Positions 1 to 33,363 of a stretch of 33,363 bases of DNA are shown piece by piece (the first letter of the stretch is position 1; every line of letters begins with the position of its first letter). This stretch comes from Thermodesulfobacteriaceae bacterium (GTDB lineage Bacteria; Desulfobacterota; Thermodesulfobacteria; Thermodesulfobacteriales; Thermodesulfatatoraceae). The position numbers and the translations under genes were made by a program. The DNA lies in NCBI GenBank assembly GCA_015494065.1, contig WGCA01000061.1, forward strand, positions 1 to 33,363, in the 5' to 3' direction. The notes under the pieces were generated by a model. It searched no databases. It had not been told where the DNA came from and worked only from the letters and a program-made list of their open reading frames with translations.

Positions 1-10
1 AAAGAGCTAA

Positions 11-1198
11 TTATTCCTGCCGGGCGCTTAGGATGAAGACGGGATTTTCGGCTGAAAGGATGTGAGCGCGGTTGGGTAGTTCCTTGCCCCTGGCCCCCCA
101 CAAGGCTTCAAAATCGGTTTTAAAGCCCTTTCCCTTAAAAAAGCCCACCGCCTCGAGTAAGTGTTCCAGACATACGAAATGGGTGACGATCCTGGTGGTA
201 GTTTTTAGCTTTTCTAAGAAAAGTCTTTCCTCCGCCAGGATGGCCCTGAAACCACCCCCGATAAAGACCAGATCAGGTGAGGGTAGGCTCTTGAGAGCCT
301 CTTTGATGGGCTCCACAAGCAAAGAGACGTTGTCCAGTTTAAAACGGGCGATATTCCGGGCGCAAAGCTTTGCCCTCTGCGGGTCTTTTTCTACGAGATA
401 GGTCTGGCCCCGGTAACAAAGACCGGCCAGCTCAAGTCCCACAGCCCCACTTCCGGCGCCCAGGTCCCAGACCACTGCTTCTTTAAAAGGTTTGAGTTTG
501 GAGATGGCCACGGCCCGCAGGTAACTTTTGGTTATAAGGCCTTTTTCGTGAAAAAAGGCCTCTTCGGCAAGCCCAAACGCCAGGAGGCGTGGGCAAGCTG
601 GTTTCAACAAGACCATGACGTTTAAAGGAGAAAAGGCTTGCTTGCTCACTTCCTCTAAGTCCATTTCCCGTATTCTTTCCTCGGCAAGCCCCAGGTTTTC
701 GCAAACAAAGGCCCGGCCTGATATCCCTTTATTCAAGAGGTAGCTTGCGATGGCGGCGGGGGTGTTTTGGGGATCGGTAAAAAAGGCCACCTTTTCGTAC
801 GGGGAAATTTCCAGGTGGAGGTTTTGGGGTTTTCGGCCGTGGAGCGAGATAATGCGCGCGTCTTCCCAGGAGATCTTCAAACGGGCAAAGGCGAGCTGAA
901 AGGCCGTCGGGGCCGGGTAAAAGGCAAGCTTTTCCCGGGGGATGAATTCGAGAAGCTTTTTGCCTATGCCGAAGAAGAGAGGGTCACCACTTGCCAGCAG
1001 GGCCACCTCTTCGTCCTGATGAGTCTTTAAAAAATCTAAGACCTTAGCCAGGGGGGTTATTTTAATCTTGGGCCTGGAAAAATCAGGGAAGGCCGCCAGG
1101 TGTCTTTCTCCGCCCACCAAAAAATCCGCCCTTTCGATCAGGGCCAGGTGCGTAGGTGGGGTAAGGGGCCGGCTATGAAACCCTATCACATGGATCAT
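11..1198 (-). CDS. cbiET: Fused cobalt-precorrin-7 C5-methyltransferase / C15-methyltransferase (decarboxylating), CbiE-CbiT
   Basis: This SAM-dependent enzyme methylates C5 and C15 of the corrin ring and removes the C12 acetate carboxyl, late in anaerobic cobalamin synthesis. The N-terminal half is the CbiE tetrapyrrole methylase with the SGDPLFFGIG loop near residues 70-80. The C-terminal half is the CbiT methyltransferase with a WDLGAGSGAVG SAM loop near residues 244-254. The roughly 395-residue length fits the fused CobL-type form. I chose the ATG at 1198 (MIHVIGFH), which matches the family N-terminus and follows a GGTGAGG stretch; a start at 1228 would add ten unlikely residues. It overlaps the end of cbiD by 26 bases and is the last complete gene of a long minus-strand run. 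The product call is firm; the start is likely. Confidence 0.93.
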   Translation of the reverse strand: MIHVIGFHSRPLTPPTHLALIERADFLVGGERHLAAFPDFSRPKIKITPLAKVLDFLKTHQDEEVALLASGDPLFFGIGKKLLEFIPREKLAFYPAPTAFQLAFARLKISWEDARIISLHGRKPQNLHLEISPYEKVAFFTDPQNTPAAIASYLLNKGISGRAFVCENLGLAEERIREMDLEEVSKQAFSPLNVMVLLKPACPRLLAFGLAEEAFFHEKGLITKSYLRAVAISKLKPFKEAVVWDLGAGSGAVGLELAGLCYRGQTYLVEKDPQRAKLCARNIARFKLDNVSLLVEPIKEALKSLPSPDLVFIGGGFRAILAEERLFLEKLKTTTRIVTHFVCLEHLLEAVGFFKGKGFKTDFEALWGARGKELPNRAHILSAENPVFILSARQE

Positions 1199-2291
1199 AT
1201 TCCGCCTCACCTGCCACGGTGCCGTCAAAATCTAGAAGGAGGGTCTTTACCTTAAGTGGCCCTCCGGCCATGAGGCTTGCCCTTTCAGCCGCCACCAAAC
1301 AAAGTCTTTGGGCCAATGAAAAGGCCTGTTTTTCGTCCTCATTCTTTAAGATTTCCCAGAAATGTCGAGCCGTGTTGGCCTTTTTGAGTTTAGGCCAGAG
1401 GGTCTCACCAACTCCTGTTTCCTTAACCAACTGGAAGAGATAATCCAGGGGCACTTCGCCGTACTTGGCGTGGGTATTGCGCAAACCCTTGGCTACCTTG
1501 GCCAGTTTGCCGATCATGAGGGCCAAAACCACCCGCACAAACCCGTTTCTTCGGGCCGAACGCAGGCCAAACCCTACGAAATCCCCGATCTGTACGAAGG
1601 CTTCCTCCGGCCAAGAGCCAAATATCTTCTGACAGAAGGCCTCAGACCGGCCTCCCGTGGTCAGCACCACTTCCTTAAGACCCAGGGCCCGGGCCACGTG
1701 AAAGGCCTTGACAATGGAGGCCTTGTAAGCCGCGGTGGAAAACGGAATAACCACCCCTTTAGTCCCCAGGATGGAAAGCCCTCCTTTTATGCCCAAACGG
1801 GGATTCAGGGTATATCTAGCCAGCTCCTCTCCGCCGGGGACAGAGACCGTGACCTTCACCTTGCTTTTTAAAAAATCAGGCCCCAAGATCTCCTTGATCA
1901 CGTTCTTCATCATGCGCCTGGGCACCGGGGTAATGGCCGGCTCTCCCAGAGGAAGCCCCAACCCGGGTTTGGTGACGATACCAACCCCTTCTCCGGCCAC
2001 AAAGATCACTTCGCCGTGGCCAGGAAGGACCTCTGCTTCCACCACGATTTCCGCCCCGTTGGTAACGTCCGGGTCATCCCCAGCGTCTTTGATGACCGAG
2101 GCCATGGCCTTGTGGCCGTTCGCGGCAAGAGAAGAAAGGCTAAATTCGGCCTCCAGGCCTATAGGGAGCCGAATTTTTACTTTTGCAGGAAAATTTCCCT
2201 TTAAGGCCAGGAGCGCGGCTTTTAGGGCAGCGGTAGCGCAGGCCCCGGTCGTATAACCGAGGCGGCCCTTAAGGTGGCGTGGTAGACGCAT
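1173..2291 (-). CDS. cbiD: Cobalt-precorrin-5B C1-methyltransferase CbiD
   Basis: CbiD transfers a methyl group to C1 of the corrin ring in the oxygen-independent cobalamin pathway. The N-terminal GYTTGACATAALKAAL segment (about residues 12-27) is the family hallmark, and Gly-rich TKPGLGLPLGEPAI and TKGVVIPFSTAAYKAS segments follow the usual order. The length (372 residues) is normal. Its ATG lies inside the end of cbiC (23-base overlap), and cbiET starts before its stop, so the three genes look translationally coupled. The last roughly 20 residues, which overlap cbiET, are not typical of the family and may be a lineage-specific tail. CbiD is diagnostic of the anaerobic, early-cobalt route; the aerobic pathway uses CobF instead. 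Confidence 0.95.
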   Translation of the reverse strand: MRLPRHLKGRLGYTTGACATAALKAALLALKGNFPAKVKIRLPIGLEAEFSLSSLAANGHKAMASVIKDAGDDPDVTNGAEIVVEAEVLPGHGEVIFVAGEGVGIVTKPGLGLPLGEPAITPVPRRMMKNVIKEILGPDFLKSKVKVTVSVPGGEELARYTLNPRLGIKGGLSILGTKGVVIPFSTAAYKASIVKAFHVARALGLKEVVLTTGGRSEAFCQKIFGSWPEEAFVQIGDFVGFGLRSARRNGFVRVVLALMIGKLAKVAKGLRNTHAKYGEVPLDYLFQLVKETGVGETLWPKLKKANTARHFWEILKNEDEKQAFSLAQRLCLVAAERASLMAGGPLKVKTLLLDFDGTVAGEAEYDPCDRVS

Positions 2292-2913
2292 CTTCGTAGG
2301 CAGCCAGGCCCAAAAGGGCGTTTACCAGGGCGGCGGCGACTGGAGAGCCTCCCCTGGTGCCCCGCAGCGTGATAAAGGGGCTTTTTTTTCGGGTCAGCTC
2401 TTCTTTAACTTCTGCGGCCCCCACCAGCCCCACTGGTACTCCGATGACCAGGGCCGGGGGGTTTGGCCTCTCCATAGCCTCAAGTAAAGGGAGAAGGGCC
2501 GTAGGGGCGTTTCCCACCACGCAGATTTTGGGGCCGGGAAACGTGAGGGCCTTTTCCATGGCCACGAAGGCCCGGGTGAGCCCCTTGCGGTAGGCCTTAA
2601 GACGCACCTCTTCTTCCCCGATGAAACAAAAGACCTTCCCCCCGAAACGGGCAAGGAGGCTTTGCCTTATCCCTGCCGCTACCATCTTTACGTCGCAAAA
2701 GATGTTGGCCCCAGCCTTTAAGGCGGAAACCCCGGCCTTTACCGCCTGGGGGTGGAAGACGAGGTCCCGGGCGATAGAAAAATCCCCGGTGGCATGCACC
2801 ACCCGTTTTACCAGGGGAAGAGTCTCTTCAGGAAAAGAAAGGCCCTCCCTCGCAAAGGCCTCATCTATCAGGCGAAAACTCTCTTTTTCGATCGCTAAAG
2901 GGTCAAGGATCAT
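2269..2913 (-). CDS. cbiC: Cobalt-precorrin-8 methylmutase CbiC
   Basis: CbiC moves a methyl group from C11 to C12 of the corrin ring, giving cobyrinate. Supporting segments are VKRVVHATGDFSIARDL near residues 35-51 with the catalytic His, the ANIFCDVKMVAAGI stretch, VVGNAPTALL, and the C-terminal RGTRGGSPVAAALVNALL. At 214 residues it is normal length. The ATG overlaps the stop of the upstream hydrolase gene in an ATGA, and its own end overlaps cbiD, so translation is probably coupled. No cobalamin riboswitch precedes it, since there is no room between genes. The call is firm. Confidence 0.95.
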   Translation of the reverse strand: MILDPLAIEKESFRLIDEAFAREGLSFPEETLPLVKRVVHATGDFSIARDLVFHPQAVKAGVSALKAGANIFCDVKMVAAGIRQSLLARFGGKVFCFIGEEEVRLKAYRKGLTRAFVAMEKALTFPGPKICVVGNAPTALLPLLEAMERPNPPALVIGVPVGLVGAAEVKEELTRKKSPFITLRGTRGGSPVAAALVNALLGLAAYEDASTTPP

Positions 2914-3959
2914 GCTTCCAGTTCAGGCCAGAATTTGCCAAGTACGGTTTTGACTCGGGTAAGTACGTCAAGGGGTTTTTCTTCTTCCTCGAATTCTTCA
3001 AGCTTATCGGTTGGGATGATGGAACGACCAACGAGCTCAAAGATTACCGCCGCCACACAGTCTGAAAGCCCCTGCAGACTATAGCCCCCTTCCAGGGTCA
3101 AGAGGATCATTCCCTGACAACACTCCGCCGCGAGCTGCTTCACCACCCGGACAAGATAGGCCACCCCGATAGGGGTCACCAGCATGCCCCCTAAAGGGTC
3201 TCCGAAATAGATGTCAAAGCCTGCGGAGATGAGTATCACCTCCGGCTGATAGGCCCGGGCAATGGGTACCAATACCTTCTTAAAGACGGTGGCGTATTCC
3301 AGGTCCCCACAGCCTGCCGGAAGGGGTACGTTTACCGTATAGCCTGTCCCTGGACCTTCTCCGATTTCTTCCACCCGGCCGGTGCCGGGGTAATAAGGGA
3401 ACTGGTGGGTAGAGAAATAAAGGACCTCAGCGCTGTCATAAAAAGACCACTGGGTGCCGTTTCCGTGGTGGAGGTCCCAATCTATAATCAAGATCTTTTT
3501 CAGCCCCAGCTTTTTTAGAGCGTAATGGGCTGCCAGGGCGATGTTGTTGAAGAGACAAAACCCCATGGCCCGGTCTCTTTCGGCGTGGTGGCCCGGAGGG
3601 CGCACTAGGCAGAAGACGTCGCTCACCTCTCCTTTGAAGATGGCATCCAGGGCGACGAACTGGGCCCCCACGGCTTTAACGGCGGCTTCGTAAGAGTCCG
3701 GACAGGTGGCGGTGTCAGGATCAAGCTGCACCCGGGCCTGCCCCGCCGTCTGTTGGATGGTTTTTACATATTCCGGGCTATGGTTCCAACAGAGTTCTTC
3801 AAAGGTGGCTTCCCGGGGTTTGAATACCTTTATAAAATCCGCCAGATCCGGTTTAGAAAGACGTTCATAAATTTTGATCAGCCTTTCCGGTCTTTCCGGA
3901 TGATAGTCTCCGGGGTCGTGTTTTAGGAAAATTTCGTCCTTTACCACCGCGATGTTCAT
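2910..3959 (-). CDS. Histone-deacetylase-superfamily zinc hydrolase (AcuC-like)
   Basis: This is a predicted cytoplasmic zinc-dependent amidohydrolase of the arginase/deacetylase fold. Bacterial relatives include AcuC, acetylpolyamine amidohydrolases and lysine deacylases. The active site looks complete: RPPGHHAERDRAMGF around residues 120-134 gives the His-His pair, DWDLHHGNGT (160-169) gives zinc ligands Asp162 and His164, SAGFD gives Asp249, and LEGGYS carries the transition-state Tyr. The 349-residue length is typical. A purine-rich GGGGGAG stretch precedes the ATG. It sits 11 bases after marC and overlaps cbiC by four bases. The substrate cannot be read from sequence, and acetoin genes are not nearby, so I give no symbol. 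Confidence 0.9.
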   Translation of the reverse strand: MNIAVVKDEIFLKHDPGDYHPERPERLIKIYERLSKPDLADFIKVFKPREATFEELCWNHSPEYVKTIQQTAGQARVQLDPDTATCPDSYEAAVKAVGAQFVALDAIFKGEVSDVFCLVRPPGHHAERDRAMGFCLFNNIALAAHYALKKLGLKKILIIDWDLHHGNGTQWSFYDSAEVLYFSTHQFPYYPGTGRVEEIGEGPGTGYTVNVPLPAGCGDLEYATVFKKVLVPIARAYQPEVILISAGFDIYFGDPLGGMLVTPIGVAYLVRVVKQLAAECCQGMILLTLEGGYSLQGLSDCVAAVIFELVGRSIIPTDKLEEFEEEEKPLDVLTRVKTVLGKFWPELEA

Positions 3960-3970
3960 GGCTCCCCCTT

Positions 3971-4609
3971 CTAACCCAGCCAGCCTGGAAAGAGTTCTGC
4001 CAGGCCTCTTGCCATATATTCAACGGAAATGACGGCCAAAATCAAGCCCGTAAGGCGCACAAAAAGATTGGTCCCGGTCTGGCCGAGGAGTCTGGCCAGG
4101 CGGGCGGCGTGGGCAAAGATGAGAAAGGTAAGCCCGGCTACCAAGAGAGCCGCCAGGACCACTTTTAGGCGCAGATCCCACTGTGGAACCCCTCCGGTAA
4201 GGACCAATACCGTGGTAATGGCCCCGGGACCTGCCAGGATAGGCACTCCTAGGGGCACCACCGCGATGTCTTCTTTAAGACGACTTTCCTCTTCCTCCTC
4301 AGGCAGACTCTTGGTGGCCCGTGGCTGGGCCTGGATCATCTGAAGCGCTATCAAGAGGAGGATCAAGCCCCCGGCTACCCTGAAAGAGGCCACGGAAATA
4401 TCGAAATAAAGGAGGATCCTGTCTCCCAGGAGCGAAAAGGCCGAAAGCACCGCCGCGGCCACTATGGAGGCCTTAAGCGCCAAAAGGCGCCTCTTTCTTT
4501 CCGAAAGTCCCTCTGTCAGCCCCAGAAAGAGGGGGATACAGCCGATGGGGTCCACTATGATAAAAAGGGGCACGAAGATGTTCAAAAAGTCTTTCAAAAG
4601 GCTATCCAT
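3971..4609 (-). CDS. MarC family (UPF0056) integral membrane protein
   Basis: This is a small polytopic inner-membrane protein of unknown transport function. Recognisable family segments are FIIVDPIGCIPLFLGLT near residues 16-32, the first-helix motif, and VPLGVPILAGPGAITTVLVL near residues 117-136. About six hydrophobic helices alternate with short charged loops, including an acidic EEEEE-type loop in the middle. The 212-residue length is normal. The name MarC comes from a discarded link with multiple antibiotic resistance, so no resistance role should be inferred. It overlaps the upstream UPF0104 gene by eight bases, and no clear ribosome binding site is visible, which suggests coupled translation. 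Confidence 0.9.
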   Translation of the reverse strand: MDSLLKDFLNIFVPLFIIVDPIGCIPLFLGLTEGLSERKRRLLALKASIVAAAVLSAFSLLGDRILLYFDISVASFRVAGGLILLLIALQMIQAQPRATKSLPEEEEESRLKEDIAVVPLGVPILAGPGAITTVLVLTGGVPQWDLRLKVVLAALLVAGLTFLIFAHAARLARLLGQTGTNLFVRLTGLILAVISVEYMARGLAELFPGWLG

Positions 4610-5516
4610 TTTGAGAACCTTTAAGCCCCCTGGGCCCGGTCAAATAGAGTATACCGCCGATAATCCCCCCAAGGAGCATGACCCCGTATATAAGAAAACC
4701 TAAGGCGATACCCAGCTCCTTGGGATAGCCCAAAAGTTGCAGAAAATAAGAGAGTGTACCCTCTCTTATTCCAAACCCCCCCAGGCTAACCGGCAGGCTG
4801 GCCAAAATACCCATAAGGGGGATGATCAAAAAATACTTGGGCCAAGCGAGGGAAAGCCCCAGGCTAAGGCCCAAAAAGTACACGTGGACGTTGTAAAACG
4901 CCTGGACCAAAAGGCCCAGGATAAAGAGTTTGGCAAAATTGGCCGGTGGGGCCACGGCGGTGAGGGTTTGGAAGAGCTCGTGTCCGATCTTCTCCCTAAG
5001 CGTCCGGGAAAACAAAACCACCACCAGTACCGCTGCCAGGATGGCCATCGAAAGAAAAAGGAGTCCTCTTTGGGCCAGGGGAGGTAAAAACGCCCCTTCC
5101 AAAGGCAAAAAAACGATCAGCAAAAAAAGCGCCCCCAGGAGCCCAAACCCCCGGTCGTAAAGCACGCTAAAGGAAGCCACGCTTTTGGCAGCCCCTTCTT
5201 TTACCAGGTAAAAGACCCGGACGATGTCTCCCCCAAGAAGCCCGGGTAAGAAAGTGTTGAAATAGACCCCGATAAAATAAACCCGCACGAAAAAGAGGTA
5301 ATTTTTTTTAAAACCCAAGATTTCGGCAATTTTATACCAGCGATAAGTGCTTAAGAGTTGAAAAGCAAAAAAGAAAAGGATCGCAAGCAAAAACCAGGAA
5401 GGTTTTATTTGTTTGAAACTTTGCCACAGGAGCCGGAAATCCGTGTGGCGGAAGAGATAAAAGAGCAGGCCAGCACTGACCGCCAGTTTTAAAAAGAAAG
5501 AAAGGGTCTTTTTCAC
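4602..5516 (-). CDS. UPF0104 / lysylphosphatidylglycerol-synthase-type transmembrane protein
   Basis: This polytopic membrane protein has about eight hydrophobic segments, starting with SAGLLFYLFRHTDF and including the family-typical FNTFLPGLLGGDIVRVFYL near residues 90-108 and SLGGFGIREGTLSYFL near the C-terminus. The family is related to the membrane half of MprF and to AglD-like proteins; members are suspected of handling lipid-linked substrates, but this one has no catalytic soluble domain. The GTG start shares a GTGA overlap with the preceding glycosyltransferase stop. The pairing suggests lipid-linked sugar transfer or flipping, which is inference. Length 304 residues is normal. Confidence 0.87.
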   Translation of the reverse strand: MKKTLSFFLKLAVSAGLLFYLFRHTDFRLLWQSFKQIKPSWFLLAILFFFAFQLLSTYRWYKIAEILGFKKNYLFFVRVYFIGVYFNTFLPGLLGGDIVRVFYLVKEGAAKSVASFSVLYDRGFGLLGALFLLIVFLPLEGAFLPPLAQRGLLFLSMAILAAVLVVVLFSRTLREKIGHELFQTLTAVAPPANFAKLFILGLLVQAFYNVHVYFLGLSLGLSLAWPKYFLIIPLMGILASLPVSLGGFGIREGTLSYFLQLLGYPKELGIALGFLIYGVMLLGGIIGGILYLTGPRGLKGSQNG

Positions 5517-6460
5517 TCAACAACCTCTCGCACGGCGTAAATACGTTTGCCAGAAGATTCGTAATAGGTACGGATCAAGAGCTCGGCAAGCAAGCCGGTC
5601 CCCAAAAGATTGATACCGGCTAGGATAAGGAGGACCCCTAGAATTAAGAGGGGCCGGTGGCCAATTTTTTGGTGCAAAAAAAGTTTAAGATATGTCAGGT
5701 AACACTCAATAAGAAAACCGAGGAAAAAGAGTATCCCCCCGGTAAGACCAAAAATGTGAAGGGGTTTGGTGGCGAACTTGCGGAAGAAAAACATCAGTAA
5801 GAGGTCAAGCAGGACCCGGTAAGTCCTTGAGAAACCATATTTACTGCGGCCGAAACGGCGAGGATGGTGGCGGACCTCTACTTCGGTCACTCGGGCCCCG
5901 GAAAGGTTGACCAGGGCGGGAATAAAACGGTGTAATTCTCCATAGATGATGAGCCCCTTGATGACCTCGGCCCGGTAGGCCTTTAAGCTGCAACCGTAAT
6001 CGTGGAGTTTAACCTTGGTAATGCGGGAAATGAGGGCGTTGGCCAGAAGGGATGGCAGCCTGCGGGACCAGAAAGGGTCCTTCCGGTCCTTGCGCCAGCC
6101 GGAAACCACGTCAAAACCTTCTTTGATTTTTTCAAGTAAGAGCGGAATATCAGCCGGGTCGTTCTGGAGGTCTCCGTCCATGGTCACGATGACTTCTCCG
6201 GAGGCGTGGTCGATGCCTGCGGTAAAAGCGGCGCTCTGGCCAAAATTCCGCCGTAACACCACGATCTTGAGCCAGGGATAGATAGATTTTAGTTCTTTAA
6301 GCCGCGCAAGGGTCCCGTCGGTAGAACCGTCATCCACGATTATTACCTCAAAGGGTTTCCCGAGGGCGGTAAGGGTTTTAGAAAGCCCCTCCAGCAGGGG
6401 AGGAATATTTTCCTCTTCGTTGTGGACAGGAATGACTACGGAAAGATAAGGCTTGGTCAT
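5513..6460 (-). CDS. Family 2 glycosyltransferase with C-terminal membrane helices (ArnC/GtrB-like)
   Basis: The enzyme is predicted to move a sugar from a nucleotide donor to a polyprenyl-phosphate carrier at the cytoplasmic membrane face. The N-terminal GT-A domain shows SVVIPVHNEEENI (residues 7-19), VDDGSTDGT, and the metal-binding MDGDLQNDP. The mid-domain HHPRRFGRSKYGF segment is typical of dolichol-phosphate-mannose-synthase-like enzymes. Two hydrophobic spans follow after residue 235 (GLTGGILFFLGFLIE and LLILGVLLILAGINLLGTG). It overlaps htrA (ATGA) and the UPF0104 gene by four bases each. The sugar is not determined; undecaprenyl-phosphate aminoarabinose or glucose transferases are alternatives. 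Confidence 0.9.
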   Translation of the reverse strand: MTKPYLSVVIPVHNEEENIPPLLEGLSKTLTALGKPFEVIIVDDGSTDGTLARLKELKSIYPWLKIVVLRRNFGQSAAFTAGIDHASGEVIVTMDGDLQNDPADIPLLLEKIKEGFDVVSGWRKDRKDPFWSRRLPSLLANALISRITKVKLHDYGCSLKAYRAEVIKGLIIYGELHRFIPALVNLSGARVTEVEVRHHPRRFGRSKYGFSRTYRVLLDLLLMFFFRKFATKPLHIFGLTGGILFFLGFLIECYLTYLKLFLHQKIGHRPLLILGVLLILAGINLLGTGLLAELLIRTYYESSGKRIYAVREVVE

Positions 6461-7530
6461 GGGGCACTAAAATTGATGGGGTTTAAGCGTCCTAAGGTCA
6501 GCGAGAGGGTAAGCTTTTGGCCCTGACGAAGGATCTTGAGGGTAATTTTGTCCCCGGGCCGGTGGCGGGTGAGTTCCTGCACAATATCAAGGACCCGCCT
6601 CACAGGTCTTTTCTCGATGCCTACGATGACGTCTCCCCCCAAGATGATCTTTTCCTCCCCCAGAAGGATTATTTTGTCTCCCCCTCTAATCCCGGCTTTG
6701 GCGGCGGGGGAGCCAGGAATTACGGTCTGGACCAGCACCCCTTCCTCTGGTTTTATGCCAAAAAGGGTCACCAGCCGCGGAGTGATGTCTATGCCCCTTA
6801 TCCCCACAAAGGGTCTTACGGCGTAACCTTTGGTGATGAGTTGGGGAATAATCCGGGTGGCCACCTCCGCGGGGATGGCAAAGCCGATATTTTCCGCGTT
6901 CGGCTTGAGGATGGCGGTGATGATCCCCACTACCTGGCCTTGGGAATCAAGTAACGGCCCCCCGGAATTGCCCGGATTAATGGCGGCGTCTGTCTGGATG
7001 ATATTGTGTGAGAGCTCAAGGGTGGGGCTTGGCAGACTCCGGTTAAGGGCGCTTACCACCCCCACCGTCAGGGTGTTGTCCAGGCCAAAAGGGTTGCCGA
7101 TGGCGAGCACTTTCTGGCCGATTTTCAGGTGCCGGCTCTCCCCAAAAGTCAATTTGGCCGTGGGGGCCTCGGGTTTAATCTTTAAGACCGCCAGATCCGT
7201 AGGGGGGTCCGTCCCCAGGACCTGCGCCTCATACCGTTTGCCCTGCCAGTCGCTCACCAAGATATGGTAGGCATCTTTTACAATGTGGTAGTTGGTGACG
7301 ATGTGTCCGTCGGCCGAAATAAAAAAGCCAGAACCCACGGCCCTTTCGGGGACGGGTATCTTGGGGGAAGTAGGTTTTTTAAGGCATTCGATATGGACCA
7401 CCGCCTTTTGGGCCTTCTGGTAGATGAGGATATTATTTTCCTCAAAAGGGGTCAGGGCTAGGGCCGCGTTGGCCCAAACCAGTAGCAAAAAAACCTTAAG
7501 CAAGTTTTTCTTCAACTTTTGCCAGCACAA
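6457..7530 (-). CDS. Periplasmic HtrA/Deg-family serine protease with one PDZ domain
   Basis: This is an exported trypsin-fold protease for quality control of envelope proteins. A signal peptide covers about residues 1-26 (KKNLL start, hydrophobic core, ANAALA cleavage region). The triad is His82 in NYHIV, Asp112 in PTDLAVLKI, and Ser189 in NPGNSGGPLL. One PDZ domain spans about residues 245-350; many DegP proteins have two, so this resembles DegS-like or short HtrA proteins, although the N-terminus looks cleavable rather than a long anchor. The start is TTG, backed by a strong GAGGAG nine bases upstream, inside the end of cmk (35-base overlap). It overlaps the following glycosyltransferase gene by four bases. 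Confidence 0.92.
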   Translation of the reverse strand: MCWQKLKKNLLKVFLLLVWANAALALTPFEENNILIYQKAQKAVVHIECLKKPTSPKIPVPERAVGSGFFISADGHIVTNYHIVKDAYHILVSDWQGKRYEAQVLGTDPPTDLAVLKIKPEAPTAKLTFGESRHLKIGQKVLAIGNPFGLDNTLTVGVVSALNRSLPSPTLELSHNIIQTDAAINPGNSGGPLLDSQGQVVGIITAILKPNAENIGFAIPAEVATRIIPQLITKGYAVRPFVGIRGIDITPRLVTLFGIKPEEGVLVQTVIPGSPAAKAGIRGGDKIILLGEEKIILGGDVIVGIEKRPVRRVLDIVQELTRHRPGDKITLKILRQGQKLTLSLTLGRLNPINFSAP

Positions 7531-8173
7531 GGCGCAAAACCTCCTCTATATTGAGAGTGGAAGTATCTATGATGATCGCCCCTGGCGGGACCATTAAAGG
7601 GGCTATGGGACGCTCACGATCCTGCCGGTCGCGCTCGATAATTTCTGCCAGCACCTTTTGAAAATCAGGGGCAAGCCCCCGTTTTTTGAGTTCTTCAAAG
7701 CGGCGCCTAGCGCGCACCTCAGGGGAAGCCGTAAGGAAAAATTTGACGTCCGCCTGGGGAAAGACCACGCTTCCCATATCCCGGCCTTCAGCCACCACGC
7801 CACCTCTGGCCCCGAGGGCCCTCTGTTTGTCAACCAGGATCCGTCGCACCCCGGCTACCTTGGCCACCTGGGAAGAGAGGCGGTCTATCTCAGGGGTCCT
7901 GATGGCTTCACTTACGTCTTCTCCGTTAAGAAATACCCTCACCCTGTCCTTTCCGGGGACGAGTTCAATGGCTGCCTTTTCGGCCAGGAGACAGAGGTCT
8001 TCTTCCTTTTCGGGTGATACGCCGGCCCGTTTGGCCGCCAGGGCCACGGCCCGATACATGGCCCCGGTGTCCAAGTACAGATACCCTAGTTCTTCGGCCA
8101 GCCTTTTGGCCACCGTGCTTTTGCCAGCACCGGCGGGGCCATCCATGGTGATGACCAGTTTTCTAGAGGCCAC
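7496..8173 (-). CDS. cmk: Cytidylate kinase
   Basis: This enzyme phosphorylates CMP and dCMP with ATP, feeding RNA, DNA and CDP-lipid synthesis. The P-loop DGPAGAGKST is at residues 11-20, LGYLYLDTGAMYRA follows near residues 30-43, and VVAEGRDMGSVVFP plus the RRRFEELKKRG lid region appear in order. Length 225 residues is standard. The start is GTG at 8173, preceded by GGGAGG about seven bases upstream and lying just inside the end of hisC (11-base overlap). The hisC-cmk pairing is probably one of convenience within the long transcript. Confidence 0.96.
   Translation of the reverse strand: MASRKLVITMDGPAGAGKSTVAKRLAEELGYLYLDTGAMYRAVALAAKRAGVSPEKEEDLCLLAEKAAIELVPGKDRVRVFLNGEDVSEAIRTPEIDRLSSQVAKVAGVRRILVDKQRALGARGGVVAEGRDMGSVVFPQADVKFFLTASPEVRARRRFEELKKRGLAPDFQKVLAEIIERDRQDRERPIAPLMVPPGAIIIDTSTLNIEEVLRLVLAKVEEKLA
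7541..7546 (-). promoter_or_regulatory. Strong ribosome binding site supporting the TTG start of the HtrA gene
   Basis: On the minus strand GAGGAGG ends nine bases before TTG 7530. This decides the start: no ATG precedes the signal peptide, and the site lies within the cmk coding region. Confidence 0.7.
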
Positions 8174-9251
8174 CTAACACCTCCCGTAATTTTTTAAGGA
8201 AGATGGCGTTTTCCTGGGGGGTGCCGATGCTTACCCGCAGACAGGTAGGGAAACCGTAGGCCTCCATGCTCCTCACTATTACCCCTCGGCGCAAGAGGGC
8301 CTCGTAAACTGGCCGGGCCTCCCGGCCCAGATCAACCAAGATAAAATTGGCCTGAGAAGGGAAGGGCTGAAGCCCCATTTCTTGAAAGGCCCGGGTCAGG
8401 CGTTTTCTCTCTTCCCAGGTCTTTTCGAGGACAAAACGCAAATAATCCTCGTCTTCTAAGGCCGCTCTGGCCGCTTCTTGGGCCAGGGTATTCACGTTAA
8501 AGGGCTGCCTGATGGCGTTTAAAACCGAGGCCAGCTCCTCTTCCATGATCCCGTAACCTATCCTTAAACCGGCGAGACCATAAGCCTTGGAAAAGGTGCG
8601 CAAAAGGACCACCGGCGGACGCTGGTCTTTAAAAAAGAGGGGCCTTACCCTTGCCGGATCATTAACAAATTCCCCGTAGGCCTCATCAAGGACCACCACC
8701 ACCCCTTCGGGCAGTTTGCGGTGCCAAGCAAGAAAGACTTCGTGCGTCAAAATACTACCCGTAGGATTGTGGGGGTGGTCGAGAAAGATGAGCCTGGTTT
8801 TCTCACTAACCAAGGAGAGATAGCCTTCCAGATCGTGCTTACCGTTCTTGAGCGGGATTTTTTTGATCTTTCCCCCAGCGGCGGTGACAAACTTTTCATA
8901 CATCAGAAAAGAAGGATCACTCATCAGGGCCTCTTCACCAGGACTGAGGCAGGCCTTGACCAGAAGGTCGAGGACTTCGTTTGAGCCGTTTCCTACCACG
9001 ATCTCGCTTTCTTTGACCCCAAATTTTTGGGCCAGGGCCCGACGGAGTTCATAGGCTGAAGGGTCCGGGTAGCGGTTTAAGGTTTCCGCCGCTTTACTTA
9101 GGGCCTCAAGGGCCTTTTTAGGAGGCCCGAAAGGGTTTTCGTTAGAGGCCAATTTGATGATCGGCCCTTCGATGCCGAGCTCCCGTCTGAGTTCTTCTAC
9201 CGGTTTTCCCGGAGGATAAGGCTTAAAACTTCTGAGATAGGGTTTTATCAT
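8163..9251 (-). CDS. hisC: Histidinol-phosphate aminotransferase
   Basis: HisC is a PLP-dependent fold-type I aminotransferase that converts imidazole-acetol phosphate to histidinol phosphate. The KLASNENPFGPP N-terminal motif (33-44), DHPHNPTGS, Asp189 in LDEAYGEF, and the Schiff-base Lys222 in RTFSKAYGLAGLRIGYG are all in the expected order, and length (362 residues) is normal. Some HisC-like enzymes also act on aromatic amino acids, which matters because shikimate genes lie about 15 kb away, but motifs cannot separate these roles. It starts at an ATG within the 3' end of the upstream deacetylase-like gene (29-base overlap). Confidence 0.94.
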   Translation of the reverse strand: MIKPYLRSFKPYPPGKPVEELRRELGIEGPIIKLASNENPFGPPKKALEALSKAAETLNRYPDPSAYELRRALAQKFGVKESEIVVGNGSNEVLDLLVKACLSPGEEALMSDPSFLMYEKFVTAAGGKIKKIPLKNGKHDLEGYLSLVSEKTRLIFLDHPHNPTGSILTHEVFLAWHRKLPEGVVVVLDEAYGEFVNDPARVRPLFFKDQRPPVVLLRTFSKAYGLAGLRIGYGIMEEELASVLNAIRQPFNVNTLAQEAARAALEDEDYLRFVLEKTWEERKRLTRAFQEMGLQPFPSQANFILVDLGREARPVYEALLRRGVIVRSMEAYGFPTCLRVSIGTPQENAIFLKKLREVLGGL

Positions 9252-10101
9252 AACCGTTCACCTTCCGTACAAAGACGCTGACCGGGACCAAGCAGACTTC
9301 CTTTTGCAAACGCAAGCGGTACTTGATCAGGGCCCGCAAGGTGGCCGGATGCGGGTGCCCGATGGCCAGCGTGGGCCCACGCCTTTTAGCCCGCGTCATA
9401 AATCTTTCAAGGGCGCGGCACACCGCTTCGTAACCCTCAAAGTGGTCCAAAAAAACCCGTCTTTCCGCAAAAGGAAGACCCAGGCTCCGGGCCACCTGCG
9501 GGACCACGGTTTTAGGAGTGGTCCGACTGTCTACGTAAATGAGCCCCAGGGCCTTGGTTTCTTCAAGGACCCAGCGCATGTGCTTCAGGTCAGCGGAAAA
9601 GGCCGAACCCATATGATGGTTTATGCCTATAGCGTACGGTACCGCAGCCACCGCCTTTCTAACCCGCTTTTTTACTTCAGCTTCTCCCATCTGCAAAGAA
9701 ATAAAAGCTGAGGCGTCCCTTTTTCTCTCGGCCTGAAGAGGTAGATGAACTAAGACTTCAAAGCCCCGGGCGTGGGCTTCGGTGGCAAGCCTTTTGGTAA
9801 AACGGCCCTGGGGGAGGAAAGAAAAATTCAAGCAGAGCCCAAGCACAAAGAACCGGCGCTCAAGCCTGGGGTTTTGCCCCATGTCATCGATGATGATACA
9901 GGCCATGGGGGCCTGAGTTTCCCTAGAAGCTTTAGGGATAGTCCTTAAAGGCTTGACTTTTGGTCCGGGAGAAGGAGGTTTTTCTGTTTCTTTTAAAGGG
10001 CGTAAGACCCAAAGGGTGGCGAGAACGGTTACCAGGATAAATAAAAGAAAAAAGGCCCACCCGAGACGCGAAGGGGCGGGCCTTTTTCTGCGGGAAGGCA
10101 T
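9223..10101 (-). CDS. Divergent polysaccharide deacetylase (YibQ/DUF610 family)
   Basis: This is a membrane-anchored periplasmic protein of the divergent polysaccharide-deacetylase family. A positively charged N-terminus (PSRRKRPAPSR) is followed by one transmembrane helix around residues 14-33 and a Pro/Lys-rich linker. The domain begins at MACIIIDDMGQNPRLE, with VLVHLPLQAE, GINHHMGSAFS and VDSRTTPKT as family landmarks. Homologues are often found beside EnvC and CtpA genes, as here, so a role in cell-wall processing at division is likely but unproven. The family shares the NodB fold; whether it is catalytically active is not settled here. It abuts the protease gene with no gap. Confidence 0.88.
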   Translation of the reverse strand: MPSRRKRPAPSRLGWAFFLLFILVTVLATLWVLRPLKETEKPPSPGPKVKPLRTIPKASRETQAPMACIIIDDMGQNPRLERRFFVLGLCLNFSFLPQGRFTKRLATEAHARGFEVLVHLPLQAERKRDASAFISLQMGEAEVKKRVRKAVAAVPYAIGINHHMGSAFSADLKHMRWVLEETKALGLIYVDSRTTPKTVVPQVARSLGLPFAERRVFLDHFEGYEAVCRALERFMTRAKRRGPTLAIGHPHPATLRALIKYRLRLQKEVCLVPVSVFVRKVNGYDKTLSQKF

Positions 10102-11451
10102 CTAGTCTGTCTGAATTTCCTTTATTTTTTCCCAGCTTTTAAGAAGCCTTAAGGCCTCCTGGAACTGGCTGTCATAACGGAACCGCTCCTTCGAAAGCTT
10201 ACGAGATTCTTGGGCAGCTTTTTCTTTATTTTTGGGTTCTCCTGCTTTGGTTTTCTCTTTTTCCTTTTCTTCCTGGTTTTCCAGGTGTTTGGCCAGGTCC
10301 TTTTCCCTGATGGCGTGTCTCTTGTTGGTCTTTTTCAGGCATTCAGGGTCAATAAAGGGGACTTCCACGTCGGGTTCGATACCCTTAGCCTGGATGGAGC
10401 GCCCGCTGGGGGTGTAATACTGGGCGGTGGTGAGCCTCACCGCCGAGCCGTCCGGCAAGGGAATGATGGTCTGTACCGAACCTTTGCCAAAGGTAGGCAT
10501 TCCTACGATGAGGGCCCGGTGGTGGTCCTGGAGGGCCCCGGCCACAATCTCTGAGGCGGAAGCACTTCCTTCGTTTACCAGGACTACCAGGGGGTATGGG
10601 TGTTTACGGCGGTTGGGGGTGGCCTCAAAACGCATATTTTGTTGCTTGAGCCGGCCTTCGGTATAGACGATCAAACCCTCGTCAATAAATTCGTCCGCTA
10701 CCCGTACCGCGGCGCTCAAGAGACCCCCGGGGTTGTTGCGCAGGTCGATGATAAGGCCCTTAAGGGGGGTATTTTCTTTTTCAAGCTTCTCCAAAGCCGA
10801 TACCAGCTCTCTCGGTGTCTTTTCCTGAAAGTTGGTGATCCTTACGTAGCCGTAACCAGGCTCGATAGTGAAGTAACGCACGCTTTTTATGGGAATCACG
10901 TCCCGCACAAGCGTTATTTCTTTAAGTTCCTGCCACCCCTCGCGCAGGATGGAAATGGTCACCTTAGTCCCCTTAGGGCCGCGCAACAATTTAACGGCCT
11001 CGATGAGACTCATCCCTTTGGTAGGCTTGCCGTTGATTTTGATGATTTTATCCCCGGGTTTGAGGCCAGCCTTCCAGGCCGGGGTACCTTCTATAGGGGC
11101 TACCACCGTTAAGATCCCGTCCCGGATGGTGATCTCTATGCCGATCCCGGTAAAGCTGCCTTTGGTTTCGATCTGAAGTTCTTTATAGTCGTCAGGCTTA
11201 AGAAAAGAGGAATGCGGGTCGAGGTTGGAGAGCATGCCCTGGATGGCCCCATAAATCAGCTCCTGCGGGTCCACTTCCTTGACGTAACTGCGCTGCACCA
11301 GCTCCAGGACCTGGGAGAAGAGGCGTAATTGGGTATAAATGTCCTTTTTTTCGGCATTGGGGGCCGAAAAGAGGTTTCGTCCAAGCACCGTTCCCAACAG
11401 GAAAAAGCCGACCAGTACCAAGACAGGCAGGAGGAATCTTTTTTGTTTCAT
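10102..11451 (-). CDS. S41-family carboxyl-terminal processing protease (CtpA type)
   Basis: This PDZ-containing protease acts on periplasmic proteins, trimming or degrading them from the C-terminus. After a signal/anchor of about 25 residues comes a PDZ domain (residues 95-170) and an S41 core with the Ser298/Lys323 dyad in EGSASASEIVAGAL and TFGKGSVQT, counted from the ATG. The 25-residue Ser-Lys spacing matches known Tsp/CtpA enzymes. A Lys/Glu-rich tail of roughly 80 residues follows. I chose ATG 11451 because AAGGGG lies at proper spacing before it; the in-frame GTG two codons upstream would be too close to that site. In other bacteria such proteases turn over murein hydrolases, which suits the adjacent EnvC-like gene. 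Confidence 0.93.
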   Translation of the reverse strand: MKQKRFLLPVLVLVGFFLLGTVLGRNLFSAPNAEKKDIYTQLRLFSQVLELVQRSYVKEVDPQELIYGAIQGMLSNLDPHSSFLKPDDYKELQIETKGSFTGIGIEITIRDGILTVVAPIEGTPAWKAGLKPGDKIIKINGKPTKGMSLIEAVKLLRGPKGTKVTISILREGWQELKEITLVRDVIPIKSVRYFTIEPGYGYVRITNFQEKTPRELVSALEKLEKENTPLKGLIIDLRNNPGGLLSAAVRVADEFIDEGLIVYTEGRLKQQNMRFEATPNRRKHPYPLVVLVNEGSASASEIVAGALQDHHRALIVGMPTFGKGSVQTIIPLPDGSAVRLTTAQYYTPSGRSIQAKGIEPDVEVPFIDPECLKKTNKRHAIREKDLAKHLENQEEKEKEKTKAGEPKNKEKAAQESRKLSKERFRYDSQFQEALRLLKSWEKIKEIQTD

Positions 11452-11460
11452 GGTCACCCC

Positions 11461-12654
11461 TTAACGCAAAAGTTTTAATTGGCTCGTATCAAGCCAGGCT
11501 AAAGGGTCCTGAGGTTTGCCCCGGTAACGGAGTTCGTAATAGACCCCGCTTTCTTCATAAGGGCTTTCCCCCACTTCCCCGATAACCTCTCCGGTGGCCA
11601 CTTCGGCCCCGAGTCCCTTTGTTACCTTACTCAAACCACCGATAACCGACAAGAAATGGTAACCGTGATCAATAAAGACCACAAAACCCTTCTGGCGCAA
11701 GTAGGAAATTTTAATAATTTTCCCGGCGTAAGGGGCCTTTACGGGGCTTCCGGCCGGGGCCGCAATGGTAATTCCGGGCTGGAAAAATTTTTCTCCCTTT
11801 AAGGGATCATCGTTAAGGCCAAAAAAACGAATCACCTCTCCGGGAACCGGGGGTGGAAGCATCCCCTTGACTTCTAAAAGTGGCGGAGGGACCCCCTTAC
11901 GGGCCTTCTTCCTGGCCTCCTGCTTGGCCTTTTCCACTTCTTCGCGGGTGGCCTCAAGTTCGGCCCGGGTGCGTTTCAATTCTTCGGCCATCTGGGCGAT
12001 GGCGGCGTAGGCCTGCTCAAGCATCTTCAGGGTTTCGGCGTAAAGCCTTTTGTTCCTCTTTACCTCTTCAAGGAGGTTTTCTTTTTCTCGTTTGAGGTTT
12101 TCTAACACCACCAGCTGGTTTTCATATTGCCTCTTTAATTCTTCAAGCTGTTCCTTTTCCCGGGCCACGTATTCCCTTTTGTTAGCCAGCTCCTCCCGCT
12201 CTTTTTTTATTTTTTGGGCCAGTTCTTGGTCGTGGTAGAGGATGAGGGAGACGTATTCCTGTCGCCGGAAAAAAGTAGCGATATCCTGCGGGGCCAAAAG
12301 GAGGTTGACCCAGCCGATCTTACCGAGCGTAGCCAGTCTTTTGAGCCTTTCCCGAAAGAGAAAATTAAGTCTTGCCAGAAGTTTTTCTTTTTGGTGTACC
12401 TCTTCGTTTAAGTGACGCAAAATAAGTTCTTTCTTGGCGATTTCTTCAGCCAGCGCCTCTATCTCTTCTCTTTTTTGGTTGATCTGTTTGGAAAGCGCCT
12501 CAAGTTCTTGGAGGATCTTTTTTTCTTTGGCGGAAAGTTCCTGAAGGATGGCCCCCTGAGTGAGCAGGGGCCTTGGGGGGTTGGCCGCCAAAGCCCCCCC
12601 GGCCATTAATAGCGCAAGTAGCGTCTGGAAGCCCAATAAGATCCAGTAACGCAA
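11461..12654 (-). CDS. envC: EnvC-like murein hydrolase activator with degenerate LytM (M23) domain
   Basis: This exported coiled-coil protein is predicted to activate septal amidases under FtsEX control. A signal peptide covers residues 1-23 (ALLMAGGALA). A long Glu/Lys-rich coiled coil runs from about 36 to 250. A C-terminal LytM-fold domain from about 275 includes FQPGITIAAPAGSPV, FVVFIDHGYHFLSV and GVYYELRYRG. The zinc ligands of active M23 enzymes (HxGxD and HxH) are replaced at all these places, as in the catalytically inactive activators EnvC and NlpD. The start is TTG with AGGAG ten bases upstream, overlapping ftsX by 49 bases. Function as activator rather than hydrolase is inferred from the missing ligands. 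Confidence 0.9.
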   Translation of the reverse strand: MRYWILLGFQTLLALLMAGGALAANPPRPLLTQGAILQELSAKEKKILQELEALSKQINQKREEIEALAEEIAKKELILRHLNEEVHQKEKLLARLNFLFRERLKRLATLGKIGWVNLLLAPQDIATFFRRQEYVSLILYHDQELAQKIKKEREELANKREYVAREKEQLEELKRQYENQLVVLENLKREKENLLEEVKRNKRLYAETLKMLEQAYAAIAQMAEELKRTRAELEATREEVEKAKQEARKKARKGVPPPLLEVKGMLPPPVPGEVIRFFGLNDDPLKGEKFFQPGITIAAPAGSPVKAPYAGKIIKISYLRQKGFVVFIDHGYHFLSVIGGLSKVTKGLGAEVATGEVIGEVGESPYEESGVYYELRYRGKPQDPLAWLDTSQLKLLR

Positions 12655-13478
12655 AGCAAAATCACTCCTGCTATCAAGATAATGAGCTCTGTGCGTCCCC
12701 AGAAGAGGAGCGCCCCGGTGGCGTTGGGAAAGAAATCCCTTAGGACACCGTCCAGGTAAAATTTAAGGAAATAGACCAGGCAGAGGGCCATAAAGGAGGC
12801 CACCGCCCCTTCCAGGGCCGCCATCACTATGATGGGCCCCTGAATAAACCCCGGCGTCGCCCCCACCAAAGACAGGACTTCCAGCTCTTTTTGGCGCTGG
12901 GAAAGGGAAAGACGCACCACCAAGGCGATGATGAAACAGGTGGCGAGCCCGATGAGCGCAAGTCCGGCCAGCGACATGATCTCCAGAAACCGCTTCAGGT
13001 TGGCCAAACGAACCAGCCAGCTCTTGGCGAACTGGACTTTGTATACCCCGGGAAGAGCGGCTATCTTGGCCGAAAGTTTTTTAAGGTGCTGGCTGGCTCG
13101 AAAAGGGTCCTTAAAGGAGACCAACAGCACCGGGGGAAGAAATTCCAGGGAAACTCCGGCCAGGAGGTCTTTTTCTTCAAAGAGTTTTTCAAGGTCTTTT
13201 AAAACTTCTTCGGCGGAAAGGTAAGAGACCTTGGCCACCAGGGGGTAGGCTTCAAGTTCGGCGATTACGGCCTGGGCCTCCTCTTTGGTGCTACCCGGGT
13301 TGAGGTATACGTTCAGGACTAGCTCCTGAGCCACCTGCTCGGTGAAGTGGACCAGGTTAAAATAGACCAGCCCAAAGAAGGAGAAGACGGCCAATCCCAG
13401 AGCAATCACCAGGGTGGCCGTGAGATACGCCCAAGGGGCGTTGCGGAATTCTTGCCAGGTGCGTCTGATGAGGGTCAC
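12606..13478 (-). CDS. ftsX: Cell division protein FtsX
   Basis: FtsX is the membrane subunit of FtsEX, which couples ATP hydrolysis to activation of peptidoglycan hydrolases at the septum. The expected layout is visible: a cytoplasmic N-terminus, TM1 at about 18-40, an extracytoplasmic domain at about 45-165 with the KVSYLSAEEVLKDL stretch, then three further helices (about 168-192, 213-240, 258-283). SQRQKELEVLSLVGAT after TM2 is the FtsE-coupling loop. The GTG start overlaps the ftsE stop in a GTGA. The adjacent EnvC-like gene is the likely partner of the extracytoplasmic domain. Length 290 residues is normal. Confidence 0.94.
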   Translation of the reverse strand: MTLIRRTWQEFRNAPWAYLTATLVIALGLAVFSFFGLVYFNLVHFTEQVAQELVLNVYLNPGSTKEEAQAVIAELEAYPLVAKVSYLSAEEVLKDLEKLFEEKDLLAGVSLEFLPPVLLVSFKDPFRASQHLKKLSAKIAALPGVYKVQFAKSWLVRLANLKRFLEIMSLAGLALIGLATCFIIALVVRLSLSQRQKELEVLSLVGATPGFIQGPIIVMAALEGAVASFMALCLVYFLKFYLDGVLRDFFPNATGALLFWGRTELIILIAGVILLCVTGSYWASRRYLRY

Positions 13479-14140
13479 GGGTTAAGCAACCTCCCTTGGT
13501 CTAAGACCAGTACCCGCCGGTGGCGGTCTACGTAGAGGGCCTCGTCGTGGGTGGCCAGGATAATGGTGGTCCCTTCGGCGTTTAAGTCCTCAAAGATGTC
13601 CATTACCTCTTCGGTGCGCCGGCTATCAAGGTTTCCGGTAGGTTCGTCCGCCAACAAGAGACGTGGCCGGTTGACCACGGCCCGGGCCAGGGCCACCCTC
13701 TGTTTCTCGCCCCCTGAAAGCTGTTTGACCAGTTGCGTTTCCCGCCCCCCCAGGCCCAAGCGTTCCAGGATCTTGACGACCCGGCGCCTGATCTCCCCCT
13801 CGTTCAACCCCTGGATGACCAGGGAGATGGCTACGTTTTCGAAGACCGTCCGGTTCTCAAGCAGCTTAAAATCCTGGAAAATAAACCCAATCTTGCGACG
13901 CAAAAAGGGTATTTCCTTGCGTTTGTAAGAGGAAAGGGAGCGCCCTTCGAAATATATTTCTCCAGAAGTAGGGGTTTCGGCCCGAAAGATAAGGTTTAAG
14001 AGGGTACTTTTCCCCGCCCCACTCGGGCCGGTAATAAAAAGGAACTCCCCTTTGGCCACGGAAAAACTTACCTCGTCAAGGGCGGTGATATGGGGTTCGT
14101 AAATCTTTGAAACCTTTTCAAGACGCAGGATTTCTTCCAT
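13475..14140 (-). CDS. ftsE: Cell division ATP-binding protein FtsE
   Basis: FtsE is the cytoplasmic ABC ATPase of the FtsEX complex. The Walker A GPSGAGKST is at residues 38-46, the signature LSGGEKQRVALARAVVNRP near 140-158, Walker B LLLADEPTGNLDS follows, and the H-loop is ATHDEALYVD. Length 221 residues is normal. The ATG at 14140 has no Shine-Dalgarno sequence; instead a TATAAT box sits only 11 bases upstream, so the message may be nearly leaderless. As first gene of a 14-kb co-directional run, its promoter may serve much of region 1. Confidence 0.95.
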   Translation of the reverse strand: MEEILRLEKVSKIYEPHITALDEVSFSVAKGEFLFITGPSGAGKSTLLNLIFRAETPTSGEIYFEGRSLSSYKRKEIPFLRRKIGFIFQDFKLLENRTVFENVAISLVIQGLNEGEIRRRVVKILERLGLGGRETQLVKQLSGGEKQRVALARAVVNRPRLLLADEPTGNLDSRRTEEVMDIFEDLNAEGTTIILATHDEALYVDRHRRVLVLDQGRLLNP

Positions 14141-14151
14141 TTTTGGTTTGC

Positions 14152-14179
14152 ATTATATCAGGGGCCTAATTTAACGCAA
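14152..14179 (-). promoter_or_regulatory. Predicted sigma-70-type promoter of ftsE, very close to the start codon
   Basis: On the minus strand a perfect TATAAT occupies 14157-14152 and TTGCGT (three of six consensus matches) occupies 14179-14174, with a 16-base spacer. The ftsE ATG begins at 14140, so initiation seven or so bases after the -10 box would leave a leader of only about five bases. The rest of the 107-base divergent region shows no convincing promoter for pilT. Confidence 0.6.
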
Positions 14180-14236
14180 TTTCTCGCCCAAACTTTCATT
14201 TAAGACTTATCGACCCCTCGCCGATTTCTATTCAGC

Positions 14237-14242
14237 AGGAGG
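14237..14242 (+). promoter_or_regulatory. Ribosome binding site of pilT
   Basis: AGGAGG lies five bases before ATG 14248, contrasting with the absence of such a site in front of the divergent ftsE gene. Confidence 0.75.
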
Positions 14243-14247
14243 CAGCG

Positions 14248-15339
14248 ATGGCCAAGATTGACGCCTTTTTAAAACTCATGGTGGATGCCGGGGCCTCGGA
14301 TCTCCACATGGCCTCCGGTAACCCTCCCCTTATGCGGATCCACGGGGACCTTCAGCGGGTCAAATACAAATTGCTGGAAAACGACGAACTCAAAGCCATG
14401 CTCTACGAAATCACCCCGGAGGAGAAGATAAAGGCCTTTGAAGAGACCGGTGACGTGGATTTCGGTTTTGAGCTCCCCGGGTTGGCCCGTTTCCGCGTAA
14501 ACCTATTTCAACAGAAAAACGGCATCGGCGCGGTATTTCGCCTCATTCCCTCCCAGGTAAAGACCGCCGAAGAGCTGGGACTTCCCCCCATCATAACCAA
14601 ACTGGCGATGTTGCCCAAAGGCCTGGTTTTGGTAACCGGGCCCACGGGGTCGGGTAAATCTACCACCCTGGCGGCCATCATCGATTACGCCAACCGCCAC
14701 CGCCAGGACCATATCCTGACCATCGAGGATCCCATAGAATTCGTACATCGTTCCCGGAGCTGTCTGGTAAACCAGCGGGAAGTGGGGCTTCATACCAGAA
14801 GTTTTGCCGCCGCCCTGCGTTCTGCCCTGCGTGAGGACCCGGACATCATCATGGTAGGCGAGATGCGGGACCTTGAGACCATTTCGCTGGCCATTGAAGC
14901 CGCCATGACCGGTCACTTGGTGCTCGCCACCCTTCATACTTTGAACGCCGCCAAGACGGTGGACAGAATCATCGAAATTTTCCCTCACGCCCAGCAGCCC
15001 CAGATCAGGTCCACCCTGGCAGATGCCCTGCGGGCGGTGGTCTCGCAGACCATGTTCAAGAGGATCGACAAACCCGGAAGGGTGGTGGCCTTTGAGATTC
15101 TGGTAGCCACCCCTGCGGCCCGCAACCTCATCCGGGAAGGGAAGACCTACCAACTCCCTTCGGTGATCCAGACCGGGCGCCGCTTCGGGATGGTAAGCCT
15201 TGATGACTCTATTATGGAACTGCTCCAGAAGGGCTATATCTCGCCTGAGGAGGCCCTTAACAAGGCCGTTGATAAGTCCCGTTTTCTGCCCTTGGTCAAA
15301 AAGAGTGAACTGGCCGATTTTACCGAGGTTCCCGTATGA
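14248..15339 (+). CDS. pilT: Type IV pilus retraction ATPase PilT
   Basis: PilT is a hexameric secretion-type ATPase that powers pilus disassembly for twitching and DNA uptake. The N-terminal SDLHMASGNPPLMR (residues 17-30) is typical of the PilT PAS-like domain. Walker A GPTGSGKS is at 131-138, the Asp box IEDPIEFVH follows, then Walker B LREDPDIIMVGEMRD and the His box TGHLVLATLHTLNAAKTVDRI. The C-terminal ARNLIREGKTYQLPSVIQTG is characteristic of PilT rather than PilB. Length 363 residues is standard. It starts divergently from ftsE and overlaps the next gene by four bases. Confidence 0.94.
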   Translation: MAKIDAFLKLMVDAGASDLHMASGNPPLMRIHGDLQRVKYKLLENDELKAMLYEITPEEKIKAFEETGDVDFGFELPGLARFRVNLFQQKNGIGAVFRLIPSQVKTAEELGLPPIITKLAMLPKGLVLVTGPTGSGKSTTLAAIIDYANRHRQDHILTIEDPIEFVHRSRSCLVNQREVGLHTRSFAAALRSALREDPDIIMVGEMRDLETISLAIEAAMTGHLVLATLHTLNAAKTVDRIIEIFPHAQQPQIRSTLADALRAVVSQTMFKRIDKPGRVVAFEILVATPAARNLIREGKTYQLPSVIQTGRRFGMVSLDDSIMELLQKGYISPEEALNKAVDKSRFLPLVKKSELADFTEVPV

Positions 15340-16514
15340 TCAGACCAGCCGAAGTCGCCAACCTCATCACCCAACTGGCCAAAAGTCGGGAAAGGATAAG
15401 TGACCTTATCTTCACCCCGGGAAGACCCCTCCAGGTGGCGGCCGACGGCAGGCTCCATCCAGTAAAACTGCCTTACTTTCCGTTGACCGAACTTACTCCC
15501 TTTCAAACGGAAGTATTGGCTCTGGCCCTTATCGGGCGGGAAAAAAGGCTTCTAAGGGACCTTTTGCGCACAGGCTCGGCGGATTTTTCTTATCACCTAC
15601 CTGACGGGACCAGGTTCAGGGTAAACGTGTTTTCCCGTCAGGGCACTTACGCCATTGTTATGCGAAAACTGGCCTCCCGCCCGCCCCGGATAAAGGAATT
15701 GGGGCTGCCAAAGGCCTGCTACCTTATGGCCCGGGAAAAGTCCGGCATCATCCTGGTGACCGGGGCCACGGGGCAGGGAAAGACCACCACTCTAGCGGCC
15801 ATTTTGGAGGAGATAAACCACAGCGAGCCGCTCCACATCGTCACCCTGGAAGACCCGGTGGAATACCTGCACCGCCCGGCCAAGGCTACCTTTAACCAGC
15901 GGGAACTGGGTAAAGACTTTGACACCTTTGCCAACGGTTTGCGGGCTGCCCTGCGTCAGGCCCCGCACGTCATCCTGGTAGGTGAAATCCGGGACCGGGA
16001 TACCATGGAAGTGGCCCTTTCCGCCGCGGAAACCGGCCACCTCGTCTTCTCCACCATGCATACGGTCGGGGCCGGCAACACCATCAACCGCATTCTTGGG
16101 TTCTTCACCGTAGAGGAAGAACGGCAGATAAGGCTGCGCCTGGCTGATACGGTGCGCTGGATCGTGGGACAAAAACTTGTCCCGCGCAAAGACGGCGGCC
16201 GGGTGGCCATCTTCGATATCCTGTTCAATAACATCCGGGCCAAAGAGACGATTATTAAAGGAGAGGACGAAAACCGGACTTTTTACGACATCATAAGCAA
16301 AGGTTCCCCCTATCATATGCAGACCTTTGACCAGCACTTACTAAGCCTTTACGAACAGGGTGTTATTGAAGAAGAAGTAGCCCTCGCCTACTGTACCCGC
16401 CGGGACGTGGTGGGGCGCGGGATTGATCTTATTAAGAGTAAGAGAGGGGAGAAGACCAGCGAACTTGAAGACGAAAACCTAACCATCGAAATAGAAGACC
16501 GGAGGCGCTGGTGA
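15336..16514 (+). CDS. pilU: PilU-like type IV pilus ATPase
   Basis: This second PilT-family ATPase is predicted to assist PilT as a PilU-type accessory motor. Walker A GATGQGKT is at residues 143-150, LEDPVEYLH forms the Asp box, RQAPHVILVGEIRD (207-220) contains Walker B, and the His box is TGHLVFSTMHT. The usual PD pair before Walker B is PH here (His211), a departure from PilT, PilB and most PilU proteins. The C-terminal SPYHMQTFDQHLLSLYEQGVI matches PilT/PilU. A charged tail of about 25 residues is extra. It overlaps pilT (ATGA) and the zinc-ribbon gene (GTGA), so the three form one translational unit. Assignment to PilU rather than a second PilT is by neighbourhood and length. Confidence 0.85.
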   Translation: MIRPAEVANLITQLAKSRERISDLIFTPGRPLQVAADGRLHPVKLPYFPLTELTPFQTEVLALALIGREKRLLRDLLRTGSADFSYHLPDGTRFRVNVFSRQGTYAIVMRKLASRPPRIKELGLPKACYLMAREKSGIILVTGATGQGKTTTLAAILEEINHSEPLHIVTLEDPVEYLHRPAKATFNQRELGKDFDTFANGLRAALRQAPHVILVGEIRDRDTMEVALSAAETGHLVFSTMHTVGAGNTINRILGFFTVEEERQIRLRLADTVRWIVGQKLVPRKDGGRVAIFDILFNNIRAKETIIKGEDENRTFYDIISKGSPYHMQTFDQHLLSLYEQGVIEEEVALAYCTRRDVVGRGIDLIKSKRGEKTSELEDENLTIEIEDRRRW

Positions 16515-17098
16515 TCGAAGCCAGGTGTGTAAGTTGCGGCAAAAGGTATCGCCTGAAGGGTGACCCTCAGGCCATGGATTTTCTGTCCCTTCCCTGTCCA
16601 GAATGTGGGGGCATGCTCGAGATAGCCGGGGGAACGGAAGGGATGGAGTTTGAATTTCTGCTTGACAAGCCCCTGGCCCTGGTCTTCTGGGAATATCCGG
16701 GAGACCGAACCCCCTTTCTCAAAGAGCTGGCCCAGGCGGGCTACGAGGTACGCCCTGTCAAGAAGGCGGCCTTGCTGGCCCAGTGGCTCAGGTTTAACCC
16801 TCCTTCTCTTGTGGTTTTTGTCTGCGAAGAGAAGGAAAAATTGGCTCCTTTCCTCACCATCCTGAACAAATTGCCCATGCCTGAGCGGCGTAAAATCTTT
16901 GTCACCTGGGTGACACCGGGTCACAAGAGTCTGGATCCCCGCGAGGCCTTCCTTTTGAGCATAGAGCTGATAGTAAACGCGGCTGACCTTTCCCGTTTCG
17001 TGGATATCCTGGCCCGGGGGCAAAAAATTTGGCAAGACTTCTATACCCCTCTCACCCAGACCGAAGAGGCCCTTGAGAAAGATTTAGCTTGCTTTTAG
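16511..17098 (+). CDS. Unrecognised zinc-ribbon protein with a possible degenerate receiver-like domain
   Basis: I do not recognise this 195-residue protein. A small zinc ribbon opens it: Cys6-x2-Cys9 and Cys29-x2-Cys32, with CVSCGKRYRLKG and CPECGG. Residues about 55-170 alternate hydrophobic strands and helices (LALVFWE, YEVRPVK, SLVVFVCEE, KIFVTW) in an order that resembles a CheY-like receiver, but there is no Asp at the expected phosphorylation position, which reads FVCEEK. No transmembrane segment or signal is visible. The GTG start is fused to the PilU-like stop (GTGA), so a role tied to pilus retraction, perhaps regulating the ATPases, is reasonable inference. Structural prediction would test the receiver idea. 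Confidence 0.75.
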   Translation: MIEARCVSCGKRYRLKGDPQAMDFLSLPCPECGGMLEIAGGTEGMEFEFLLDKPLALVFWEYPGDRTPFLKELAQAGYEVRPVKKAALLAQWLRFNPPSLVVFVCEEKEKLAPFLTILNKLPMPERRKIFVTWVTPGHKSLDPREAFLLSIELIVNAADLSRFVDILARGQKIWQDFYTPLTQTEEALEKDLACF

Positions 17099-17150
17099 CC
17101 CAAAAATACTTACCATCCATAACGGGTATCATCTCTAGAAAGGGGGTTTT

Positions 17151-18023
17151 ATGGGGATCAAAAAAGCTGTTTTGCCGGTAGCCGGTTTGGGTACCCGCTT
17201 TTTGCCTGCCACAAAGGCCATTCCCAAAGAGATGTTGACCGTAGTTGACCGGCCTACCATCCAGTACATCGTGGAGGAGGCGGTAAACTCAGGGGTAAAA
17301 CAGGTGATTTTAGTGACGGCGGCGGGTAAATCCGCCATCGAAAACCATTTTGATTATTCCTACGAGCTGGAATCCTACCTGGAGGCCAAAGGGAAATACG
17401 ACCTGCTGGAAGAGGTACGCCGGGTCACCAACCTTATCGAAGACATCATCTCCGTACGGCAGAAGAAGCCGTTGGGGTTGGGACACGCCGTCTATGTCAC
17501 CCGCCACGTGGTGGGGCGGGAACCCTTTGCCGTATTGCTGGGGGACGACCTGGTGGACGCAGATGTCCCGTGTCTTAAGCAGATGATCGAGGTCTTCGAC
17601 CGCTTCAAGGGCCCGGTGATCGCCGTCCAGCGGGTGCCGCGGGAGGAGATCTCCCGCTACGGTATCGTGGCCGGGGAAAAAGTGGCCGAAGGGGTCATCC
17701 GGGTGCGGGAAATGAAGGAAAAGCCCAAGCCCGAAGAGATTGACTCGGACCTGGCCATCATCGGCCGTTATATCCTGATCCCCGAAATTTATGATTATCT
17801 TGCCAAGACCCCACCGGGCGTAGGAGGGGAAATCCAGCTCACCGACGCCCTGGCGGCGCTCAAAGACGACCATCCGGTTTACGCTTACGAATTTCAGGGA
17901 ACACGTTATGATGCCGGGGATAAGTTTGGTTTCATGCAAGCGGTCATTACTTTCGCCTTGAAACACCCGGAAATCGGTGACAAAGTCCGCAAATTCCTTA
18001 AAGAGAAACTTAAAGAACTCTGA
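17151..18023 (+). CDS. galU: UTP-glucose-1-phosphate uridylyltransferase GalU
   Basis: GalU makes UDP-glucose for envelope polysaccharides and nucleotide-sugar pools. The signature VLPVAGLGTRFLPATKAIPK (about residues 7-26) is clear, followed by QYIVEEAVNSGVKQVILVT, the metal-binding region LLGDDLVDAD, and GGEIQLTDALAAL near residue 225. Length 290 residues is normal. A 52-base gap with AGAAAGGGGG before the ATG makes this a possible transcription start, but I see no convincing promoter boxes. Its 3' end overlaps the next gene by 47 bases if that gene starts at GTG 17977. Confidence 0.95.
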   Translation: MGIKKAVLPVAGLGTRFLPATKAIPKEMLTVVDRPTIQYIVEEAVNSGVKQVILVTAAGKSAIENHFDYSYELESYLEAKGKYDLLEEVRRVTNLIEDIISVRQKKPLGLGHAVYVTRHVVGREPFAVLLGDDLVDADVPCLKQMIEVFDRFKGPVIAVQRVPREEISRYGIVAGEKVAEGVIRVREMKEKPKPEEIDSDLAIIGRYILIPEIYDYLAKTPPGVGGEIQLTDALAALKDDHPVYAYEFQGTRYDAGDKFGFMQAVITFALKHPEIGDKVRKFLKEKLKEL

Positions 18024-19818
18024 GGAAGAGGGCAGGGCGGTAGAAGTCGTTCTGCCTTACCGTTTAAAGCCTCTGACCTACTGGCACCGCGGGCCCTTTA
18101 TCCCTGGTGCCCGGGTTTGGGTCACCTTAAAGGGGAAGAAAAAGATTGGTCTCCTCTGGGGGGAGGCCCGGGAAGCGCCCCCGTACCTTAAAGAAACCCT
18201 TGGTCTCTTGGACCAGGCCCCGGTTCTCCCCAAAAACCTTCTGTCTTTCCTGCACTGGCTTGCTAATTTTTACCTGGCCCCGGCCGGAGAGGTGCTGAAA
18301 TACGCCGTGCCGGCCAGTTTTTTCGTCCAGACCAGGCGGGAAAAAGAGGCCTTTAGAAAAGAAACAGCGGCCCATATGGGGCCAGGGTTTGAGGCCGCCC
18401 TCTTTTTTGGTGAGGACTTAAAAGAGAGATCTTCCTGTCTCAGGGCCCGGATAGAAAAGGTTTTGAAAGAAAGAGGTTCGTGTCTTTTCCTCTTCCCCGA
18501 CCGGGAGCTCCTTTTTTTCTACGCCGAAAGACTAAAAGACCTTTCCCCCCTGGTATATACCGCTGATCTGTCTCCCAAAAAAAGGGAAAAGATCTGGTTT
18601 GAGTGTCTGACGACCCCGCAAAGGCTCATCCTGGGTACCAGGATTGCCCTTTTCCTTCCCGTCACTGGTCTAGCCCTTATCCTGCTCGAAGAGGAAGAAC
18701 ACCACGGTTACAAACAGGAAGAAGGGTTTCGTGCCAACTTTAGGGATCTTGCCTTGATGCGGGCCAAAATGGAAGCGGTTCCCATGCTCCTCGCCTCCCC
18801 AAGCCCCACTGTCAAGACTTATTATTTGGCCCTAAAAGGGATCTACCGCCTGGAAGAAGGGAGGCGCTCTCCCTCACCGGTCAAACTGGTAGTCTTAAAG
18901 GAGGCCAGAGGCCTCTTTTCTACCAAACTGTTAAACGCCCTCCGGCGCACCCTGGCCCGGAAAGGGCAGGCCCTGCTTTTCATGAACCGCCCTGGTTACG
19001 CCCCCGGGGTGGTGTGCGAAAATTGTGGCCATCTGTGGCTTTGCCCCCGCTGCCAAAAACCCTTGCGTTACTACCGGGAAGAGGCCCTTTTGCGCTGCCC
19101 CCTCTGCGCCTACCGGGAAAAGGCCCTGCCCCTTTGTCCCCGGTGTGGCAGCGAAAGGGCCAAACCCCTGGGGCTCGGTACCGAACGGCTGAAAGAAATT
19201 GCCAAGAAATTTTTCCCAGAAGCCCGGATCTCTTTGTGGGAAGAAAAGGACTTGGCCGCGGCGGATATCATCATCGCCACCGCCAAGGTAAGCCGCTTTT
19301 CACCCTTAAGAAGGCCCGCCCTGGTCGCGGCCTTGGTGGCGGATCAGCTTCTGGGGCATCCCTCTTATCTGGCGGCAGAAAGGGCCTATCAATTACTTAA
19401 AAAATTGGCGCTAATTGCCCATGAAAACGAAGCAAATTTTATAATCCAGACCTACCATCCCGAACACCACCTCTACCGGGGGCTGCTGCAGGGCTACGAG
19501 GCCTTTTTCAGAGAAGAATTAAAACTCAGGCACGAACAGGGCTTTCCTCCTTTCGGACGACTGGCCCAACTCATTATCTACCCGGAACGCGTGAAAGTTG
19601 AGGAGGTGGTAAAGGTCGTCGAAAATTACTTAAAGGAAGAAGCGGCGGTTTATTTTGGGCCGCTTCTTGAAAGCGTGCGCGGCAAAAAAAGGCTTTCTTT
19701 TTTGTTGCGGGCCGCAGAGAGCGAGAGTTTGCGATCCTATCTCACGAAGGTGAAAAAAAAGCTTGATGAAATTTTTAAAGGTCGGCTTAGAATTATAGTA
19801 GATTTAAGTCCAGAATAA
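17977..19818 (+). CDS. priA: Replication restart protein PriA (primosomal N'), helicase motifs lost
   Basis: PriA normally recognises stalled forks and reloads the replicative helicase. The DNA-binding N-terminal domain begins EVVLPYRLKPLTYW near residue 23. The zinc module is intact, with eight Cys at 347, 350, 356, 359, 374, 377, 387 and 390, and the C-terminal QTYHPEHHLYRGLL is typical. The helicase core is degenerate: the Walker A position (about 140-154) reads ALFFGEDLKERSS with no GxGKT, DEEH is EEEH (239-242), and the QVAGRAGR motif VI is replaced by KKLALIAHENE (475-485). The length, 613 residues, is shorter than typical active PriA. The only common start codon is GTG 17977, inside galU; a later unusual start is possible. 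Actinobacterial and Deinococcus PriA are also helicase-less. Confidence 0.9.
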   Translation: MTKSANSLKRNLKNSEEEGRAVEVVLPYRLKPLTYWHRGPFIPGARVWVTLKGKKKIGLLWGEAREAPPYLKETLGLLDQAPVLPKNLLSFLHWLANFYLAPAGEVLKYAVPASFFVQTRREKEAFRKETAAHMGPGFEAALFFGEDLKERSSCLRARIEKVLKERGSCLFLFPDRELLFFYAERLKDLSPLVYTADLSPKKREKIWFECLTTPQRLILGTRIALFLPVTGLALILLEEEEHHGYKQEEGFRANFRDLALMRAKMEAVPMLLASPSPTVKTYYLALKGIYRLEEGRRSPSPVKLVVLKEARGLFSTKLLNALRRTLARKGQALLFMNRPGYAPGVVCENCGHLWLCPRCQKPLRYYREEALLRCPLCAYREKALPLCPRCGSERAKPLGLGTERLKEIAKKFFPEARISLWEEKDLAAADIIIATAKVSRFSPLRRPALVAALVADQLLGHPSYLAAERAYQLLKKLALIAHENEANFIIQTYHPEHHLYRGLLQGYEAFFREELKLRHEQGFPPFGRLAQLIIYPERVKVEEVVKVVENYLKEEAAVYFGPLLESVRGKKRLSFLLRAAESESLRSYLTKVKKKLDEIFKGRLRIIVDLSPE

Positions 19819-19867
19819 GGGCCCTTTTACTTGCCAAGGAAGGGGGCTCTAAGTATCATGCATCTAA

Positions 19868-21577
19868 ATGAGTGAGGAAAAGTTTTTGCCACCGTTTCCC
19901 AAATACAAAAAAACACGCCCATCAGGAGACGAAATGGCTATCCCTCGTTTTGGCACCCAATCCCGATCAAGTCGGGGCCACGGCCCCCAGGCCTTGATCA
20001 ACTTTGATCTAAACCCCGAAGACCTGGAAAGTTATCTTGACGAGTACGTCATTGGGCAAGCCGAGGCCAAAGCGGTCCTGGCCACCAAGATGTGCACTCA
20101 CTTTCGCCGGGTGCGTTACATGCTTGAGCGAGGGGGGCGTTTCCAGGACGCAGGTTTTGTCAAGAACAACGTGATAATGATCGGCCCCACCGGGGTGGGT
20201 AAGACCTATATGGTCAAACTGGTGGCCCAGCGGCTCGGGGTCCCCTTTGTAAAAGGAGACGCCACCAAGTTTAGTGAGACGGGCTACGTGGGTGGTGACG
20301 TGGAAGATCTCATCCGCGACCTGGTCCATGAGGCGGACGGAGACGTAGAGCGGGCCCAGTTTGGCATCGTCTATCTCGACGAAATAGACAAAATCGCCTC
20401 CAGCGGAAACCTCATCGGCCCTGACGTCTCAAGGACCGGGGTACAGCGGGCCCTGCTCAAACCCCTGGAAGAGACCGAGGTGGACTTGAGGGTGCCTCAT
20501 GATCCGGTAAGCCAGCTTGAGGCCATCGAATACTACCGCCGCACCGGGCAACGCAAGAAGAGGACCATTAACACCCGTTACGTCCTTTTTATTGTGTCCG
20601 GGGCCTTCTCGGGCCTTGAGGAGATCGTCAAAAAGAGGCTCCACAAACAGGGCCTGGGTTTCATGGCGGAGGTAACTTCCAAAAATGACGTAGAGGTAAA
20701 TTACTTGCGCTTCGTTAAGGCTGAGGACCTGATCGCCTACGGGTTCGAATCGGAATTCGTAGGGCGGCTGCCGGTAATCACGGTTTTTGACCCTTTAACC
20801 GTCGAGGACCTCTATCTGATACTCTGCAACCCCAACAGCGCGGTAATCGTCAACAAGAAACGCGACTTTCGGGCTTACGGTATCGACCTGGTCTTTGAAA
20901 ACAAGGCTCTAAGACTCCTGGCCCAGGAGGCGGAAAAGGAAAAGACCGGGGCCCGGGCCCTGGTACGGGTCATAGAAAGGGCCCTTATCCCCTTTGAGAA
21001 AAGGCTTCCCACCTTGGGGGTCAATTACCTGGTGGTAACCGAAGAATTGGTAAAGGATCCCCTCGGCTGGCTCTCTCATCTGGAAAATACCTGGCGTCAG
21101 CCGGAGTGGGAAAAGAGGTATCAAGCCGCCTTAGAACAAGAGGCTTCCCGGATCAAGGAATTCGTGGCGGCCAGGAAAAAGTCTTTCGCCCGGGGCCACG
21201 GCTTAAAGCTTACCCCGACTCGTCTTGAATTGGCCATTAAGCTCCACCGCCGGGACGACCTTGATCTGCACCAGGCCCTGGAGGAACTCTTTATCCTCTT
21301 GCGGCAGATTAAAAATTATGAGCGGAGCTTTGAAAGGCGTGCGGGTTTTAAGGTGACCTTTTCTGAAGAGGCGGTGGATCGCATCCTAAAACACATCATA
21401 GAGCTTGACCAAGGGGTGTACGCCTACTGCGACCGGATCGTGAATTTACTGGAATATGGTCTGAGGTTGATCAACGAACGCACGGGTAAGCTAAATTTTG
21501 TTATCCCGCCTGAGGCCATCGAGCACCCCGAAGATTACCTAAACCGTCTTATCAGGCAGACCTACCAGACCAAATAA
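19868..21577 (+). CDS. ClpX-like AAA+ unfoldase without zinc finger and with a C-terminal extension
   Basis: This is a divergent relative of ClpX. Walker A GPTGVGKT is at 106-113, the pore loop GYVG at 139-142, Walker B VYLDEID at 168-174, the FVGR arginine finger near 300 and sensor-2 GARAL at 361-365. LGF at 263-265 sits where ClpX has its IGF loop for docking ClpP. The zinc-binding domain of ClpX is absent. About 170 residues follow the normal ClpX end; residues 497-560 again resemble a small AAA+ lid (FSEEAVDRILKHI), perhaps a duplication. ATG 19868 lacks a ribosome site, while ATG 19934 (residue 23) has AGGAG five bases upstream and may be the true start. Genuine ClpX presumably lies elsewhere. 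The substrate is unknown. Confidence 0.88.
   Translation: MSEEKFLPPFPKYKKTRPSGDEMAIPRFGTQSRSSRGHGPQALINFDLNPEDLESYLDEYVIGQAEAKAVLATKMCTHFRRVRYMLERGGRFQDAGFVKNNVIMIGPTGVGKTYMVKLVAQRLGVPFVKGDATKFSETGYVGGDVEDLIRDLVHEADGDVERAQFGIVYLDEIDKIASSGNLIGPDVSRTGVQRALLKPLEETEVDLRVPHDPVSQLEAIEYYRRTGQRKKRTINTRYVLFIVSGAFSGLEEIVKKRLHKQGLGFMAEVTSKNDVEVNYLRFVKAEDLIAYGFESEFVGRLPVITVFDPLTVEDLYLILCNPNSAVIVNKKRDFRAYGIDLVFENKALRLLAQEAEKEKTGARALVRVIERALIPFEKRLPTLGVNYLVVTEELVKDPLGWLSHLENTWRQPEWEKRYQAALEQEASRIKEFVAARKKSFARGHGLKLTPTRLELAIKLHRRDDLDLHQALEELFILLRQIKNYERSFERRAGFKVTFSEEAVDRILKHIIELDQGVYAYCDRIVNLLEYGLRLINERTGKLNFVIPPEAIEHPEDYLNRLIRQTYQTK
19924..19936 (+). promoter_or_regulatory. Ribosome binding site and alternative start inside the ClpX-like gene
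   Basis: AGGAG at 19924-19928 stands five bases before ATG 19934. Nothing comparable precedes ATG 19868. If this is used, the protein loses 22 Pro/Lys-rich residues and begins MAIPRFG. Confidence 0.5.
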
Positions 21578-21578
21578 G

Positions 21579-21938
21579 ATGAAGACTGCCCTTCTTGCCG
21601 TTGCCAAAGCACTAGCCCTGGACTTTGAAAAAATTTTGGCCGCCGAAGGCTTCAAAATTTTTAAGGCCGAAGACGGTCAAGAGCTGGTAGACCTGGCCCG
21701 GGAAATTAAGCCGGACGTCATCATCTTGGAAAAGAAACTTCCGGTTTTAGACGGGTTGTCGGCGGTTTTGCTCCTTAAAAATAGCCAAGAGACCCGCCAC
21801 ATCCCCATCGTGGCGGTTTGTGAAGAAAAATGCAACCAAGAAGAGGAGGCCCAAGACGCAGGGTGCGACGCCTATCTTACAAGACCTTTAAAAGCTGATA
21901 AAATTAGACAAATTCTAAAAGAACTAGTGGCGAGGTGA
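21579..21938 (+). CDS. Stand-alone pseudo-receiver protein (Asp to Glu at the phosphorylation site)
   Basis: This 119-residue single-domain protein has a CheY-like fold pattern: FKIFKAEDGQELVDLA, DVIILEKKLPVLDGL, HIPIVAV, AGCDAYLTRPL. The signalling residues are altered. The phospho-acceptor position is Glu51 (IILEKKLP instead of ILLDxxLP), the acidic pair after strand 1 is missing (LLAVAKALA), the switch Thr/Ser is Cys (AVCEE), and the conserved Lys of KP is Arg (TRPL). It therefore cannot be phosphorylated in the normal way; Glu could mimic the phosphorylated state. It starts one base after the ClpX-like stop. Known receiver-type ClpXP adaptors (RssB, CpdR) and the pseudo-receiver adaptor PopA make an adaptor role an attractive inference. 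Confidence 0.85.
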   Translation: MKTALLAVAKALALDFEKILAAEGFKIFKAEDGQELVDLAREIKPDVIILEKKLPVLDGLSAVLLLKNSQETRHIPIVAVCEEKCNQEEEAQDAGCDAYLTRPLKADKIRQILKELVAR

Positions 21939-21942
21939 AAAA

Positions 21943-23127
21943 GTGATAGGGATTTCTAAACTTTATTGTGGTACGGTAGAGGCCTCCGATCCTTTGCGTT
22001 ACGGCCGCAGGGCCAAAGACCTGCCTTCTCACCTGCTCCAGTTTTCCAAGGACAAGAAACCGGTGGTGGTCTGGAACGTGACCAAGAGGTGTAATCTTCG
22101 TTGTATCCACTGTTACGCCCACGCCACGGCTTCGGCCCATCCAGACGAGTTAACCACCCAAGAAGGGTTTTCTCTTCTAGAGGACCTGGCTCAATTCGGC
22201 TCCCCGGTAATTCTCTTTTCTGGGGGGGAGCCACTTATGCGGCCAGATATCCTGGACCTGATCCACAAGGCCGTCTCCCTGGGTATGAGGGCGGTACTTT
22301 CCACCAACGGGGTTCTCATCGACCGGGCGCTCGCCAAGGAATTAAAAAAGCTGGGGCTTTCTTACGTGGGCATCAGCCTTGACGGGCTGGAGGAAGTCCA
22401 CGACCGGTTTCGGGGGGTAAAGGGCGCCTTTGCCAAGGCCATGGAAGCGGTGGAAAACTGTCAGGCCGAAGGGATTAAAGTGGGCCTGAGGTTTACCATC
22501 AACCGTTTGAACGCCAAAGAAATTCCCAAGGTCTTTGACCTGGTGGAAGAGCGAAAAATTCCCCGTATCTGTTTTTACCACCTGGTTTACGCCGGCCGCG
22601 GGACCAAACTCATGGAAGAAGACCTGAACCACGAGGAAACCCGCTACTGGGTGGACTACATTATTGACCGCACCAAAGAGCTTCACGACAAGGGGCATAA
22701 GGTAGAGGTCCTTACGGTGGACAACCACGCCGACGGCCCCTACCTTTACCTGCGTATGAAAAGGGAAGGGAACCCCCGGGCGGAGGAGGTCCTTGAGCTT
22801 TTGCGTATGAACGGCGGTAATAATTCCGGGGTCGGTATCGGTTGCGTTTCCTGGGACGGTTCGGTGCACGCCGATCAGTTCTGGCGTCATTATTCCTTTG
22901 GCAACGTGCGGGAAAGGCCCTTTAGCGAAATCTGGACGGATACCAGTGACCCTCTCATGGCCAAGCTCAAGGAGAAATGGAAACACGTTAAGGGAAGATG
23001 CGCCAAGTGTCGTTTCCTTGATTGTTGTGCCGGCAATTTCCGGGTACGGGCAGAGGCCGCTACCGGAGACCTCTGGGCCCCTGATCCGGCCTGTTACCTT
23101 ACGGACGAAGAAATTGGTCTAGCCTAA
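21943..23127 (+). CDS. ahbC: Radical SAM 12,18-didecarboxysiroheme deacetylase AhbC
   Basis: AhbC removes two acetate side chains from didecarboxysiroheme, giving iron-coproporphyrin III in the siroheme-dependent heme route used by sulfate reducers and archaea. The N-terminus [13 protein letters not shown] and the 394-residue length match that family as I know it. The radical SAM cluster motif CNLRCIHC is at Cys50, Cys54 and Cys57, SGGEPL is near 93-98, and a Cys-rich C-terminal segment (GCVSWDG, then [10 protein letters not shown]) fits a SPASM-like auxiliary cluster. NirJ of heme d1 synthesis is a close alternative. The GTG start follows GAGGTG and lies four bases after the pseudo-receiver gene; the functional link between them is not evident. 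Confidence 0.85.
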
Positions 23128-23149
23128 AAAGGTAGAAAGGAGCGGAGTC

Positions 23150-23758
23150 ATGGCCAAAATAAAGCGTGCGCTTATCAGCGTTACGGATAAGACCGGGGTG
23201 GCAGAATTCGCCAAGGCTTTACACGAAATGGGGGTAGAGATTATCTCTACCGGTGGCACGGCCAGGGTCATCCGGGAGGCCGGGGTCCCGGTGACCGACG
23301 TCTCGGAGGTGACGGGTTTTCCCGAGATGCTGGACGGGAGGGTCAAAACGCTGCACCCCAAGATACACGGCGGTATTCTGGCCATCAGGTCAAACCCGGA
23401 ACATATGAGACAGCTCGAGGAGCAGGGGATAAAACCGATTGATCTGGTGGTGGTCAACCTGTACGCCTTTGAGAAGACGGTGGCCCGGGGTGCCAGCCTA
23501 GAAGAGGCCATCGAAAACATCGATATCGGCGGGCCCACCCTTTTACGGGCGGCGGCCAAGAATTTCCGCGACGTTACCGTGGTGGTTGATCCGGCGGATT
23601 ACGACCAGATCCTGGCGGAGATGCGGGCCCATGACGGAGAGACCACCCTTAAGACCCGTTTCATCCTGGCCCGCAAGGTCTTTGAGACCACCAGCAAGTA
23701 CGACACCGCCATTTTTAATTACCTCAATGGGATAGACCCTGAAACCGTAAAAGGATGA
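23150..23758 (+). CDS. purH: Stand-alone IMP cyclohydrolase (N-terminal PurH domain only)
   Basis: This enzyme closes FAICAR to IMP, the last step of de novo purine synthesis. The MGS-like domain shows [55 protein letters not shown] and [14 protein letters not shown]. The protein stops at 202 residues, so the AICAR transformylase domain of bifunctional PurH (about 520 residues) is absent. The stop forms an ATGA with aroD, so it does not look like a recent truncation. The formyltransferase must be a separate gene elsewhere. AGAAAGGAG precedes the ATG. Confidence 0.93.
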
Positions 23759-24423
23759 TTTGCGTCTCGGTGGCGGAAAGGGAGCTGGCTGACGCCCTTT
23801 CCGCCCTTAAAGCGGCGGAAAAGATCGCAGACCTCTGCGAAATCCGTCTGGACGCCTTAGAAAGCCCGGCCGTCTTACCTTTCTTGGAAAAGGCCCAAAA
23901 GGGCCTTATCTTTACCTTTCGGGCGGTGGAAGAAGGCGGTTTCACCAAGGCCTCTTTGAAGACCAGGGTCTCTTTTCTGAAAGAAGCGGCGAGAGCCGGG
24001 GCCTTTGCCGTGGACCTTGAGCTGGCGGCGGGAAAAGAGGCTATCCAGGAACTGAGGGCCGGGCTTAAGAGGACCAAACTCTTGCTCTCCTTCCACGATT
24101 TTTCAGGGCTTCCCGCCGCGTCTTTTCTCAAGGAAACCGTCCGACAGATGAAAGCCCTCGAGGCTGATGTGGGGAAGGTGGTGACCACAGCCAAGACTCC
24201 TCAGGATGCCTTGACGGTCTTAAACCTTATGGTCTGGGCGCAGAAGGAACTTGATTTCCCGCTGATTACCTTCGCCATGGGAAAGGCCGGGGTCTATTCC
24301 CGGGTGGTGGCCCCACTGCTCGGAGCCCCCTGGACTTACGCCGCCCTCCCCGGAGGGCGTAAGGCGGCCCCGGGGCAACTGCCTGCAGACGTGATGCGTC
24401 AAATCCTCGACCATTTCCTATAG
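23755..24423 (+). CDS. aroD: Type I 3-dehydroquinate dehydratase
   Basis: AroD dehydrates 3-dehydroquinate to 3-dehydroshikimate through a Schiff base. The type I fold is shown by CEIRLDALE (28-36), the catalytic His114 in LLSFHDFSG, and the Schiff-base Lys141 in [40 protein letters not shown] near the C-terminus is also typical. Length 222 residues is normal. It shares an ATGA with the purine gene upstream and opens the block aroD-aroE-aroA-aroK; aroB and aroC are not in the window. Confidence 0.95.
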
Positions 24424-24445
24424 TTTCCATTATTGATTGTTTCAA

Positions 24446-24471
24446 GTAAACTAAACGTTATGAAAGTTTAC
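24446..24471 (+). repeat. Inverted repeat enclosing the aroE start codon
   Basis: GTAAACT (24446-24452) and AGTTTAC (24465-24471) form a perfect 7-base inverted repeat with a 12-base loop that contains the aroE ATG (24460-24462). The gap before aroE is AT-rich and has no Shine-Dalgarno sequence. A hairpin could influence initiation, or this may be chance or a binding site. Confidence 0.35.
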
Positions 24472-25263
24472 GGCATAATAGGCTGGCCGGTGGCACATTC
24501 CCTATCCCCTGCCATGCACAACGCCGCCTTCCAGGCCTACGGAATAAAGGCGGTTTACGGCCTCCTTCCCGTGGCCCCGGAAGAGCTTGAGGCAGCCGTA
24601 AGGGGGCTTTCGGCCCTCAACATCGCCGGGGTTTCGGTCACCATTCCACACAAAGAAGAGGTGATGAAGTATCTTTACCAGATAGACGAAACGGCTCGGC
24701 AGATCGGGGCGGTGAATACCATCTTGAACCGGGAAGGTAAGCTTTACGGTTTCAATACCGACTGGCTCGGGGCCCTGAAGGCCCTTACGGAAAAGATCGA
24801 CCTTACCGGTAAAGAAGCAGTGGTGGTAGGAGCAGGGGGTTCGGCTAAAGCGGTGGTTTACGCCCTGATCCAAGCCGGGGCGCGGGTTTCAGTCTATAAC
24901 CGGACCTTGGCCCGGGCCGAAGAGTTGGCCCGAAGATTCGGGGCCAGGGCCTATCATTTAAAAGAAATAAATGAGGCGCACGGGGACGTTATCGTCCAAA
25001 CCACCAGCGTGGGGCTTAAAGAGGAACGGAGTCCTGTCCCCAAAGAGGTCTTGAGGCGTTTTAAGGTGGCCATGGACCTAGTCTACCAACCACTCATGAC
25101 CAAATTTTTGCGGGATGCCCAGGCGGCAGGCTGCGCAATCGTAGATGGCCTTTCCATGCTGGTCTATCAGGGGATAGAACAATTCAAACTCTGGACGGGT
25201 CTTGAAGCCTCGGCGGCCCTGATGCGTCAAGCAGCGGAAAACGCATTAAAAGGAGCAAATTGA
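24460..25263 (+). CDS. aroE: Shikimate dehydrogenase (NADP+)
   Basis: AroE reduces 3-dehydroshikimate to shikimate. The shikimate site is shown by SLSPAMHNAAF near residues 14-24, the catalytic Lys in TIPHKEEV and Asp in NTDWLGAL. The cofactor domain shows VVGAGGSAKAVVYAL and the NRT motif (VYNRTLARAEEL) expected for NADPH. Near the C-terminus are DLVYQPLMTKF and DGLSMLVYQG. ATG 24460 begins MKVYGIIGWPVAHS, the family N-terminus; an in-frame TTG at 24433 would add nine residues without a ribosome site. It overlaps aroA by one base (TGATG). Confidence 0.95.
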   Translation: MKVYGIIGWPVAHSLSPAMHNAAFQAYGIKAVYGLLPVAPEELEAAVRGLSALNIAGVSVTIPHKEEVMKYLYQIDETARQIGAVNTILNREGKLYGFNTDWLGALKALTEKIDLTGKEAVVVGAGGSAKAVVYALIQAGARVSVYNRTLARAEELARRFGARAYHLKEINEAHGDVIVQTTSVGLKEERSPVPKEVLRRFKVAMDLVYQPLMTKFLRDAQAAGCAIVDGLSMLVYQGIEQFKLWTGLEASAALMRQAAENALKGAN

Positions 25264-26537
25264 TGGAAACCAAAAAAATCGAGCCCCTGACGCGACCTTT
25301 GAAGGCCAAGGTCACGGTGCCTGGGTCCAAAAGTATTACCCAGCGGGCCCTGATCTGTGCCGCCCTGGCGAAAGGAGAAAGTTTGCTCAAGGGGGCCCTG
25401 CGCAGTGAAGACCCGGACCTCCTGGCCACGGCCCTGGCGGCCACCGGGGCCCAGCTTGAATTTTCCTCCGAAGGATTTCGGGTGATAGGGGTGGGAGGGC
25501 GCCCGAGGCTCAGCGGGAAAGAGATCTTCATGGGCAACAACGGTACCGGGACCCGTTTTTTCCTGGCCTACGCCTCCCTGGGAAGGGGCACTCCCCTGGT
25601 GCTTACGGGCACCAAACGCCTGTGTGAACGCCCGGTTAAACCCCTGATAGAAGCGCTCAAAACCTGGGGAGCACATATTGATTACCTCCAGAAAGAGGGA
25701 TTCCTCCCAGTTAAGCTAAAAGGGGAAGGGTTGAGCGGAGGGGAAGTCTCCCTTTCCGTGGCCCAGTCCAGCCAGTTTCTTTCGGCCCTCCTGCTGGTGG
25801 GGCCTTATACCCAAAAAGAGGCCCAGATAAGGCTTACCACCCCCCTGGTCTCACGCCCTTACGTCGACCTTACCGTGGCAGTCATGAGGGCCTTTGGGGG
25901 AGAAATCAAGGAAGCCGGAGGGGTTTTTAAGGTGGCCTCGAGACCCTATCAGGCCCGGTCTTACCTGGTGGAAGGGGACGCCTCAAGCGCCTCTTATTTC
26001 CTGGCCGCCGCGGCCCTGGTGGGCGGAGAGGTGGAAGTCACCAATCTTCCCCGGAACTCCCTTCAGGGAGACGCCGCCTTCTCCGGGCTCCTTTCCCGGA
26101 TGGGGTGCGAAATTTCATTTAACGACGGGGTTCGGGTCGCGAGGAGGCCTGAGCAGCCCCTCAAAGGCATAGAGATCAACATGGGCCGCTATCCAGACCT
26201 CGTGCCCACCCTGGCGGTGGTGGCAGCCTGCGCCCAGGGCAAGACCCTAATCAGAGGGGTCCCGCACCTGCGCTACAAGGAGACGGACCGCCTGGCGGCG
26301 GTGGCCCAGGAGCTTCGCAAGTGTGGGGCGGAGGTGGAGGAACTGGAAGACGGGCTGGTTATTACCGGAGGGCAAAAGCTGCGCGGCGCTGAGATCGAGA
26401 CCTACGAAGACCACCGGATCGCCATGTCCTTTGCGGTGCTTGGGCTGGTGGTCCCAGGGATGGTGATCAAGAACCCGGGCTGTGTGGCGAAGTCCTTTCC
26501 CAATTTCTGGGAGGTACTGGCCAGTCTCTACCAGTGA
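25263..26537 (+). CDS. aroA: 3-phosphoshikimate 1-carboxyvinyltransferase (EPSP synthase)
   Basis: AroA joins shikimate-3-phosphate and phosphoenolpyruvate. Landmarks are VPGSKSITQRALICAAL (19-35), the PEP loop GNNGTGTR (91-98), SVAQSSQFLSALLL, GDASSASYFLAAAAL, RYPDLVPTLAVVAA with the catalytic Asp, LRYKETDRLAA with the catalytic Glu, and YEDHRIAMSFAVLGL. In the PEP loop the residues corresponding to E. coli Ala95 and Pro101 are Asn and Phe. Length is 424 residues. ATG 25263 with AGGAG seven bases upstream is preferred over the TTG immediately before it. It overlaps aroE by one base and aroK by four. Confidence 0.95.
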   Translation: METKKIEPLTRPLKAKVTVPGSKSITQRALICAALAKGESLLKGALRSEDPDLLATALAATGAQLEFSSEGFRVIGVGGRPRLSGKEIFMGNNGTGTRFFLAYASLGRGTPLVLTGTKRLCERPVKPLIEALKTWGAHIDYLQKEGFLPVKLKGEGLSGGEVSLSVAQSSQFLSALLLVGPYTQKEAQIRLTTPLVSRPYVDLTVAVMRAFGGEIKEAGGVFKVASRPYQARSYLVEGDASSASYFLAAAALVGGEVEVTNLPRNSLQGDAAFSGLLSRMGCEISFNDGVRVARRPEQPLKGIEINMGRYPDLVPTLAVVAACAQGKTLIRGVPHLRYKETDRLAAVAQELRKCGAEVEELEDGLVITGGQKLRGAEIETYEDHRIAMSFAVLGLVVPGMVIKNPGCVAKSFPNFWEVLASLYQ

Positions 26538-27079
26538 AGATCATCTTGATTGGTTTCAGGGCAACGGGAAAGACCACCGTGGGCCAGCTCCTGGCCAAAA
26601 GGCTTGCCGTCCCCTTTCTGGACGTAGACCAGTATCTTGAAGAAAAAGAAGGCCAGACCATTGCCGAGATGGTGGCCAAGAAGGGGTGGCCTTATTTTCG
26701 GACCCTTGAGAAAAAGGCCCTCCGGGAGCTGGCCGCCCTCAAGGAAGGGGTCCTGGCGCTCGGGGGCGGAGCGGTTATGCACGAAGAGGAGATGGCACTT
26801 TTACGGAAAAACGCCTGCGTGGTATGGCTCAAAGCCCCGCCGGCCCTGATCCTAAAAAGGTTAAAGCGAGACGAAAAGACCGCAAGCCAGCGCCCGGCCC
26901 TTACGGATATGGCCCTTGCGGCCGAGATCGAAAATTTGCTTAAAAAAAGGGAGCCCCTTTACCGGCGTTTTGCGGATTGGGAGGTGGAAACCGCAGGTCT
27001 CACCCCGGAAGAGATCGTCTCGCGCCTCAAGGCCAAGCTCAGAGAGCTGCGGTGTTTTCCCGGTAGGCGAGGGCGATAA
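26534..27079 (+). CDS. aroK: Shikimate kinase
   Basis: This small P-loop kinase makes shikimate-3-phosphate. The motif GFRATGKTT is at residues 7-15, the shikimate-binding Asp lies in FLDVDQYLE, Arg in PYFRTLE, and LALGGGAVM is the glycine-rich loop; the lid is SQRPALTD. Length 181 residues is slightly above average because of a basic tail (LRCFPGRRGR). GTG 26534 overlaps the aroA stop. The last 41 bases overlap, in antisense, the end of the convergent radical SAM gene, with no terminator between them. Confidence 0.94.
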   Translation: MKIILIGFRATGKTTVGQLLAKRLAVPFLDVDQYLEEKEGQTIAEMVAKKGWPYFRTLEKKALRELAALKEGVLALGGGAVMHEEEMALLRKNACVVWLKAPPALILKRLKRDEKTASQRPALTDMALAAEIENLLKKREPLYRRFADWEVETAGLTPEEIVSRLKAKLRELRCFPGRRGR

Positions 27080-28826
27080 AACGATCCTTTTCGCGAAAAA
27101 CAAGCCTTTTTTGTTCAAGGTCGCGCAAAAAGGCTTCTATTTTCTCGGTGGTCAAGGCCGGAAACCGGGCCTTTACCTCTGAAAGCGTCCGGATATCCTG
27201 GAGAAAGAGGTATATCTCCCGAGAAGTCCCCTTGAGACGGTGGTGCAGGACCTTTCCCCCGGGGGCTACCTGGCGAATAAGGAGGAAATCTCCCCCGTCC
27301 CGGTAAGTGAGGAGGGAGCCGTAGCGGGCGGTAAGGCTTTTCCATTCCCTTTCCCACACCGCTACTTGTTGTCTCACCGGCTGCCAAAGGCGTTTTTGAA
27401 GCCGGCGGTCTCCCACGTAAGACCACACTAAAGGGACAAACCCCCTACGGTATTTTTCCGGCAGCAGGTAGGCGTAGTTGGGGTGGGGGTAAACCCTTTT
27501 CAGGCCGTATTGCCGGGGATGAGAAAAGACGTGTGAACCATAGCCGAGCCAGAAAGAGACGGTGTTAAGGGGCCGGAAGGGGAAGACAAAGGGCAGGACG
27601 GAAAGGGTTTCTTCGACTTCCTCCGGGGTGCTTCCGGGAAACTCCAGAATAAGGTTGGCTTCAAGACGCAGGCCTGCTTCAGCGCAATGTCTCATCGCCG
27701 CTACGTTGTCAATGGTTGTAGTGCCTTTGTTCAGCCGGTTAAGAAGTGAGGTGCTTAAGGCCTCGATCCCGATTTGTACCCATTTAAGCCCTCCCCGGGC
27801 AAAGAGCAGGTAATCCCGGCGGGGATGGACCGCCCTTAGCTCGGCAAAAAACCGGTAGTCTCTCTGGTGTTGGGCCAGCTTTTCAAAGAGGGCGCGGGCC
27901 TCCTTGGGCGATAAGGCGTTGTCCATGAAGGCGAAATCCAGAAACCCGGCCCGGGCGTGGGCCTCGACTTCGCGCAGCACTTTGGCCAGAGGTTTTTGGC
28001 GAAACCCCTGCCATTGGAGGTTAAGGTTGCAGAAGCGACATTTGAACCACCAGCAACCTCGGCTGGCCTCCAGGGGAATCAGGGGGAAAAAGTGCTTATC
28101 CGGTGGAAGCGCAAGGACTTCGCGCAGATAATCCTCGTAGATAGGGCTTGGGAGTTCGTCACCCGGAAGGACCAGCGTCCCCCCGCCCCGGATCTCAGGG
28201 CCGGCCCGGTAAAAGACGCCCCTTTCAGGTAAAGGTTCCTGGCTCAAAAGGTGTCTTAAGAGGAGAAAAAGGGGCCTTTCCCCCTCGCCGTTGACTACAA
28301 AATCAACCCAGGGAAAGCGCGCCAGAAGGCTCCGCCCCAGTTCCTTGGCGCAGGAAGAACCCCCGAAGATGACCACCAACTCGGGAAATCTTTCCTTAAG
28401 CCACCTAGCGGCCCAAAGCGAGGCCCCCAGTTGGTTAAGACAGACCGAAATCCCCACCGCCTGATAAGCGGCCCAATCGATACGGCTTAGATAAGTCGTA
28501 AGACTTTTTTCCAGGAGACCAAGGGTCTTATCAAAGTCCAGAAAGAGCCCCCGCCTTTTGGCTTCCTTCTGGGCCAGAGCCCGGGCCCTTTTCCTCATTT
28601 CCGGGAAGAGGAGGGCAAAAGAGAGGGCCTCTGAAAGCCCGCTACTCTGAGAGATTTGGTGGTAAAGCTCATAGCCCAGTTGGGCCGCCACCCAGAGATA
28701 GGGGTGGTAGTTATCGACTACAAGTTCCGGCCAGACCGTGCGCAGATATCCTTTAAGGGCGCCAAGCTGTACGGAAGGCCGGCTAAAGATGGGCCAGGGT
28801 AGCGCAAGGAGGGCAAATTTTTTCAT
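27039..28826 (-). CDS. Cobalamin-binding-domain radical SAM protein, RiPP-maturation-1-like, unusual CX4CX2C motif
   Basis: The 595-residue protein resembles the cobalamin-dependent radical SAM family named RiPP maturation radical SAM protein 1. Its N-terminus has LPWPIFSRPSVQLGALKGYL and a B12-binding-like region (VFGGSSC-type loop VVIFGGSSCA near 151-160, NGEGE near 179). The radical SAM domain opens LEASRGCWWFKCRFCNLN with Cys258, Cys263 and Cys266, so CX4CX2C; family members usually read GCWW with CX7CX2C. DNAL and IGIEALSTSLLNRL follow. A winged-helix-like tail (about 515-590, GTSREIYLFLQDIRTL) ends it. It overlaps the BtuF-like gene by four bases (ATGA). I found no precursor peptide gene nearby. 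Substrate and product are unknown. Confidence 0.82.
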   Translation of the reverse strand: MKKFALLALPWPIFSRPSVQLGALKGYLRTVWPELVVDNYHPYLWVAAQLGYELYHQISQSSGLSEALSFALLFPEMRKRARALAQKEAKRRGLFLDFDKTLGLLEKSLTTYLSRIDWAAYQAVGISVCLNQLGASLWAARWLKERFPELVVIFGGSSCAKELGRSLLARFPWVDFVVNGEGERPLFLLLRHLLSQEPLPERGVFYRAGPEIRGGGTLVLPGDELPSPIYEDYLREVLALPPDKHFFPLIPLEASRGCWWFKCRFCNLNLQWQGFRQKPLAKVLREVEAHARAGFLDFAFMDNALSPKEARALFEKLAQHQRDYRFFAELRAVHPRRDYLLFARGGLKWVQIGIEALSTSLLNRLNKGTTTIDNVAAMRHCAEAGLRLEANLILEFPGSTPEEVEETLSVLPFVFPFRPLNTVSFWLGYGSHVFSHPRQYGLKRVYPHPNYAYLLPEKYRRGFVPLVWSYVGDRRLQKRLWQPVRQQVAVWEREWKSLTARYGSLLTYRDGGDFLLIRQVAPGGKVLHHRLKGTSREIYLFLQDIRTLSEVKARFPALTTEKIEAFLRDLEQKRLVFREKDRFIALAYRENTAAL

Positions 28827-29722
28827 GGTAACTCTGGGTGGAGTATTTTGACCATTTCTTCCAGGGCCTTGATGATCCTGGGACCAGGCCGGGCGAACAA
28901 AAATTCGTCCACGTAATAGACCCGCCCGGCGGCCACCGCGGGGATTACCTTTAAAAAGGGTCTCTTGGCCACCGGCAAAGGGTTTTTGTTCATGGGGCCC
29001 AATTGGACGATATAGACTTCGGGAGCCAGCTTGATAATTAATTCCGGGGCCACTCTTACGAATTTTTTGGGGACCTGGATCACGTTTTGCCCTCCGGCTT
29101 TGGTAATCAGGTCGTTTACGATGTGTCTTTGGCCAGCAGCCAAAAGGGTAGGGTATGAGACCTCGTAAAAGACCCGGGGGCGCTTTTTCACCCTTGCCAC
29201 CCGGGCCTCAAGCTCCTGGCATTTTCTTTTCATACGGGCCACCAGCGCCTGGGCTGCTTCCCGGCGGCCCAGGAGGATCCCCACCCGTTCTATGGTAGAA
29301 AACACCGCCTCTACGGTGTAAGCGTTAAAAACCGCCACTTTCAGCCCGTGGGCCTCAAGCTCCTTTACCGCCAGCAGCCCTCCCCGGGAGACCGAGCCCT
29401 GAAGGACCAGATCAGGCTTTAGGGAAAGAATGATTTCCAGGTTGGGGCGGAGGTGGGTCCCTACTTTGAGCTTGTCCCGCACGCAGGGGGGATAGGTCTC
29501 GTGCGCCGTCACCCCTACGATGTTTTCGCATTTACCCAGGACGGTCACGGTCTCGGTGAGGGCCCCGTAAAGGGAGACAATTCTTTGGGCTGGCTCCTCA
29601 AGGGTGACCTCCTGACCACGGTCATCAACGATCTTTAAAAGGGCCAGGGCGTTTCTGGGACCTATTAAGCCTAATACGAGCGCCAATAATAACAAAAATA
29701 ATTGTTTCCGCCGGTAGGGCAT
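28823..29722 (-). CDS. BtuF/FecB-type periplasmic substrate-binding protein of an ABC transporter
   Basis: This is a class III binding protein for cobalamin, heme or a siderophore. A signal peptide begins MPYRRKQLFLLLLALVLGL and ends around ALA; no lipobox Cys is evident. The domain shows VTLEEPAQRIVSLYGALTET, LKPDLVLQGSVSRGG, VERVGILLGRREAAQALVAR-like IERVGILLG and VYYVDEFLFARPGPRI, all typical of the TroA/BtuF fold. I chose ATG 29722; a start at 29791 would precede the signal peptide by 23 unlikely residues and run into purQ. No permease or ATPase gene adjoins it. Its partner, a cobalamin-type radical SAM gene, makes corrinoid the best guess for ligand. Confidence 0.85.
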   Translation of the reverse strand: MPYRRKQLFLLLLALVLGLIGPRNALALLKIVDDRGQEVTLEEPAQRIVSLYGALTETVTVLGKCENIVGVTAHETYPPCVRDKLKVGTHLRPNLEIILSLKPDLVLQGSVSRGGLLAVKELEAHGLKVAVFNAYTVEAVFSTIERVGILLGRREAAQALVARMKRKCQELEARVARVKKRPRVFYEVSYPTLLAAGQRHIVNDLITKAGGQNVIQVPKKFVRVAPELIIKLAPEVYIVQLGPMNKNPLPVAKRPFLKVIPAVAAGRVYYVDEFLFARPGPRIIKALEEMVKILHPELP

Positions 29723-29737
29723 GTTAAATGTAAACCA

Positions 29738-29761
29738 CCGCTTAAGAAAATACGCAAGCGG
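29738..29761. repeat. Inverted repeat between divergent BtuF-like and purQ genes
   Basis: CCGCTT (29738-29743) and AAGCGG (29756-29761) flank 12 bases in the 46-base gap between the two divergent starts. The right arm touches the purQ ribosome site GGAGG (29760-29764). It could be an operator or a hairpin that hides that site. Confidence 0.35.
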
Positions 29762-29768
29762 AGGCCCC

Positions 29769-30590
29769 ATGTCCCGGAAAGTAAAGGTCATCGTTACCGC
29801 CGGTTACGGCACCAATTGCGAAAGAGAAACCGCTTACGCCTGTAAAAAGGCAGGTGCGGAACAGGTTGACATCGTCCATTTAAGTGACCTTATTTACGGT
29901 CACGCCCGCCTTGACGCTTACCACCTCCTGTGTTTACCCGGGGGCTTTTTGGACGGAGACCATCTGGGTGCGGCCCAGGCTGGGGCCCATCGTTTCCGCT
30001 ACGCCCGGGTCAAAGAGAGCGGGGAAAGATTGCTTGACCAGCTTTTGAAATTAATCGACCAGGGCGGGTTGATAATCGGGATATGTAACGGTTTCCAGCT
30101 CCTGGTCAAGCTGGGTCTCCTGCCCGGTTTCGGGGGAAACTACGACCAGCGGTTGACTAGTCTTACCTACAATGATTCGGGTCGCTTTGAAGACCGTTGG
30201 GTCAAATTGAAGATAAATACAAACTCTCCCTGCGTCTTTACCAAAGGCCTTGAAACCTTGTATCTACCGGTGCGCCACGGGGAGGGAAAGTTCGTGACCA
30301 AAGACGAAGAGGTGCTGGAAAGGCTTAAGCAAAACGAACAAATAGTTTGCCAATACGTAGATCCCAAAACCGGTGCGCCAACCCAGACCTATCCGTACAA
30401 CCCCAACGGGTCCCTTGAGGCCATCGCCGGCATCTGTGATGAGACCGGGCGCATCTTTGGGCTTATGCCGCACCCGGAAGCCTACAATCATTTCACCAAC
30501 CACCCCCGCTGGCGCCGGGGAGAAGAAGACCCGCTGGGTCTGGTACTTTTCAAAAACGCCGTAGCCTATATCCGGGAAAACCTGCTTTAG
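29769..30590 (+). CDS. purQ: Phosphoribosylformylglycinamidine synthase subunit PurQ (class I glutamine amidotransferase)
   Basis: PurQ supplies ammonia from glutamine to PurL for FGAM formation in purine synthesis. The N-terminus KVIVTAGYGTNCERETAYA fits the family, LCLPGGFLDGDHLGAA follows, the nucleophile is Cys106 in GICNGFQLL, and His/Glu are in GLMPHPEAYNH near residue 240. At 273 residues it is the longer PurQ form rather than the roughly 225-residue PurS-dependent form. ATG 29769 has GGAGG four bases upstream; an ATG at 29721 in frame is rejected because its 16 extra residues do not fit. tatC follows with no gap. Neither purL nor purS is in view. Confidence 0.9.
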   Translation: MSRKVKVIVTAGYGTNCERETAYACKKAGAEQVDIVHLSDLIYGHARLDAYHLLCLPGGFLDGDHLGAAQAGAHRFRYARVKESGERLLDQLLKLIDQGGLIIGICNGFQLLVKLGLLPGFGGNYDQRLTSLTYNDSGRFEDRWVKLKINTNSPCVFTKGLETLYLPVRHGEGKFVTKDEEVLERLKQNEQIVCQYVDPKTGAPTQTYPYNPNGSLEAIAGICDETGRIFGLMPHPEAYNHFTNHPRWRRGEEDPLGLVLFKNAVAYIRENLL

Positions 30591-31301
30591 ATGGCCGAAA
30601 AGAGCGCTCCGGCATCCTTGGAACTCCTGGGGGAGGCCCTCCTCTCCATAAGGAAAAGGTTAATCCTGGCCGGTGCCTTATTTCTCATCCTGACCGTCTC
30701 TTTCTATTTTCTTTCACCCCGCATCTTGGCCACCGTACAGAGACACCTGGGGCAAGAACTGGCCTTTTTTGGGGTGATGGAGCCCTTTCTCGCCCTGCTC
30801 AAGATTGCCCTGGCCTGCGCCGCCCTGATCATGGTGCCTTATTTCCTGTGGCTTTGCTGGTTGATCATCTCAAGTCTTTTTGGCTTTCGTAAAAGTACAG
30901 GTCTGCTTTTCATCTTCTCGGGTATGTTCCTTTTTTACGGCGGGGTGGCGTTTTGCTATTTGGTGACCCTACCTTACGGGGTTAAATTTTTGCTTTCTTT
31001 TCAAAAAGAAGACATTGTCCCCACTATTTCCGTGGGGCACTTCGTGAATTTCGTAGGCCTTTTCCTGCTGGCTTTTGGTATCATTTTTGAGCTCCCCCTT
31101 ATAATGGTCACCCTGGCCCGGGCCGGGGTACTTGATCCCCGAAAGGTAAGCCGATTCCGACGCCACGCCATTCTGGTTATCACTATTCTGGCCGCCATCC
31201 TCACCCCCACCCCGGACGTGTTCAACCTGGCCCTCATGGCAGTGCCCCTTTACCTACTTTTTGAAGTGGGGCTTTTGGTTAGCAAACTTGCCACCCGTTA
31301 G
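30591..31301 (+). CDS. tatC: Twin-arginine translocase subunit TatC
   Basis: TatC is the inner-membrane receptor for folded twin-arginine substrates. About six hydrophobic helices are visible, beginning RLILAGALFLILTVSFYFL. Typical features are FFGVMEPFLALLKIAL after helix 1, the periplasmic FVNFVGLFLLAFGIIFELPL with the key Glu, and AILTPTPDVFNLALMAVPLYLLFE near the end. The usual HLxELRxRL start is weakened to LLGEALLSIRKRL. At 236 residues it is a normal TatC. It directly abuts purQ and has no clear ribosome site. No tatA or tatB gene is adjacent. Confidence 0.93.
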   Translation: MAEKSAPASLELLGEALLSIRKRLILAGALFLILTVSFYFLSPRILATVQRHLGQELAFFGVMEPFLALLKIALACAALIMVPYFLWLCWLIISSLFGFRKSTGLLFIFSGMFLFYGGVAFCYLVTLPYGVKFLLSFQKEDIVPTISVGHFVNFVGLFLLAFGIIFELPLIMVTLARAGVLDPRKVSRFRRHAILVITILAAILTPTPDVFNLALMAVPLYLLFEVGLLVSKLATR

Positions 31302-31320
31302 GTCTCTCTAACGGGGTATT
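31294..31320 (+). terminator. Putative intrinsic terminator at the end of tatC
   Basis: CCCGTTAG (31294-31301) and CTAACGGG (31308-31315) make a perfect 8-base stem with a 6-base loop, followed by GTATTTCTT. The left arm includes the tatC stop codon. The T tract is short and interrupted, so efficiency is uncertain. Confidence 0.65.
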
Positions 31321-31382
31321 TCTTGGCGAACCAGCTACGTCAACTAAGAGTCTGTTCGGAATAGAATGTTCTTAAATTGATT

Positions 31383-32861
31383 TTAGGCTATAGATGAAGC
31401 TTTTTTCTCTGAGGAAAGGAACTCGCTGATCAGATGTTGAAGATCTGCCAGGGAAAAGGGTTTGCGAAGGGTCCTTAATCTAGAAAGGCCTGGTAGTTTG
31501 ATCTGTTGCTGAGCACCGGTACAAAATATGACCGGAAGTCCCGGGGCTATCTCTTTAATTTTCCGGACCAGTTCGTCCCCTTTGGTATCCGTGAGAAAAT
31601 AATCCGAGACCAGAAGAACCACTTCTTCTTGGTGCTGAACAAAGAGTCGAAGTGCCTCCTGGCCGGAACTTGCGGTAATGACTTCAAAACCCAAAACCTC
31701 AAGAAACTGTTTGAATAATTCCAAAATGGTGATCTCGTCATCTACCACCAAGATCTTGCCTGAAGTTTTATGTGCTTTTAAGGCCCTTTCCGCAAGAGAT
31801 GAAATGGCCCTGGTGAAGGTTTGTTTTTTCGCCAGAGGGAGGAGGATCTTAAAGGTGGTGCCTACACCCTCTTGGCTTTCAAAGCTGATTTCTCCCCGCG
31901 CTTCTTCGACGATATCTTTTACGATATTAAGTCCAATACCGGTGGTCTTTTGGGAAGAATAAAAAAGCTTGAAAATATTTTGCTTGGCTTTTTCATCAAG
32001 GCCCTTGCCGGAATCACGTACCATGATGACGGCCTTTCCGTCCTCCTGGCCCACCTTTAATAAGATTTGGCCTGATTGGCCGGTGGCTTTAACGGCGTTG
32101 GTGATTAAATTTAAAAGGAGGCGATGCAATTTACTAGGATGGATTTTTACCCAATAGGGCCCTTCAGAAAGTTCTAGGTCTAGAATAATCCCTTTTGGTA
32201 AGGCTGCTTTTAACAAAGGAACCAGCTGGCGTATCTCTGCTACCAATTCTATTTGCTCTTTCGTATCCTTGGCCGGATTGCAAAAAGAAAATATTTGTTC
32301 GATAAGTCCGCGAGACTTTAGTGCCAATTCTTTGATGTAACGCAAATGGGAAGCCAGTTCCTCGTCTTCACTTGCCTTTAAAAGGCAAAGATCCGCGTAA
32401 CTCAGAATGGGGGAGAGAAGATTGTTGAAATCATGGGCTACGCCAAGAGCCAGAAAGCCCAGCGCCTGTAACCGTTGATTTTCCTCTTTTTCTTTGAGTT
32501 GTCGCATTTTTTCACGAAAATTCAGGAAAAATCTCAAACGACGAAAAAGTTCTTCTTGATATAGAGGGTAATGCCAGCAATCGTCAAAACCCATTTTATA
32601 AAAGACTTTGGTTGAAACCCTTTCCGGGACCAAGGCAATGAGTGGCAGAAAGAGCAGCGCTTTTCGCTTAAAAACCAGGGCTTCTTTGAGCTTTTCTTTA
32701 GGAAGGCGTACGTCTAGGAGGATCGCGTCAACCTCTTGCTCCCCGGGCTTTGGCAGTTCTTGAAGCACTTGAAATTCCTTCGCTTTAAGAAAGCGGCTTA
32801 CTAAGAAGGTATCACCCCGCCGGGAGAGTAGCAGGACGATTGTGTGACGATTGGGGCTCAT
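31383..32861 (-). CDS. Hybrid histidine kinase: receiver-like, HisKA/HATPase, C-terminal receiver
   Basis: This is a soluble hybrid sensor kinase with no transmembrane segment. Counted from ATG 32861, residues 5-115 are a receiver-like domain with Asp50 (AILLDVRLP) but without the acidic pair or the KP lysine. A short coil leads to the phospho-acceptor His143 in GVAHDFNNLLSP, the N box is NLITNAVKA (251-259), DSGKG is at 283-287, and GIGLNIVKDIVEE follows. The C-terminal receiver has VVDDE, Asp420 in LLVSDYFLT and Lys467 in RKPF, so it appears competent. The chosen start sits just after the upstream KaiC-like stop with AGGTGG before it; an in-frame codon at 32948 would overlap that gene. With its neighbour it suggests a two-gene signalling unit. 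Confidence 0.9.
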   Translation of the reverse strand: MSPNRHTIVLLLSRRGDTFLVSRFLKAKEFQVLQELPKPGEQEVDAILLDVRLPKEKLKEALVFKRKALLFLPLIALVPERVSTKVFYKMGFDDCWHYPLYQEELFRRLRFFLNFREKMRQLKEKEENQRLQALGFLALGVAHDFNNLLSPILSYADLCLLKASEDEELASHLRYIKELALKSRGLIEQIFSFCNPAKDTKEQIELVAEIRQLVPLLKAALPKGIILDLELSEGPYWVKIHPSKLHRLLLNLITNAVKATGQSGQILLKVGQEDGKAVIMVRDSGKGLDEKAKQNIFKLFYSSQKTTGIGLNIVKDIVEEARGEISFESQEGVGTTFKILLPLAKKQTFTRAISSLAERALKAHKTSGKILVVDDEITILELFKQFLEVLGFEVITASSGQEALRLFVQHQEEVVLLVSDYFLTDTKGDELVRKIKEIAPGLPVIFCTGAQQQIKLPGLSRLRTLRKPFSLADLQHLISEFLSSEKKASSIA

Positions 32862-32862
32862 T

Positions 32863-33363
32863 TTATGCCACCTGAGGGATACCCGACAAAACTCCCTTAA
32901 GATGTGTGAGCGGAGTGCCAACCCTGAGGCCCCGAGAAGAAATCTCAAACTCCCTCAGTTCCGGTTGGCAAAAACCAAATCTTTTCTTAAGACAATTGAT
33001 TACTTTGATAATTTTGCCCCGAGATTCCGCATAACGCAGTAAAATGACGTTATCTGCCAGATTACTGATACCGATTTCGCTTATTTTCAGAGAGCCAATG
33101 AGGTTTTCGATTTCATTGACAATAAAAGTGGTGACTCCTTTGGAAGTAAGATAAGCCACCAGATTATAAAAATGGGATCTGAGATTACTAAATTCCTCCA
33201 TGGCCAACATGTAGCCTCGCATACTATCAATTACGACCGCCCTTACCCCTTTTTCTACGTGGTGACGAACCATTTCTAAAAATTCATCGGGATAAAGCTC
33301 AAGCGGGTTTATCCTCTCAAAGAGCAAACCATTTTCTAAAGCTTGAGCCAGGGGAATATTGAG
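32863..33363 (-). CDS. KaiC-like RecA-superfamily ATPase, C-terminal part (cut by window edge)
   Basis: Only the last 167 codons are present; the frame stays open to the window edge, so the gene starts beyond position 33363. The visible part matches the end of a KaiC-type ATPase domain: INPLELYPDEFL, a Walker B strand VRAVVIDSMRGYMLAM, VTTFIVNEIENL, ISNLADNVILLRYAESRGK, and the tail RGLRVGTPLTHLKGVLSG, which closely follows KaiC-family C-termini. Many such proteins have two ATPase domains and act in signalling rather than a clock. Its stop is one base from the start of the hybrid histidine kinase, so the two are very likely co-expressed. Confidence 0.87.
   Translation of the reverse strand, partial: LNIPLAQALENGLLFERINPLELYPDEFLEMVRHHVEKGVRAVVIDSMRGYMLAMEEFSNLRSHFYNLVAYLTSKGVTTFIVNEIENLIGSLKISEIGISNLADNVILLRYAESRGKIIKVINCLKKRFGFCQPELREFEISSRGLRVGTPLTHLKGVLSGIPQVA

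Follow-up and report, generated by a model that had tools for sequence, protein, structure and literature searches.

A pseudo-receiver encoded directly behind a ClpX-like unfoldase at heme-biosynthesis loci of Thermodesulfobacteriota: a candidate unfoldase partner

What might a receiver domain that has lost its phosphorylation site do, when its gene begins a single base behind that of a ClpX-like unfoldase? The question is raised by a locus of a Thermodesulfobacteriaceae bacterium (contig WGCA01000061.1, of which a stretch of 33,363 nucleotides, here called the window, was analysed). The corresponding phylum, Thermodesulfobacteriota, consists of mostly anaerobic bacteria; RssB, a receiver-containing protein, is an adaptor of ClpXP. 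The original prediction read the small gene as a pseudo-receiver held in a permanently ‘on-like’ state by an Asp-to-Glu exchange, and as a possible dedicated adaptor of the unfoldase that precedes it.

The locus reads along the forward strand, in an assembly of 2.03 Mb that is 99.9% complete. A gene that we take, from recognition of its sequence, to be priA-like (17977-19818) is followed by the clpX-like gene (19868-21577), the receiver gene (21579-21938), ahbC (21943-23127) and the N-terminal half of purH (23150-23758), with intergenic gaps of 49, 1, 4 and 22 bases. The clpX-like frame stops with TAA at 21577, one base before the receiver’s ATG, exactly as had been noted, and with spacings as short as 1 and 4 bases, clpX-like, receiver and ahbC are very likely transcribed as one unit. 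The features on which the first part of the argument draws are these:

21579-21938, forward strand: pseudo-receiver gene, 119 aa, ATG start (Pfam Response_reg; AlphaFold2 model; orthologues directly behind clpX-like)
21729-21731, forward strand: codon of Glu51, aligned with the phospho-accepting Asp (D57 of CheY); among 59 homologues, E in 38, R in 18 and K, S and Y in 1 each
21819-21821, forward strand: codon of Cys81, aligned with the switch Thr (T87 of CheY); 56 of 59 homologues have Cys here
21882-21884, forward strand: codon of Arg102, aligned with the conserved Lys (K109 of CheY); Lys in 0 of 59 homologues
21943-23127, forward strand: ahbC, 12,18-didecarboxysiroheme deacetylase (heme synthesis, siroheme route); TIGR04546, 725.1 bits against a cut-off of 650; 4 bases after the pseudo-receiver

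Several neighbouring features may be recorded here in their own right. The purH gene encodes only an MGS-like domain and the first 59 positions of AICARFT_IMPCHas, and its truncated product is probably a stand-alone IMP cyclohydrolase; a similar gene of 196 aa lies nearby in relatives of the same order. Behind a PilT-like ATPase gene, positions 16511-17098 encode a 195-aa protein that matches nothing in Pfam or NCBIfam, and at two related loci (L071 and L072) a protein of 151-152 aa occupies the same place. A strong skew of A over T on the forward strand at 4001-6000 overlies genes of the minus strand whose products look like membrane proteins and a glycosyltransferase, and is probably ordinary codon composition.

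The small protein has the receiver fold, as both its profile score and its predicted structure indicate. It matches Pfam Response_reg (PF00072) at 52.6 bits (cut-off 30.2), although only from model position 14 onward, because strand 1 and the loop that carries the acidic pair are degenerate. The AlphaFold2 model (mean pLDDT 92.6, pTM 0.87) consists of five intact beta-alpha units, and its best Foldseek match is DivK (TM 0.91-0.93, rmsd 1.1-1.4); a Pfam scan found no DNA-binding domain. None of the residues of a phospho-competent receiver is present: when the sequence is aligned with CheY, no acidic pair is seen, the beta1-alpha1 loop is two residues shorter, Glu51 stands at the phospho-acceptor position, Thr87 is replaced by Cys81 and Lys109 by Arg102. 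In these respects, as in the intactness of the fold, the original description of the protein holds. Pseudo-receivers are defined as receiver folds that lack one or more of five conserved residues, and are termed ‘aspartate-less’ when the Asp is among those lost (PMC12632262); judged by its sequence and modelled fold, the product of 21579-21938 is an aspartate-less pseudo-receiver under that current definition.

The interpretation of Glu51 as a phosphomimic fared less well. Across 59 non-redundant homologues the Asp and the Lys are lost in every one, and the Thr in 58 as neither Thr nor Ser (Ser occurs once). Glu51 is invariant (38 of 38) in the Thermodesulfobacteriales lineage only, corresponding to families f1 and f3, and elsewhere the position holds Arg or Lys (19), Ser or Tyr; two divergent members (L213 and L214, with Tyr or Arg there) still lie beside clpX-like in spite of their drift. 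Mimicry by Glu is thought to be relayed by the conserved Thr and the conserved Lys (PMC12632262). With those two reading residues gone, and with opposite charges at the phospho-site in the two lineages, regulation either by phosphorylation or by Glu mimicry seems unlikely; the notion of Glu51 as a conserved phosphomimic was rejected, the ‘permanently on-like’ receiver found no support, and a partner that acts independently of phosphorylation would fit the residue pattern better. The Cys at the switch-Thr site is common to both lineages and better conserved family-wide than Glu51; a thiol-based role for it could be possible.

Loss of every phosphotransfer residue might also be taken as a sign that the gene is a decaying, functionless remnant of a response regulator. 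That explanation is scarcely credible, given that the protein is retained by each of the three families in the window’s order and in a second lineage, that its frames are full-length, and that an LLK motif in alpha3 is invariant, beside the Glu (38 of 38 in f1 and f3) and the Cys (56 of 59) already described.

Persistence of the pair in related genomes provides the firmest evidence in the study. In 38 of the 40 genomes of the same order that were searched besides the window’s own, the receiver lies directly behind clpX-like. The two exceptions, G006 and G040, are drafts in which neither gene is present in the assembly, a joint absence that could be explained by assembly gaps. A clpX-like frame lies directly upstream of 58 of the 59 non-redundant receiver-family members (the contig of the 59th ends inside clpX-like), mostly at a spacing of -4 to +18 bases. 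A phylum-wide profile search found no unlinked receiver copy, and among the collected loci neither a copy with the normal Asp nor a linked histidine kinase was found in the receiver slot. The pair is thus real and old. Its adjacency and the conservation of Glu51 were the first checks that the original prediction had suggested, and neither outcome named there as refuting has appeared.

The pair occurs in two lineages, with the gene orders clpX-like–REC–ahbC and clpX-like–REC–hemB; outside the window’s order, a homologous pseudo-receiver occupies the same slot and is followed by hemB in families f50, f57, f63, f67, f80, f85 and f101. When the phylum was searched with a model built from both receiver lineages, 29 genomes scored at least 134 bits, G191 scored 103, and mostly ordinary receivers followed from 102 down, a gap that arises partly by construction since both lineages are in the model. 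Models built from a single lineage distinguish the other only poorly, and with overlap, from the best ordinary receivers: the Glu-lineage model gives the other lineage up to 99.8 bits (versus 90.4), and the Arg-lineage model up to 107.3 (versus 81.4). A common origin of the two is nevertheless likely, and is favoured by their shared position in the operon and their shared Cys; convergent recruitment to the same slot, if that is what took place, would itself argue for a functional pairing. A clpX-like tree made by a quick method groups the REC-ahbC genes in a single clade (SH-aLRT 99) and comes close to doing so for the REC-hemB genes. Both groups are nested in a larger clade, among whose other members are receiver-less genes linked to hemB and, in a few cases, to ahbC. 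A single gain of the receiver followed by losses would fit this tree, and so would two gains.

Which of its neighbours does the pseudo-receiver serve? It lies only 4 bases before ahbC, probably on the same transcript, and the control of bacterial pseudo-receivers is largely unexplained (PMC12632262); the protein could act upon heme enzymes or upon transcription rather than upon the unfoldase, in which case its operon position would reflect nothing but co-expression. We regard this as quite unlikely, because the protein carries no DNA-binding domain and because its downstream neighbour varies by lineage while the upstream one is constant. With clpX-like fixed on one side and ahbC exchanged for hemB on the other, the likeliest partner would be the unfoldase and not any one heme enzyme.

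The presumed partner is described by the following features, numbered in residues of the ClpX-like protein as well as in bases:

19868-21577, forward strand: clpX-like AAA+ unfoldase, 569 aa, a ClpX paralogue without the zinc-binding N-domain (Pfam AAA_2 and ClpB_D2-small)
20183-20206, forward strand: Walker A motif GPTGVGKT, residues 106-113; invariant in the alignment, found in 131 of 132 family members
20282-20293, forward strand: pore-1 loop GYVG, residues 139-142; 132 of 132 family members
20654-20662, forward strand: LGF, residues 263-265, in the position of the IGF loop with which ClpX docks to ClpP; [LIM]GF in 131 of 132
20759-21067, forward strand: first (canonical) small-domain region, residues 298-400; Foldseek match to ClpX, sensor-2 GAR
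21068-21574, forward strand: C-terminal extension, residues 401-569, a helical linker and a degenerate second small-domain copy (hhalign, model)

Judged by its motifs, the protein is a ClpX paralogue with intact ATPase and pore elements. Among solved structures, ClpX chains match it best, aligning over residues 50-398, and it scores below the NCBIfam cut-offs for ClpX itself (315.1 bits against 359 for NF003745, 286.4 against 370.75 for TIGR00382). Beyond the Walker A and pore motifs listed above, Walker B is kept in 127 of the 132 family members and the sensor-2 GAR in all of them. The predicted ClpP-docking motif is also retained, as IGF in 77 members, LGF in 36 and MGF in 18. The modelled C-terminal part (pLDDT 89.5) superimposes on ClpX chains over about 90 columns at an rmsd of 1.4-1.6, and the same order of helices and strands is repeated in the extension, which hhalign relates to the first small domain with a probability of 96.8% (E 2.3e-10). 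Two elements of canonical ClpX are lacking: the zinc-binding N-domain is absent upon alignment with E. coli ClpX (a CxxC occurs within the first 90 residues of only 2 of 132 members), and the RKH loop is found in 0 of 132, most members having in its place a longer conserved loop, LRVPHDPxSQxEAIExYRxTG.

These features bear directly on the model with which the study began, namely a CpdR- or RssB-like proteolytic adaptor, fixed ‘on’ by Glu51, that delivers substrates to ClpXP. The receiver fold, the close coupling to a ClpX-family ATPase bearing [LIM]GF and the single standard ClpP of the genome all speak for it. CpdR, however, is regulated by phosphorylation and binds the N-terminal region of ClpX (PMC8973945); the present receiver has no phospho-Asp, the unfoldase family has no N-domain to be bound, and the Thr and Lys through which a phosphomimic would be read are gone, while Arg, Lys, Ser and Tyr replace the Glu in homologues. 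In this form the adaptor model is very unlikely, and the analogy with CpdR fails in its known docking mode; what survives of the dedicated-adaptor interpretation is the stable pairing with a variant unfoldase. With regard to the protease, the genome also encodes a canonical clpX, 0.2 kb after the single full-length ClpP match. A dedicated second ClpP was considered as well and found to be unsupported, since the four further Clp_protease matches score weakly and map to other places in the genome.

The setting of the unfoldase gene across the phylum, which the original prediction had not touched upon any more than the ahbC gene directly behind the pair, offers a further indication of function: with or without a receiver, clpX-like is linked to heme genes. 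The family-specific C-terminal part of the protein, used as a query against 395 genomes, was present in 187 of them (118 of 246 genera), in most cases with no receiver alongside. Outside the window’s order, ahbC lies at most 850 bases downstream on the same strand in 52 of 77 genomes (those with both genes among the matches listed). Among 80 species-genome loci, which represent the best matches to the query and not a random sample, the next functional gene after clpX-like is ahbC in 34 and hemB in 24, preceded by a receiver in 9 cases each. These 58 loci belong to several clpX-like clades, and hemB and ahbD often follow. The remaining 22 loci have a DnaJ-type gene next (13) or none of these (9, some of them cut by a contig end). 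In the window’s own genome, ahbD and hemB are located away from the clpX-like locus. The sample contained no ClpX-like match in families f34, f42 and f56, though AhbC is present there. The link between clpX-like and heme genes is therefore strong and not exclusive, and shared expression alone may account for part of the gene order.

A DnaJ-type gene lies directly behind clpX-like, in the slot of the pseudo-receiver, at loci L120-L122, L127, L128, L136-L139, L141-L143, L147, L158, L161, L174, L197 and L207; the one neighbour scanned has a J domain and DnaJ_C, and the protein may be an alternative partner of the unfoldase. Some clpX-like lineages, at 13 of the 80 species-genome loci, are paired with such a gene and have no heme gene adjoining.

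Such neighbours lend some weight to a more general role in proteostasis, in which the paralogue would be a stress chaperone or the ATPase of a protease, its location in heme operons being incidental, with the receiver as a general regulatory subunit that has no heme-specific client. A DnaJ-type co-chaperone gene would be at home in that arrangement, and ClpX3 of Myxococcus, also without N-domain and RKH motif, has a thermal-stress phenotype (PMC11423568). The same explanation gives no reason why ahbC or hemB should be the next functional gene in 58 of 80 loci from several clades, and it is, while unlikely, the alternative to be taken most seriously.

The reading that we favour, and hold tentatively at somewhat less than an even chance, is that the ClpX-like protein is a specialised ClpX paralogue of tetrapyrrole operons, bound in some lineages by the pseudo-receiver as a subunit and acting on a client from the heme pathway. 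In Thermodesulfobacteriota it would provide a second hexameric unfoldase of the ClpX type, one for tetrapyrrole (heme) biosynthesis. The pseudo-receiver would be its small, lineage-specific partner, a fixed and phosphorylation-independent fold that binds the unfoldase and is not a switch. Because the N-domain used by CpdR is missing, docking would have to take place elsewhere, with the duplicated C-terminal small domain as the obvious candidate site. The pseudo-receiver might select or position the client. Linkage to heme genes makes a heme-pathway enzyme a more plausible client than a cell-cycle-type regulator, and suggests a tetrapyrrole enzyme in particular. Such a client could be partly unfolded for loading or repair, in the manner of mitochondrial ClpX with ALA synthase; with [LIM]GF kept, feedback degradation by feeding it to the single ClpP would be equally open. 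As most ClpX-like proteins have no receiver, the receiver would not be needed for the core function. Binding, the adaptor-type role, the identity of the client and the choice between remodelling and proteolysis are what we infer from these patterns; the pairing is the strongest step of the argument, and the heme role the weakest.

A bolder version can be formulated, albeit as a doubtful proposition. It envisages a dedicated bacterial tetrapyrrole ClpX machine with an interchangeable slot for a small partner (filled in two lineages by a phosphorylation-blind receiver and in certain others by a J-domain protein) that sets client selection, the receiver acting as a replacement N-domain in trans that docks on the duplicated small domain.

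In the literature searched, no paper connects ClpX with operons of ahbC or hemB for these bacteria, and none was found on a pseudo-receiver as a ClpXP adaptor; nor was the pair itself found described there, its parts being of known kinds and their combination new. Compared with canonical ClpX (NF003745, TIGR00382), the unfoldase shares the AAA+ core, Walker motifs, GYVG, the GAR of sensor 2 and the [LIM]GF docking motif, and differs in falling below the equivalog cut-offs, in lacking the N-domain and RKH loop and in its duplicated C-terminal small domain. By published description it resembles ClpX3 of Myxococcus xanthus (MXAN_2743), which likewise has no N-domain, no RKH motif and low identity to ClpX; that gene is reported to be isolated in its genome, and the comparison is one of descriptions only (PMC11423568). 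Mitochondrial ClpX, which partly unfolds ALA synthase and so activates it with no proteolysis, is a further ClpX-family member connected with the synthesis of heme (PMC7077987), whereas the connection here consists only of gene linkage to ahbC and hemB. A widespread bacterial ClpX paralogue beside heme genes would suggest that the connection between ClpX and heme, known from mitochondria, is older or has arisen repeatedly.

On the side of the receiver, CpdR and PopA are ClpXP adaptors and thus also receiver-containing proteins that work with a ClpX-family ATPase (PMC8973945). The present protein differs from CpdR in lacking the phospho-site, and its ATPase lacks the N-domain; if the proposed partnership is true, a ClpX-type machine works without the very domain that a receiver-type adaptor such as CpdR uses. 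Single-domain receivers of the DivK type provide the closest fold and the closest solved sequence, and are set apart by the absence here of any phosphotransfer residue and by the genetic coupling to an unfoldase. The definition of pseudo-receivers fits exactly (PMC12632262), with two differences: Cys stands at the Thr site in 56 of 59 members, where the review gives Ala as the common replacement, and the likely partner is an AAA+ unfoldase. Pseudo-receivers are common and their mechanism in bacteria is mostly unexplained (PMC12632262); the present one comes with an unusually clear candidate partner, and the two genes together offer a concrete two-protein system for study.
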